A stretch of DNA of 50,429 bases from Bacillus sp. AZ43. Lineage in GTDB: Bacteria > Actinomycetota > Actinomycetes > Mycobacteriales > Geodermatophilaceae. The notes under the pieces are model-generated. The model worked only from the letters and a program-made list of their open reading frames with translations. It was not told the origin of the DNA and searched no databases. Of this stretch, positions 1 to 50,429 are shown one piece after another. The position numbers were made by a program, and so were the translations under genes. Position 1 is the first letter of the stretch; the number at the start of each line of letters is the position of its first letter. The stretch spans positions 1 through 50,429 of the forward strand of contig SPQJ01000033.1 of NCBI GenBank assembly GCA_004570425.1, read 5' to 3'.

Positions 1-1515
1 GATCTCCCGCTGCCCGGCCGCACGCCACCGCCCTCCCGGTCCGAGGGCGACCGCCGGCGCACCCGCCCGCCCGCCCGCCCGCCGGTCGGGCCCGGCCGCC
101 GACGGCTGCGCCGGGTGCTGACGGCGCTCGGCCTGGTCGTCGGCGTCGTGCTGCTCTACCACCTCGGGCTCTACTTCTACGTCGACCAGAAGATCGACCG
201 GGTCGACGCCCTGGCCGTCGACGGGCCGGAGGTCCTCGCCCCGCTGCTGCAGGCCGGTGACGAGACCTACCTGGTCGTCGGCAGCGGCGTGCCCGGCCAG
301 ACCGGCGCCGCCTCCGTCGCGACGCTGCTGGCGTCGGTGTCCGCCGACGGCGACCGGGCCGTCCTGGTGAGCTTCCCGCCGACCGCGCTCGTGGACACCC
401 CGGCGTGCCGCACCCCCGACGGCACCCTGCGCAGCCCGGTCACCGAGGCGTTCGCGAGCTCGTTGCTCGAGGGCGGCCCCGCCTGCATGGTGCGGGCGGT
501 CCAGCAGCTGTCCGGCCTGCGGGTCGACCACTACCTCGGGGTCGACCTCACCGACCTGCCCGGGATGGTCGACGCCCTCGGCGGCGTCCCTGTCTGCGTG
601 GTCCCGTCCCCCGCGACCGCCGCGGCCGCCGCGCCGCTGCCGGAGGGCTACTCGGAGCTGTCCGGGGAGGCGGCGGCGGGCTTCCTCCAGCCGGGCGACA
701 GCGGTACCGACGTCACCGGCACCGCCGTGGCCGAGCGGGCGCAGCGGCTGCTGACCTCCACGCTGCGGGCGGCGATGTCGACCGGGACCCTGGTCGACCC
801 CCTCACGCTCAACCGCTTCCTCAACCGGGCCGCCGAGGCGCTGACCGTCGACGAGCAGACCAACCTCGGCGACCTCCGCGTGCTGGCCGCCACCCTCGGC
901 GACCTCTCCGGTGACGCCGTCCAGCGGGCCGCCCTCCCCGTGGCCCAGGTGGGGTACGTCCCGGCCGGGACCGACCAGGCGTACGTGCTGCTCGACGGCG
1001 CCGGCACCCGGACGCTGTTCGACGCGGTCATCGACGGCACCTCGGTCCCCGAGGAGTTCGTGATCGGCCCGGGGGAACCGGCCGGGGACGCCCCGGCCGA
1101 GGCCGTGCCGCCGCCGGCCGACGTCGCACCGGCGGCCGACGCGCTCACCGTGCCTCCGGCGTCGGTCGGGGTCGACGTCCTCAACGGCACCGGGACGACG
1201 GGGCTGGCCGCCACCGTCGCCGACCTGATGCGCGCCCAGGGCTTCGTCGTCGGCGACGTCGGCAACGAGGAGGGCTCGGTCAGCGAGACCGTCGTCCGGC
1301 ACGGCCCCGGCTCCCTGGAGCAGGCGCGCACCGTCGCGGCGGCGGTCCCGGGCGCGGTGCTGCAGCAGAGCGACTCCATCGGCGACGCCGTGCAGCTGGT
1401 GATCGGCCCGGGCTACTCGACCGTCGTCCCGGTGGAGGTGGGCACGCCGGTGGCCGCCGAGCCCGTCGTCGAGACCACCGCCCCCACCCCGGCCGCCGAG
1501 CCCGTCAGCTGCTGA
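1..1515 (+). CDS. LCP/LytR_C-domain envelope protein (5' partial)
   Basis: The frame is open to the left edge, so the true start lies outside the window; the first internal start is GTG 115. A basic stretch (RRRLRRV) precedes one membrane helix, then an extracellular LCP-like domain with the landmarks SGLRVDHYLGVDL and MVDALGGVPVCV, and a C-terminal LytR_C domain (VDVLNGTGTTGLAATVADLM). LCP proteins attach glycopolymers to peptidoglycan. The usual arginine-rich catalytic segments look eroded: SFPPTALV stands where SIPRD is expected, and the R-x-R...D-x-x-R-x-x-RQ block is not recognisable. It may therefore be structural or regulatory rather than a ligase. A Rv0822c-like gene sits near phoT and mshD in mycobacteria, which fits the neighbours here. 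Confidence 0.85.
   Translation, partial: DLPLPGRTPPPSRSEGDRRRTRPPARPPVGPGRRRLRRVLTALGLVVGVVLLYHLGLYFYVDQKIDRVDALAVDGPEVLAPLLQAGDETYLVVGSGVPGQTGAASVATLLASVSADGDRAVLVSFPPTALVDTPACRTPDGTLRSPVTEAFASSLLEGGPACMVRAVQQLSGLRVDHYLGVDLTDLPGMVDALGGVPVCVVPSPATAAAAAPLPEGYSELSGEAAAGFLQPGDSGTDVTGTAVAERAQRLLTSTLRAAMSTGTLVDPLTLNRFLNRAAEALTVDEQTNLGDLRVLAATLGDLSGDAVQRAALPVAQVGYVPAGTDQAYVLLDGAGTRTLFDAVIDGTSVPEEFVIGPGEPAGDAPAEAVPPPADVAPAADALTVPPASVGVDVLNGTGTTGLAATVADLMRAQGFVVGDVGNEEGSVSETVVRHGPGSLEQARTVAAAVPGAVLQQSDSIGDAVQLVIGPGYSTVVPVEVGTPVAAEPVVETTAPTPAAEPVSC
62..81 (+). repeat. CCCG tetranucleotide run, five copies
   Basis: Five perfect CCCG units lie in the N-terminal coding part of the LCP-like gene, just before its membrane helix. 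The unit length is not a multiple of three, so slippage would shift the frame. In DNA this GC-rich the run may be chance. Confidence 0.6.
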
Positions 1516-1577
1516 ACGGGCACCCGACGTTCACCCGCGCGTCCGGTACGCGGCGCGCGACGGGGTAGGGCAGCGGC

Positions 1578-1808
1578 ATGACGATGATGCCGCCGCCGTT
1601 CAGTGCCGACCCGTCCGACGAGGGGATTCCCGCCGCCGACCCGGGAGCGGGCGCACCCAAGCCTGCCCCGGGGTTCGGGATCGAAGGGGAGGACCCGGAC
1701 GTGGTCGCTCCCGATGAGCCGCAGCCCGAGGAGGCGCGGAAGGCCGATCCCCCCGCAGGGGGATCGGCCTTCCGCACACCCGACCCTCGCGAGCTCGGCC
1801 CGGCCTAG
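1578..1808 (+). CDS. Possible small Pro/Asp-rich protein
   Basis: A 76-codon frame begins ATG at 1578 after a purine-rich stretch (GGGTAGGGCAGCGG). It is rich in Pro, Asp, Glu and Ala, has no membrane segment and matches no family I know. Third positions are mostly G/C, with more exceptions than in neighbouring genes. The strong hairpin at 1736-1775 lies inside it and its end overlaps pstB on the other strand, which argues against it. If it is not real, 1516-1804 is a convergent intergenic region holding only the terminator. Confidence 0.3.
1736..1775. terminator. Bidirectional terminator between LCP gene and pstB
   Basis: A perfect 18-bp stem (GCGGAAGGCCGATCCCCC with its complement) closes on a CGCA tetraloop. 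There is no U tract, as is common in high-GC actinobacteria. It lies between convergent genes and can serve both. Confidence 0.8.
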
Positions 1809-2584
1809 CCGAAGCGGCCGGAGATGTAGTCCTCGGTCGCCTTCTCGTCGGGGTTGCTGAAGATCTTCTCGGTCGGGTTGAACTCGATCAGCCGCCCCGG
1901 CTGGCCGACGCCGTTGAGGTTGAAGAAGCCGGTCTGCTCGCTGACCCGGGCCGCCTGCTGCATGTTGTGCGTGACGATGACGATGGTGAAGCGCTCCTTC
2001 AGCTCCGTCATCAGGTCCTCGATCGCCAGGGTGGAGATGGGGTCCAGGGCCGAGCAGGGCTCGTCCATGAGCAGGACGTCGGGCTCGACGGCGATGGCGC
2101 GGGCGATGCACAGCCGCTGCTGCTGGCCGCCGGAGAGCCCGGAGCCGGGCCGGTCCAGGCGGTCCTTGACCTCGTTCCAGAGGTTGGCGCCGCGCAGCGA
2201 CTTCTCGACCAGGTCGTCGGACTCGGACTTCTTCATCCGCTTGTTGTTCAGCCGGTTGCCGGCGATGACGTTGTCGTAGATCGACATCGTCGGGAACGGG
2301 TTGGGCCGCTGGAAGACCATGCCGATCTGCCGGCGGACGTTCACCGGGTCGACGTCCGAGCCGTAGAGGTCCTGGCCGTCCATGACGACCTTGCCCTCGA
2401 CGCGGGCGCCGGGCAGCACCTCGTGCATGCGGTTGAGCGAGCGCAGGAAGGTGGACTTCCCGCAGCCCGAGGGCCCGATCAGCGCGGTGATGCTGCGCGG
2501 CTCGATGGAGACGTTGACTCCCTCGACCGCCAGGAAGCTGCCGTAGTAGATGTTGAGATCGGAGACGTCGATGCGCTTGGCCAC
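1805..2584 (-). CDS. pstB: Phosphate ABC transporter ATP-binding protein PstB
   Basis: This 259-residue ATPase powers high-affinity phosphate import with PstA and PstC at the inner face of the membrane. It shows Walker A (GPSGCGKST), the Q-loop ([10 protein letters not shown]), the signature [14 protein letters not shown], Walker B (VLLMDEP) and the H-loop ([11 protein letters not shown]). The GTG start at 2584 has GGAGG six bases upstream and gives the usual family length (about 258). It is the last gene of pstSCAB, 23 nt after pstA, and runs into the strong hairpin at 1736-1775. It corresponds to PhoT of mycobacteria. Confidence 0.97.
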
Positions 2585-2607
2585 GTGGAACCTCCAGGTC
2601 GGATCGG

Positions 2608-3693
2608 TCAGCGACCGGTCTTGGGAGCGAAGAAGCGGCTGATCAGACGGGCGACCACGTTGAGGCCCATGACCAGGATGATGAGGAGGAGCGCCGCCGT
2701 CCAGGCCCGGTCGATGGCGAACTCGGGGGGCACGCCGGGCTGGGTGAGCTGGTAGTACGCGTACACGGGCAGGGTCGCCATGCGCCCGTCGAACGGGTCG
2801 AAGTTGGTGGCGTTGGTGATCCCCACGGTGATGAGCAGCGGGGCCGTCTCGCCGATCACCCGGGCGATGGCCAGCGTCACGCCGGTGCCGATGCCGGCGA
2901 TCGCGGTGGGGATGACGACCTTGGTGATCGTCCGCCACTTGGGCACGCCCAGGGCGTAGGAGGCCTCGCGCAGCTCGTTGGGCACGAGCTTGAGCACCTC
3001 CTCGGCGGAGCGGACGACCACCGGGATCATCAGGACCGACAGCGCCACCGCGCCCATGATCCCGAGCCGGATCCCCGGGCCGAAGATCAGCACGAACAGG
3101 GCGTAGGCGAACAGGCCCGCGACGATCGACGGGATGCCGGTCATCACGTCGACGAAGAAGGTGATCGCGCGCTTGAGCCGGCCGCGGGCGTACTCGACCA
3201 GGAAGATCGCGGTCATCAGGCCGATCGGCACCGAGATCAGCGTGGTCAACCCGGTGATGATCAGCGTGCCCATGATCGCGTGGTAGGCGCCGCCGCCCTC
3301 GCCGATGATGCCGAGCAGCGACGCACCGAAGAACTCGCCGTCCAGGCGCGTGATGCCCCGGCCGACCACGGTCCAGACGAGCGCGACCAGCGGCACCATG
3401 GCGATGCCGAACGCCGAGCTCACCAGGCAGGTGACCAGCCGGTCGGTGGCCTTGCGCCGGCCCTCGCGGATGCGCGAGGTGGCGTAGACCGCGATCGTGC
3501 CGAGCACGACGGCGTAGATGACGAACAGCGCGACGTTGAAGCCGGTCAGCGCGCTGAGAACGGCGGCGACCACGGCCGCGGCGGCGAAGACGGCCGCCGG
3601 GGCCCAGCGGGGGAGCGTCCGCTCCGGACCCCGCAGGGAGGGCGGCGGGGTGGCGGCGTCCGCGGTGATGGGCGTGGGCGTCTGGAGGCTCAT
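2608..3693 (-). CDS. pstA: Phosphate ABC transporter permease PstA
   Basis: A 361-residue inner-membrane permease that pairs with PstC to form the phosphate channel. It has a polar Pro/Thr-rich N-terminus, two early helices (about residues 30-72), and a conserved MetI-like permease core with the PstA-type ATPase-coupling segment [19 protein letters not shown]. The N-terminal extension makes it longer than the E. coli protein (about 296). Its ATG overlaps the pstC stop in an ATGA, implying translational coupling. Confidence 0.95.
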
Positions 3694-4643
3694 CAGTTGG
3701 CTCCGGAGAAGTCGGCGCGGCGGTTGACGATCCAGCGCGCCAGCATGTTGACGGCCAGCGTGATGACGAACAGCGCCAGGCCGCTGGCGATGAGCGTGTT
3801 CACGTCGATGCCGGTGGACTCGGGGAACTCCAGCGCGATGTCGGCCGCGATGGTGGCCGGGTTGGCGCTGCTGATGAGGTTGAAGGTGATGCCGCCGGAG
3901 ACCGAGAGGATGATCGCCACGGCCATCGTCTCGCCGAGCGCGCGGCCCAGCCCGAGCATGGCGCCACCGATGACGCCGGACTTCCCGTAGGGGATCACCG
4001 CCATCCTGATCATCTCCCAGCGGGTGGCGCCCAGGGCCAGCGCGGCCTCGGTGTGCAGCGTGGGCACCTGGCGGAAGACCTCGCGGGAGATGGCGCTGAC
4101 GATCGGGAGGATCATGATCGCCAGGACGATGCCGACGGTGAGCATCGTCCGGCCCGTGGAGGACGTCGGGCCGGCGAAGAGCGGGATGAACCCGAGGTTC
4201 TCCTCGAGCCAGCGGTAGAAGGGCACCAGCTTGGGGGCCAGCCAGAAGATGCCCCAGAAGCCGTACACGATGCTGGGGATCGCGGCCAGCAGGTCGACCA
4301 CGTAGCCGAGCGCCTGCGCCAGCCGGCGGGGTGCGAAGTGGGTGATGAACAGGGCGATGCCCACGGCCAGGGGGGTGGCCACGACCAGGGCGATCACGGC
4401 CGAGAGCAGCGTGCCGAACAGCAGCGGGGCGATGTACCCGGCGAGGCCGTCGCCCCCGGGGATCTCCTCGGCCGGAGCGGTCAGCGCGGGCAGCGCCTCG
4501 GCCAGCAGGAACGCCGTGACGCCGGCCAGGATGACGAGGATCAGGACGCCGGCGCCCTTGGCGGTGCCCGCGAAGACGCGGTCGCCGGGCCGGCGAGGGG
4601 GCTTGGTCGTGCTCGGTTCGGACGTCGTCCGGGTGGCTGTCAC
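3693..4643 (-). CDS. pstC: Phosphate ABC transporter permease PstC
   Basis: A 316-residue permease with about six helices. The N-terminal cytoplasmic tail is Thr/Pro/Arg-rich, the first helix falls near residues 32-52, and the coupling helix reads [21 protein letters not shown], followed by [12 protein letters not shown]. It partners PstA and receives phosphate from the lipoprotein PstS. It starts 131 nt downstream of pstS, and a large hairpin (4705-4744) lies in that gap, a layout expected to yield more PstS than permease. Confidence 0.95.
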
Positions 4644-4704
4644 CGCTGCTCCGTGGATTCTGGGCCGGTGGGTGCTGGGGAGTTCCTACCCGTTGCCGGG
4701 CGGC

Positions 4705-4744
4705 GCAGCGGCCCGGGGCGTCGGAAGACGTCCCGGGCCGCTGC
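4705..4744 (-). terminator. Intra-operon hairpin between pstS and pstC
   Basis: An 18-bp stem with a single G-T pair encloses a four-base loop (GGAA on plus, TTCC in the minus-strand transcript). It follows the pstS stop and precedes pstC by about 60 nt. It probably acts as a partial terminator or a 3'-end stabiliser of the pstS message, since the permease genes must still be transcribed. Confidence 0.65.
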
Positions 4745-4774
4745 TCCGTCGTGCGGGATCACGCGGTGGTCAGG

Positions 4775-5890
4775 TCACTCGGCGACCGTGATCGCGTCGA
4801 TCGCCGACTGCGCCTGCTCGCGCAGGGTGTCGGAGATCGGCGCCGAGCCGGCGGCCTCGGCCGCGGCCTCCTGGCCCTCCTCGCTGATCACGTAGGACAT
4901 GAAGTCCTTGACCAGGTCGGCGGTCTCCTGCTCGTCGTACTCGATGCAGCCGACGTGGTAGCTGATCAGCACGATCGGGTACTCGCCCGAACCGGTGGTG
5001 TCGCGGTTGAGCTCGATGGCGAAGTCGTACTCGCCCCGGCCCTCCAGCGTCTCGGAGTTCTCGACGACCGCGGACGCCGCCTCGGCGGACGGCGCGACGA
5101 ACTCCTCGCCGACCCCGATGTTGGCGACGCCGAGGTCACCGGCCTGGCTCAGGTCGGCGTACCCGATGGCGCCGTCGCCGGCGCCGACCGCGCTGATCAC
5201 GCCGGAGGTGCCCTGCGCGGCCTCGCCACCGGCCACCGGCCAGTCACCGCTCGGCTCGTGCGGCCAGGCCTCGGCGGCGGCCGCGGCGAGGTACTCGGTG
5301 AAGTTCTCGGTGGTGCCCGACTCGTCGGAGCGGTTGACCGGCGTGATCGGCGTGGCCGGCAGGGTCGCGTCCGGGTTGTCGGCGGCGATGGCCGGGTCGT
5401 TCCACGTGGTGATCTGCTGGTTGAAGATGCCGGCCACGGTCGCCGCCGACAGGTTGAGGTCCTCGACGCCCTCGAGGTTGTAGACGACGGCGATCGGCGA
5501 GATGTAGTTCGGCAGCTCGAAGACGCCGGAGGGGCCGCAGCGCTCCTCGGCCTGCGTGAGCTCCTCGTCGTCCAGCGCGGCGTCCGAGCCGGCGAAGTCG
5601 GTGCCGCCCGCGAGGAACTGTTCGCGGCCACCGCCGGAGCCGACCGGGTCGTAGTTGACGGTCACGTCCGGCTGGACGCTCGAGTACCCGGCGGTCCAGC
5701 CCTGCATGGCGGCCTGCTGGCTGCTGGCGCCGGCGCCGACGAGCGTGCCGCTCAGGCTGCCGCCGTCCCCGCCGTTGCCGCCGCCCCCGGAGCCCCCCGA
5801 CTCGTTGGAGGCGCCGCACGCGGCGAGCGCGAGGGTGCTGGCGAGCGCCACGGACAGCGTGGTGGCGCGCGTCTTCGTGCTGAGCTTCAA
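4775..5890 (-). CDS. pstS: Phosphate-binding lipoprotein PstS
   Basis: The substrate-binding protein of the Pst system, anchored by lipid on the outer face of the membrane. It carries a lipoprotein signal (TRATTLSVALASTLALAAC, lipobox LAAC) and a flexible Gly/Ser linker. The phosphate-binding motifs follow: GAGASSQQAAM, YDPVGSGGGREQF, a Val-x-Asn-x-Ser-Asp-Glu-Ser-Gly segment, and GYADLSQ. I chose TTG 5890 because GAGAGG lies seven bases upstream. ATG 5908 is an alternative adding six residues but has no good ribosome site. A 5'-leader hairpin (5911-5929) and a PHO-box-like repeat (5988-6005) lie upstream, consistent with induction on phosphate starvation. Confidence 0.95.
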   Translation of the reverse strand: MKLSTKTRATTLSVALASTLALAACGASNESGGSGGGGNGGDGGSLSGTLVGAGASSQQAAMQGWTAGYSSVQPDVTVNYDPVGSGGGREQFLAGGTDFAGSDAALDDEELTQAEERCGPSGVFELPNYISPIAVVYNLEGVEDLNLSAATVAGIFNQQITTWNDPAIAADNPDATLPATPITPVNRSDESGTTENFTEYLAAAAAEAWPHEPSGDWPVAGGEAAQGTSGVISAVGAGDGAIGYADLSQAGDLGVANIGVGEEFVAPSAEAASAVVENSETLEGRGEYDFAIELNRDTTGSGEYPIVLISYHVGCIEYDEQETADLVKDFMSYVISEEGQEAAAEAAGSAPISDTLREQAQSAIDAITVAE

Positions 5891-5987
5891 GTCAAAGCCT
5901 CTCGACATGAGCCCGGACTTCTTCCGGGCAGCAGTGGACCGACGAGAGGGAAGGTAGGGAGCCGAAGTGGCCGCCCGCGGGTCGTCC

Positions 5988-6005
5988 GGTGAACGACACG
6001 TGAAC
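5988..6005 (-). promoter_or_regulatory. PHO-box-like direct repeat upstream of pstS
   Basis: Read on the minus strand it is GTTCACGTGTCGTTCACC: two GTTCAC units at an 11-bp period, the arrangement of actinobacterial PhoP/RegX3 sites. A further GTTCACC lies at 6054-6060. A plausible -10 (TACCTT on minus, 5951-5956) lies downstream. RegX3 is encoded in this window and is the natural candidate ligand. Confidence 0.7.
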
Positions 6006-6089
6006 GCCACACCAGCCTTGGGTCACGCTGTGGCGGCCGTCATACGTCCATCGGGTGAACGGGTGCGCGGCGGCCTTCCCGGGGCCCGC

Positions 6090-6980
6090 TCAGCCGGGCT
6101 CGGAACGCCACTGGACGTCGACGGCGAACCGCCGGAAACCGCGGCTCTCGTAGAGCCGTACGGCCGCCGCGTTGTCCTCCTCGACGTAGAGGAGCACCTG
6201 TCCGAGGCCACGGTCCCGCAGGTGGGCCAGCCCCAGGTCGGTCAGCGCCCGCCCCAGCGACATGCCCTGCGCGTCGGGGTCCACGCCGAGGACGTAGACC
6301 TCGCCCACCGGCTCGTCGGCGGCCTCGCCGGCCGGGTGGACCTTCGTCCAGTGGAAGCCCAGCAGCGTGCCGCCGGCGTCGGGGTCGCCGCGCCAGGCCA
6401 GCAGGAAGCCCGCCGGGTCGAACCACGGCTCGGCCTCCCGCAGCTCCAGGTCGTCCCGCGTCATCCGGCCCTGCTCCGGGTGCCAGGCGAACGCCCGCGC
6501 GTTGACCCGCAGCCAGGCATCCTCGTCCTGCCCGGGCCGGAAGGCAGCGACGTGCACGCCGTCGGGGAGGGCGGGCCGCGGGTCGGGATCGACGCCGTCC
6601 AGGGGCATGCGCATCTGCAGGAGGACCCGGGCCCGGGTGAAGCCGCGCGTCGCCAGGAGCGCGGCGGAGCCGGGCAGGTCGCCGTGCGCCCAGATGCTCA
6701 GCGGCCGGTCGCCGGAGAGCTCCAGCAGGCGGTCGAGCAGCCGCCGGCCGACGCCCTGGCGCCGGTGGTCCGGGTGGACGGCGAGCTCGGCGGTGCCGTC
6801 GTCCAGCCGGGCGTACCCGGCCACGGCCCCGTCGGGAGCGCGGACGACGACGTCGTGCCCGCCGGGGGACCCGTGCTGCAGGCGCAGCCGGGCGTCCTCG
6901 GAGAGCGGTCGCACCCCGTCGGCCGCCGCGGCGGCGTCGAGCAGGGACAAGACCTCGGGGACGTCGACGGGATCGCTCAC
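6090..6980 (-). CDS. mshD: Mycothiol synthase MshD
   Basis: This 296-residue cytosolic enzyme acetylates Cys-GlcN-Ins with acetyl-CoA in the last step of mycothiol synthesis. It has two tandem GNAT domains. The N-terminal half carries the acetyl-CoA loop HPDHRRQGVGRRLLD, and the C-terminal half carries GVDPDAQGMSLGRALT and ends in the typical LYESRGFRR. The GTG at 6980 lies 7 nt from the glnR stop, so the two are probably co-transcribed. The glnR-mshD pair is conserved in mycobacteria. The committed-step gene mshA is also in this window, at 31 kb. Confidence 0.95.
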   Translation of the reverse strand: MSDPVDVPEVLSLLDAAAAADGVRPLSEDARLRLQHGSPGGHDVVVRAPDGAVAGYARLDDGTAELAVHPDHRRQGVGRRLLDRLLELSGDRPLSIWAHGDLPGSAALLATRGFTRARVLLQMRMPLDGVDPDPRPALPDGVHVAAFRPGQDEDAWLRVNARAFAWHPEQGRMTRDDLELREAEPWFDPAGFLLAWRGDPDAGGTLLGFHWTKVHPAGEAADEPVGEVYVLGVDPDAQGMSLGRALTDLGLAHLRDRGLGQVLLYVEEDNAAAVRLYESRGFRRFAVDVQWRSEPG

Positions 6981-6987
6981 CCCGCCA

Positions 6988-7719
6988 TCAGACCAGCTCG
7001 GCGCTCGTCTCCGCCTGGGCGGCCTTGGCCGTCGCGTCGGCGACCTGCTGGTCGAGCTTGTAGCCCACGTTGCGCACGGTGCCGATCAGCGCCTCGTGCT
7101 CGGTGCCGAGCTTGGCGCGCAGCCGCCGCACGTGGACGTCGACGGTGCGGGTGCCACCGAAGTAGTCGTAGCCCCAGATCTCCTGCAGCAGCTGGGCGCG
7201 GGAGAAGACCCGGCCCGGGTGCTGGGCCAGGTACTTGAGGAGCTCGAACTCCTTGTAGGTCAGGTCGAGCGGCCGGCCGCGCAGCTTCGCGGAGTAGCTG
7301 TGCTCGTCGATGACCAGCTCGCCGGCCTGGGTGACGCCGCGGTCGGTGCCGTCGGCGGGCGTGGTCGCGGCCAGCCGGCGGGCGGTCGCCCACTTCAGCC
7401 GGGCGTCGACCTCGGCCGGGCCGGCGGTGTCGAGCAGGACGTCGTCGACGCCCCAGTCGGCCGACAGCGCGACCAGGCCGCCCTCGGAGAGGACGGCGAC
7501 CAGCGCGGCCGCGACGCCGGTGGAGGACAGCAGGCCGCAGAGCGTGCGGGCCTGGATGAGGTCGTGCCGGGCGTCGACGAGGACGACGTCCCCGGAGTCG
7601 CCGTCCAGCAGGCTCGACAGCTCGGGGGCGACGACCCTGACCTGGTGCCCGAGCAGCCCCAGGGCGGGCAGCACCTCGGTCGTCGCCTGGCGCGCGGCGG
7701 TCATGAGCACGAGTCGCAT
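6988..7719 (-). CDS. glnR: Orphan OmpR-type response regulator GlnR
   Basis: A 243-residue DNA-binding protein expected to control nitrogen assimilation genes. The N-terminal receiver domain is atypical: it keeps the central Asp ([10 protein letters not shown]) but lacks the usual acidic pocket and the Lys-Pro signature, as in GlnR proteins that work without phosphorylation. The C-terminal winged helix is clear ([20 protein letters not shown], then [15 protein letters not shown] and [10 protein letters not shown]). No kinase gene is adjacent. ATG 7719 has GAGGAG six bases upstream. A 16-bp palindrome lies 48 bp upstream. Confidence 0.92.
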
Positions 7720-7766
7720 GTCGTCTCCTCACGGGGCCGTGGGGCGACGGCGTCGTCCCCGGACCG

Positions 7767-7782
7767 TCGACAGCGCTGTCGA
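7767..7782. promoter_or_regulatory. 16-bp perfect palindrome between glnR and the membrane gene
   Basis: TCGACAGCGCTGTCGA is perfectly self-complementary and sits between two divergent genes, so it could regulate either. It does not match the GlnR consensus as I know it, so the binder is unknown. A CAGGAT -10-like hexamer for the plus-strand gene begins at 7793. Confidence 0.45.
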
Positions 7783-7874
7783 GGTGAGTGGGCAGGATAA
7801 CCGACACCGCGGCCCCCGGGCCCCGACCTCGCAGTTTTTCCCCCGTTCCGCTCGTCGCGGCGAGGGGTGGCCGG

Positions 7875-8750
7875 GTGTCTGCCACGATCGACGCCGTGAC
7901 CTCCGCGGCGATGCAGTCCACGTTGCCGGCGCGGGTGCACCACCTGCAGCCCGCGGCGCTCACCGCGCTCGCCGTGGCGCTGGTCGCCGGCCTCCCGGAG
8001 CTGTTCGGCGACGAGGGGCGCCTGGCCGCGGTGCTGGTGCTGCAGCTCGGGCTGGTGCTGACCTGGGTGGTCGTGACCGGCATCCAGGGGTTCGCCGGAT
8101 CGCTCGCCGTGGGAGCCGCCGCCGCGGTCGCCGCCGACCTGGTGCTGGTGCTGCCCGCCCGGCCGGAGCTGGGAGACCTGCTGGTGGTGCTGGGCGTGGG
8201 CTTCCTCGCCGCCGTCGTCCAGCAGATGTTCCGGCGCCCGCGCGAGAACCTCGTGGCCTCGCTGGCGGGTGCGGTCCTGCTGCTGGTCTCCGTCGGCGCG
8301 CTGGCGGCGCTCCTCCTGCTGGGCCGCACCCCCGAGGGGCACGGCCGCACGCTGGTCGCCCTCCTCGCGGTGGGCGTGGCGCTCGTCGTCGGGCACCTGG
8401 TCGACCTCGTGGTGCCCCGCCCCTACCTGGCCACCGGCGTCCCGCGCGGGCTGCTCGGCCTGGTCGTCGCGGTGCTCGCCGGCGCCGCGGTCGCCGTCGT
8501 CGGCCGTGACGTGGGCGGGTCGGCCGGAGCCCTCCCGGCCCTCGTCCTGGGAGCGGCCCTGGCGGGGGTCACCGCGATGGTCGCGCTCGTGGCCAGCTAC
8601 GTCGTCGTCGAGGCGACGGCGACCGGGGAGGAGAGGGCGATCCCCCGGCCGGAGCCGTCGCTCTCCCCGTGGGCGCTGTCCGTCGTCCAGGCCGTCCTGC
8701 CCCTGGCGGCCTGCGCGCCGGTGGCGCTGGCCCTGCAGTGGGTGCTCTGA
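7875..8750 (+). CDS. Multi-helix integral membrane protein, unknown function
   Basis: About 291 residues with seven or eight hydrophobic helices and short polar loops. The longest loop is near the C-terminus (EATATGEERAIPRPEPS). I recognise no catalytic motif or named family. GTG 7875 was chosen because GAGGGG lies seven bases upstream; GTG 7896 and ATG 7911 remain possible. It starts a plus-strand run with the LmeA-like gene eight bases downstream, so it may act in envelope lipid biology. That is inference from position. Confidence 0.75.
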   Translation: MSATIDAVTSAAMQSTLPARVHHLQPAALTALAVALVAGLPELFGDEGRLAAVLVLQLGLVLTWVVVTGIQGFAGSLAVGAAAAVAADLVLVLPARPELGDLLVVLGVGFLAAVVQQMFRRPRENLVASLAGAVLLLVSVGALAALLLLGRTPEGHGRTLVALLAVGVALVVGHLVDLVVPRPYLATGVPRGLLGLVVAVLAGAAVAVVGRDVGGSAGALPALVLGAALAGVTAMVALVASYVVVEATATGEERAIPRPEPSLSPWALSVVQAVLPLAACAPVALALQWVL

Positions 8751-8758
8751 GGCGGTCC

Positions 8759-9454
8759 GTGAAGGCGCTCCTCGTCGTCCTGCTCGTGGTCCTGGTGGTC
8801 GCGGTCGTCGGCGACCGGCTGCTCGAACGCTGGGCCGAGGGGTACGTCGCCGACCAGTTGGTCGAGCAGGCGGGGCTGGCCTCGGCACCGGAGGTCGACG
8901 CCCGCGGCTTCCCGTTCCTGACCCAGGCGATCGGCGGCCGGTACGACGAGGTGGACATCTCGCTCACCGCCGAGCAGCTCGGCCAGCCCGCGGGCACCCG
9001 TGCCGACGTCGTCCTGCGCGGTGTGCACGTCCCGCTGTCCCGGGTGTTCTCCGGGTCGGTGGAGGAGATCCCGGTCGAGCGGATCGACGGCACGGCGACG
9101 TTGTCCTACGACCTGCTGTCGTCCCGGCTCGGCGGCGACACCACGCTCTCCCGGGAGGGTGACGGGCTGCGCATCACCCGGACCGTCGAGCTGGCGGGCC
9201 GCAGCTTCCCGCTGACCGCCACCGGCACCGTGAGCCTCGAGGGCGGCGAGCTGGTGGTCGACGTCGCGACCGCCGCGGGCGCCGGCGTGGAGGTCCCGGG
9301 CTTCCTCGTCGGCCGCCTCGCCGACGCGCTCGACCTGCGGTACGCCGTCCCCGCGCTGCCCTTCGGGCTGCGGCTCACCGGCGTGACCCCCGCCGACGAC
9401 GGCGTGGACGTCCGGGTGGAGGCGACCGACACCGTCCTGCGCGCCGCGGAATAG
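8759..9454 (+). CDS. LmeA-like DUF2993 phospholipid-binding protein
   Basis: A 231-residue protein with an N-terminal signal or anchor helix (ALLVVLLVVLVVAVVGDRLL) followed by a beta-rich DUF2993 domain exported to the cell envelope. The family includes mycobacterial LmeA (Rv0817c), which binds phospholipid and supports lipomannan elongation. Landmarks include VDARGFPFLTQAIGGRYDEV and an LPFGLRLTGV segment near the end. GTG 8759 follows GAGGCGG and lies 8 nt from the preceding stop. Its place beside glnR and mshD matches the mycobacterial order. Confidence 0.85.
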   Translation: MKALLVVLLVVLVVAVVGDRLLERWAEGYVADQLVEQAGLASAPEVDARGFPFLTQAIGGRYDEVDISLTAEQLGQPAGTRADVVLRGVHVPLSRVFSGSVEEIPVERIDGTATLSYDLLSSRLGGDTTLSREGDGLRITRTVELAGRSFPLTATGTVSLEGGELVVDVATAAGAGVEVPGFLVGRLADALDLRYAVPALPFGLRLTGVTPADDGVDVRVEATDTVLRAAE

Positions 9455-9484
9455 CGCACCGTCCCGGTGGGGTTGGTGCACGGG

Positions 9485-9916
9485 ATGAGCGGGATGGGAG
9501 CGGCCGTGCTGGTCGCGGCGCTGGCGTTGACCGGTGCCGTGGCGTGGTGGCTGCGCGCCCGCGACGGCGCGATCCGGGAGGCGGGACAGGTGGGGCAGCC
9601 GACGGTGTTCGAGCGGCTGGGCGTCCGGCCGGCCGACGCCGACCTGACGGTCGTCCAGTTCTCGACCGCCTTCTGCGGTCCGTGCCGCGCCACGAAGGCC
9701 CGGCTGCAGCAGCTGCAGGCGACCCGTCCGGGCCTGGCGGTGGTCCAGGTCGACGCCGAGAGCCACCTCGACGAGGTGCGCGAGCTCGACGTCCGGCGCA
9801 CCCCGACGCTGTTCTTCCTCGACCGGGAGGGGCGCCTGGTCGGCCGCAGCAGCGGCGCTCCCCGGGCGGACGAGCTGACCGCACTGGTCGACGCCCGCGT
9901 GGAGGCCCGCCCGTGA
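9485..9916 (+). CDS. Membrane-anchored thioredoxin-fold protein
   Basis: About 143 residues: one N-terminal helix, then a thioredoxin fold with the redox motif FCGPCRATK and the conserved cis-Pro region RRTPTLFFL. It probably reduces disulfides at the membrane. It corresponds to ThiX (Rv0816c), which sits between lmeA and the sulfurtransferase gene in mycobacteria. ATG 9485 is the preferred start; GTG 9467 would add six residues but has no ribosome site. The next element, a cysteine-rich leader, starts 17 nt after its stop. Confidence 0.9.
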   Translation: MSGMGAAVLVAALALTGAVAWWLRARDGAIREAGQVGQPTVFERLGVRPADADLTVVQFSTAFCGPCRATKARLQQLQATRPGLAVVQVDAESHLDEVRELDVRRTPTLFFLDREGRLVGRSSGAPRADELTALVDARVEARP

Positions 9917-9921
9917 TCGGC

Positions 9922-9927
9922 TACCCT
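9922..9927 (+). promoter_or_regulatory. -10 element for a leaderless Cys-leader transcript
   Basis: TACCCT lies exactly six bases before the GTG of the leader peptide, so transcription should begin at the start codon. No convincing -35 is seen. Confidence 0.6.
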
Positions 9928-9933
9928 CGCGCC

Positions 9934-10008
9934 GTGGGCATCCTGCTGACCTCGCGCCGCACAGTCGACCTGTGCCGCGTCGGCAGCTGCCTGTGTCCGA
10001 CCTGCTGA
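9934..10008 (+). CDS. Cysteine-rich leader peptide (24 aa)
   Basis: A GTG-initiated 24-codon frame whose second half includes DLCRVGSCLCPTC; Cys occurs at positions 14, 19, 21 and 24. Related 'putative leader peptides' occur upstream of sulfur genes across actinobacteria, and cysteine-responsive uORF attenuation has been described in mycobacteria. Ribosomes short of Cys-tRNA would stall here. The last Cys codon and the stop lie inside a hairpin (9997-10014) that competes with a second one (10009-10028), as expected of an attenuator. The genes controlled would be DUF4395, the sulfurtransferase and sseC. Confidence 0.8.
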   Translation: MGILLTSRRTVDLCRVGSCLCPTC

Positions 10009-10028
10009 GGTCGGCTCCCTGACCGACC
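9997..10028 (+). promoter_or_regulatory. Mutually exclusive hairpins: candidate cysteine attenuator
   Basis: Segment A CCGACCT (9997-10003) pairs perfectly with segment B AGGTCGG (10008-10014). B can instead use GGTCGG (10009-10014) to pair with segment C CCGACC (10023-10028). A lies in the last Cys-containing codons of the leader, so ribosome position would decide which hairpin forms. Segment C is 41 nt before the DUF4395 start codon. Confidence 0.6.
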
Positions 10029-10068
10029 AGACGTGCCCCGTCCGCCGTCCGAAGGTCCTCTCGCTCCC

Positions 10069-10497
10069 ATGACTGCACCCGCGCAGATCGACGCGCGTGC
10101 CCCGCGCTTCGCCGCGGCGGTGACCTCCGTCGTGCTCGCCGTCGCGCTGCTCACCGGCAGCGGCTGGCTGGTCGCCGCACAGGCACTGGTCTTCGCCGCC
10201 GGCGCGGTCGCGGGCCTGCGGCGCTCGCCCTACGGCCTGCTCTTCCGGGTGCTCGTCGCGCCGCGGCTCGGCCCGGTCCGGGAGAGGGAGCCGGAGGCGC
10301 CGCCCCGGTTCGCGCAGGTCGTGGGGCTGCTCTTCGCCGTCGTCGGGGCCGCCGGTTACCTGCTGGGCGCACCCGTGCTCGGCGCCGTCGCCACCGGGCT
10401 CGCCCTGGTGGCGGCCCTGCTCAACGCGGCCACGGGCTTCTGCCTGGGCTGCGAGCTCTACCTGATCGCACGGCGGGCCCTGCCGGCCCGCGCCTGA
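10069..10497 (+). CDS. DUF4395 membrane protein
   Basis: 142 residues with three or four membrane helices and the family's cysteine motif near the end (GFCLGCELYLIARR). DUF4395 proteins are commonly encoded with thioredoxins, rhodanese-type sulfurtransferases and Cys leaders, so a role in sulfur transfer or transport is likely but unproven. ATG 10069 follows a weak GAAGG. It lies between the candidate attenuator and the sulfurtransferase gene. Confidence 0.85.
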   Translation: MTAPAQIDARAPRFAAAVTSVVLAVALLTGSGWLVAAQALVFAAGAVAGLRRSPYGLLFRVLVAPRLGPVREREPEAPPRFAQVVGLLFAVVGAAGYLLGAPVLGAVATGLALVAALLNAATGFCLGCELYLIARRALPARA

Positions 10498-10527
10498 CCA
10501 CCCGCACACCATCAACGGAGGAACACC

Positions 10528-11355
10528 GTGAGCCGCAACGACGTGCTCGTCACCGCCGACTGGGTCCAGGAGAACATCGGCCAGCCCGGCATCGTCCTCG
10601 TCGAGGTCGACGAGGACACCAGCGCCTACGACGGGGGCCACATCGAGGGCGCCGTCAAGCTGGACTGGAAGCAGGACCTGCAGGACCCGCTGCGCCGCGA
10701 CTACCTCGACAAGAGCTCGTTCGAGGAGCTCCTGTCGGCCAAGGGCATCGGCAACGACGACACCGTGATCCTGTACGGCGGCAACAACAACTGGTTCGCC
10801 GCCTACGCGTACTGGTACTTCAAGATCTACGGCCACCAGTCGGTGAAGCTCATGGACGGTGGCCGCAAGAAGTGGGAGCTCGACGGGCGTCCGCTGTCGA
10901 AGGACGCCGTCGAGCGGCCGGCCACCCAGTACCGGGCGCAGGACCCCGACCTGTCGATCCGCGCCTTCCGCGACGAGGTCGTGGCCTCCATCGGCTCGAA
11001 GAACCTCGTCGACGTCCGCTCGCCCGACGAGTTCTCCGGCAAGATCCTCGCTCCCGCCCACCTGCCGCAGGAGCAGTCGCAGCGGGCCGGTCACGTCCCG
11101 ACGGCGATCAACATCCCGTGGAGCAAGGCGGCCAACGAGGACGGCACCTTCAAGAGCGACGAGGAGCTGGCCAAGCTCTACGCCGAGCAGGGCTTCGACG
11201 ACAGCCGGCCGACCATCGCCTACTGCCGGATCGGCGAGCGCTCGAGCCACACCTGGTTCGTGCTGCGCGAGCTGCTCGGCAAGCAGGACGTCAAGAACTA
11301 CGACGGCAGCTGGGTCGAGTACGGCTCGCTCGTCGGCGTCCCGATCGAGAAGTGA
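10528..11355 (+). CDS. Thiosulfate sulfurtransferase (rhodanese, CysA2/SseA type)
   Basis: 275 residues with two rhodanese domains. The N-terminal domain is inactive-like; the C-terminal domain carries the catalytic loop YCRIGERSSH with its persulfide-forming Cys. It moves sulfane sulfur from thiosulfate to acceptors such as cyanide or protein thiols. Length and sequence match the mycobacterial CysA2/CysA3 proteins (about 277 residues). GTG 10528 has GGAGG seven bases upstream. It lies 30 nt after DUF4395 and 6 nt before sseC. Confidence 0.95.
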   Translation: MSRNDVLVTADWVQENIGQPGIVLVEVDEDTSAYDGGHIEGAVKLDWKQDLQDPLRRDYLDKSSFEELLSAKGIGNDDTVILYGGNNNWFAAYAYWYFKIYGHQSVKLMDGGRKKWELDGRPLSKDAVERPATQYRAQDPDLSIRAFRDEVVASIGSKNLVDVRSPDEFSGKILAPAHLPQEQSQRAGHVPTAINIPWSKAANEDGTFKSDEELAKLYAEQGFDDSRPTIAYCRIGERSSHTWFVLRELLGKQDVKNYDGSWVEYGSLVGVPIEK

Positions 11356-11361
11356 GCTGAC

Positions 11362-11655
11362 ATGTGCGGAGCCCCGAAGCAGGGCGGTGCCCTCGCCGGC
11401 ATCGACCTGACCACCCAGACGGTCATCCAGGGCCAGGTCTGGCACGACGGCGTCCCGGTGGCCGGCGCCTACGTCCGGCTGCTGGACGCCACGGACGAGT
11501 TCACCGCCGAGGTGGTGACCAGTCCCGAGGGCGAGTTCCGGTTCTTCGCCGCCCCCGGTGAGTGGAAGGTGCGCTCCCTGGCGCCGGTGGGCAAGGGCGA
11601 GCGCGTCCTGTCGGCCGAGGTCGGGCTGAACGAGACGACGATCGTCGTCGACTGA
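11362..11655 (+). CDS. SseC-type DUF1416 protein
   Basis: A 97-residue protein of the DUF1416 family. It starts MCGAPKQGG with a conserved Cys at position 2 and continues as a predicted beta sandwich (VIQGQVWHDGVPVAGAYVRL, FRFFAAPGEWKVRSLAP), resembling a carboxypeptidase-regulatory-like fold. The family is almost always encoded directly after the CysA/SseA sulfurtransferase, as here (gap 6 nt), and probably assists sulfur transfer. The mechanism is unknown to me. Confidence 0.9.
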   Translation: MCGAPKQGGALAGIDLTTQTVIQGQVWHDGVPVAGAYVRLLDATDEFTAEVVTSPEGEFRFFAAPGEWKVRSLAPVGKGERVLSAEVGLNETTIVVD

Positions 11656-11656
11656 A

Positions 11657-11712
11657 GGATCCCCTCCTCCCCACCCCTCGCAGGCTCGGGGCGGGATCCG
11701 GGAGGGGGCCGC
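11657..11712. terminator. Possible convergent terminator
   Basis: The gap between sseC and the SpoIIE gene holds complementary C-rich and G-rich tracts (CCCCTCC near its left end, GGAGGGGG near its right end, with CCCC/GGGG inside). The stem is imperfect. Confidence 0.3.
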
Positions 11713-11720
11713 TCAGCACG

Positions 11721-12935
11721 TCAGGCGACCCCTGGAGGCAGCCGGTTCGGCCCCGCCTCCGGGGGTCGCGGCCTGTCCTCGGGGTAGGCCCGGACGGCGA
11801 CGATCGCGACGTCGTCCGCACCGGCCCGGGGGACGAGCCGCTCGAGCAGCGTGTCGAGGAGCTCGTCCAGCGGCTTCTCGCCCAGGTCGGAGAGCGCCCC
11901 CTGCAACCGGGCCAGCCCCTCGTCGAGGTCGCAGCCGCGGCGCTCCACGAGCCCGTCGGTGACCAGCAGCAGGGTGTGGCCGTCGTCGAGGTCGACGACG
12001 TGGTCCCGCCGGACCGCGTCCGGATCGACTCCGAGCATGACGTCGGGCGGGGTCTGCAGCAGGCGGGAGGTCCCGTCGGGGGCCAGCAGCACGGGGGGCA
12101 GGTGGCCGGCACTGCTCCAGCGGAGGACCCGCCTGCCCGCCACGGGGACGTCCGGGTGCCGCTCGATGCGGGCGAGGATGGCGGTGGCCAGCGTGGACAC
12201 CGCCAGTCCGCGCGCCGCGCGGTCGACCCGGGTCAGCGTGGCCGCCGGAGGCTCGTCGTTGTCGAACGCCAGGGCGCGCAGCAGCCCGCGGAGCTGGCCC
12301 ATGGCGGCGGCGGCCTCGCTGCCGTGCCCCACGACGTCGCCGATGGCGACCATGGTGGCGCCGTCGGGCTGCAGGAACGCGTCGTACCAGTCGCCGCCGA
12401 CCTGCGCCTCGTGCCCGGCCGGCTGGTAGCGGACGACGACGTGCAGGTGGTCGGGCTCCGGCGGTGGGGTGAGCAGGGCCTGCTGCAACCGTTCCAGCTC
12501 GGCCGCCTGCCGCGCGGCGGCGCGCTGCTCGGTCAGGTCGCGGAACGAGACGATGACGCCGCTCACCCGGCCGTCCTCCACCGTCGGGACGGCGATCAGG
12601 CCGACGGGCACCGCCGCGCCGTCCGCGCGCCAGAAGACCTCGTCGTCGGCCACCACCGTGCGGCCGGTCGTGAGCGCGCGCCAGACGGGGCACTCCTCGC
12701 GGGGGTACGGGGAGCCGTCGGGGCGGTGGTGGTGCAGGAGGGCGTGCTGGTCCCGGCCCTTCTGCTCCTCCTGCGGATAGCCGGTGATGCGGACGGCCGA
12801 GGGGTTGACGAACTCCACGCGACCCCGGCTGTCCAGGCCGTAGATGCCGTCGGCGACGTTGGCCAGCACCCACTCGTACCGGGTGATCGCACGGGCGAGC
12901 TCCTCCTCGGGAGTCCGCACGTGCACCTCCGCCAT
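11721..12935 (-). CDS. PAS domain SpoIIE-type protein phosphatase
   Basis: 404 residues. A PAS domain near residues 10-125 (YGLDSRGRVEFVNPSAVRITGY) is followed by a helical linker and a PP2C/SpoIIE phosphatase domain. Metal-binding motifs are intact: VGGDWYDAF, AIGDVVGHG, LRWSSAGHLPP and LLLVTDGLVERR. Such proteins dephosphorylate anti-anti-sigma factors in partner-switching stress pathways; no partner gene is adjacent. ATG 12935 is the start consistent with the PAS domain. The signal it senses is unknown. Confidence 0.92.
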   Translation of the reverse strand: MAEVHVRTPEEELARAITRYEWVLANVADGIYGLDSRGRVEFVNPSAVRITGYPQEEQKGRDQHALLHHHRPDGSPYPREECPVWRALTTGRTVVADDEVFWRADGAAVPVGLIAVPTVEDGRVSGVIVSFRDLTEQRAAARQAAELERLQQALLTPPPEPDHLHVVVRYQPAGHEAQVGGDWYDAFLQPDGATMVAIGDVVGHGSEAAAAMGQLRGLLRALAFDNDEPPAATLTRVDRAARGLAVSTLATAILARIERHPDVPVAGRRVLRWSSAGHLPPVLLAPDGTSRLLQTPPDVMLGVDPDAVRRDHVVDLDDGHTLLLVTDGLVERRGCDLDEGLARLQGALSDLGEKPLDELLDTLLERLVPRAGADDVAIVAVRAYPEDRPRPPEAGPNRLPPGVA

Positions 12936-13003
12936 CGGGCCGGGACCCGGGACGACCGTCCTGAGCGGATCCAGCTTAGCCGCGGCCGTGGTGTCGGCCC
13001 TGA

Positions 13004-13729
13004 TCAGCGCCCGCGGTGCCGGACGTGCCAGGCGGCCGCGAGCAGGGCCGCGACCGCGAGGGCCGCCCCGCCGCCCCAGGTGGCGCCGTCGAAGATCGCC
13101 GCCCCGATGCTCCCGCTGCTCAGGGCCGCCGCGCCGCCGACGACCGTGCCGACGGCGGCCAGCAGGAGCCAGGCCCACGCCGTGCCGGACCGCCCGGTCG
13201 GGCGGGCGGGGGTGCGCAGCCACCACCGCACCAGCCAGCCGAGCAGCAGCAGCCCGCCCAGGACGCTGCTGAGGTACTGCAGCCAGCGGTAGCCGGGCAG
13301 CAGGCCCCAGGTCTCGCCGAGGGTGGGGAAGAGGTCCGTGCCCAGACGACGGGGGTGCGTGAACTCGTCCCAGAGCACGTGCGTGGCCGCTCCCAGCACG
13401 AGGGCGAGCGCGGTCAGGGCGAGGCGGGCGGGCGACGAGACGCGGGGCAGCAGGCCGGGCGGCGCTGCGCGCATGCGGCCCCGCAGCCGGGCGGGCGCCG
13501 CCGCGAACGCCGGGCCGGCGAGCAGCCCGTGCCAGACCGCCCACGCGGCGAACCCGAGCAGCAGGTCGGTCGTGACGACGGCCCACGCCGTGTGCGTCGG
13601 CCAGGGGAACCCGCCCGGCAGGTAGAAGGGCAGGTCGGGCGTGACGCTGCCGATCACGAGGGCCGAGGCCGGGAGGGGGCCGCGGAGGAAGGGCAGGACG
13701 GCGGCCGCGTGGCTGGGGGTGAACGGCAC
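13004..13729 (-). CDS. DUF4184 membrane protein
   Basis: 241 residues. It begins with the family hallmark MPFTPSHAAAVLP and has about five membrane helices, with conserved polar residues within them (TPDLPFY, HVLWDEFTHPRR). DUF4184 resembles membrane-bound metal-dependent hydrolases of the YdjM group, with His and Asp as likely metal ligands; its function is unknown. Its GTG immediately follows the TetR stop codon (TGA GTG), so the pair is coupled. It may be under the TetR regulator's own control. Confidence 0.88.
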   Translation of the reverse strand: MPFTPSHAAAVLPFLRGPLPASALVIGSVTPDLPFYLPGGFPWPTHTAWAVVTTDLLLGFAAWAVWHGLLAGPAFAAAPARLRGRMRAAPPGLLPRVSSPARLALTALALVLGAATHVLWDEFTHPRRLGTDLFPTLGETWGLLPGYRWLQYLSSVLGGLLLLGWLVRWWLRTPARPTGRSGTAWAWLLLAAVGTVVGGAAALSSGSIGAAIFDGATWGGGAALAVAALLAAAWHVRHRGR

Positions 13730-14407
13730 TCAGAACCCGAGCAGTGCGGCGAGGTCGGCCATGACCCGGTCGAAGTAGCGGTCGCCGTCCTCGACGGAGC
13801 CGACGAAGTGACCGAACAGCTCGAAGCTGATCGTCCCGAACAGGGAGCTCCAGGCCAGCAGGGCGCGCACCCGCACGGTCTCGTCGATCGCCGGGTGCGC
13901 CCCGCCGAGGACGGCGGCGGTCTCGTCGCTCACCAGCGCCGGGTCGCGCTCCCCGGACCCGTCGGGCAGGACGCCGGCGCGGGCGGCGTCGCCGAGGATC
14001 CGGCCCAGGACGATGCCGACGCGGGCCGCGGCGGGCACGGTGTCCTCCGGCGCGCGGTAACCCGGGACGGGCGAACCGTAGAGCAGGGCGTACTCGTGGG
14101 GGTGCGCGAGCGCCCATGCCCGCACCGCCCGGCAGACCGCGAGCCACCGGTCCCGGGGAGCGGCCGCCGGGTCGTCTGCCGCCTCCGCGGCGGCGCCGAG
14201 GTCGTCGTACCCCTCGATGATCAGCCGGGTGAGCAGGTCGTCCCGGCTCGGGAAGTAGCGGTACACCGCGGACGACACCATGCCCACCTCGCGCGCGACG
14301 GCGCGCAGCGAGAGCGCCGCGGCACCGACCTCGGCCAGCTGTCGGCGGGCGGCGTCGGTGATCTCCGAGGTCAGCTCGGCGCGGACGCGCTCCCGGGCGG
14401 TGGGCAC
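13730..14407 (-). CDS. TetR/AcrR family transcriptional regulator
   Basis: 225 residues. The N-terminal helix-turn-helix is typical (AALSLRAVAREVGMVSSAVYRYFPSRDDLL), followed by a TetR C-terminal ligand domain with WSSLFGTISFELFG, as in TetR_C-type regulators. GTG 14407 gives MPTARERVRAEL; GTG 14425 is possible. It is divergent from an epimerase gene, and the gap holds two copies of a 17-bp palindrome, so it probably represses both itself and that gene. The ligand is unknown. Confidence 0.93.
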   Translation of the reverse strand: MPTARERVRAELTSEITDAARRQLAEVGAAALSLRAVAREVGMVSSAVYRYFPSRDDLLTRLIIEGYDDLGAAAEAADDPAAAPRDRWLAVCRAVRAWALAHPHEYALLYGSPVPGYRAPEDTVPAAARVGIVLGRILGDAARAGVLPDGSGERDPALVSDETAAVLGGAHPAIDETVRVRALLAWSSLFGTISFELFGHFVGSVEDGDRYFDRVMADLAALLGF

Positions 14408-14444
14408 GACCCCATGGTGCCGCACTGCGAGCGCTGATCGCAAG

Positions 14445-14461
14445 CGAGAGCACTGCTCTTG
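14445..14461. promoter_or_regulatory. TetR operator copy 1
   Basis: CGAGAGCACTGCTCTTG is a 17-bp near-palindrome, differing from copy 2 (14499-14515) at only two positions. It is nearest the tetR start. Confidence 0.65.
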
Positions 14462-14489
14462 ACAACGACCCCTCCCGAGCTGGAGCCTT

Positions 14490-14515
14490 GCTCTCGAACG
14501 AGAGCACCGCTCTCG
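14490..14515. promoter_or_regulatory. TetR operator copy 2 with an extra half-site
   Basis: CGAGAGCACCGCTCTCG (14499-14515) is a perfect 7-bp inverted repeat around ACC. The upstream half-site GCTCTCG (14490-14496) forms a second palindrome with the same left arm (TGCTCTCG-AA-CGAGAGCA). Three half-sites in 26 bp would allow alternative or cooperative binding. Confidence 0.7.
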
Positions 14516-14536
14516 TCGGACTGAGGGAGAGCACCC

Positions 14537-15466
14537 GTGGCACTGCACGTGATCGTCGGCAAGGGACCGGTCGGCCTGACGACCGCCGAGGAGCTGGTGG
14601 CGCGCGGCCACCGCGTGCGGGTTCTGTCCCGCAGCGGCGGCAGCTCGACCGGCGTGGTGGAGCACCGCCGGGTGGACGCCGCCGACGCCGAGGCGCTGAC
14701 CGAGGCGACGCGGGGCGCGTCCGCGCTCTACAACGCCGTCAACCCGGCATACCACCGCTGGGCCGGCGACTGGCCGCCGGTCGCCGCCGCCCTGCTCACC
14801 GCGGCCGAGCGCACGGGTGCCGTCCTGGTGACCATGTCCAACCTCTACGGGTACGGGCGCCCGTCGGGGCCGATGACGCCGACCACCCCGCTCGCCGCGA
14901 CCGACGTCAAGGGCCGGGTCCGCGCCCGGATGTGGGCCGAGGCGCTCGCCGCGCACGAGGCCGGCCGCGTGCGGGTGACCGAGGCCCGGGCCGCGGACTT
15001 CGTCGGCCCGCAGGTGCCGGCCCAGCAGTCGCACCTGATGCGCCAGCTCCCCGCCCTGCGCGCGGGGCGCCGCGCCTGGGTCGTCGGCGACCCGGACGCC
15101 CGGCGCAGCTGGGCCTACCTGCCCGACGTCGCCGCCACGCTGGCCACCCTGGGCACCGACGACCGGGCGCTGGGCCGGGCGTGGCACGTGCCGAACACCG
15201 CCCCGCGCTCGCAGCGGCAGGCGCTCTCCGACCTCGCCGAGGGCCTCGGTCTGCCCCCGGTGCCCGTGAGCGGCATCCCGTGGCCGGTGCTGCGGGCCGT
15301 GGGCGTCGCCGTCCCGATGATGCGCGAGGTCGTGGCGATCCGGCACCAGTGGGACCAGGACTTCGTCACCGAGGCGACGGAGACCACCGCCACGTTCGGC
15401 CTCGCCGCGACCCCGTGGGACGAGGTCGTGCGCGCGACGGTGGCGGGTGCCCCGGTGACCGCCTGA
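14537..15466 (+). CDS. NAD(P)-dependent epimerase/dehydratase family protein
   Basis: 309 residues, an atypical or extended SDR. The nucleotide loop is HVIVGKGPVGLTTAEEL, and the NLYGYG segment carries the catalytic Tyr region (SNLYGYGRPSGPM). It lacks the usual YxxxK spacing, so it may be a reductase or NAD(P)-sensing protein rather than a sugar epimerase. GTG 14537 has GGGAGAG upstream. Its promoter overlaps the TetR operators, so it is probably induced by that regulator's ligand. Confidence 0.88.
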   Translation: MALHVIVGKGPVGLTTAEELVARGHRVRVLSRSGGSSTGVVEHRRVDAADAEALTEATRGASALYNAVNPAYHRWAGDWPPVAAALLTAAERTGAVLVTMSNLYGYGRPSGPMTPTTPLAATDVKGRVRARMWAEALAAHEAGRVRVTEARAADFVGPQVPAQQSHLMRQLPALRAGRRAWVVGDPDARRSWAYLPDVAATLATLGTDDRALGRAWHVPNTAPRSQRQALSDLAEGLGLPPVPVSGIPWPVLRAVGVAVPMMREVVAIRHQWDQDFVTEATETTATFGLAATPWDEVVRATVAGAPVTA

Positions 15467-15488
15467 GGTGCGGCGACGTCGTCGTCAC

Positions 15489-15494
15489 TACCGT
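15489..15494 (+). promoter_or_regulatory. -10 element for a leaderless micro-protein transcript
   Basis: TACCGT lies seven bases before ATG 15502. This supports the small gene being expressed, together with the two genes that follow. Confidence 0.5.
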
Positions 15495-15501
15495 GGAGCC
15501 C

Positions 15502-15606
15502 ATGGTCTCAGCCTGGATCCTGGCCGGCCTGGCGTCGCTGGGCGCGCTCGCCTGCGCCGTCGGTGCCCTCCGGCTCGCCCGCCGTCCGACGGGTGCCCGG
15601 CGGTGA
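15502..15606 (+). CDS. 34-residue single-helix membrane protein
   Basis: Begins MVSAWILAGLASLGALAC and ends in a basic tail (RLARRPTGARR), so one membrane helix with a positively charged cytoplasmic end is expected. Two features support it being real: a TANNNT -10 seven bases before its ATG, and a 4-nt GTGA overlap with the next gene. Function unknown; it may be a leader that couples translation of the nitrobindin-like gene. Confidence 0.6.
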   Translation: MVSAWILAGLASLGALACAVGALRLARRPTGARR

Positions 15607-16136
15607 GCGCGCCCACCGAGCTGCCGGTGCCCGACACCGTCGACGTCCGCAGCGGGCCGGAGGTGTCCGACGAGCTGCTCTCGGTGCTGCCGCTGCTGGG
15701 CGAGTGGCACGGCGAGGGGCAGGCGGCCGGGACCGGGGGTGACCACCGGTTCGGGCAGTGGATCCGGTTCAGCCACGACGGCCGCGGGTTCCTCGCGTAC
15801 GAGTCGCGGTCGTGGCGGCTCACGGACGACGGTCGGATCGTCGGTCCCGGGGTCCGCGAGTCCGGGTTCTGGCGGCCCCGCGAGGGCGACGACGTCGAGC
15901 TGCTCGTCACCAGCCCGGAGGGGCTCGTCGAGATCTACGTCGGCCGCGCCCGCACCACCACGAGCTGGGAGCTCACCACCGACGTGCTCGCCCGGACGCC
16001 GGACGCCCCCGACGTCACCCGTGCCGTGCGGCTCTACGGGATCGTCGAGGGCGCGCTCATGTACGCGATCGACCGGGCCGGCCCCGACGAGGCGCCGCGC
16101 CCGTGGATGTCGGCCCGCCTGGAGCGCCTCCGGTGA
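15603..16136 (+). CDS. Nitrobindin-like FABP-family protein
   Basis: 177 residues forming a ten-stranded beta barrel. The diagnostic GxWxGxG motif is present (LGEWHGEG), followed by QWIRFSHDGRGFLAYESRSW. Nitrobindins bind ferric heme through a near-C-terminal His and act on nitric oxide or peroxynitrite (Rv0813c family). Here the corresponding region reads PRPWMSARLERL, with Trp where I expect the heme-ligand His, so heme binding is doubtful. Start GTG 15603 overlaps the preceding stop, and its own stop overlaps the DUF885 start. Confidence 0.85.
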   Translation: MSAPTELPVPDTVDVRSGPEVSDELLSVLPLLGEWHGEGQAAGTGGDHRFGQWIRFSHDGRGFLAYESRSWRLTDDGRIVGPGVRESGFWRPREGDDVELLVTSPEGLVEIYVGRARTTTSWELTTDVLARTPDAPDVTRAVRLYGIVEGALMYAIDRAGPDEAPRPWMSARLERLR

Positions 16137-17824
16137 CGAGCACGCCGCGCACCGTCGCCGACGCCTACGTCGACGCCGTCTGCGACCTCGACCCGATCAC
16201 CGCCGCGTCGCTGGGCACCCGGCCCGGCGACGACCGGCTGCCCGACTTCAGCCCGGCCGGTCTGGATGCCGAGGCGGAGCTCGTGCGGTCCACGCTGGCC
16301 GAGCTGGACCGCGTGGTCGCGGCGGGCCCGGCGGTGCTCGAGGACCCGATCGAGCGTGGCTGCGCGCGGCTGCTGCGGGAGCGGCTGGGCGCCGAGCTGG
16401 CCGCGCTGGAGACCGGCGAGGGGCTGCGCGCGCTGTCCAACCTGTTCAGCCCGGTGCACTCGGTCCGCCAGGTCTTCCTGCTCATGCCGACGGTCACCGA
16501 GGACGACTGGGCCGTCGTCGCCCGGCGCCTGGCCCGCGTGCCGGAGGCCTACGCCGGTTTCCGCGCCTCCCTGGAGGAGGGCGCCCGGCGGGGGCTGTTC
16601 GTCGCGCCCCGCCAGGTGCACACCGTCGTCGGCCAGCTGGACGAGTGGCTCGGCGGCCCGTACTTCACGACCTTCGCCGCGGCCGGGCCCGACGCCCTGC
16701 GCTCCGACCTCGACCGCGCCGCGGCCGCCGCGGACGGGGCGGTCGCCGCGATCCGCGACTACCTGCGCGACGAGTACGCGCCCCGCGCCGCCGGGACGCC
16801 GGACGCCGTGGGCAGGGAGCGGTACGCGGTCGCCGCCCGGCGGTGGACCGGCTCCGACCTCGGCTCGGGCAGCGGGCTGGAGGAGGCGTACGCCTGGGGC
16901 TGGGCCGAGCACCGGCGGATCGCGGCCGAGCAGCGCACCGAGGCGGAGAAGGTCCGGCCGGGCGCCACCCCGATGGAGGCCATGCGCTGGCTGGGCGAGC
17001 ACGGCCCCGCGGTCGAGGGGGTCGAGGCGATCCGGGAGCGGCTCCAGACGATGATGGACGAGGCGATCGAGGCCCTCGACGGCACGCACTTCGACCTCGC
17101 CGAGCCCGTCCGGAAGGTCGAGGCGATGATCGCCCCACCGGGCAGCGCGGCGGCGCCGTACTACACCCGGCCGGCGCAGGACTTCTCCCGCCCGGGGCGC
17201 ACCTGGCTGCCCACGCTCGGCCGCACCCGCTTCCCGCTCTGGGACCTGGTGTCCATCTGGTACCACGAGGGCGTTCCCGGCCACCACCTGCAGCTGGCCC
17301 AGTGGGCGTACGTCTCCGGCCGGCTGTCGACCTACCAGACGTCGCTGGGCTCGGTGGGCGCGAACGTGGAGGGCTGGGCGCTCTACGCCGAGCGGCTGAT
17401 GGACGAGCTGGGCTTCCTCACCGATCCGGCCGCGCGGCTGGGCTTCCTCGACGCCCAGCAGCTGCGGGCGGTGCGGGTGGTCATCGACATCGGCATGCAC
17501 CTGGGCCTGCCGGTGCCCGACGACGCGGAGGGCGCGCTCGCCGGGCACCGGGGGCAGCCGTGGACGCCCGAGCTCGCGCGGGCCTTCCTCGGCGAGCACT
17601 CCGGGGCGGACCCGGCGTTCCTCGACAGCGAGCTCGTCCGGTACCTGGGCATGCCCGGGCAGGCGATCAGCTACAAGCTCGGCGAGCGCGCGTGGCTGGA
17701 GGGCCGTGCCGCGGCGCAGCGGAACCGGGGCGCGGACTTCGACCTCAAGGCGTGGCACATGGCCGCGCTGTCACAGGGCTCGCTGGGCCTCGACGACCTG
17801 GCCGCGGAGCTGGCCCGCCTCTGA
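16133..17824 (+). CDS. DUF885 family protein, probable metallopeptidase
   Basis: 563 residues, typical of DUF885. A large helical protein with a zinc-site-like motif near residues 378-385 (YHEGVPGHHLQ), where His and Glu are the likely ligands, followed by EGWALYAERLMDELG. The family resembles M32/M3-like peptidases; the substrate is unknown and no signal peptide is seen. GTG 16133 overlaps the nitrobindin stop (GTGA). Its last 54 bases overlap the end of the convergent membrane gene on the other strand. Confidence 0.92.
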   Translation: MTSTPRTVADAYVDAVCDLDPITAASLGTRPGDDRLPDFSPAGLDAEAELVRSTLAELDRVVAAGPAVLEDPIERGCARLLRERLGAELAALETGEGLRALSNLFSPVHSVRQVFLLMPTVTEDDWAVVARRLARVPEAYAGFRASLEEGARRGLFVAPRQVHTVVGQLDEWLGGPYFTTFAAAGPDALRSDLDRAAAAADGAVAAIRDYLRDEYAPRAAGTPDAVGRERYAVAARRWTGSDLGSGSGLEEAYAWGWAEHRRIAAEQRTEAEKVRPGATPMEAMRWLGEHGPAVEGVEAIRERLQTMMDEAIEALDGTHFDLAEPVRKVEAMIAPPGSAAAPYYTRPAQDFSRPGRTWLPTLGRTRFPLWDLVSIWYHEGVPGHHLQLAQWAYVSGRLSTYQTSLGSVGANVEGWALYAERLMDELGFLTDPAARLGFLDAQQLRAVRVVIDIGMHLGLPVPDDAEGALAGHRGQPWTPELARAFLGEHSGADPAFLDSELVRYLGMPGQAISYKLGERAWLEGRAAAQRNRGADFDLKAWHMAALSQGSLGLDDLAAELARL

Positions 17825-18553
17825 CCGGAGGGGGACGACGGCCAGCACGACCAGTGCCAGACCCCAGCCGAGGCAGAGCAGCGACCAGACGGGGGAGAAG
17901 CCGCCCCACTGGCCGGGGAAGGCCGTGGACAGCAGGCCGAGGTAGCCGGCGCACACACCGGCGCCCACGCCGAGGGAGCGGCGGCCGCGGGGCCAGCCGG
18001 CGGCCAGCACCGCGAGGGTCACGAGGGCCAGCGCGAGGGCGCCCTGGACGGCGTAGTGGTCGACGCTCATCGTGACGTCGCCGGTCACCACACCCGCGTT
18101 GCGCCGGTTGGCCCGGAACACGTCCCAGGCGTGGGCTCCCCACGGGGCGGCGCCGAGCAGCGCGAGCACGAGAAGCGGGGGCCACGGCTCCCAGCGGAGC
18201 GGCCGCACCGGCTCGCGCGCGGGCAGGACCGCGGCCAGCGCGGCGACCTGCAGCACGAGCACGCCGACGTAGCCGAGCAACTGCCACTCCAGGCCCGCGG
18301 CGGCGGCCAGCAGCCAGGTGGCGAGCGTGACGCCCAGGGTCACCTGCGCGGGGGCGGTGCGCCCCGGCCGGGCGGCGACCGCGACGAACGAGCCGCCGAC
18401 CAGCACGGTCATGAACAGCCCCCAGCTGCCCTCGAGCACCACCGACCAGTCCTCGTCCCAGGTGACCGACAGGTCGATGAGCCCGAAGCCGGGGAAGACC
18501 AGCCAGGTCAGGGCGAAGAACCCGGCGAGCAGCCGGACGAGCGGAAGGCGCAC
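17771..18553 (-). CDS. Integral membrane protein, unknown function
   Basis: 260 residues with about seven helices. A conserved-looking polar stretch between helices reads VFRANRRNAGVVTGDVTMSVDHYAVQG, split here only by inspection. The first helix has the look of an uncleaved signal anchor. No family recognised. GTG 18553 is the start. The 3' end overlaps the DUF885 gene by 54 bp in convergent orientation, so no terminator fits between them. Confidence 0.75.
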   Translation of the reverse strand: MRLPLVRLLAGFFALTWLVFPGFGLIDLSVTWDEDWSVVLEGSWGLFMTVLVGGSFVAVAARPGRTAPAQVTLGVTLATWLLAAAAGLEWQLLGYVGVLVLQVAALAAVLPAREPVRPLRWEPWPPLLVLALLGAAPWGAHAWDVFRANRRNAGVVTGDVTMSVDHYAVQGALALALVTLAVLAAGWPRGRRSLGVGAGVCAGYLGLLSTAFPGQWGGFSPVWSLLCLGWGLALVVLAVVPLRSEAGQLRGQVVEAQRAL

Positions 18554-18560
18554 GCCGGGA

Positions 18561-19241
18561 TCATGCCGGGTCGGCGGGCTGCGCGGGGAAGGCCTCGACG
18601 CCCGGCGTCGCCAGCAGTTCCGCGATGCAGGCCGCGCTCCCGCCGACGTAGCTGCTGGTCAGGTCGATGTCGGTGACGACGCACCAGGCGCGGTCGTCCG
18701 GCCACCACAGGTTGGCGCTCTGCTCGTGCGGCTCGGGCGCGAGGTTGCGGACGGAGTCGCCGACCGCTCCCCGGACGAGGACGACGTCCCTGCCGCCGCG
18801 CAGCAGGAGCCGTGGGGGGACGTCCGGCGTCGTCAGGTCGAAGCCGAACCCGTCCCATCGCCCGAACAGGCACTCGTCCGGCGTCCCGGTGTGCCGGGTG
18901 AGGACGGCGGCCAGCCGCGCCACGAGCGCCACCGGGAGGTGCCCCTCGCTCGGGCCGTCGTCCCAGACGGGCGGCTGGCTGTCGACCGGTCCGCCGGTGA
19001 TCGCCACCCACTGCGCCAGACCGTGGAGGGCGGAGCCGTTGTGCGCGGCCACCTCCGCCCAGGTCACCTCGACGTCGTCGTCGCCGTCGTACCGGACGGC
19101 GGGGTGCAGGACGCGGGCGTAGGCGGCGAAGACGGCCGGGACCAGCGCGGAGACGGTGCCCGGTTCGCCCCGGCGCCGGGCGGAGGAGAGCCACACCCCA
19201 CGGGAGACGTCGGTCTCGACCGGGAGTCCGCCGAGGTCCAC
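18561..19241 (-). CDS. Conserved hypothetical protein
   Basis: About 226 residues, soluble, Asp/Glu/Pro-rich with several Trp pairs (NLWWPDDRAWCVVTDIDL). No known motif recognised. It begins VDLGGLPVETDVSRGVW. GTG 19241 lies nine bases after an AGG (GGGTAGG); TTG 19250 is an alternative adding three residues. It ends 7 nt before the membrane-protein start on the same strand, so the two are probably one operon. Confidence 0.65.
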   Translation of the reverse strand: MDLGGLPVETDVSRGVWLSSARRRGEPGTVSALVPAVFAAYARVLHPAVRYDGDDDVEVTWAEVAAHNGSALHGLAQWVAITGGPVDSQPPVWDDGPSEGHLPVALVARLAAVLTRHTGTPDECLFGRWDGFGFDLTTPDVPPRLLLRGGRDVVLVRGAVGDSVRNLAPEPHEQSANLWWPDDRAWCVVTDIDLTSSYVGGSAACIAELLATPGVEAFPAQPADPA

Positions 19242-19560
19242 GAGCGCCAACCTACCCGGGGAACGGACAACCCCCGGGCTGCTCCGCGGCGCTGACCTCC
19301 GGAGAGGGAGCTGCACGCGGGCCGACTGGACAAGTGTCGGCGGCCCGGGGGTCGGGTGACTGTCCGGTTCTCGCTCGCCGCCGTACGACGGACGGGCGAT
19401 CTGCCGTCGCTCAGACGCGAGTCTGAACGGGCGGCCCATCTGGACGGCGGCTAGCGGACAGCCACCTCACGAGTCCTGTAGCTCAGCAAAGTTACGGACC
19501 ACCTCCTCTCTCGTGTACGACGAAAGTACGTCGGTTCCGGAGGGTCGGCAACGAAGATTT
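19242..19560. other. 319-bp intergenic region upstream of nhaA's 3' end
   Basis: No coding frame is convincing and base composition is less GC-extreme than nearby genes. It contains one small hairpin (TCAGAC-GCGA-GTCTGA, 19411-19426). It should hold the promoter of the minus-strand 18.5-19.2 kb genes. I see no tRNA fold and no repeat. Confidence 0.6.
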
Positions 19561-20937
19561 TCAGCCCTCGGCGGACGGGCCGAGCGTGCGCCCCGGCGGA
19601 GGCGTCCCCTGCCAGTCCGGGTCGTGCTCGGCGCGGTCGTCGACGGTGTCCCACGCGTCGGGGATGCCGTCGGCGTCGACGTCTCGGGTCTCCTCCTCGT
19701 GCATGCGCCGGTAGCGCCGGTTCCGGAGCCGGAGGACGACCGTGGCGAGCAGCGCGGCGGCCAGCGTGCCGGCGAGGATGCCGACCTTCGCGTGGTCGTA
19801 GCTCTCGCTCTCGGCGCCGTAGGCCAGCTCGGTGATCAGCAGCGAGACGGTGAAGCCGATGCCGCCGAGCAGCGCCAGGCCGACGACGTCGGGCCAACCG
19901 AGGTTCTCGTCGAGCTCGGCCCGGGTGAAACGGGAGACCAGCCAGGTGGCCAGCGTGATGCCGATCGCCTTGCCGGCGACCAGGCCGACGATGATGCCGA
20001 TCGCGATCCGGTCGGTGACCGACTCGCCGAGCCCGGAGAGCCCGCCGACGGCCACGCCGGCGGAGAAGAAGGCGAACACCGGCACGGCGACACCGGCCGA
20101 CAGCGGCCGGATGCGGTGCTCGAAGTGCTCGGCCAGACCCGGTCCCGCGGCCGGTCCGCCGGCCGCGTCGCTGCGGACCACGGGCACCGTGAAGGCCAGC
20201 AGCACGCCGGCCACCGTCGCGTGCACGCCCGACTCGTGCATGAGGACCCAGGCGACGACGGCGAGCGGCAGGAGCAGCCACCACGAGCGGATCCGCTTCT
20301 GGACGAGGAAGCCGAAGACCGCCAGGGGGAGCAGCGACAGCAGCAGCGCCGGGACGTCCAGCTCGTCGGTGTAGAAGAGCGCGATCACCACGATCGCCAG
20401 CAGGTCGTCGACGACGGCCAGCGTGAGCAGGAACGTGCGCAGCGCACTGGGCAGGTGGGTGCTGATCACCGCGAGGACGGCCAGGGCGAACGCGATGTCG
20501 GTCGCCGACGGGATCGCCCAGCCGCGCAGGGCGCCCTCGGGCCCGTCGAGGTTGATCAGCACGAAGAACAGGGCGGGCACGGCCATGCCGCCGACCGCCG
20601 CGGCGATGGGCAGGGCGGCCCGGCGGGGGTCGCGGAGGTCGCCGGCGACGAACTCGCGCTTGAGCTCCAGCCCGGCGACGAAGAAGAAGATGGCCAGCAG
20701 GCCGTCGGCGGCCCAGGTGCCCAGGGTCAGGTCGAGGTGCAGGGAGGCCGGCCCGACACGGGTGTCGCGCAGGGTCTCGTACGTCTCCCCCCACGGGGAG
20801 TTCGCCCAGACCAGCGCGATCGCCGCGGCCACGAGGAGCAGCGCGCCGCCCACCGTCTCCTTGCGCAGCACCGCGGTGATGCGCTGCGTCTCGCGCCACG
20901 AACCGCGGGCGAGGAGTGGTGCGCGGGTGGAAGGCAT
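19561..20937 (-). CDS. nhaA: Na+/H+ antiporter NhaA with a Ca-loop-like tail
   Basis: 458 residues. The antiporter core has the signature segments [33 protein letters not shown] and [16 protein letters not shown], the last with the paired Asp residues that carry ions. NhaA exchanges external protons for internal sodium at the membrane. The cytoplasmic C-terminus (from about residue 417) carries DVDADGIPD, a DxDxDG calcium-loop-like motif not part of standard NhaA. ATG 20937 has AGGAG seven bases upstream. Confidence 0.95.
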
Positions 20938-21018
20938 GGAGCGGCTCCTGGCGAAGGGGTCGGCTACGACGTTGCCGACCAGACTTCCCGGCGCACCGGC
21001 GTCCACCGTACCGGGGCC

Positions 21019-21024
21019 TAGGCT
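21019..21024 (+). promoter_or_regulatory. -10 element for leaderless fur-family gene
   Basis: TAGGCT lies seven bases before GTG 21032, so the transcript should start at or next to the start codon. No Shine-Dalgarno is seen. Confidence 0.6.
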
Positions 21025-21031
21025 CGTCGGC

Positions 21032-21499
21032 GTGGGACACGGGCACGACGCCGGCGCGGCCGGCACGGCTCCGCTCGCCGAGCGCCTCCGCGCGCAGGGG
21101 CTGCGGCTGACCGCGCAGCGGCAGCGCGTCCTCGACGCGGTGACGGCGCTCGAGCACGCGACGCCCGAGGCGATCGGTGCCCGGCTGCGCGAGGAGGCCG
21201 GCCCCGGCGGCAGCGCACCCGACATCTCCACCGTGTACCGGAACCTCGAGCTGCTGGAGCGGCTCGGGCTGGTGTGGCACACCCACCTGGGGAAGGGGGC
21301 GCCGGTCTACCACGCGGCCGAGCACCCGCACCTGCACGTCGTGTGCCAGTCGTGCGGCGGGATCGACTCGGCCTCGCCCGACCTGCTCGACAGCGCCGCG
21401 GAACGTCTCGCGGCCGACCTGGGTTTCACCGTCGACGTGGGGCACGTCGCCCTGTCCGGGACGTGCCGCGCGTGCCGCGAACGAACGGAGTCCTCGTGA
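21032..21499 (+). CDS. Fur family metal/peroxide regulator
   Basis: 155 residues: N-terminal winged helix ([43 protein letters not shown]) and a C-terminal dimer domain with [11 protein letters not shown] and a second CRACR pair, so both structural zinc sites look intact. An N-terminal HGHD segment could add metal ligands. Zur, FurA and PerR-type roles cannot be told apart here. It is first in a chain of genes joined by 4-nt overlaps, through asparaginase at 24.9 kb. Confidence 0.92.
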
Positions 21500-22575
21500 A
21501 CCCCCTCCTCTCCCGCCCGGGCGCCGTCGTCGTCGAGGGCGGCTCCGTCGCCGCCCACTACGGCGACCCCCTGCGCGAGCAGCGGCTCCTGGCCGAGTCC
21601 GCGGGGCTGGTCGACCGCAGCGACCGCGACGTCCTGGCGATCCCGGGCGCCGACCGTCTCTCCTGGCTGCACAGCATCACCAGCCAGCACCTCGACCGGC
21701 TGGCCGACGGGGCCGGCAGCGAGGCGCTCGTGCTCTCGCCGCACGGCCACGTGGAGAACCACCTGGTCATCGCCGAGCTCGCCGGGACCACGTGGGCCGA
21801 CGTCGAGCCCGGTGCCGGCGCCGCCCTCGAGGCGTTCCTCCAGCGGATGCGGTTCATGCTGCGGGTCGAGCCCGCACTGGTGACGGGGGAGTGGGCGGTC
21901 CTGAGCCTCGTCGGGCCGGGGGCCCCCGAGCTCCTGGCCGCGGCCGGGATGCCGGTGCCCGACGGCGTCGCGGCGCTCGAGGCCGGCTTCGTCCGCCGGA
22001 TGCCGCCGCTCGCCGACGGCTCGGCGACCGCCTTCGACCTCGTCGTGCCGCGCGCCGACGTCGCCGGGGTGGCCGACCGGCTGGGGGCCGCGCCGGCGGG
22101 CGTGCAGGCGTACGAGGCCCTCCGCGTGGAGGCCCGCCGGCCCCGGTTCGGCGTGGACACCGACCACCGCACGATCCCCAACGAGCTGCCGTGGCTGCGG
22201 ACCGCCGTGCACCTGGACAAGGGCTGCTACCGCGGGCAGGAGACGGTCGCGCGGGTGCACAACCTGGGACGGCCGCCGCGGCGGCTGGTCCTGCTGCACC
22301 TGGACGGCGTCAGCGAGGTCCTGGCCGAGGCGGGCACGCCGGTCCTCTCCGGGACCCGCGAGGTGGGCCGGGTCGGCAGCGTCGTGCGCCACCACGAGCT
22401 GGGCGTGATCGCGCTGGCCCTGGTGAAGCAGTCGGTCGCGCAGGACGCGGTGCTGACCGTCGCCGGCTCCACGGCCGCCATCGACCCCGACGACGCCCCC
22501 GCGGAGATCGACGACACGGTGCAGGCCGCCCGTGACCGCGTCCGAGCGGTCCGGTCTGCGACGATCGGCCGGTGA
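21496..22575 (+). CDS. ygfZ: YgfZ/GcvT folate-binding Fe-S maintenance protein
   Basis: 359 residues, aminomethyltransferase fold. The YgfZ signature KGCYRGQETVARVHNLG is intact with its conserved Cys. YgfZ uses folate to help mature or repair Fe-S enzymes. GTG 21496 overlaps the Fur stop as GTGA and has CGGAG six bases upstream. Neighbouring a Fur regulator fits an iron-sulfur theme. It matches Rv0811c of mycobacteria, by recall. Confidence 0.93.
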   Translation: MNPLLSRPGAVVVEGGSVAAHYGDPLREQRLLAESAGLVDRSDRDVLAIPGADRLSWLHSITSQHLDRLADGAGSEALVLSPHGHVENHLVIAELAGTTWADVEPGAGAALEAFLQRMRFMLRVEPALVTGEWAVLSLVGPGAPELLAAAGMPVPDGVAALEAGFVRRMPPLADGSATAFDLVVPRADVAGVADRLGAAPAGVQAYEALRVEARRPRFGVDTDHRTIPNELPWLRTAVHLDKGCYRGQETVARVHNLGRPPRRLVLLHLDGVSEVLAEAGTPVLSGTREVGRVGSVVRHHELGVIALALVKQSVAQDAVLTVAGSTAAIDPDDAPAEIDDTVQAARDRVRAVRSATIGR

Positions 22576-23411
22576 GTTCCGCCACCCTCATCACGGTCGC
22601 CCCGACCGGCGCGGAGTCGGCCAAGGCCGACGTGCCGGCGCTGCCGGTCACGGTGGAGGAGGTCGCGGCGACCGCGCGGGACTGCGCACGCGTCGGCGCC
22701 GCCGTGATCCACCTGCACGTCCGGGACGCCGACACCCGGCCGACGCTGGACCTCGGGCGGGTGCGCGAGGTCGTGGCGGCGGTGCGCGAGAGCACCGACC
22801 TCGTCGTGCAGCTGTCCACCGGCGGCGCGGTCAGCGACCCGTTCGACGCGCGGCTCGCCGTCCTCGACGCCCAGCCCGACGCGGCGTCGCTGTCGCTGGG
22901 CACGGTCAACTTCGGCCGGGACGTCTTCAGCAACCCGTGGGACCTCATCGTCGAGCTGCACACGCAGATGCAGCAGCGCGGGATCGTGCCCGAGTACGAG
23001 GTCTTCGACCTCGGCCACCTGGCCACGCTCGCCCGGCTGCTCGACAGGCACGGGCCGCCGCACGGCGGTCACGTGCACGTCGACCTGGTGATGGGCGTGC
23101 CCGGCGGGATGCCGGGGACCGCCCAGGCGCTGACCGCCTGCCTGCCGTTCCTTCCGGAGGGCGCCACGTTCGCCGCGACCGGTGTGGGCCGCACGTCGCT
23201 GCCGGTGATGCTGGCGGCGCTGTCGGCCGGCGGGCACCTCCGGGTGGGCATGGAGGACACGCTCACCTACGCTCCCGGCGAGGCGGTCCGCGACAACGCG
23301 CAGCTGGTGGCACGCGCCGCCGGGCTGGCGCGCATCGCCCAGCGCCCGCCGATGAGCACCGACGACGCCCGAAGCCTGTTGGGGATCAAGCCGATGGAGA
23401 ACGCCCGATGA
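22572..23411 (+). CDS. BKACE-family (DUF849) beta-keto acid cleavage enzyme
   Basis: 279 residues, TIM-barrel. Landmarks are the metal-binding IHLHVRD, STGGAV, and the HVHVDLVMGVPGG segment. BKACE enzymes condense a beta-keto acid with acetyl-CoA; the 3-keto-5-aminohexanoate enzyme of lysine fermentation is the founding member. The substrate cannot be read from the sequence. GTG 22572 overlaps the ygfZ stop (GTGA). Confidence 0.9.
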   Translation: MSSATLITVAPTGAESAKADVPALPVTVEEVAATARDCARVGAAVIHLHVRDADTRPTLDLGRVREVVAAVRESTDLVVQLSTGGAVSDPFDARLAVLDAQPDAASLSLGTVNFGRDVFSNPWDLIVELHTQMQQRGIVPEYEVFDLGHLATLARLLDRHGPPHGGHVHVDLVMGVPGGMPGTAQALTACLPFLPEGATFAATGVGRTSLPVMLAALSAGGHLRVGMEDTLTYAPGEAVRDNAQLVARAAGLARIAQRPPMSTDDARSLLGIKPMENAR

Positions 23412-23968
23412 GTGCCAAGCCTGCTCCCGCCGGGGGCGCCGCCGTCGACGCGCTGCTGGAGCCGGGCTTCCTCGAGAACGCGACGACCCAGCCGATGGCC
23501 GAGGTGCGCCGGCTGCGCCGGGAGGCCGAGCAGCAGGAGGTCAACCTCTCCTACACCCGGCGGCTGCTGCAGGGGCGGCTCGACATCGTGCGCCGCGAGC
23601 TGCAGCGGCGCGCGGAGGACGACGGCCGCTCGCTGGTCGACCTGCTGCCGGAGATCCTGTCCGAGAAGGGGCGGGGGCCCGCGCACGGGCTCGGCCGGCA
23701 CCAGACCGTGCAGCCGCACGCGCCGGAGGAGTACGAGTCCTGGGTCAACTCGCTGACCAAGGGCGTGGACGTCTCGGCGATCTCGACCCTCACCGACGCG
23801 AAGCTCGAGCGCGCCGCCCGCGCGCTCGCGGCCGCGGAGAGCGACCTGTCGGAGCGCCGTCGGGGCGTGCAGCAGGTGATGGACGGGCTGGCCGCCGAGC
23901 TCGGCCGCCGCTACCGCGACGGCGAGGCCGACGTCGCCGCCCTCCTCGCCGACGAGGGCCGGCACTGA
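23408..23968 (+). CDS. rsiG: RsiG-type c-di-GMP-dependent anti-sigma factor
   Basis: 186 residues, two long helices joined by a loop, matching the 'aerial mycelium formation protein' family. Both c-di-GMP motifs E(X)3S(X)2R(X)3Q(X)3D are exact: residues E44, S48, R51, Q55, D59 and E144, S148, R151, Q155, D159. In Streptomyces, RsiG loaded with c-di-GMP holds the sigma factor WhiG inactive. WhiG-type sigma factors control flagellar genes in motile actinobacteria, so here it may gate motility. No whiG is in the window. ATG 23408 overlaps the BKACE stop (ATGA). Confidence 0.92.
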   Translation: MSAKPAPAGGAAVDALLEPGFLENATTQPMAEVRRLRREAEQQEVNLSYTRRLLQGRLDIVRRELQRRAEDDGRSLVDLLPEILSEKGRGPAHGLGRHQTVQPHAPEEYESWVNSLTKGVDVSAISTLTDAKLERAARALAAAESDLSERRRGVQQVMDGLAAELGRRYRDGEADVAALLADEGRH

Positions 23969-24936
23969 GCGGCAACTGGCCCGACAACCCCGTACTGGTC
24001 GAGGTCCACCGGTCGGGGTTCTTCGAGTCGGCGCACCGCGGGTCGCTGGTCGTCCTCGACGCCGCCGGGGAGGTGACCCTCGCCGCGGGTGCGGTGGACC
24101 GGCCGGTCCTCCCCCGGTCGTCGAACAAGCCGGTGCAGGCGACGGCGATGCTGGCGGCCGGCTGGGCGCCGCGCTCGCCCGCCGAGCTGGCGATCGGCGC
24201 CGGGTCGCACAACGGCGAGGACGCGCACCGCGACCTCGCCGCCGCCGTGCTCGCGGCCGCGGGGCTGACTACCGACGACCTCGGCTGCCCCGTCGCCCTC
24301 CCGCAGCACGAGGCCACGCGGGCCGACTGGATCGCGACCGGGCGCGCGCCCGAGCGGCTGGCGATGAACTGCTCCGGCAAGCACGCGGCGATGCTGGCGG
24401 CCTGCGTGGCGGCCGGCTGGCCGACGGCGGGCTACCTGGACCGGGAGCACCCGCTGCAGCAGGCGATCGAGGCGCGGCTGTCCGACGCGGCCGGTGAGCC
24501 GGTGGCCGCCGTCGTCGTCGACGGGTGCGGGGCACCGCAGCACGCGCTGTCGGTGACCGGACTGGCGCGCGGGGTGCTGTCGCTGGTGCAGGCGGCCGAG
24601 GGCACCCGCGAGCGTGCGGTGGCGGACGCCATGCGGGCCGAGCCGTGGTTCGTGGCGGGCACCGGGCGCGAGGACACCGAACTCATGCGCGCCGTCCCCG
24701 GGCTGCTGGTGAAGGGCGGGGCCGACGGCGTGCACGTGGCCGCGCTCCCCGGTCGCGGCGCGGTGGCGCTGAAGATCGACGACGGCGGTGAGCGCGGGCG
24801 CACGCCGGCGCTGTGCGCGGGTCTGCTGCGGCTCGGCGTCGCGGCCGAGGTGCTCGCCCCGTGGTTGCAGCTGCCCGTGTCCGGCGGTGACGGCGTGGTC
24901 GGCGAGGTCCGTGCCGTGGCGTCGCTCATCGCCTGA
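23965..24936 (+). CDS. Asparaginase II family protein, probable CTG start
   Basis: About 323 residues of the PF06089 asparaginase family. Recognisable blocks are RSGFFESAHRGSLVVLDAAG, SSNKPVQA, NCSGKHAAML and DGCGAPQHAL. No ATG, GTG or TTG occurs in frame before 24073, yet the conserved N-terminal block lies upstream of it. CTG 23965 fits best: it overlaps the rsiG stop (CTGA) just as the other operon genes overlap, and GAGGG lies six bases upstream. GTG 24073 would drop about 36 residues of conserved sequence. It would hydrolyse asparagine or a related amide in the cytoplasm. Confidence 0.85.
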   Translation: MSGNWPDNPVLVEVHRSGFFESAHRGSLVVLDAAGEVTLAAGAVDRPVLPRSSNKPVQATAMLAAGWAPRSPAELAIGAGSHNGEDAHRDLAAAVLAAAGLTTDDLGCPVALPQHEATRADWIATGRAPERLAMNCSGKHAAMLAACVAAGWPTAGYLDREHPLQQAIEARLSDAAGEPVAAVVVDGCGAPQHALSVTGLARGVLSLVQAAEGTRERAVADAMRAEPWFVAGTGREDTELMRAVPGLLVKGGADGVHVAALPGRGAVALKIDDGGERGRTPALCAGLLRLGVAAEVLAPWLQLPVSGGDGVVGEVRAVASLIA

Positions 24937-24972
24937 CCTGCGGATTCCGCTGTGACGGTGTTCACTCCGTCC

Positions 24973-25002
24973 TGCTAGCAGCTCCGCTTGCAGTTGCTAG
25001 CA
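24973..25002. promoter_or_regulatory. Twin TGCTAGCA palindromes at the XRE promoter
   Basis: Two identical 8-bp palindromes (24973-24980 and 24995-25002) are spaced 22 bp centre to centre, two helical turns. The second lies in the promoter spacer. They are good candidates for autoregulation by the XRE protein. Confidence 0.6.
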
Positions 25003-25016
25003 CCCGGGCCTACGGT
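24988..25016 (+). promoter_or_regulatory. Sigma-70-like promoter of the XRE gene
   Basis: TTGCAG (24988-24993), a 17-bp spacer and TACGGT (25011-25016) form a near-consensus promoter. The GTG start is seven bases downstream, so the transcript is leaderless. Confidence 0.75.
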
Positions 25017-25023
25017 TGTACAC

Positions 25024-25539
25024 GTGCAGACCCCCGGCGAGTTCGTCCGCGAGCAGGTGACGTCGGTCCGCGAGACGGTGGACCGGGTCGCCGGCAGCGT
25101 GGCGGAGTCGGTCGCGGGGGCGGTGGGCGAGAAGCCCGTCGCGGCCGTCAGCTCGCAGGTCGGCGACTTCATCCGCGAGCAGCGGAGCGCCGCCCGGGTG
25201 TCACTGCGCGAGCTGGCCCGCACCGCCGGGGTCAGCAACCCGTACCTGTCCCAGGTGGAGCGGGGGCTCCGCAAGCCGTCAGCGGAGATCCTCGCGTCGA
25301 TCGCCCGGGGCCTGAAGATCTCGGCCGAGACGCTCTACGAGCAGGCCGGGATCCTCGATCGGCGTTCGGGGAACCCGGACACCGTGGCGGCGATCCGGTC
25401 GGACGACTCGCTGTCCGAGCGGCACAAGGCAGTCCTGCTGGAGCTCTACGAGACCTACGTCCGCGAGCACCGGGCCTCTTCCCAGGCCGCCACCCAGAAC
25501 GTCCCACCCGCACCCCGACACCCCAAGGAGTCAGCGTGA
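25024..25539 (+). CDS. XRE-family DNA-binding regulator
   Basis: 171 residues. The N-terminal 45 form an amphipathic Val/Ala/Glu-rich helix, followed by a Cro/CI helix-turn-helix (VSLRELARTAGVSNPYLSQV, KPSAEILASIARGLKI) and a helical tail. It matches Rv0474, which in mycobacteria also precedes hbhA. It starts at GTG 25024, with a leaderless promoter and operator-like palindromes. Its stop overlaps the next start (GTGA), so it is co-translated with the HbhA-like gene. Confidence 0.92.
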   Translation: MQTPGEFVREQVTSVRETVDRVAGSVAESVAGAVGEKPVAAVSSQVGDFIREQRSAARVSLRELARTAGVSNPYLSQVERGLRKPSAEILASIARGLKISAETLYEQAGILDRRSGNPDTVAAIRSDDSLSERHKAVLLELYETYVREHRASSQAATQNVPPAPRHPKESA

Positions 25540-26342
25540 CCCCCACCGAGACCGTGAAGCAGTACGGCGAGACCGTCGCCACCGTCGCCAAGCCCGCCGT
25601 CCTGGCCGCCATCGGCGCCGGTGACCTGGCCGTGGAGCGCGCCAAGAACGTCGTCGCCCAGTTCCGCTCCCGCGCCGAGGCCCTGCCGGGCGAGGCGCAG
25701 GTCCAGGCCGACCTCGCCGTGAAGGAGGCCCGGACCCGGGCCACCGAGGCCGCCGGCACCGCCCGCACCACGGCGCAGCAGCTGGCCGTCGCCGTCCGTC
25801 CCGAGGCGCTGCGCAGCACCGTCGCCGGCCTGGTCGAGACCGCCCGCACCCAGGCGATCGCCACCGTCGAGTCGCTGGCCGCCCACGGCGCCGAGGTCGT
25901 CGAGGAGCTGCGCCAGCAGCCCGGCTTCCGCCGGGTCGTCCGCCGCGCCGAGCGCGCCGTCGACACCGTCGAGGACGCCCTCGAGGACGTGCTCGAGGAC
26001 ACCGCCGAGGCCGTCGTCGAGGCCTCCAACGAGGTGACCTCGGTCGCGCAGAAGACCGCCGCCAAGGCCACCAAGGTCGCGGCGAAGGCCGAGGACAAGG
26101 TCGAGGACGCCGCCGACAAGGCCAAGGCGACCGCCGAGGAGGCCGTCGAGGCCCCGAAGGCGGCCAAGGCGACCACGGGCAAGACCACCACGGTCAAGAC
26201 CGACGCCCCGAAGGCCGCCCCGGCCCGGAAGAGCACCCCGGCCGCCCGCAAGGCGCCGGCGAAGGCGGCCTCGGCCCGCGTCGGCCGCGCCCGCACCGCC
26301 AAGCCGGCCGACCCGACCGCGGTGCCCGCCAAGAAGAACTGA
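25536..26342 (+). CDS. HbhA-like heparin-binding hemagglutinin homologue
   Basis: 268 residues, almost wholly helical. The N-terminal two thirds form a predicted coiled coil (EVVEELRQQPGFRRVVRRAE), and the C-terminal third is rich in Lys, Ala and Pro (KAAKATTGKTTTVKTDAPK), as in mycobacterial HbhA, whose tail binds heparan sulfate. In an environmental actinobacterium a structural, lipid-body or polar-growth role is more likely than host adhesion. GTG 25536 has AAGGAG six bases upstream. A strong terminator follows. Confidence 0.85.
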   Translation: MTPTETVKQYGETVATVAKPAVLAAIGAGDLAVERAKNVVAQFRSRAEALPGEAQVQADLAVKEARTRATEAAGTARTTAQQLAVAVRPEALRSTVAGLVETARTQAIATVESLAAHGAEVVEELRQQPGFRRVVRRAERAVDTVEDALEDVLEDTAEAVVEASNEVTSVAQKTAAKATKVAAKAEDKVEDAADKAKATAEEAVEAPKAAKATTGKTTTVKTDAPKAAPARKSTPAARKAPAKAASARVGRARTAKPADPTAVPAKKN

Positions 26343-26368
26343 CGCCCGTACGGCGTCGGCCCACCGAC

Positions 26369-26405
26369 CAGGGCCCCGGAGCTGCGATCGCGCTCCGGGG
26401 CCCTG
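26369..26405. terminator. Intrinsic-type terminator after the HbhA-like gene
   Basis: A perfect 14-bp stem (CAGGGCCCCGGAGC and complement) closes on a 9-nt loop, 26 bases past the stop codon. Confidence 0.85.
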
Positions 26406-26454
26406 TCGCGTGCCGGGAGCCCGGTTTTCCGCCGGTTCCCGACGCCCGGGCGGG

Positions 26455-26460
26455 TAGGCT
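26455..26460 (+). promoter_or_regulatory. -10 element for leaderless DUF2516 gene
   Basis: TAGGCT lies six bases before ATG 26467. Confidence 0.6.
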
Positions 26461-26466
26461 CGGGCC

Positions 26467-26754
26467 ATGGCGACGATCGACGGGCTCCTGATGCTCGCGC
26501 TGTACGTGGGCGCCCAGGGGCTCACCCTCTGGGCGTTCGTCGACGCCCTGGTCCGTCCGGCGCCGGCGTTCCCCGCGACGGGGAAGCTCACCAAGCCGGC
26601 ATGGGCCGCCATCACCGGCCTCGCGGCGTTGATCATCTTCTGGATGCAGAGCCCGATGTCGCTGCTGGGCCTGCCGGCCGTCATCGCGGCGATCGTCTAC
26701 CTGGTGGACGTGCGGCCGGCCGTGCGCGGGCTGCCGCGCGGCAACAGCTGGTGA
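26467..26754 (+). CDS. DUF2516 membrane protein
   Basis: 95 residues with three helices (near 5-28, 47-63 and 65-82) and a short basic C-terminus. It corresponds to Rv0476, which also follows hbhA. Function unknown. It has its own leaderless promoter after the terminator, so it is not in the hbhA transcript. Confidence 0.85.
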   Translation: MATIDGLLMLALYVGAQGLTLWAFVDALVRPAPAFPATGKLTKPAWAAITGLAALIIFWMQSPMSLLGLPAVIAAIVYLVDVRPAVRGLPRGNSW

Positions 26755-26760
26755 GTGCGC

Positions 26761-26955
26761 TCAGTCCTCGGGGATGAGCAGCCAGAGCACCAGGTAGGCG
26801 ATGAACTGCGGGCCGGGCAGCACGCAGGAGAGCACGAAGGCCAGGCGCAGCCCTCCGCGGGACAGGCCGTAGCGGCGGGCGATACCGGCGCACACACCGC
26901 CGATCACCTTGTGGCGGGAGTCGCGACGCAGGCGGGTGTTCGCGGGCACGGTCAT
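26761..26955 (-). CDS. PspC domain protein
   Basis: 64 residues. A basic N-terminus is followed by the PspC block KVIGGVCAGIARRYGL and a membrane helix pair (LRLAFVLSCVLPGPQFIAYLVLWLLI). PspC-type proteins belong to the envelope-stress phage-shock response. It is a minimal single-domain form. Its -10 (TAGGGT, minus) shares two base pairs with that of the divergent macrodomain gene. Confidence 0.9.
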   Translation of the reverse strand: MTVPANTRLRRDSRHKVIGGVCAGIARRYGLSRGGLRLAFVLSCVLPGPQFIAYLVLWLLIPED

Positions 26956-26962
26956 GCCCCCG

Positions 26963-26972
26963 ACCCTACGGT
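26963..26972. promoter_or_regulatory. Overlapping divergent leaderless -10 elements
   Basis: TACGGT on plus (26967-26972) lies six bases before GTG 26979. TAGGGT on minus (26968 down to 26963) lies seven bases before ATG 26955. The hexamers share the TA at 26967-26968, so the two promoters cannot be open at once. Confidence 0.6.
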
Positions 26973-26978
26973 CGTCCC

Positions 26979-27491
26979 GTGCAGCTGCGGGCGGTACGCG
27001 GAGACATCGTCCGGGCCGACGTCGACGTGATCGTCAACGCCGCCAACCCGGGGCTCCTCGGAGGAGGCGGCGTGGACGGCGCGATCCACGCCGCCGGAGG
27101 ACCGGCGATCCTCGCCGAGTGCCGGCAGATCGTGGCGCGGCTCCCCGGCGGCCGGCTGCCTCGCGGGCAGGCCGTGGCGACGACGGCGGGGCGGCTGCCG
27201 GCCCGCTGGGTGGTGCACACCGCCGGGCCGATCTGGTCGGCGTCCCAGGACCGGTCCGGCGTGCTGCGGTCCAGCTACGCGCAGAGCCTGCGGGTGGCCG
27301 ACGGGCTCGGCGCCCGGACCGTGGCGTTCCCGGCGGTCTCGGCCGGGGTGTACGGCTGGCCGCTGGACGACGCCGCGCGCCAGGCGGTCGCCGGCGTGCG
27401 CTCGGTGCCGGTCGAGCACGTGCAGGAGGTGCGGTTCGTGCTCGTCGGGGACGAGGCGCTGGCCGCGTTCGAGGCGGCGCTGGCCGCCTGA
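26979..27491 (+). CDS. Macrodomain protein (O-acetyl-ADP-ribose deacetylase type)
   Basis: 170 residues forming one macrodomain. It has VDVIVNAANPGLLGGGGVDG, HAAGG and the phosphate loop VAFPAVSAGVYGWP. Members of the MacroD/YmdB group remove ADP-ribose from acidic residues or hydrolyse O-acetyl-ADP-ribose. The catalytic Asn and Asp regions look intact. It starts at GTG 26979, leaderless. It ends two bases before the convergent spermidine-synthase-like stop. Confidence 0.92.
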   Translation: MQLRAVRGDIVRADVDVIVNAANPGLLGGGGVDGAIHAAGGPAILAECRQIVARLPGGRLPRGQAVATTAGRLPARWVVHTAGPIWSASQDRSGVLRSSYAQSLRVADGLGARTVAFPAVSAGVYGWPLDDAARQAVAGVRSVPVEHVQEVRFVLVGDEALAAFEAALAA

Positions 27492-27492
27492 T

Positions 27493-28332
27493 TCACCGCC
27501 CGAAGACGCCCGCCGGCGGCTCGGGGGAGTCGACGGCGTCGGCGTCGTGGACGACCGGGGCCCGGCCGACGAACCGGTCGAGGTCGGCTCCGTGCACGAC
27601 GCGCGAGGGCATCGGGTCGCGGGCGCAGCGGCGCACGTAGTCGTCGATGGGCAGCCCGGCGTCGGAGGCGACGGCGACCAGGTTGCCGAAGCGCCGGCCG
27701 CGCATCGTGCCGGGCTCGGCCAGGAGGCAGACGTGCCCGAAGACCGAGCGCAACGTGGCGACCTGCCGGCGGGCGAAGGCCAGCGGCGGGCCGTCGGCGA
27801 CGTTGGCGGCGTAGACGCCGCCGGGGCGCAGGACGCGGGCGGCCTCGGCGGCGAACTCGGCGCTGGTGAGGTGTGCCGGGGTCCGGGCGCCCGCGAAGAC
27901 GTCGCAGAGGACGACGTCGGCGCTGCGGTCGTGCAGGGCGGCCAGCCCCACGCGCGCGTCGTCGGCCCGGACGCGGACGCGCGCGCCCCGGGGCAGCGGC
28001 AGGTGCTCCCGGACCAGGTCGGTGAGCGGCTGGTCGATCTCGACCACGCGCTGGCGCGAGCCCGGGCGGGTGACGGCGACGTAGCGGGGGAGGGTGAGCG
28101 CCCCGCCCCCGAGGTGGGCGACGTCGAGCGGGGCGCCCGGCTCGGCGGCGAGGTCGAGCACGTGACCCATCCGGCGGACGTACTCGAACTCCAGGTGCAC
28201 GGGGTCGTCGAGGTCGACGTGCGACTGCGGGGTGTCGTTGAGCATCAGCACCCACGAGCCGTCCCGGTCGGCGTCGGCGAGCAGCTCGGCGGTCCCCCCG
28301 GCCACCGGCGTGGGGCCGGGCGGCAGCCTCAC
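27493..28332 (-). CDS. Spermidine synthase-like methyltransferase-fold protein
   Basis: 279 residues, Rossmann fold of the spermidine-synthase group. Landmarks are DVAHLGGGALTLPRYV, the acidic loop VVEIDQ, and DVVLCDVFAG. Actinobacterial homologues annotated 'fused MFS/spermidine synthase' or 'spermidine synthase' rarely have shown polyamine activity, so the substrate is open. GTG 28332 overlaps the stop of the upstream methyltransferase (GTGA). Confidence 0.82.
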   Translation of the reverse strand: MRLPPGPTPVAGGTAELLADADRDGSWVLMLNDTPQSHVDLDDPVHLEFEYVRRMGHVLDLAAEPGAPLDVAHLGGGALTLPRYVAVTRPGSRQRVVEIDQPLTDLVREHLPLPRGARVRVRADDARVGLAALHDRSADVVLCDVFAGARTPAHLTSAEFAAEAARVLRPGGVYAANVADGPPLAFARRQVATLRSVFGHVCLLAEPGTMRGRRFGNLVAVASDAGLPIDDYVRRCARDPMPSRVVHGADLDRFVGRAPVVHDADAVDSPEPPAGVFGR

Positions 28333-29192
28333 GACGGCGCCACCGCCGACCAGCGCACCGTGACCTCGCCGTGCCGCCACCGCCGCGTCGAGCCGACCAG
28401 CGGCCACCCCTGCGCGGCCAGCGCCTCGACGGCCCCCACCCACCGCTGGCGCGGGCCGAACGCCGACAGCCCTGCCGCCGCCGCCCAGGCGGCGTCGAAG
28501 GCGCGCAGGAACTCGTGCACCGGCCGGCCCGGCACGTTGTGGTGGATGAGGGCCTTGGGCAGGCGCTCCGCCAGGTCCGACGGCGTCCCGATGTCCGCGA
28601 CGCGGGTCGACAGCGTCAGCGTCAGCGGCCCGTCGGCGTCCAGGGCGACCCAGGCGGAGCGGCGCCCCCACTCGTCGCAGGTGCCCTCGACGAGCAGACC
28701 GCCGGGGGCGAGCGCGCCGCGCATGGTCTCCCAGGCGCGGGCGGCGGACGCCTCGTCGTACTGCCGGAGCACGTTGAACGCCCGGACGAGCACCGGTTGC
28801 AGCCCGGCCAGCTCGAACCCGCCGACCCGGAAGTCGACCCGCGGGGGATCGCGGTCCGCCTCCACGGCGGCGACGCGGGCCGGGTCGATCTCCAGCCCGA
28901 CCACCTCCAGCCCGGCCACCTCCGGGCCGAGCCTCTCGACCAGCTCCAGCGTCGTCACCGCGGACGAGCCGTACCCGAGGTCGACGACGAGGGGGCGGGC
29001 CGAGTCGCGCAGGCGCGGCACCTGGGTGGCGAGGATCCAGCGGTCGACGCGGCGCAGCCGGTTGGCGTTGGTCGTGCCGCGGGTCGGCAGGCCGAGCGCG
29101 CGGGCACGGCCGGCGGCCAGCCGGGGGGCCTTGCGCTGCGGCTGCGGCGACAGCGAGGCCCGCTGCTTGTGGTCCCCTCCCGCCTCGCTCAC
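28329..29192 (-). CDS. Class I SAM-dependent methyltransferase
   Basis: 287 residues. The SAM-binding motif I is VVDLGYGSSAVTTLELV, with the acidic end VVGLEIDPARV. An N-terminal basic linker (KQRASLSPQPQRKAPRLAAG) precedes it. Its substrate is not evident. It is divergent from murB, with a -10-like TAGCCT eight bases before its GTG start, and coupled by overlap to the spermidine-synthase-like gene. Two methyltransferase-fold genes in tandem suggest a two-step modification. Confidence 0.85.
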   Translation of the reverse strand: MSEAGGDHKQRASLSPQPQRKAPRLAAGRARALGLPTRGTTNANRLRRVDRWILATQVPRLRDSARPLVVDLGYGSSAVTTLELVERLGPEVAGLEVVGLEIDPARVAAVEADRDPPRVDFRVGGFELAGLQPVLVRAFNVLRQYDEASAARAWETMRGALAPGGLLVEGTCDEWGRRSAWVALDADGPLTLTLSTRVADIGTPSDLAERLPKALIHHNVPGRPVHEFLRAFDAAWAAAAGLSAFGPRQRWVGAVEALAAQGWPLVGSTRRWRHGEVTVRWSAVAPS

Positions 29193-29200
29193 ATGTCCGG

Positions 29201-29220
29201 AGGCTAGTCGCGGTTAGCGT
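29201..29220. promoter_or_regulatory. Divergent -10 elements for murB and the methyltransferase
   Basis: TAGCGT on plus (29215-29220) lies six bases before GTG 29227. TAGCCT on minus (29206 down to 29201) lies eight bases before GTG 29192. Their transcripts start about 34 bp apart. Confidence 0.5.
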
Positions 29221-29226
29221 GGGGCC

Positions 29227-30234
29227 GTGCACGTGCGATCAGACGTCCGGCTCGCGGACCTCACCACCCTGGCGGTCGGCGGGCCGATCGACCGCCTCGT
29301 CGAGGTCGCCGACGCCGCCGAGCTGGTCGCCGCGGTGCGCGACGCCGACGAGTCCGGCCGTCCGCTGCTGGTGCTGGGCGGCGGCTCCAACGTCGTGGCC
29401 CCCGACGAGGGGTGGCCCGGCGACGTCGTCCTCGTCCGGAGCCGGGGCGTCGAGCGCCGGGGCGACGAGATCACCGTGCAGGCGGGCCACGACTGGGACG
29501 CGCTGGTGGCCTACACCGTCGAGAACGGCCTGGCGGGCATGGAGGCGCTCTCGGGCATCCCGGGCTCCACCGGCGCGACGCCGGTGCAGAACGTCGGCGC
29601 CTACGGCCAGGAGGTCGCGCAGACCATCACCGCCGTCCGGGTGTACGACCGCGCCGAGAAGGGCGAGCGCACGCTGTCCCCGGCCGAGTGCGGGTTCGCC
29701 TACCGCGACAGCCGGCTCAAGCGCGAGCCCGGCCGGTTCGTCGTCCTCGAGGTGACCTTCGCGCTGCACCCGGGGGAGCGGTCGCGGCCGGTGGGCTACG
29801 CCGAGCTCGCCCGTGCGCTCGGCGTGGAGATCGGCGGGACCGCTCCGCTGGCCGACGTCCGGGAGGCGGTCCTGCGGCTGCGGCGGGGCAAGGGCATGGT
29901 GCTCGACCCGGCCGACCCCGACAGCCGCAGCGCCGGCAGCTTCTTCACCAACCCGATCGTGCCCGCGGAGCGCGCGGTCGAGGGGTGCCCGAGCTGGCCG
30001 GCCGGCGAGGGCGAGGTGAAGCTCAGCGCGGCCTGGCTCGTGCAGCACGCCGGCTTCGGCCGCGGCACGCGGGAGGGGAACGTCGGGACGTCGTCCCGGC
30101 ACAGCCTGGCCCTCACGACGGAGGACGGCGCCACCGCGGCGGAGCTGCTGGCGTTCGCCGAGCGCATCGTGGCGACGGTGCGGGAGACGTTCGGCGTCAC
30201 CCTCGTCCCCGAGCCCACGGCCGTCCGGCCGTAG
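29227..30234 (+). CDS. murB: UDP-N-acetylenolpyruvoylglucosamine reductase MurB
   Basis: 335 residues. MurB uses FAD and NADPH to reduce the enolpyruvyl ether to UDP-MurNAc in peptidoglycan precursor synthesis. It shows the FAD domain LLVLGGGSNVVAPDEG, GMEALSGIPGSTGATPVQNVG, and the catalytic-Ser region SAGSFFTNP with the C-terminal EGNVGTSSRHSLAL. Leaderless GTG 29227. It is convergent with the SDR gene, with a one-base gap. The murB, SDR, mshA order matches mycobacteria (Rv0482-Rv0486). Confidence 0.97.
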   Translation: MHVRSDVRLADLTTLAVGGPIDRLVEVADAAELVAAVRDADESGRPLLVLGGGSNVVAPDEGWPGDVVLVRSRGVERRGDEITVQAGHDWDALVAYTVENGLAGMEALSGIPGSTGATPVQNVGAYGQEVAQTITAVRVYDRAEKGERTLSPAECGFAYRDSRLKREPGRFVVLEVTFALHPGERSRPVGYAELARALGVEIGGTAPLADVREAVLRLRRGKGMVLDPADPDSRSAGSFFTNPIVPAERAVEGCPSWPAGEGEVKLSAAWLVQHAGFGRGTREGNVGTSSRHSLALTTEDGATAAELLAFAERIVATVRETFGVTLVPEPTAVRP

Positions 30235-30235
30235 G

Positions 30236-31018
30236 TCAGCCGTCCCGGGCGACCTTCCACTGGGCGGCCTGGGCCAGCGGGCGGACGACCATGAGATCGA
30301 TGTTCACGTGGTGGGGGCGGGTGACCGCCCACGCGATGCAGTCGGCCACGTCCTCGGCGACCAGCGGCTCGCGCACGCCCCGGTAGACGGCGTCGGCCTC
30401 GTCGGCCGAGCCGAGCCGGTTGAGCGAGAACTCCTCGGTGCGCACCATCCCCGGCGCGATCTCCATGACCCGCACCGGCTCCCCGTTGAGCTCCAGCCGC
30501 AGGGTCTCGGCGAGCGTGTGCACCCCGTGCTTGGCCGCGGTGTACGACGCCCCGCCCTCGTAGCTGATCAGCCCCGCGGTCGAGCTGACGAACAGCACGT
30601 CGCCGGTGCCCGAGGCACGCAGCGCCGGCAGCAGGGCCTTGGTGAGCCGCACGGTGCCGAGCACGTTCACGTCGTAGGTCCGCGCCCACGAGTCGAGGTC
30701 GGCGTCGGCCACCGGGTTGGCGTCGAACGCCCCACCGGCGTTGTTCACGAGGACGTCGACCCGGGGCACCTCGGCCGCGAAGGAGTCCACCGACGCCTGG
30801 TCGGTGACGTCGAGCGGAAGTGCCCGCGCACCGATCGACCCCGCCAGGGTGGTGAGCCGGTCCAGGCGGCGGGCGCCGAGGACGACGTCGAACCCGTCGG
30901 CGGCCAGGCGCGCGGCCGTGGCGGCGCCGATCCCGCTCGACGCCCCCGTGACGACGGCGGTGCGGCCGGCGTCGGGGAGGCGGGACTCGGGGGAGTGAGA
31001 AGCGTCGCTACCGGGCAT
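30236..31018 (-). CDS. Short-chain dehydrogenase/reductase (SDR)
   Basis: 260 residues of classical SDR type. Cofactor loop [12 protein letters not shown] at the mid-strand, and the YTAAKHG motif with the active-site Tyr and Lys. The Arg-rich GARRLDRL after strand two favours NADP(H). Substrate unknown. ATG 31018 is seven bases downstream of CAGGAT (minus), implying a leaderless transcript. It is divergent from mshA. Confidence 0.93.
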
Positions 31019-31023
31019 GCACC

Positions 31024-31048
31024 CCATCCTGACGCTGTTGCAGGATGG
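31024..31048. promoter_or_regulatory. Symmetric inverted repeat at the SDR/mshA divergent promoter
   Basis: CCATCCTG and CAGGATGG form a perfect 8-bp inverted repeat around a 9-bp centre. Each arm contains CAGGAT, a -10-like hexamer, one for each direction. On minus it lies seven bases before the SDR ATG. The symmetry could also be an operator. Confidence 0.5.
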
Positions 31049-31106
31049 ACAGCCGACAGGGGCCCCCGGGGCCCGGACCAGCGACGACCGAGCGGGAGGA
31101 ACTGCC

Positions 31107-32432
31107 GTGCCCGCTCGCCGCTTCCCCGGCACCGGCACGCCCCGCCGGGTGGCGACGCTGTCGGTGCACACCAGCCCGCTCGACCAGCCCGGCGCCGGCG
31201 ACGCCGGCGGCATGAACGTCTACATCGTCGAGGTCTCCCGCCGGCTGGCCGCCCGCGGCATCGCCGTCGACGTCTTCACCCGTGCCACCTCCAGCGACCT
31301 GCCGCCCGTCGTCGAGATGAGTCCCGGCGTGACGGTGCGCCACGTGAGCGCCGGCCCGTTCGAGGGCCTGGGCAAGGAGGAGCTCCCCGCCCAGCTCTGC
31401 GCGTTCACCGCCGCCGTGCTCCGCGAGGAGGCGCAGCACGAGCCGGGCTTCTACGACGTCGTCCACTCGCACTACTGGCTGTCGGGCCAGGTCGGCTGGC
31501 TGGCCCGCGACCGGTGGAGCGTGCCGCTGGTCCACACCGCGCACACCCTCGCCAAGGTCAAGAACGAGGCTCTCGCGGCGGGTGACCGTCCCGAGCCGCG
31601 CGCCCGCGTGATCGGCGAGGAGCAGGTGGTCGCCGTGGCCGACCGGCTGATCGCCAACACCCAGGAGGAGGGTCGCCAGCTGGTCCGCCTCTACGGCGCC
31701 GACCCGGCCCGCACGCTCGTCGTCCCGCCGGGCGTCGACCTCGACCGGTTCGCCCCTGGCGACCGGGTGGCCGCCCGGCGCGCCGTCGGCGCCCCCGACG
31801 ACGCGGTCGTGCTGCTCTTCGTGGGCCGGATCCAGCCGCTCAAGGCGCCCGACGTCCTGCTGGGCGCCGCCGCGCACCTGCTGCGGGACGACCCCGGCCT
31901 CCGCAGCCGGCTGCGCGTGCATGTCGTCGGCGCGCCCAGCGGATCGGGTCTCGACGCCCCGGAGCAGCTGCAGAAGCTGGCCGGCGACCTCGGCATCGCC
32001 GACCTCGTCACGTTCTTCCCGCCGCAGCCGCCCGAGCGCCTGGCCGAGCACTACCGCGCCGCCGACGTCACCGTCGTCCCGAGCCACAACGAGTCCTTCG
32101 GCCTGGTCGCCCTGGAGGCGCAGGCCTGCGGGACCCCGGTCGTCGCCGCCGCCGTCGGCGGTCTGCGCACCGCCGTCCGGGACGGCGTCTCCGGCGTCCT
32201 CGTCGCGGGCCACGACCCACGCGACTACGCCACCGCCGTGCGCTCGGCCCTGGCCCGGCGCGAGCTGCTGTCGGCCGGTGCCCGCCGTCACGCCGGGCTG
32301 TTCTCCTGGGACCGCACCGTCGACGCGCTCGTCGCGGCCTACACCTCCGCCGCGCGGGAGTGGCCCCGCCAGGTGCGGCCCCGCACCGGCGGGCCGCTCC
32401 GCGTCCTCCCCGGCGTGCAGGTGGCCCGGTGA
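31107..32432 (+). CDS. mshA: D-inositol-3-phosphate glycosyltransferase MshA
   Basis: 441 residues, GT-B fold. MshA joins UDP-GlcNAc to inositol-3-phosphate in the first committed step of mycothiol synthesis. Landmarks are the N-terminal [32 protein letters not shown] and [11 protein letters not shown], and the C-terminal nucleotide block [23 protein letters not shown] 31107 has GGAGG seven bases upstream. YbjN follows with a 4-nt overlap. mshD is at 6 kb in the same window. Confidence 0.97.
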
Positions 32433-32938
32433 CCGCCCGCAGCGTCGCGGAGCTCGACGCCGTCATCGAGCAGACCCTGCGCGACGGCGAGCTGGTCCAC
32501 GACCACCCCGCGCCCGGCAGGTGGCTGGTCGACCTCCCCGGCACCAAGAAGCTCAAGACCGTCTGCGGCCTGATCGTCGGCGAGCACGCCCTGCGGGTGG
32601 AGGCCTTCGTCTGCCGCCAGCCCGACGAGAACCGCGAGCAGCTGTGGACCTTCCTGCTGCAGCACAACGCGCGGATGTACGGGGTCGCCTACTCCATCGA
32701 CGCGGTCGGCGACGTCTACCTCACCGGGCGGCTGCCGCACGCCGCCGTCACCCCGGAGGAGCTCGACCGCATCCTCGGCGCGGTCCTCAGCTACGCCGAC
32801 GACCACTTCAACGCGATGCTCGAGATCGGCTTCGGCACCTCGATCCGCCGCGAGTGGGACTGGCGGGTCAAGCGCGGTGAGTCGCTGCGCAACCTGGAGG
32901 CGTTCGCCGCGTTCGCGGACCCCACGCGCCGGCCTTGA
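32429..32938 (+). CDS. YbjN domain protein
   Basis: 169 residues of the YbjN/T3SS-chaperone-like fold (Rv0487 relative). Landmarks are [37 protein letters not shown], and the C-terminal [16 protein letters not shown]. Such proteins are thought to act as small chaperone-like regulators. GTG 32429 overlaps the mshA stop (GTGA), a conserved pairing in actinobacteria. Its stop overlaps the TTG of the MFS gene. Confidence 0.92.
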
Positions 32939-34494
32939 CCGGGGCGGTCGCGCCGTCGCCCGGCTACGCCCGCCGCTGGTGGGTGCTGGCGACCATGACG
33001 GTCTGCCTGCTCGTGGTGATCATGGGCAACACGATCCTCAACGTCGCCCTGCCCACGCTCCAGCGCGACCTCGGCGCCACCCACGGCGAGCTGCAGTGGG
33101 TCGTCGACGCCTACATCCTGGTGTTCGCCGGGCTGCTCTTCTCCTGGGGCGTCATCGGCGACCGGATCGGCCGGCGCAAGGTCCTGCTGATCGGGCTCAC
33201 CGTCTTCGCGGCCGGCTCGGTGCTCGCCGCCTTCAGCGACGGCCCTCTGGAGCTGATCGCCTGGCGGGCGCTCATGGGCCTCGGCGGCGCCGCGGTCCAG
33301 CCGGCCACGCTCGCCGTCATCACCAACGTCTTCCCGCCGCGCGAGCGGGGCCGGGCGATCGGCATCTGGGCCGGCACGGCGGGGATCGCGGTCGCCGGTG
33401 GTCCGCTCGCCGGGGGAGCGGTGCTCGAGCACTTCTGGTGGGGGTCGGTGTTCCTCGTCGGGGTCCCGGTGGCGGTGCTGGGCGTCGTCGGCGTCCTCGC
33501 CGTGGTGCCCGAGTCGAGGGACCCGGATCCCGGGCGGCTCGACCTCCCCGGCGTCCTGCTCTCGATCGTGGCCCTGGCCGGCCTGGTCTACGGGATCATC
33601 CGCGGCGGCTCGGGAGACGGGTGGACGTCGCCGGGTGTGCTGGTGCCGCTGCTCGGCGGCCTGGTGCTGCTGGCCCTGTTCGTCTGGCTCCAGCGGCGCT
33701 CGAGCCACCCGGCGCTGGACGTCTCCCTGTTCCGCAACCCGGCGTTCTCCGCGGCCGCGGCCGCGCTCGGGCTGAACTTCTTCGCGCTGCTCGGCGCCAC
33801 GTTCTACCTCGTCTACTACCTGCAGGGCGTGCTCGGCTACAGCCCGCTGCAGAGCGGTGCCGCGCTCATCCCGACCGCGCTCGGCATGGCGCTCATGGCA
33901 CCGCGCAGCTCCGGCCTGGCGGAGCGGTTCGGCGCCAAGGCCGTGTGCGGCAGCGGCTTCGTGCTGATCGCGCTGTCGTTCGCGGGGATCCAGTTGCTCG
34001 ACGCCGGCTCGGCGGTGTGGCTGCTGCTGGTGGTGCTCGCCGTCCAGGGGGTCGGGATGGGTGCGGTCATGGCGCCGGCCACCGAGTCGATCATGTCGGT
34101 GGTGCCGCGCGAGAAGGCCGGCGCCGGGGCGGCGGTCAACAACTCGGTCCGGCAGGTCGGGGGCGCGCTCGGCGTCGCGATCCTCGGATCGCTCCTCGCG
34201 TCCGCCTACGCCGCCCGGCTCGGCGACGCGGTCGACGCGCTGCCGGCGGGCAGCCGCACGGAGGCGAGCCAGTCGATCGTCGCGACGCTGGAGGCCGTCC
34301 GGCGTGCCGGAGCGGGTGGGGACGAGGAGGCCGCCCGCAGCGCCGCCGCCCTCGTCGAGCCGGCCCGCGAGGCGTTCGTCGAGGCCATGCACGTCACCGC
34401 CGTCTTCACCGCGCTGGCCGCCCTCGTGGCCGCCGCGGTGGTGCTGCGCTGGCTCCCGGGACGGCGTCGGGACGACACCGCGATCACGGCCTGA
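32935..34494 (+). CDS. DHA2-type MFS drug/proton antiporter
   Basis: 519 residues with 14 predicted helices, typical of DHA2 exporters. The motif-A region is GDRIGRRKVLLIG and motif C is GTAGIAVAGGPLAGG. A soluble loop (residues about 435-480) lies before the last helix. The substrate cannot be inferred. TTG 32935 overlaps the YbjN stop (TTGA), so it may be co-translated with mshA and ybjN; export of a thiol conjugate is a speculative link. Confidence 0.92.
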   Translation: MTGAVAPSPGYARRWWVLATMTVCLLVVIMGNTILNVALPTLQRDLGATHGELQWVVDAYILVFAGLLFSWGVIGDRIGRRKVLLIGLTVFAAGSVLAAFSDGPLELIAWRALMGLGGAAVQPATLAVITNVFPPRERGRAIGIWAGTAGIAVAGGPLAGGAVLEHFWWGSVFLVGVPVAVLGVVGVLAVVPESRDPDPGRLDLPGVLLSIVALAGLVYGIIRGGSGDGWTSPGVLVPLLGGLVLLALFVWLQRRSSHPALDVSLFRNPAFSAAAAALGLNFFALLGATFYLVYYLQGVLGYSPLQSGAALIPTALGMALMAPRSSGLAERFGAKAVCGSGFVLIALSFAGIQLLDAGSAVWLLLVVLAVQGVGMGAVMAPATESIMSVVPREKAGAGAAVNNSVRQVGGALGVAILGSLLASAYAARLGDAVDALPAGSRTEASQSIVATLEAVRRAGAGGDEEAARSAAALVEPAREAFVEAMHVTAVFTALAALVAAAVVLRWLPGRRRDDTAITA

Positions 34495-34515
34495 ATTCGG
34501 CTGATCACGCAGCGC

Positions 34516-34533
34516 TGTGACGGGTTGGTCACG
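34516..34533. promoter_or_regulatory. GTGAC-N6-GTCAC inverted repeat upstream of the PLP enzyme
   Basis: A 5-bp inverted repeat lies about 105 bp before the start of the aminotransferase-fold gene. It resembles but does not match a CRP site (the TGTGA-N6-TCACA spacing is wrong). A regulator could use it. The rest of 34495-34636 shows only the ribosome site. Confidence 0.3.
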
Positions 34534-34636
34534 GTCTGCCCCGCAAGGTGGAACCGGCGGTTGACGGGACGCCGGAGCACCACTGACCCTGTGCCGAGCA
34601 GCCGGGATCTCCCGCGCGGTCAGAAGGGAGATCCCA

Positions 34637-35881
34637 GTGCCAGAAGCCGGTCGCATCCCCGTCCAGGGACGGCGCGATCCCTTCACCCCGCTGTTCGAGA
34701 ACAGCCTCGCGGCGCTGCTGCGCGACCCCGCCAGCGTGGGCGGGTCCACCGTCGCCGTGCCCACCGGTGGCGCGCCGCTGCCCGTGACGCAGTACGCCGA
34801 CGGCCGCTCGCGGATCAACCTCGGCACCGGCAACTACCTGGGCCTCGCCGGCGACCCCCGCGTGATGGCGGCGGCCGCCGAGGCGCTCGCCCGGTACGGC
34901 ACGAGCACGTCGGGCAGCCGGGTGCTCAACGGCACCACCGAGCTGCACCTGGCGCTCGAGGAGGAGCTCGCCGACCACTACGGCACCGAGACCGCGATCC
35001 TCACCTCCTCCGGCGTGAACGCCAACGTGGCCCTGCTGTCCACCGTCTGCGGCCCCGACGACGTGCTGCTGGTCGACGGGCACGTGCACGCGAGCCTGCA
35101 CGCCGCTGCCGCGGCCAGCCGTGGCCGGGCGGTGCGCTTCCGGCACAACGAGATGGACAGCCTCGCCCGGCGGCTCGAGGACGCCGATCCGCGCGCCGGC
35201 GTCGTGGTCGTCGTCGACGGCGTCTACTCCATGACCGGCGAGACCGCCCCGCTGGACCGGATCACCGAGCTGTGCGCCCGGTACGGCGCCCGCCTGGTCG
35301 TCGACGAGGCGCACGGCCTCGGCGTCCTGGGCAAGACCGGTCGCGGGGCCGCCGAGCACCTCGGCGTCCTCTCCCGCGTCGACGCCGTCACCGTGGCCCT
35401 GAGCAAGTCGCTGGCCAGCGTCGGCGGGGCGATCATGACCTCCCGCGCCGCCGCCGAGGGCATCCGCGCCTCGGCGATGCCCTACGTGTTCAGCGCCGCC
35501 AACGACCCGGCGTCCGTGGCCGCCGCCCTGGCCGCGCTTCGCATCCTGCGCGCCGAGCCGGAGCGGGTCGGCCGCCTGCAGGACAACTGCGCGCTGCTGC
35601 GCGAGGTGCTGCGCGCCAACGGCGCCGAGCCGATCGCCGGGGAGGGCGCGGTGATCGCCGTCCCGACCGGTCCGGAGGAGGTCACCGCCACCGCCTGGCG
35701 CCGGGCCTTCGACGCCGGCGTCTACACGAACGCCGTCGCCTACCCGGCCGTGCCGCGCGGCAAGGGCGTGCTCCGGCTGACCCTCATGGCCACCCACACC
35801 GAGGAGCAGCTCCGCCGCGCCGGCGAGATCATCGCCGAATCGGTGGCCGCGGCCCGCGCCCTGGTGCCCGTCCCCGCCTGA
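34637..35881 (+). CDS. PLP-dependent alpha-oxoamine synthase-like enzyme
   Basis: 414 residues. The family block DEAHGLGVLGKTGRG and the PLP-lysine region VALSKSLASVGG place it with 2-amino-3-ketobutyrate CoA ligase (KBL), serine palmitoyltransferase and BioF. The N-terminus is longer than BioF. It condenses an amino acid with an acyl-CoA, but which pair is unclear. GTG 34637 has AGGGAG seven bases upstream. It is monocistronic and not next to a tdh gene, so threonine degradation is not implied. Confidence 0.9.
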   Translation: MPEAGRIPVQGRRDPFTPLFENSLAALLRDPASVGGSTVAVPTGGAPLPVTQYADGRSRINLGTGNYLGLAGDPRVMAAAAEALARYGTSTSGSRVLNGTTELHLALEEELADHYGTETAILTSSGVNANVALLSTVCGPDDVLLVDGHVHASLHAAAAASRGRAVRFRHNEMDSLARRLEDADPRAGVVVVVDGVYSMTGETAPLDRITELCARYGARLVVDEAHGLGVLGKTGRGAAEHLGVLSRVDAVTVALSKSLASVGGAIMTSRAAAEGIRASAMPYVFSAANDPASVAAALAALRILRAEPERVGRLQDNCALLREVLRANGAEPIAGEGAVIAVPTGPEEVTATAWRRAFDAGVYTNAVAYPAVPRGKGVLRLTLMATHTEEQLRRAGEIIAESVAAARALVPVPA

Positions 35882-35905
35882 CCGGCGCGCCGCCCTCGGC
35901 GCGGT

Positions 35906-35911
35906 TAGCGT
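35906..35911 (+). promoter_or_regulatory. -10 element for leaderless small membrane gene
   Basis: TAGCGT lies seven bases before ATG 35919. Confidence 0.55.
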
Positions 35912-35918
35912 GGCGGCG

Positions 35919-36221
35919 ATGGCCGACAGCAGGCCCGCGGCCGAACGCCGGGCCCGGGCGCTCATGGGGGTGGTGGCCGCCTCGGCGCTGGCCTACCCGC
36001 TCCTGCTGAGCGCGGTCCAGCTGGTCGTGGCCCAGCTGCTGACCGCCGACACCGCCGCGATCGTGCTCTGGCTCTCGGTGGGGGTCGTCTCCAGCGTCGC
36101 GCTCGTGGCCGCGGTCCGGTGGGGCACCGCGCGCCGGGTTCGCAGCCCCTGGCTGCTGCTCGGCCTGGCCCCGCCGGCGCTGTTCGAGCTCTGGATCGTC
36201 TGGCCCCGGCTGGCGGGCTGA
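35919..36221 (+). CDS. Small membrane protein, unknown
   Basis: 100 residues with two or three helices (near 15-40, 45-65 and 74-95) and a basic loop TARRVRS. No family recognised. ATG 35919 is placed by the upstream -10 with no Shine-Dalgarno. It lies 23 nt before gpmA, which has its own leaderless promoter. Confidence 0.7.
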
Positions 36222-36232
36222 TCACCGTCGGG

Positions 36233-36238
36233 CAGGAT
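36233..36238 (+). promoter_or_regulatory. -10-like CAGGAT for leaderless gpmA
   Basis: CAGGAT lies six bases before GTG 36245, the same spacing as other leaderless genes here. Confidence 0.5.
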
Positions 36239-36244
36239 GACGGC

Positions 36245-36997
36245 GTGACCGGAACCCTGGTGCTGCTCCGCCACGGCGAGAGCGAGTGGAACAAGGCCAA
36301 CCTCTTCACCGGCTGGGTCGACGTGCCGCTGTCGGACAAGGGCCGGGGCGAGGCCGCCCGCGGCGGGCAGCTGCTCGCCGAGCACGGCCTGCTGCCCGAC
36401 GTCTCGCACACCTCGCTGCTCAAGCGGGCGATCATGACCGCCGAGCTGGCCCTGGCCGAGGCCGACCGGCAGTGGATCCCGGTCAAGCGCTCCTGGCGGC
36501 TCAACGAGCGGCACTACGGCGCGCTGCAGGGCAAGGACAAGGCCGCCACCCTCGCCGAGTACGGCGAGGAGCAGTTCATGACCTGGCGCCGCTCCTACGA
36601 CACCCCGCCGCCGCCGATCGAGCCCGGCAGCGAGTACAGCCAGGACGGCGACGCGCGCTACTCGTTCCTGCCGCCGGAGGCCCGACCGGCCACCGAGTGC
36701 CTCAAGGACGTCGTGGTCCGGATGCTGCCCTACTGGTACGACGCGATCGTGCCGGACCTGCGGCTGGGCCAGACGGTGCTGGTGGCCGCGCACGGCAACA
36801 GCCTGCGCGCGCTGGTGAAGCACCTCGACGGCATGGGCGACGAGGAGGTCGTGGGCCTGAACATCCCGACCGGCGTGCCCCTGCGCTACGACCTCGACGA
36901 CGACCTGCGCCCGGTGAAGCCGGGTGGCGAGTACCTCGACCCCGACGCCGCGGCCGCCGCCATCGAGGCGGTCAAGAACCAGGGGAAAAGGACCTAG
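36245..36997 (+). CDS. gpmA: 2,3-bisphosphoglycerate-dependent phosphoglycerate mutase
   Basis: 250 residues, the normal length. It interconverts 3- and 2-phosphoglycerate in glycolysis. The phospho-His loop is [20 protein letters not shown] and the second catalytic His is in [28 protein letters not shown] is also intact. It precedes the convergent phoU, with a terminator between. gpm upstream of senX3-regX3 matches Rv0489-Rv0491. Confidence 0.97.
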
Positions 36998-37045
36998 TCG
37001 CCCCCCACACCTCGCTGGCGCTCGGCGCGGGCCCCTGCGACTAGG
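36993..37045. terminator. Bidirectional terminator between gpmA and phoU
   Basis: CCTAGTCGC (36993-37001) and GCGACTAGG (37037-37045) form a 9-bp stem over a GC-rich loop that can fold further. The left arm overlaps the gpmA stop codon. Confidence 0.5.
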
Positions 37046-37054
37046 CCGGAAGCC

Positions 37055-37723
37055 CTAGGCCTGCGCGGTCTCCGGCTCGGTCACCCAGCGCTCGCCGGTC
37101 ACGAGGTAGCAGACCCGGCGGGCGACGCTGACGGCGTGGTCGGCGAAGCGCTCGTAGTACCGGCCGAGCAGCGTGATGTCGATGGCCGACTCGATGCCGT
37201 GCGGCCAGTCGTCGCTGAGCAGCTGGCGGAACAGGCCGCGGTGGATGCGGTCCATCGCGTCGTCGTCGGTCTCCAGCTCCCGGGCCGCCTCGACGTCCCG
37301 CTTGGCGATCACCGTCGCCGTCTTCGCGATCAGCAGCTCCGCGACCTTGCCGGCCTCGAGGAACGCCGGGCGCACCTCCTGCGGGACCGCGTGGTCGGGG
37401 AAGCGCATCCGGGCCACCTTGGCGATGTGGGCCGCGAGGTCGCCCATGCGCTCCAGGTCGCTGACGATGCGCATCGCGGTCGTGATGGTGCGCAGGTCGC
37501 CGGCCACCGGCTGCTGGCGGGCGAGCAGCGTGAAGGTGCGCTGCTCGATGTTCTCCCGCGTCGCGTCGATGGCGTCGTCGCCGGCGATGACCAGGTCGGC
37601 GAGCGCGACGTCGGCGTCCAGGAGTGCCGTGGTGGCGGTGCTCATCTGCGAGCCGACCGAGTTGGCCATCTCCACCAAGCAGGCGTTGATGTCGTCGAGT
37701 TCCTCGTGGTAGCTGTCGCGCAT
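37055..37723 (-). CDS. phoU: Phosphate transport system regulator PhoU
   Basis: 222 residues of two repeated three-helix bundles with the metal-binding motifs MRIVSDLERMGDLAAHI and ITLLGRYYERFADHAV. PhoU links Pst transporter activity to the SenX3 kinase and shuts the phosphate regulon off when phosphate is plentiful. ATG 37723 lies six bases after TACGCT (minus), a leaderless arrangement. It is divergent from senX3, and the gap contains GTTCACC repeats. Confidence 0.97.
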   Translation of the reverse strand: MRDSYHEELDDINACLVEMANSVGSQMSTATTALLDADVALADLVIAGDDAIDATRENIEQRTFTLLARQQPVAGDLRTITTAMRIVSDLERMGDLAAHIAKVARMRFPDHAVPQEVRPAFLEAGKVAELLIAKTATVIAKRDVEAARELETDDDAMDRIHRGLFRQLLSDDWPHGIESAIDITLLGRYYERFADHAVSVARRVCYLVTGERWVTEPETAQA

Positions 37724-37762
37724 GGCCCGAGCGTAGGTCGATGCGACGGCCCCGTCGCTCCC

Positions 37763-37795
37763 GCCGGGTGAACGCGCCCCCACGCGGAGGTGAAC
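37763..37795 (-). promoter_or_regulatory. PHO-box-like repeats in the phoU/senX3 intergenic region
   Basis: On the minus strand, GTTCACC occurs at 37795-37789 and again at 37773-37767, exactly 22 bp apart. They fill the first and third of three 11-bp units (GTTCACCTCCG, a divergent middle, GTTCACCCGGC). This matches the pstS site, so RegX3 probably autoregulates here. Confidence 0.65.
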
Positions 37796-37854
37796 ACTGC
37801 CTCGCCGGAGGGGGAGATCGGCACGGAAATGGCGGGAACGGGGCGAATGCGACC

Positions 37855-37860
37855 TAGCAT
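37855..37860 (+). promoter_or_regulatory. -10 element for leaderless senX3
   Basis: TAGCAT lies six bases before GTG 37867. Confidence 0.6.
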
Positions 37861-37866
37861 CGGGTC

Positions 37867-39066
37867 GTGAGTCCGCTGGTCGCCCTGGTGGTCGGCCTCG
37901 TCGTGGGCGGGGTCGCGGTCGCCACCGTCATCCTGCGCTCGCGCCGGGATCCGGGCGAGCCCGAGCCCGATGCCGTGGTCGGCCCGGTGGAGGCGGCGTA
38001 CGCCCGCCGGCTGCTCGACCTCATGGACCCCGCCGTCGTGCTCGTCGACGTCGACGACGCCGTCCTGCTGGCCAACCCCTCCGCGCGGGCCCTCGGCATC
38101 GTGCGCGGGCAGCGGCTCCTGGTCCCCGAACTGCTCACCCTCGTGCACACCGTCCGCGACCGCGGCAGCCGCCGCGCCGACGTCCGGCTCCCCGGCGACC
38201 TGGCCGGTGTCGGCCCCCGGCTGATGGGCGTCCACGGCGTCCGCCTGCACAGCGGGACGGCGCCGCTGCCCGGCCCGGTCGCCCTGGTGCTGCAGGACAT
38301 CACCGAGGCCCGCCGCACCGAGGCGGTCCGCCGCGACTTCGTCGCCAACGTCGGCCACGAGCTGAAGACCCCGGTGGGGGCGCTCGCCCTGCTCGCCGAG
38401 GCGATCGAGCAGGCCGCCGACGACCCCGAGGCCGTCCAGCGCTTCGCCGGCCGGATCGCCCGCGAGGCCGACCGGCTCGGCCGGCTGGTGCGCGAGCTCA
38501 TCGACCTGTCCCGGCTGCAGGGTGGCGAGCCGCTGCCCGACCTCGTCCCGGTGGCCGTGGACGACGTGATCGCCGAGGCGGTCGACCGGACCCGCACCGC
38601 CGCCAAGGCCAAGGACCTCTCGATCGCCGTGGGTGGGCAGCACGACCTCGTCGTGCGCGGCGTGGAGGGCCAGCTGGTCACCGCGGTCACCAACCTGCTG
38701 GCCAACGCCGTGGCCTACAGCCCGGGCGGCAACCGGATCGCGGTGGCGGCCCGGGCCCGCTCCGGGTTCGCGGAGATCGCCGTGACCGACAGCGGGGTCG
38801 GCATCCCGCGCAAGGACCGGCACCGCGTGTTCGAGCGCTTCTACCGCGTCGACCAGTCGCGGGCCAGCAGCACCGGGGGGACCGGCCTGGGCCTGGCGAT
38901 CGTCAAGCACGTCGCCAGCAACCACGGCGGGTCCGTCGCCGTGTGGAGCGAGGAGGGGCTGGGGTCGACGTTCACCCTGCGCATCCCGCTCGCCACCCCC
39001 GACAGCCACGGTGACGGCAGCTCTCCCGATGCCGTCACCGCCGACTCCTCGAAGGAGCGTTCATGA
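37867..39066 (+). CDS. senX3: Phosphate-sensing histidine kinase SenX3
   Basis: 399 residues. One N-terminal helix (residues 3-23), a PAS-like domain, then HisKA with the H-box NVGHELKTPVGAL and HATPase with the N-box NLLANAVAYSPGG, G1 DSGVGIP and G2 GGTGLGLAIVKH. It phosphorylates RegX3 when phosphate is scarce. The N-terminus carries one clear helix rather than a large sensor domain, in line with sensing through Pst and PhoU. The stop overlaps the regX3 start (ATGA). Confidence 0.95.
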   Translation: MSPLVALVVGLVVGGVAVATVILRSRRDPGEPEPDAVVGPVEAAYARRLLDLMDPAVVLVDVDDAVLLANPSARALGIVRGQRLLVPELLTLVHTVRDRGSRRADVRLPGDLAGVGPRLMGVHGVRLHSGTAPLPGPVALVLQDITEARRTEAVRRDFVANVGHELKTPVGALALLAEAIEQAADDPEAVQRFAGRIAREADRLGRLVRELIDLSRLQGGEPLPDLVPVAVDDVIAEAVDRTRTAAKAKDLSIAVGGQHDLVVRGVEGQLVTAVTNLLANAVAYSPGGNRIAVAARARSGFAEIAVTDSGVGIPRKDRHRVFERFYRVDQSRASSTGGTGLGLAIVKHVASNHGGSVAVWSEEGLGSTFTLRIPLATPDSHGDGSSPDAVTADSSKERS

Positions 39067-39749
39067 CCCGCGTGCTGGTGGTGGAGGACGAGGAGTCCTT
39101 CTCCGACGCGCTGTCCTACATGCTGCGCCGGGAGGGGTACGACGCCGTCGTCGCCTCGACCGGCCCGGACGCGCTGGCCGAGTTCGACCGCGCCGGTGCC
39201 GACATCGTCCTGCTCGACCTCATGCTGCCCGGCCTGCCCGGCACGGAGGTCTGCCGGCAGCTGCGCGGCCGCAGCAACGTCCCGATCATCATGCTGACCG
39301 CCAAGGACGCCGAGATCGACAAGGTCGTCGGCCTGGAGCTGGGCGCCGACGACTACGTGACCAAGCCGTACTCGGCCCGTGAGCTGGTCGCCCGCATCCG
39401 CGCGGTGCTCCGCCGCCGCGGGGACGCGGCCGAGGCCCCGTCGGACGACGGCGTGCTCGAGGCGGGGCCGGTCCGGATGGACGTCGAGCGGCACGTCGTC
39501 GCCGTGGACGGCGAGCAGGTCTCGCTCCCGCTCAAGGAGTTCGACCTGCTCGAGTACCTGCTGCGCAACGCCGGCCGGGTGCTCACCCGCGGTCAGCTGA
39601 TCGACCGCGTCTGGGGCTCGGACTACGTGGGCGACACGAAGACGCTCGACGTCCACGTGAAGCGGCTGCGCGCCAAGATCGAGCCCGACCCGGCCAACCC
39701 CAAGTTCCTGCTCACGGTGCGCGGCCTCGGCTACAAGTACGAGGTCTAG
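39063..39749 (+). CDS. regX3: OmpR-family response regulator RegX3
   Basis: 228 residues. The receiver domain has acidic EDEES, the phosphorylated Asp in DIVLLDLMLPGLPG, and KPYSARELVARI; the C-terminal winged helix has LPLKEFDLLEYLLRN and TLDVHVKRLRAKIEPD. It activates phosphate-starvation genes. It is coupled to senX3 by ATGA overlap. Candidate binding sites lie upstream of pstS and between phoU and senX3. Confidence 0.97.
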   Translation: MTRVLVVEDEESFSDALSYMLRREGYDAVVASTGPDALAEFDRAGADIVLLDLMLPGLPGTEVCRQLRGRSNVPIIMLTAKDAEIDKVVGLELGADDYVTKPYSARELVARIRAVLRRRGDAAEAPSDDGVLEAGPVRMDVERHVVAVDGEQVSLPLKEFDLLEYLLRNAGRVLTRGQLIDRVWGSDYVGDTKTLDVHVKRLRAKIEPDPANPKFLLTVRGLGYKYEV

Positions 39750-39755
39750 GAGAGG

Positions 39756-39773
39756 CCCCCGCCCCGCCGGGGG
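39756..39773. terminator. Weak hairpin after regX3
   Basis: CCCCCG and CGGGGG form a 6-bp stem around six bases, between regX3 and the convergent DUF3072 gene. Confidence 0.35.
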
Positions 39774-39801
39774 ACCGAGGAGCTCGATCGGGTCTTCGGG
39801 C

Positions 39802-40002
39802 TCAGCCGTTCTTGAGCTCGTCGATCTTCTGCGACGCCTCGGCCTTCGTGAGGTCCTCGGGGACCTCCTCGTCGGACTGGCGGGACAGCGTCTCGAGGTA
39901 GCTCTTCTGGGCGCCGGTGGCGGGCTCGTCGCCGGTCACCCAGTCGGCGGGGTCCTTCTCCGGCGACGCGGCCGGCTGGGCGCTCTCGTTCGATTCGCTC
40001 AT
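39802..40002 (-). CDS. DUF3072 small acidic protein
   Basis: 66 residues with the family block DWVTGDEPATGAQKSYLETL and KAEASQKIDELKNG; acidic and predicted helical. Function unknown; the motif resembles DNA-ligase/recombination-linked helical modules, but that is weak. ATG 40002 lies seven bases after TAGCAT (minus, 40015-40010), a leaderless arrangement. The N-terminal 18 residues are low in complexity. Confidence 0.85.
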   Translation of the reverse strand: MSESNESAQPAASPEKDPADWVTGDEPATGAQKSYLETLSRQSDEEVPEDLTKAEASQKIDELKNG

Positions 40003-40054
40003 GTGTTCGATGCTAGGCAGGGTGCCGACGGGCGGCCACTCGGCGACGGGCGGC

Positions 40055-40633
40055 TCAGCCGACCCGGTCGAGGAGCCGGGTGGCCCGCTCGGTGAGCAGC
40101 TCGGTGGCCTCGCGGTCGTAGGTCGGCAGGCTGGAGTCGCAGAACAGGTGGTCGGCGCCGGGGTAGAGGAAGAGCTCGGCGTCCGCGGTCGATGCGACCA
40201 GTGCCCGGGCGGCCTCGAGGTCGCCCTCACCGGCGAAGAACTCGTCGGCGTCCATCCCGTGGACCTGGACCGGCACGCCGTCCGGCCAGCCGTCGCCGAA
40301 CTCGGTGGGCGGCACGCAGCCGGAGATCAGCAGCGCTCCGGCCGCGCCCGGCCGCGTCTGCGCGAGGGCCTGTGCCGGCAGCACGCCCAGCGAGAGACCC
40401 ACGTACACGAGCCCATCGGGCAGGCCCTCCGCGCTCCGGCGACCGCGCGCCACGATCTCGCCGAAGCCGATCTCCGCGGCGTGCGCGGCCCCGGTTTCCA
40501 GGCTGTCGAACCGACGGCCGTCGAACAGGTCCGGCACGTGGACGGTGTGCCCGGCGCCCCTCAGCCCCTCGGCGAGGGCGGTGACGCCGGGTGTCACGCC
40601 GTGGACGTGGTGGAACAGCAAAATCGCGGCCAT
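40055..40633 (-). CDS. Dienelactone hydrolase-type alpha/beta hydrolase
   Basis: 192 residues. The core runs ILLFHHVHGVTPGVTALAE, GLVYVGLSLGVLPAQALA and a final ADHLFCDSSLPTYD with the His-Asp pair. The nucleophile elbow reads GLSLG, so the catalytic residue would be Ser rather than the Cys of classical dienelactone hydrolase. The substrate is unknown. ATG 40633 follows GAGAGG. It is probably not an aromatic-degradation gene, as no such neighbours exist. Confidence 0.85.
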   Translation of the reverse strand: MAAILLFHHVHGVTPGVTALAEGLRGAGHTVHVPDLFDGRRFDSLETGAAHAAEIGFGEIVARGRRSAEGLPDGLVYVGLSLGVLPAQALAQTRPGAAGALLISGCVPPTEFGDGWPDGVPVQVHGMDADEFFAGEGDLEAARALVASTADAELFLYPGADHLFCDSSLPTYDREATELLTERATRLLDRVG

Positions 40634-40665
40634 GCGGGCATCCTCTCCCGCCGTCCCCCCGTGCG

Positions 40666-40872
40666 TCAGGCGCCCGCCGGGACCGGGACGCGGGCGGGGG
40701 CCGACCGGCCGTCCCGCTCCAGCCGGCGGCCCGTCCGGTAGACGTGCACGCTGCCGCAGGAGGGGCACTCCACGTGCAGCGCGATGTGGGTCGGGAGGTT
40801 GGTGACCGATCGGATCCGCCGGTCGGCGACCAGCTCGTCGGTCCTGGTGACGGGGCAGGTGATCAGCAACAT
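40666..40872 (-). CDS. Small zinc-ribbon-like protein
   Basis: 68 residues. It begins MLLITCPVTRTDELVADRR and has a second metal-site-like element ECPSCGSVHVY, so Cys6, the CPSC pair and a His could bind zinc. I know similar short actinobacterial proteins of unknown function. No Shine-Dalgarno precedes ATG 40872; CACGCT six bases upstream may serve as a -10. It is divergent from the GlxA regulator gene. Confidence 0.65.
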   Translation of the reverse strand: MLLITCPVTRTDELVADRRIRSVTNLPTHIALHVECPSCGSVHVYRTGRRLERDGRSAPARVPVPAGA

Positions 40873-40941
40873 GGGAGGAGCGTGCCGCCGGCGCCCCGCC
40901 CGGACGAGTGGCAGGACTGACCACTAACGCAGGTTTTCTGC

Positions 40942-40947
40942 CATGAT
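40942..40947 (+). promoter_or_regulatory. -10-like CATGAT for the GlxA-type regulator
   Basis: CATGAT lies six bases before ATG 40954. Confidence 0.4.
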
Positions 40948-40953
40948 GCCGCC

Positions 40954-42027
40954 ATGGCACTCCCGGACCGCCCCCTGGTCGTCACCGTCCTCGTCGCCGA
41001 CCGGCTCGTCGCCGCCTTCGGCCTGGGCGTGTGCAACGAGGTGTTCGGCTACGACCGCACCCGGCTCGGGCTGCCGCGCTTCGACTTCGCGCTGGCCGCC
41101 GAGCACCCGGGTGTGCTGCACACCGACACGGGCATCGGGGTCGTCGTCCAGCACGACCTGGCGCGCGTGGACCGGTCGGACATCCTGCTCATCACCGCAT
41201 GGGAGGACTTCGACGCCGACCCCTCGCCGCGGCTGCTGGACGCCGTCCGCCGCGCGCACGCCCGCGGCGCGCTGATCGTCAGCCACTGCACGGGGGTGTT
41301 CGTCCTCGCCGCGGCCGGCCTGCTCGACGGCCGCAGGGTGACGACCCACTGGAAGTGGACCGGCGAGCTGGCCACCCGCTACCCGCACCTCGAGGTCGAC
41401 CCGTCGGTCCTCTACGTCGACAACGGGCAGATCATCACCGGCGCCGGCACGGCGGCCGGCGTCGACGCCCTGCTCCACCTGATCCGGCGCGAGTGGGGGG
41501 CGAACGCGGCCAACGCGCTCGCGCGGGAGATGGTCGTGCCCCCGCACCGCGACGGCGGGCAGGCGCAGTTCATCGACGCCCCGGTCGCCGCCTGCGAGGA
41601 CGACCGCCTCGGCGCGGTCCTCGAGTGGGCGCAGAAGCACCTGGCCGAGGACATCAGCGTCGACCTGCTCGCCCGCCGCGCGCTGATGAGCCCGCGCAGC
41701 TTCGCCCGCCGGTTCAAGGCGACGACGGGGACGACGCCGCACGCGTGGCTGCTCGGTCAGCGGCTCGCAGCCGCCGAGGCGTTGCTCGAGGACTCCGACG
41801 CCCCGATCGAGGAGATCGCCCGCCTGGTCGGCTTCGGCACCGCCGCCGGGCTGCGGGAGCAGTTCGCCCGCCGGCGCGGGGTCTCGCCCCGCGCCTACCG
41901 GCAGACGTTCCGGGCCACCTCAGGCGCCGGGCCGGCGGCGCTGCAGCTCGACGGGCACCGGTCGCGGGCTGGCCGGGTGGGGCGCGACGAGCCCCTGGTC
42001 GAGGCGGAGCTCGGCCAGCCGGCGTAG
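40954..42027 (+). CDS. GlxA-type AraC regulator (DJ-1/PfpI domain)
   Basis: 357 residues. An N-terminal class I glutamine amidotransferase-like domain (with [15 protein letters not shown], a Cys near residue 109) precedes an AraC helix-turn-helix pair ([40 protein letters not shown]). Such GlxA-type proteins regulate catabolic or stress genes, sensing an unknown small molecule. Its last 108 bases overlap the 3' end of the convergent gene at 41920. Confidence 0.93.
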
Positions 42028-42729
42028 CTCGGCGAACGCGGCCTCGCCCAGGAGCTCGGTCAGCTCGGGGGCGTAGGTCTCCACCAGCGGCTCGGGCGCG
42101 ACGTGCGCCAGCGGCGAGCCGGTGCACCACCAGTGCAGGTCGGCCCCGCCCGGACCCCAGCCCCGCCGGTCGAACTCCCCGATCGTCGACACCAGCACCC
42201 GCGTGCCGTCGGGGCGCTCGACGTGCTCCTGCTCGCGACGCACCGGCAGCTGCCAGCACACGTCGGGTTTGGTGGTCAGGGGATGCACCCCGGTCCGCAG
42301 CGCCATCCGGTGCAGCGCGCAGCCCTGGCCCCCCGCGAAGCCCGGCCGGTTGAGGAAGACGCAGGCGCCGTCGACGACCCGGGTGCGCAGCGATCCCGTC
42401 CCGCTCTCGTCGTGGGCGCTGTCCTCCTCGGTCCAGTCGCCGCGGCCCACGGGCGCGAGCTGCCAGTCCTCGTCGGTGAGCTGTGCGACCGAGGCGGAGA
42501 CGCGGTTCAGGTCGTCCTCGTCGGTGAAGAACGCTCCGTGGCTGCAGCAGCCGTCGTCCGGCCGGCCCTCCACCACGCCGGCGCACCCGCGGCCGAAGAT
42601 GCAGGTCCAGGCCGAGGTCAGCCAGGTCAGGTCGGCCCGGACGACGTGCCCCGGGTCGGCCGGGTCGGGGAACTCCACCCACTCGCGCGCGAAGTCGAGC
42701 GGGACCTCGGCGGGTGGCTCGTCCGGCAC
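41920..42729 (-). CDS. Conserved Cys-rich protein (Rv0495c-like)
   Basis: 269 residues. It carries the Cys cluster [12 protein letters not shown]...[11 protein letters not shown] and further conserved pairs ([23 protein letters not shown]). The pattern suggests Fe-S or zinc binding, with a DUF3109-like look. By recall it corresponds to Rv0495c, which also precedes the ppx-like gene. GTG 42729 lies six bases after TAGGCT (minus), leaderless. Its 3' end overlaps the GlxA gene by 108 bp. Confidence 0.88.
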
Positions 42730-42735
42730 GCGCCC

Positions 42736-42764
42736 AGCCTACGGGCGGCCCCGCCCGGCAGACT
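42736..42764. promoter_or_regulatory. Divergent leaderless -10 elements for Rv0495c-like gene and ppx
   Basis: TAGGCT on minus (42741 down to 42736) lies six bases before GTG 42729. CAGACT on plus (42759-42764) lies six bases before ATG 42771. Confidence 0.5.
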
Positions 42765-42770
42765 GGGGCC

Positions 42771-43715
42771 ATGCGGCTCGGGGTGCTGGACGTCGGATCG
42801 AACACCGTCCACCTGCTGGTGGTCGACGCCCATCGCGGCGCGCACCCCACGCCGATGCACGACGACCGCTGGCTGCTCCGGCTGGCCGAGCAGATCGGCG
42901 ACGACGGCGAGCTGTCCAAGGCGGGGGAGAAGGCCCTGCTCCAGGCCGTCCGCGAGGCGTGCGACCAGGCCGAGAAACAGGGCTGCGACGAGCTGCTGGC
43001 GATGGTCACGTCGGCGATCCGCGACGCGACCAACGGCCAGGAGGTGCTCGACCGCGTGCGGGAGCGCACCGGCGTCGAGCTGCAGGTGCTCAGCGGCGAG
43101 GACGAGGCCCGGCTCACCTTCCTCGCCGTCCGGCGCTGGTTCGGCTGGAGCGCCGGGCGGCTGATGGTCCTCGACATCGGTGGCGGCTCCCTCGAGCTGG
43201 CCTGCGGCATCGACGAGGACCCCGACGTCGCCCTGTCGCTGCCGCTGGGCGCGGGCCGCATGACCCGGCGGTTCCTGCCCGCGGCACGCGACGGCGGGCG
43301 GCCCGACCTCGCGGCGCTGGCCACGCTCGACGGCCACGCGCAGGACCTGCTCGAGCCCGCCGCGAAGAAGCTGCGCGGTGTCGGGCCCCCGGACCTGGTG
43401 GCCGCCACCAGCAAGACCTTCCGGACGCTGGCGCGGCTGACCGGCGCCGCTCCCTACTCCGCCGGACTGCAGGTGCCGCGCCAGCTGACCCTCGAGGGCC
43501 TGGAGCAGCTCGTCGGCTTCGTCGCGCGCATCGAGTCCTCGGCGCTGGCCGAACTGAGGGGTGTCTCACCCGACCGCGCGCACCAGGTTCCCGCGGGCGC
43601 GGTCGTGGCTGCCGCCACGATGCGTGCGCTGGACGTACGGTGCGTGAGGATTTGTCCGTGGGCGCTGCGGGAGGGTGTCATCCTGCGCAGGCTGGACTCG
43701 TTGGGAGGGGTGTGA
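42771..43715 (+). CDS. Ppx/GppA exopolyphosphatase-type protein
   Basis: 314 residues of the ASKHA fold: LGVLDVGSNTVHLLVVDA, MVTSAIRDATNG, and VLDIGGGSLELACG. These enzymes degrade polyphosphate or pppGpp. It matches Rv0496, the short actinobacterial form without a C-terminal domain. ATG 42771 is leaderless. The stop overlaps the next start (GTGATGG). With pst and senX3-regX3 nearby it completes a phosphate theme. Confidence 0.93.
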   Translation: MRLGVLDVGSNTVHLLVVDAHRGAHPTPMHDDRWLLRLAEQIGDDGELSKAGEKALLQAVREACDQAEKQGCDELLAMVTSAIRDATNGQEVLDRVRERTGVELQVLSGEDEARLTFLAVRRWFGWSAGRLMVLDIGGGSLELACGIDEDPDVALSLPLGAGRMTRRFLPAARDGGRPDLAALATLDGHAQDLLEPAAKKLRGVGPPDLVAATSKTFRTLARLTGAAPYSAGLQVPRQLTLEGLEQLVGFVARIESSALAELRGVSPDRAHQVPAGAVVAAATMRALDVRCVRICPWALREGVILRRLDSLGGV

Positions 43716-44617
43716 TGGCCGAGCCGGAGTGGAACCCGGACACGGGAGGGCGCTCACTCGCCGAGATCCTCCGCGAGGCCGGCATCGAGTCGGCCAACCG
43801 TGCCGCTCGTCGCCGGTCGTGGGACGACCCCGAGGAGACCGGCATCCGGCAGCGGCGCGCCGAGGCCGCCGCGGCCGACGGCGTGGCCGGGCGCACGGGG
43901 TACGGCCGGCGGCGCAGTGACCACGCCGACAGCGACCGCCCGGACTTCACCTCACCGCCCCCGGGCGTCGAGCGGCGCCGGCAGCCCGACCGCCGTCAGG
44001 CCCGTCGGCCGGTCCCCGAGTCGCACACCGCGGCCATCCCGGGCCTGCGGCCCGACCGGAAGCCGGGCGTCCCGGCAGGCGGGCCCATGCACAGCGTCCC
44101 GGTGCCCGCCCCCGAGCGCGCCGTCCGCGAGGCGCCCGTCCGCGAGGCGCCCGTCCGCGACGCGCCCGTCCGCGAGGCAGCCGTCCGCGAGGCGCCCGTG
44201 CGGGAGCGGCGGACCGTCCAGCCGATCCCGCAGCGCGGTGCCCCCCGCGTGGAGCATCCGGCGACCGGCCCCATCCCCGTGGTGCACCCCGACCAGCTCG
44301 ACGCCGACCTCGACGAGCTCGAGGCCACCCCGCAGGAGAGCGCCCTGGCGTGGCTGCGCTTCGCCGGGGAACTGGTGATCGCCCTCGCCGCCGGGGTCGG
44401 CGTCTACTTCGCCGCGACCGTCCTCTGGGAGATCGTGCCGCACCTCGCCGTCTTCCTGGCGCCGCTCGCGGTGACCGGGCTGGTCACCGGCGTGGGCGTC
44501 TGGCGGCAGCGGCAGGGGCGCGAACCGATCGGTGCGCGCCTGCTCGCGGTCCTGGTGTTCGCGGGCACCCTGCTCACGATCGCGCCGGCGGCCGGGCTGC
44601 TGGTCGCCGCGTCGTAG
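43715..44617 (+). CDS. Membrane protein with a Pro-rich repeat domain (Rv0497-like)
   Basis: 300 residues. An Arg/Pro-rich soluble N-terminal part (residues 1-215) holds five tandem copies of a VREAP pentapeptide (near residues 137-161), then a conserved block (LDADLDELEATPQESALAWL) and three or four membrane helices at the C-terminus. No enzyme motif is seen. ATG 43715 overlaps the ppx stop; GGGAGGGG precedes it. It matches Rv0497 in position and topology. Confidence 0.85.
   Translation: MAEPEWNPDTGGRSLAEILREAGIESANRAARRRSWDDPEETGIRQRRAEAAAADGVAGRTGYGRRRSDHADSDRPDFTSPPPGVERRRQPDRRQARRPVPESHTAAIPGLRPDRKPGVPAGGPMHSVPVPAPERAVREAPVREAPVRDAPVREAAVREAPVRERRTVQPIPQRGAPRVEHPATGPIPVVHPDQLDADLDELEATPQESALAWLRFAGELVIALAAGVGVYFAATVLWEIVPHLAVFLAPLAVTGLVTGVGVWRQRQGREPIGARLLAVLVFAGTLLTIAPAAGLLVAAS
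44123..44197 (+). repeat. 15-bp coding tandem repeat, five copies
   Basis: Units of GTCCGCGAGGCGCCC encode VREAP. Copies 1, 2 and 5 are identical. Copy 3 has GAC for GAG. Copy 4 has GCAGCC for GCGCCC. The repeat is in frame, so copy-number change would lengthen or shorten the linker without breaking the protein. Confidence 0.9.
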
Positions 44618-44624
44618 CCGCGGG

Positions 44625-45188
44625 TCAGTCGGCCGACTCGTCCTCGTCCCCGCGGGCGAACTCCTCGACCATGGCGGCGCAGAAGGCGTCGAGGTCGTCG
44701 GGCTTGCGGCTGGTGACCAGGTTGCCGTCGACGACGACCTCCTCGTCCACCCAGTCCGCACCGGCGTTGCGCAGGTCGGTCTGCAGCGAGGGCCACGAGG
44801 TCATCCGGCGGCCCTTCACCGCGCCGGCCTCGATGAGCACCCACGGGGCGTGGCAGATCGCGGCCACCGGCTTGCCGGCGTCGAAGAACGACGTCACGAA
44901 GGCCACCGCGTCCGCGTCGGCGCGCACGAAGTCGCCGTTGATGACGCCGCCCGGCAGGACCAGGGCGGCGTAGGAGTCGGGGTCGGCCGACCCGACGACG
45001 GCGTCGACGGTCTTGGTGTCGCCCTTGTCGATGTGGTCGTAGGCGGTGATCGTGCCGGCCTCCAGGGACACCAGCTCCGGCTCCGCCCCGGCCTCCTCCA
45101 GCGCCTGCCAGGGCCGGTCCAGCTCGACCTGCTCGACACCGTCCGTGGCCAGCACGGCCACCTTCATCCCGTCCAGTTCTCCTGCCAT
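44625..45188 (-). CDS. DJ-1/PfpI family protein
   Basis: 187 residues. A type 1 glutamine amidotransferase-like fold with the nucleophile elbow AAICHAPWVL (Cys) and the acidic LVLPGGVINGD. Homologues include stress proteases and deglycases. The exact activity is unclear. ATG 45188 is used; ATG 45167 (seven residues shorter) is possible and has GGAG 11 bases upstream. It is divergent from proC, which has its own leaderless promoter. Confidence 0.9.
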   Translation of the reverse strand: MAGELDGMKVAVLATDGVEQVELDRPWQALEEAGAEPELVSLEAGTITAYDHIDKGDTKTVDAVVGSADPDSYAALVLPGGVINGDFVRADADAVAFVTSFFDAGKPVAAICHAPWVLIEAGAVKGRRMTSWPSLQTDLRNAGADWVDEEVVVDGNLVTSRKPDDLDAFCAAMVEEFARGDEDESAD

Positions 45189-45234
45189 GGGGCGGCGGCT
45201 ACCCGGGCCCGGGACGGCGCACACCCGGGCCCAT

Positions 45235-45240
45235 TACGGT
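45235..45240 (+). promoter_or_regulatory. -10 element for leaderless proC
   Basis: TACGGT lies seven bases before GTG 45248. Confidence 0.6.
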
Positions 45241-45247
45241 TTCCGAC

Positions 45248-46093
45248 GTGTCCGAGACCCCTGCCACGTCGTCCCCGACCCCCACCGGCCGCCGCGGGCT
45301 GGCCATCATCGGCGGCGGCAAGATGGGCGAGGCGCTGCTCTCCGGGCTGGTCCGGCGGGGCGGACCGGACGGCCTGCTGGTCTCCGAGCGCAGCCCGGAG
45401 CGGGCGGCGGAGCTCGCCACGCGGTACGGCGTCGACACCGTCGACCTCGCCGGGGCGGCGGGCCGCGCGCGGGTGCTGCTGCTGGCGGTCAAGCCGCAGG
45501 ACATCGACGGCCTGCTGGGCCGGCTGGCCGAGCACGTCGACCCGGGGCACCTCGTGGTGTCCATCGCCGCCGGCGTGCCGACGGCGCGGATCGAGGCGGC
45601 CCTCCCCGCGGGCGTGCCGGTCGTGCGGGTGATGCCGAACACGCCCGCGCTCGTCGACGAGGGGATGAGCGTGCTCTCCGCGGGCGCCCATGCGGGGGAG
45701 GAGCACCTCGACGAGGCCGAGGCGCTGCTCGCCGCGGTCGGCCGGGTGCGGCGGGTGCCCGAATCCCAGCAGGACGCCGTCACTGCCCTGTCGGGCAGCG
45801 GCCCGGCGTACTTCTTCTACCTGGTCGAGGCGATGGTCGACGCCGGCATCCTGCTGGGCCTCCCGCGGGCGCTGGCCGTCGACCTGATCGTCCAGACCGC
45901 GCTCGGTTCGGCGGTGATGATGCGCGACTCCGGTGAGCACCCCGTGCAGCTGCGCGAGGCCGTCACCAGCCCCGGGGGGACGACGATCGCCGCGGTGCGG
46001 GAGCTGGAGCGGCACGGGGTGCGGGCGGCGCTGATCGCCGCGATCGAGGCGGCGCACGCCCGCTCCGTCGAGCTCGGCCGGGACGGTTCCTGA
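45248..46093 (+). CDS. proC: Pyrroline-5-carboxylate reductase ProC
   Basis: 281 residues. It reduces pyrroline-5-carboxylate to proline with NAD(P)H. The cofactor loop is LAIIGGGKMGEALLSGL, followed by VRVMPNTPALV and the catalytic SGSGPAYFFYLVEA and VTSPGGTT. A 20-residue N-terminal extension is Pro/Thr-rich. The proC, bldC, bS22 order matches Rv0500-Rv0500B. Confidence 0.96.
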   Translation: MSETPATSSPTPTGRRGLAIIGGGKMGEALLSGLVRRGGPDGLLVSERSPERAAELATRYGVDTVDLAGAAGRARVLLLAVKPQDIDGLLGRLAEHVDPGHLVVSIAAGVPTARIEAALPAGVPVVRVMPNTPALVDEGMSVLSAGAHAGEEHLDEAEALLAAVGRVRRVPESQQDAVTALSGSGPAYFFYLVEAMVDAGILLGLPRALAVDLIVQTALGSAVMMRDSGEHPVQLREAVTSPGGTTIAAVRELERHGVRAALIAAIEAAHARSVELGRDGS

Positions 46094-46395
46094 CGCGAGG
46101 GAGCCGTGGGGCAGGAGCGCCGCGTGCGACGGCGAGCCGGGCACCGTAACGCGGATGCCCACGCGAATCCAGCACCCAGCGTCATTGGCTCGTGACCGTG
46201 TCGCGAAACGCGCCGGACAACAGAACTCACGTGTCGCATAGGTGTAGTTCTGCCGAGGACGGACCGTTCCGCCTGTTCGATTCAACCATCGCACCAGTCA
46301 CGTCCGTCCCCTTACGCTCTGTGGCAGCACATGCGTGTTCAGTTGCCGGTGGGGAAGCCGGCGCCACGACATGAGCTAGGTCCGGAGACGAAGAC
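46094..46395. other. 302-bp intergenic region upstream of bldC
   Basis: No coding frame is convincing and GC content is lower than in the flanks. A TACGCT hexamer (46313-46318) could be a -10 for bldC, giving a leader of about 70 nt. A small inverted repeat GCCGG/CCGGC lies near 46345-46362. Such a long leader before bldC invites developmental control. I see no riboswitch I recognise. Confidence 0.4.
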
Positions 46396-46737
46396 ATGAC
46401 CATGCCCCAGCGCTCTGCCGCTCCCGCCATGCCCCGCCAGGGCGTGCCCGGCCCGCGGCCCGTCGGCCGCCCGATGGCTGCCACGATGGCCCGCCCCGTC
46501 CCGGCCCAGCACCCGGCCGCCATGCCGGTCGGTCGCCCGAGCGTCCCGGCCCCCCGCGCCGCCGTCACCTTCCTGACCGTGGCCGAGGTCGCCGCCATGA
46601 TGCGCGTCTCGAAGATGACCGTGTACCGCCTCGTCCACGCCGGCGAGCTCTCCGCCGTCCGCGTCGGCCGTTCCTTCCGCGTCCCGGAGCGCGCCGTGCA
46701 GGACTACCTGCGCGACGCCTACACCGACATCGCCTGA
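46396..46737 (+). CDS. bldC: BldC-type MerR-like DNA-binding regulator
   Basis: 113 residues. The C-terminal 60 form a MerR-like winged helix (LTVAEVAAMMRVSKMTVYRL, AVRVGRSFRVPERAVQDYL), as in Streptomyces BldC (68 residues). The N-terminal ~55 residues are a Met/Pro/Ala/Arg-rich disordered extension. BldC binds DNA cooperatively and delays development. ATG 46396 follows GGAGACGAAG. It lies beside the bS22 gene, as in Mycobacterium (Rv0500A). Confidence 0.93.
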   Translation: MTMPQRSAAPAMPRQGVPGPRPVGRPMAATMARPVPAQHPAAMPVGRPSVPAPRAAVTFLTVAEVAAMMRVSKMTVYRLVHAGELSAVRVGRSFRVPERAVQDYLRDAYTDIA

Positions 46738-46774
46738 GCCGTACCGCACCAGCCCTTCGTCGTGACCTGGTCCG

Positions 46775-46796
46775 CCCGCGGCAGCGTCGCCGCGGG
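46775..46796 (+). terminator. Terminator after bldC
   Basis: CCCGCGGC and GCCGCGGG form a perfect 8-bp stem with a 6-nt loop, 38 bp past the bldC stop. Confidence 0.6.
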
Positions 46797-46804
46797 ACGG
46801 CCGG

Positions 46805-46810
46805 TACGCT
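46805..46810 (+). promoter_or_regulatory. -10 candidate for bS22
   Basis: TACGCT lies after the bldC terminator and would give bS22 a leader of about 85 nt, containing a small hairpin GCCGGG/CCCGGC. Confidence 0.4.
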
Positions 46811-46901
46811 CGGACGCCGGGTGACGCCCGGCTGTCCACCGGACGGCCGCGGTCGTCACGTTCGAGCCTGAACATTTTCACGACGACGTCGGGAGCACCA
46901 C

Positions 46902-47000
46902 GTGGGTTCTGTCATCAAGAAGCGGCGCAAGCGGATGGCGAAGAAGAAGCACCGCAAGCTGCTGAAGAAGACGCGCGTCCAGCGACGCAACAAGAAGTGA
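46902..47000 (+). CDS. Ribosomal protein bS22 (AURKAIP1/COX24 domain, 32 aa)
   Basis: A 32-residue, strongly basic peptide of Lys and Arg ([19 protein letters not shown], then RVQRRNKK). It matches the actinobacterial small-subunit protein bS22 (Rv0500B), which binds rRNA near the decoding region. GTG 46902 has GGGAG seven bases upstream. It is too short for ordinary gene finders. The galE-like gene begins 10 nt after its stop. Confidence 0.93.
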
Positions 47001-47010
47001 GCTGAGGCTC

Positions 47011-48117
47011 GTGCCGCCCGCGGTCGTCCTCGTCACCGGAGTGAGCCGGTGGCTGGGAGGCGCGTTGGCGGCCGAGCTCGCGGCCGACCCGGCCATCGGG
47101 CGGGTCATCGGCGTGGACACCGTCCCGCCCTCGCAGGAGATGCTCCGCCGGCTCGGCCGCACCGAGTTCGTCCGCGCGGACATCCGCAACCCGCTGATCG
47201 GCAAGGTCATCGCGGCGGCGTCGGTCGACACCGTCGTGCACATGAACATCAGCTCCACGCCGGCCGGGTCCGGTGGGCGGACGCCGATGAAGGAACTCAA
47301 CGTCATCGGCACGATGCAGCTGCTGGCGGCGTGCCAGCGGGCTCCCTCGGTCCGCCGGTTCGTGCTGAAGAGCACGAGCGCGGTCTACGGGGCCTCCTCG
47401 CGCGACCCCGCGGTGTTCACCGAGGCCATGCAGGCCCGGGCGGTACCGGCGGGCGGGTTCGCCAAGGACAGCCTCGACATCGAGGGCTACGTCCGCGCGT
47501 TCTCGCGGCGGCGTCCGAACGTCCAGGTCGCGATGCTGCGGTTCACCAACTTCATCGGCCCGCGGATCGACTCGCTGCTCACCGGCTTCTTCCGCATGCC
47601 CGTGGTGCCCACCGCGCTCGGGTACGACGCCCGAGTCCAGCTCCTCCACGAGGACGACGCGCTCGCCGTGCTGACCCGGGCGACCACCGGGTCCTTCACC
47701 GGCACGGTGAACGTCGGCGGCGAGGGCACGCTGCTGCTCTCGCAGGCCATCCGGCGGCTCGGGCGCGTGCAGGTGCCGTTGCCCTCGCCGGCCCTCGGGT
47801 CGGTCGGCCGGCTGTCCCGGCGGTTCGGCTTCGTCGACTACTCGCCGGAGCAGATGCGTTTCCTCAACTTCGGCCGGGTCGTGGACACCACGGTCCTGCG
47901 CCGGACGTTCGGGTACACCCCCCGCTACACCACGGAGGCGGCCCTGGCCGACTACGCGCGCACCGTGCCCCCCGTCGTCCCACCCGGCGTCGTCGACTCG
48001 GTGACCTCACGGGTCCGCTCGGTGCTCGAGCGCGCGAGCGACACCGCGTCCACGGTGGGCGAGCGCCTGCGGCCGACCCCGCCGCCCCCGGGTCTGCGGG
48101 CGGTGCGCGATGCCTGA
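47011..48117 (+). CDS. NAD-dependent epimerase (GalE2-like)
   Basis: 368 residues. An extended SDR with the cofactor loop TGVSRWLGGALAAEL, a mid-strand NISSTP, and conserved STSAVYGAS. The usual YxxxK is not plainly seen: the equivalent region is KDSLDIEGYVRAFS, where a Tyr without Lys at +4 appears. It may be a sugar epimerase or a cryptic binding protein. By recall it matches Rv0501. The next gene overlaps its end by 8 nt. Confidence 0.9.
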   Translation: MPPAVVLVTGVSRWLGGALAAELAADPAIGRVIGVDTVPPSQEMLRRLGRTEFVRADIRNPLIGKVIAAASVDTVVHMNISSTPAGSGGRTPMKELNVIGTMQLLAACQRAPSVRRFVLKSTSAVYGASSRDPAVFTEAMQARAVPAGGFAKDSLDIEGYVRAFSRRRPNVQVAMLRFTNFIGPRIDSLLTGFFRMPVVPTALGYDARVQLLHEDDALAVLTRATTGSFTGTVNVGGEGTLLLSQAIRRLGRVQVPLPSPALGSVGRLSRRFGFVDYSPEQMRFLNFGRVVDTTVLRRTFGYTPRYTTEAALADYARTVPPVVPPGVVDSVTSRVRSVLERASDTASTVGERLRPTPPPPGLRAVRDA

Positions 48118-49018
48118 GGCGCGGGTCATCCCGATCCGGCCGGACGACGACGAGCCCTACGTCCCGCCCGCCGCGCCACCCGGCTGGGAGGACCAGCTGG
48201 CCGGCGGCCTGGAGTTCCTGCGCCGCCGGCTCACCGGTGAGTACGAGACCGACGAGTTCGGCTTCGACCCGGACCTCACCGACCACCTGCTCCTGCCGGT
48301 GCTGCGCCCGCTCTACGAGAAGTGGTTCCGGGTGGAGAGCCAGGGCCTGGAGCACGTCCCCTCCGAGGGCGGCGCGCTCGTGGTGGCCAACCACTCCGGG
48401 ACCCTGCCGGCCGACGCGCTCATGGCCACGGTGGCGCTGCACGACGAGCACCCCGCGCGGCGGCGGCTCCGGCTGCTCGGCGCCGACCTGGTCTTCGAGC
48501 TGCCGTTCATCGGCACGATGAGCCGCAAGCTCGGCACGACGCTGGCCTGCAACGAGGACGCCGAGCGGCTGCTGGGCAAGGGCGAGCTGGTCGGCGTCTT
48601 CCCCGAGGGGTTCAAGGGCATCGGCAAGCCGTTCCGGGAGCGCTACACGCTGCAGCGGTTCGGCCGGGGCGGCTTCGTCACCGCGGCGCTGCGCACCGGT
48701 GTCCCGATCATCCCGTGCGCGATCGTCGGCGCCGAGGAGATCTACCCGATGATCGGCAACGCCCGGACCGCGGCCCGGCTGCTGGGCCTGCCGTACCTGC
48801 CGATCACGCCGACGTTCCCGCTGCTCGGCCCGCTCGGGTTGGTCCCGCTGCCCTCGAAGTGGCTGATCGCGTTCGGCGAGCCGATCGAGACGGCGTCGTA
48901 CGGCCCGGCCGCGGCCGAGGACCCGATGCTGGTCTTCAACCTCACCGACCAGGTGCGAGAGACCATCCAGCACTCGCTCTACCAGCTGCTCCTGCAGCGC
49001 AAGAGCGTCTTCGGCTGA
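48110..49018 (+). CDS. PlsC-like lysophospholipid acyltransferase (Rv0502-like)
   Basis: 302 residues. An acyltransferase with the motif I region VVANHSGTLPADALM, in which the HX6D spacing differs from classical NHX4D, and motif III FPEGFKGIGKP. It acylates a glycerolipid or related alcohol at the membrane. ATG 48110 overlaps the preceding gene by 8 nt. It precedes the convergent HAD phosphatase, with a terminator hairpin between. Confidence 0.9.
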   Translation: MPEARVIPIRPDDDEPYVPPAAPPGWEDQLAGGLEFLRRRLTGEYETDEFGFDPDLTDHLLLPVLRPLYEKWFRVESQGLEHVPSEGGALVVANHSGTLPADALMATVALHDEHPARRRLRLLGADLVFELPFIGTMSRKLGTTLACNEDAERLLGKGELVGVFPEGFKGIGKPFRERYTLQRFGRGGFVTAALRTGVPIIPCAIVGAEEIYPMIGNARTAARLLGLPYLPITPTFPLLGPLGLVPLPSKWLIAFGEPIETASYGPAAAEDPMLVFNLTDQVRETIQHSLYQLLLQRKSVFG

Positions 49019-49100
49019 GCCCCGACGAGCGGGGGCCGCAGGCTCCCCGAGGAACGGCAGCAACGGCTCGGAGCACCAGGGGCACGGCTCCTGGTCGCGG

Positions 49101-49119
49101 TGTCGGCCGTAGGCCGACA
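49101..49119. terminator. Hairpin between the acyltransferase and the HAD gene
   Basis: TGTCGGCC and GGCCGACA form a perfect 8-bp stem with a GTA loop, two bases before the HAD stop on minus. It serves either convergent gene. Confidence 0.6.
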
Positions 49120-49120
49120 G

Positions 49121-50038
49121 TCAGAACGGGAACTTCTCGCGCCTCCGGAGGGCGATGGCGCCGCCGACGACCCCGCCGGTGAGCGCCGCCGCGGCGACGG
49201 TCGGGATGCCGATCTTGGCGGCCTTGCGGCCGGTGCGGAAGTCGCGGATCGTCCAGCCGCGGGCCCGGGCGATCGCCCGAAGCTCGGTGTCGGGGTTGAC
49301 GGCGACGGCGTTGCCGGTGAGCGAGAGCATCGGCAGGTCGTTGGCCGAGTCGCTGTAGGCCGTGCAGCGGGACAGGTCCAGCCCCTCCCGCTCGGCGAGC
49401 GCGAGCACCGCCTCGGCCTTGGCGGGCCCGTGCATCAGCTCGCCCACGAGGCGGCCGGTGTACTTCCCGTCGACGACCTCGGCGACGGTGCCGAGCGCGC
49501 CGGTCAGCCCGAGCCGCTGGGCGATGATCGACGCCAGCTCGACCGGCGTCGCGGTCACCAGCCACACCCGCTGGCCGGCGTCGAGGTGCTGCTGGGCCAG
49601 CGCCCGGGTGCCGGCCCAGATCCGGTCGGCCATGAGCTCGTCGTAGATCTCCTCGCTGGCCTGCACGATCTCGGCCACCGGCCGGCCGGCGACGAACGCC
49701 AGCGCGTTCTCCCGGATCGCGTGCACGTCGTCGGCACTGCCCTCGTTCCCGCCGACGCGGAACTTCAGCTGCTGCCAGACGAACCCGGCCATGTCGCGGC
49801 TGGAGAAGTACTTGCGCGCGGCCAGGCCGCGGGCGAACCAGAACAGCGAGGCGCCCATCATCATCGTGTTGTCCACGTCGAAGAACGCCGCGCCGGTGAG
49901 GTCGGGCTCGACCGCCGGCGCCGGTGCCACGTCGGCGGCCGCGGCGGAGGCGGCACCGGCGACGTGGGCGCGGGTCTCCTCGTCGACCGGCGCCCCCGCG
50001 GACGCTGACCGACGGCCGCGGAAGGGCACTCGCGGCAC
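49121..50038 (-). CDS. HAD-IB family phosphatase (SerB1-like)
   Basis: 305 residues. HAD motif I is FFDVDNT, motif II VTATP, and motif III is in [13 protein letters not shown]; the cap is helical. A C-terminal membrane helix ([19 protein letters not shown]) with a basic end suggests membrane anchoring. It may hydrolyse phosphoserine or a lipid phosphate. GTG 50038 has GGAGG upstream. An Ala-rich N-terminal stretch of about 45 residues precedes the domain. It matches Rv0505c. Confidence 0.92.
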
Positions 50039-50130
50039 CAGGACCTCCTACAGCGACCCACCCGGTGGTGGGCATCCGACGACTGATCGCACCCTAGCCC
50101 GAGTCGCCGTCCGGCTCCGGGGCCCGGGGA

Positions 50131-50429
50131 TCAGCGGCAGTTGACCGTGATCAGCGGGGGCAGGCAGAGCCGCAGCAGCGGCTCCGGCGTGCCGCTCGAG
50201 CCGCCGGTCCCGGGCACGGGCAGCTGCACGGAGATCGACGGCAGCGGCAGCCCCGGTGTCGGCACCGGGGACGGCACGCCGGGAGCGCCACCGCCGGGTG
50301 CGGTGCCCCCGGGCTCCTGGGGCTGGGGAGCCGGAACCTGGGGCAGCGGCGCGGGCAGCTCGGGCGTGGGCACGGCCTGCGTGGGGGGCGCCGGCACCGG
50401 CGACGGCTGCGGCGCGGGCGCCGAGGGGT
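50131..50429 (-). CDS. C-terminal part of a Pro-rich protein (5' partial)
   Basis: The frame is open to the right edge of the window, so the start is missing; the 99 visible residues end LCLPPLITVNCR. It is Pro/Gly/Ala-rich and low in complexity, with two Cys near the end. In related genomes a DUF5667 anti-sigma-like gene often precedes the HAD-IB gene, and this may be its disordered C-terminus. That is inference. Confidence 0.65.
   Translation of the reverse strand, partial: PSAPAPQPSPVPAPPTQAVPTPELPAPLPQVPAPQPQEPGGTAPGGGAPGVPSPVPTPGLPLPSISVQLPVPGTGGSSGTPEPLLRLCLPPLITVNCR

Follow-up and report, generated by a model that had tools for sequence, protein, structure and literature searches.

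In the window (the whole stretch of 50,429 nucleotides that we analyzed), a short open reading frame (ORF) precedes a sulfur operon and is quite likely a cysteine-responsive translational attenuator. The leader ORF, its spacing from a promoter element, and the operon can be read from the DNA (Table 1), and two RNA pairings, B:C and A:D, covary among relatives. In the proposed mechanism, the mRNA would start at the GTG, and a ribosome would read the short leader. If cysteine is ample, the ribosome would read through and leave, and A would pair with D, which would close a three-helix RNA that encloses P2 (B:C) and P3; the sulfur operon would be poorly translated. If charged tRNA-Cys is scarce, the ribosome would stall with the UGU codon at 9994-9996 in its A site. 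Segment A lies directly downstream of this UGU and would be under the stalled ribosome, so P2 would form and D would be freed, allowing translation of the DUF4395, sulfurtransferase, and SseC genes.

Table 1. Features of the leader and of the operon that follows it (positions in the window)
Feature	Position	Strand	Remarks
-10 element TACCCT	9922..9927	+	Read from the sequence; predicted transcription start is the GTG (leaderless mRNA)
Cysteine leader ORF, MGILLTSRRTVDLCRVGSCLCPTC	9934..10008	+	24 codons; GTG start 9934-9936, TGA stop 10006-10008
Last conserved Cys codon (TGT)	9994..9996	+	Likely sensor codon; TGT constant among relatives
Segment A, CCGACCT	9997..10003	+	GACCT at 9999-10003 could pair with D; A:D covariation
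Segment B, AGGTCGG	10008..10014	+	5' arm of hairpin P2 (B:C); covariation
Segment C, CCGACC	10023..10028	+	3' arm of hairpin P2 (B:C); covariation
Hairpin P3	10030..10049	+	GACG/GC 10030-10036 with GC/CGTC 10044-10049; near-invariant in the window's family
Segment D, GAAGGTC	10051..10057	+	DUF4395's Shine-Dalgarno region, to which A (in the window, alternatively C) would bind
DUF4395 gene (PF14340)	10069..10497	+	First gene of the operon; profile match, E = 1e-45
Double-rhodanese sulfurtransferase gene	10528..11355	+	Two rhodanese stretches by profile
DUF1416 gene	11362..11655	+	Pfam DUF1416 match, E = 7e-39

A preliminary description of this DNA reported a 24-residue ORF with four cysteines in its final 11 codons, a TACCCT six bases upstream of it, and three exactly complementary arms (A, B, and C), all of which are plain in the sequence. 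The spacing runs from TACCCT to the GTG at 9934, and the Cys codons are at 9973 (TGC), 9988 (TGC), 9994 (TGT), and 10003 (TGC). B is the exact reverse complement of A (7 bp), and C is that of 10009-10014 (6 bp). This arrangement of A:B and B:C was not seen in any of 3,000 dinucleotide shuffles of 9934-10068. Among 746 tiles of 135 nt taken from the window on both strands, 6 had it, including the element itself, and the predicted fold of 9934-10100 has no exceptional stability (z = -0.68). Thus, the geometry of A, B, and C is not decisive by itself, and conservation must decide. We found no Rfam match (E up to 1) within 9400-11700.

The leader's mRNA probably begins at the start codon, that is, it is leaderless, judging from the promoter sequences of its relatives. 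All 51 loci from the window's family that have a sulfurtransferase gene downstream have a TAnnnT box 6-8 nt ahead of the start codon; the rate at positions drawn at random from these loci is 0.4%, and our script preferred start codons with a TAnnnT box where several were possible. A box at this spacing is also present in 71 of 89 loci from the class. A consensus scan of the leader promoter did not identify a sigma-70 promoter with a -35 box. Just upstream of the leader, on the same strand, are an LmeA-like gene (8669-9454) and a thioredoxin-like gene (9467-9916), and the stop codon of the latter ends 5 bases ahead of the -10 element.

The downstream genes had been described as DUF4395, a sulfurtransferase, and SseC, which agrees with the profile matches: the sulfurtransferase has two rhodanese stretches, and "SseC" corresponds to Pfam DUF1416. 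We take the sulfurtransferase to be of the CysA2/SseA type, and the DUF1416 gene is presumably of the SseC type. DUF4395 had no match in 19 of the 51 family loci (such as L015, L024, L032, L047, and L048). Some of these retain the leader and have a short ORF in place of DUF4395; L048 has a shortened DUF4395-like frame.

We compared the leader to two NCBI models. The window's peptide scores 29.2 bits against NF042934 (cis_reg_atten), which is above the cutoff of 27, and 37.9 bits (E = 1e-9) against NF042933 (leader_Ms5788A, an equivalog), which is below the cutoff of 45. In a six-frame search, the scores were 27.2 bits for NF042934 and 31.8 bits for NF042933. By these sequence scores, the leader is a member of NF042934 and is related to Ms5788A, yet it lies outside NF042933 as NCBI delimits it. 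The cutoff of NF042933 was reached in none of the 57 genomes from the window's family and in 34 of 246 from the class. At E up to 1, NF042933 matched in all 57 family genomes and also in 7 of 14 control genomes, so leader calls in the family rest on gene context. A leader with a sulfurtransferase gene downstream was found in 51 of the 57 genomes (51 loci). As for the other six genomes, one leader (L042) is on a contig too short to include the operon; of the remaining five, three have weaker second matches and two have no convincing match. Across the class, NF042933 matched at E up to 0.001 in 169 of 246 genomes and in none of the 14 controls, and DUF4395 or the sulfurtransferase lies downstream in 89 of 90 loci, or 88 of 89 distinct loci. 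(L081 and L158 are the same place, which is counted once in the distinct-locus figures and twice in the 140-locus and pN/pS counts.) The profile matches and the operon context thus bear out the suggestion that this is a probable leaderless cysteine leader ahead of sulfur genes and kin to those of mycobacteria.

The last conserved Cys codon is nearly always UGU. Across 140 loci from 25 families, it is TGT at 135 of 139 distinct loci, including 51 of 51 from the window's family and 84 of 88 distinct loci from the rest of the class. The four exceptions, all TGC, are 3 of the 17 loci in family f2 and the sole locus from f27. Elsewhere, TGC is the common codon: in the sulfurtransferase and SseC-type genes that follow the leaders, Cys is encoded by 229 TGC and 16 TGT, and in high-GC3 ORFs of the window by 154 TGC and 5 TGT, where the selection for GC3 slightly favors TGC. 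Within the leaders themselves, TGC encodes Cys14 at 51 of 51 family loci and 76 of 82 class loci, and Cys19 at 42 of 43 and 42 of 56, respectively. We also considered 26 further leaders: 15 with other downstream genes and 11 family loci (four of which are near-identical and from one genus), with L183 excluded. The Cys of the motif is TGT in 25 of these, and L064 has no Cys there; leaders of the superfamily that have a single Cys also use TGT. Pairing with D does not account for the constancy of UGU: the best A:D helix covers the third base of this codon in just 16 of 101 loci, 9 of which are in f2. Among the literature matches listed, none reports the constancy of UGU (Canestrari et al. 2020 was outside that comparison).

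The front of the leader is conserved as a peptide. In the motif RRxVDLCRV, the amino acids are fixed and several synonymous codons are used. For the 17 codons up to the last conserved Cys, pN/pS was 0.23 in the window's family and 0.19 within other families; for the codons past it, pN/pS was 1.64 and 0.74, respectively. Thus, the front is kept as a peptide and the tail is not. This raises an explanation that is compatible with translational attenuation, in which RRxVDLCRV in the exit tunnel, together with the UGU codon, would form a cysteine-tuned arrest peptide. The low pN/pS in the motif codons, like the use of synonymous codons, agrees with such a role for the nascent chain but does not prove it, and the motif, often with a single Cys, recurs in leaders ahead of other sulfur genes. 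On the other hand, the loci were gathered with a profile of this same peptide, which favors conserved ones, and a conserved peptide could have another role. We view an arrest peptide as possible but on the doubtful side.

The evidence for attenuation comes mostly from RNA pairings among relatives. We aligned 44 sequences from the window's family, for which RNAalifold found just three pairs because some genera use shifted registers. We therefore used the 29 sequences that share one register (that is, without nine from genus g4, five from genus g12, and L039), and for these, RNAalifold found P2 and P3 but not A:D. In the 29 sequences, 94.3% of cells in B:C are paired, with 15 two-sided changes, and none of 500 shuffles was as high. 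The covariation of B:C was 0.270 versus 0.133; two coarser measures were not above the shuffles (62 and 159 of 500 were as high). In all 44 sequences, 82.5% of cells are paired, again with 15 two-sided changes and none of 500 shuffles as high. The preliminary description had proposed the B:C hairpin and a search for covariation in relatives, and this hairpin does covary. P3 is paired in 96.9% of cells across the 44 sequences, with no two-sided change.

A:D, which joins the end of the leader to the Shine-Dalgarno site, also covaries. In the 29 sequences, 77.8% of cells are paired, with 17 two-sided changes (none of 500 shuffles as high), and the covariation is 0.224 versus 0.163 (1 of 500 shuffles as high); two coarser measures were not above the shuffles (241 and 498 of 500). 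When A:D is slid by one column, its covariation is 0.207, which is close to that of A:D, and its pairing drops to 50.2%. In all 44 sequences, 75.6% of cells are paired (2 of 500 shuffles as high), with 21 two-sided changes (0 of 500), and the covariation is 0.216 versus 0.201 for the one-column slide.

To go beyond the family, we compared how well each Shine-Dalgarno site pairs with the last 15 bases of its own leader and with those of leaders from other families, using 101 loci from 19 families (41 of the 51 family loci and 60 class loci, leaving out class loci with the sulfurtransferase first and those with unclear starts). Own A:D pairing was better than cross-family pairing in 16 of the 19 families (P = 0.00026, Wilcoxon test); our choice of start codons favored Shine-Dalgarno-like sites, which affects own and cross-family comparisons alike. 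The controls gave P = 0.091 for an upstream segment of the leader and P = 0.74 for mid-intergenic DNA. Families f6, f26, and f28 were below zero, and f2 was hardly above. The best complement of the leader's end lies inside the Shine-Dalgarno window at 68% of the loci, as compared to an average of 51% with the ends of other families' leaders and 37% with shuffled ends. Examples of A:D in relatives are GACCTTC:GAAGGTC, GGCCTCC:GGAGGCC, GACTCCC:GGGAGTC, CTCTCCTGA with TCAGGAGAG (L136), and an 11-bp helix of GGCTCCTGAAC with GTTCAGGAGCC (L148). In several loci from f2, which we took to be the Mycobacteriaceae because of their poly-Cys leaders, it is the Cys codons that form base pairs next to the Shine-Dalgarno site (TGTTGCTG with CAGCAACA). 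At 73 of 101 loci, the first D-paired base is 3-13 nt past the UGU codon. Since A:D covaries within the family and across 19 families, we infer that the leader's end acts as an anti-Shine-Dalgarno sequence. When we masked A in silico at 42 loci, the predicted openness of the Shine-Dalgarno site rose by more than 0.05 in 18 and fell in 5, and the remaining loci changed little.

In the window itself, A:D is just 5 bp (GACCT at 9999-10003 with AGGTC at 10053-10057). The minimum-energy prediction is instead A:B (7 bp) with a 4-bp C:D helix (GACC:GGTC), and masking A does not open the Shine-Dalgarno site (predicted openness went from 0.56 to 0.52). Because A:D is weak in the window and its predicted fold has no switch, the mechanism is carried by the comparison to relatives and not by the window's own fold. 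A:B with C:D may be the main resting fold in the window, and if so, D would be held there too.

That fold is at the heart of another explanation, which resembles the switch that was originally proposed: A:B would alternate with B:C, and C instead of A would hold the Shine-Dalgarno site when A:B forms. A and B are exact complements, and several relatives, among them L009, L024, and L041, have predicted folds similar to the window's. We permuted genera and compared duplex energies at 44 of the 51 loci (the 7 without a recognizable D were omitted, and in six g4 loci, where the ORF has three extra codons, the B and C windows were misplaced). B:C exceeded all 5,000 permutations, with P = 0.0006 for A:D and a weak P = 0.024 for A:B; neither C:D (P = 0.14) nor B:D (P = 0.95) was above the permuted genera, and B:D pairing was rejected on this result. 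In the 29 sequences, A:B does not covary: it had 2 two-sided changes (329 of 500 shuffles as high), and 392 of 500 shuffles had as much covariation. With all 44 sequences, two measures placed A:B above most of the shuffles (15 and 11 of 500 reached its value), and A:B shifted by one column outscored A:B proper. By eye, A:B and B:C can each be traced in genus g4 too, where the letters differ considerably. A:B may, on this comparison of sequences, have a role in some lineages, including the window's. As an account of the switch, alternation of A:B and B:C seems unlikely: C:D shows no covariation across genera, whereas A:D does covary, and in the window, with A masked in silico, a second GACC of the C region stays paired with D. 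Of the original proposal, B:C stands; A:B, which was to be a conserved arm, does not covary in the 29 sequences; and the Shine-Dalgarno segment, D, was missed. Without D, a switch of three segments has no output, so a fourth segment is needed. A terminator in the 60-nt spacer, either intrinsic or Rho-dependent and governed by translation of the leader, would instead make this a case of transcription attenuation, which is very unlikely: we found no terminator-like site in the region, and termination would not need the Shine-Dalgarno pairing that covaries. Rho dependence was, however, proposed for actinobacterial cys leaders on the ground that they lack conserved terminator hairpins (PMC1262725).

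Leaders of this type, with translational attenuation as the favored explanation, may control more than one operon. The same genome contains two more candidates, both on contig C17. First, L066 (at 29479) scores 28.9 bits, over the cutoff of NF042934, and precedes a TauE/SafE-type (exporter) gene; we did not find a TAnnnT box there. At L066, CTGACTCC, from the stop codon onward, matches GGAGTCAG, which is 4 nt ahead of the next start. Second, L067 (at 174389) scores 20.3 bits, below that cutoff, and precedes a gene of the NirA/sulfite reductase type; no such pairing was found at the start codon of the next gene. In 15 other leaders from the class, the next gene, as picked by our script, is of the sulfite/nitrite reductase type (4 leaders) or encodes CysH (2), adenylylsulfate kinase, cysteine synthase, a sulfonate-binding protein, a sirohydrochlorin chelatase-like protein, or a luciferase-type monooxygenase (2), and three have no evident role in sulfur metabolism (an ABC ATPase, a ROK regulator, and a 2-oxoacid oxidoreductase). 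Ahead of sulfur genes other than this operon, A:D is clear only at L066, and the start codons at the 15 loci are uncertain. The tail of L187, a leader before a CysH gene, has a perfect 12-bp complement downstream (CGTCCCGATCGG with CCGATCGGGACG). More broadly, we tentatively suggest that actinobacterial cysteine leaders could be codon-tuned sensors assisted by the nascent chain: a single near-universal UGU, a codon that is otherwise rare in these GC-rich genomes, would set the stall together with RRxVDLxRV in the exit tunnel, the few codons that follow would be a covarying anti-Shine-Dalgarno switch, and the module would run a cysteine regulon (in this genome, two leaders that are clear and a weaker third).

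This kind of leader is already known from mycobacteria, where ribosomes that stall in a poly-Cys tract reportedly block structures that sequester the ribosome-binding site. The comparison of relatives corrects the RNA pairing and adds the unexpectedly fixed use of a rare UGU codon and the conservation of the peptide. The statement that cysteine-responsive upstream ORFs (uORFs) are known in mycobacteria is supported by three articles: Shell et al. 2015 (PMC4633059) describe a conserved, leaderless, Cys-rich uORF before cysA2, and PMC13236596 and PMC9031893 report related mycobacterial genes as translation attenuated, referring to Canestrari et al. 2020 for attenuation in M. smegmatis. Similarly, Seliverstov et al. 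2005 (PMC1262725) predict Cys leader peptides in Mycobacterium, Propionibacterium, and Bifidobacterium. Those leaders, like the window's, are short ORFs ahead of sulfur genes in which Cys codons lie close to the stop, but conserved terminator hairpins were not found for them, whereas B:C and A:D covary here.

The closest known system is Ms5788A, which is the leader before cysA2 that NF042933 describes. Both are short ORFs that end in Cys codons, with a common peptide motif and the same type of downstream operon: the window's ORF precedes sulfurtransferase and SseC-type genes, with DUF4395 first. In an Ms5788A-like leader, an mRNA structure that includes the leader's end should also mask the ribosome-binding site of the following gene, and the covariation among relatives indicates such a structure, which is weak in the window's own sequence. 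Unlike Ms5788A, which has a run of Cys codons, the window's leader has 3-4 spaced Cys, and its score falls short of the NF042933 cutoff. Its family also differs in having the three-helix RNA with P2 and P3, and in that A:D uses codons past the last conserved Cys, whereas Cys codons take part at several f2 loci. As for NF042934, it is a broad domain model whose cutoff the window's leader passes; the members that we examined precede many sulfur genes, and 15 of them have downstream genes other than those of this operon.

Overall, the cysteine-sensing leader of mycobacteria now extends to the window's family and to much of the class, and the regulatory pairing of the leader's end with the Shine-Dalgarno site has comparative support. 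Two questions follow: why is UGU used almost without exception for the sensing Cys, and why is the preceding peptide conserved? Should the peptide itself aid stalling, it would represent a common arrest peptide, one that reports the cysteine supply.
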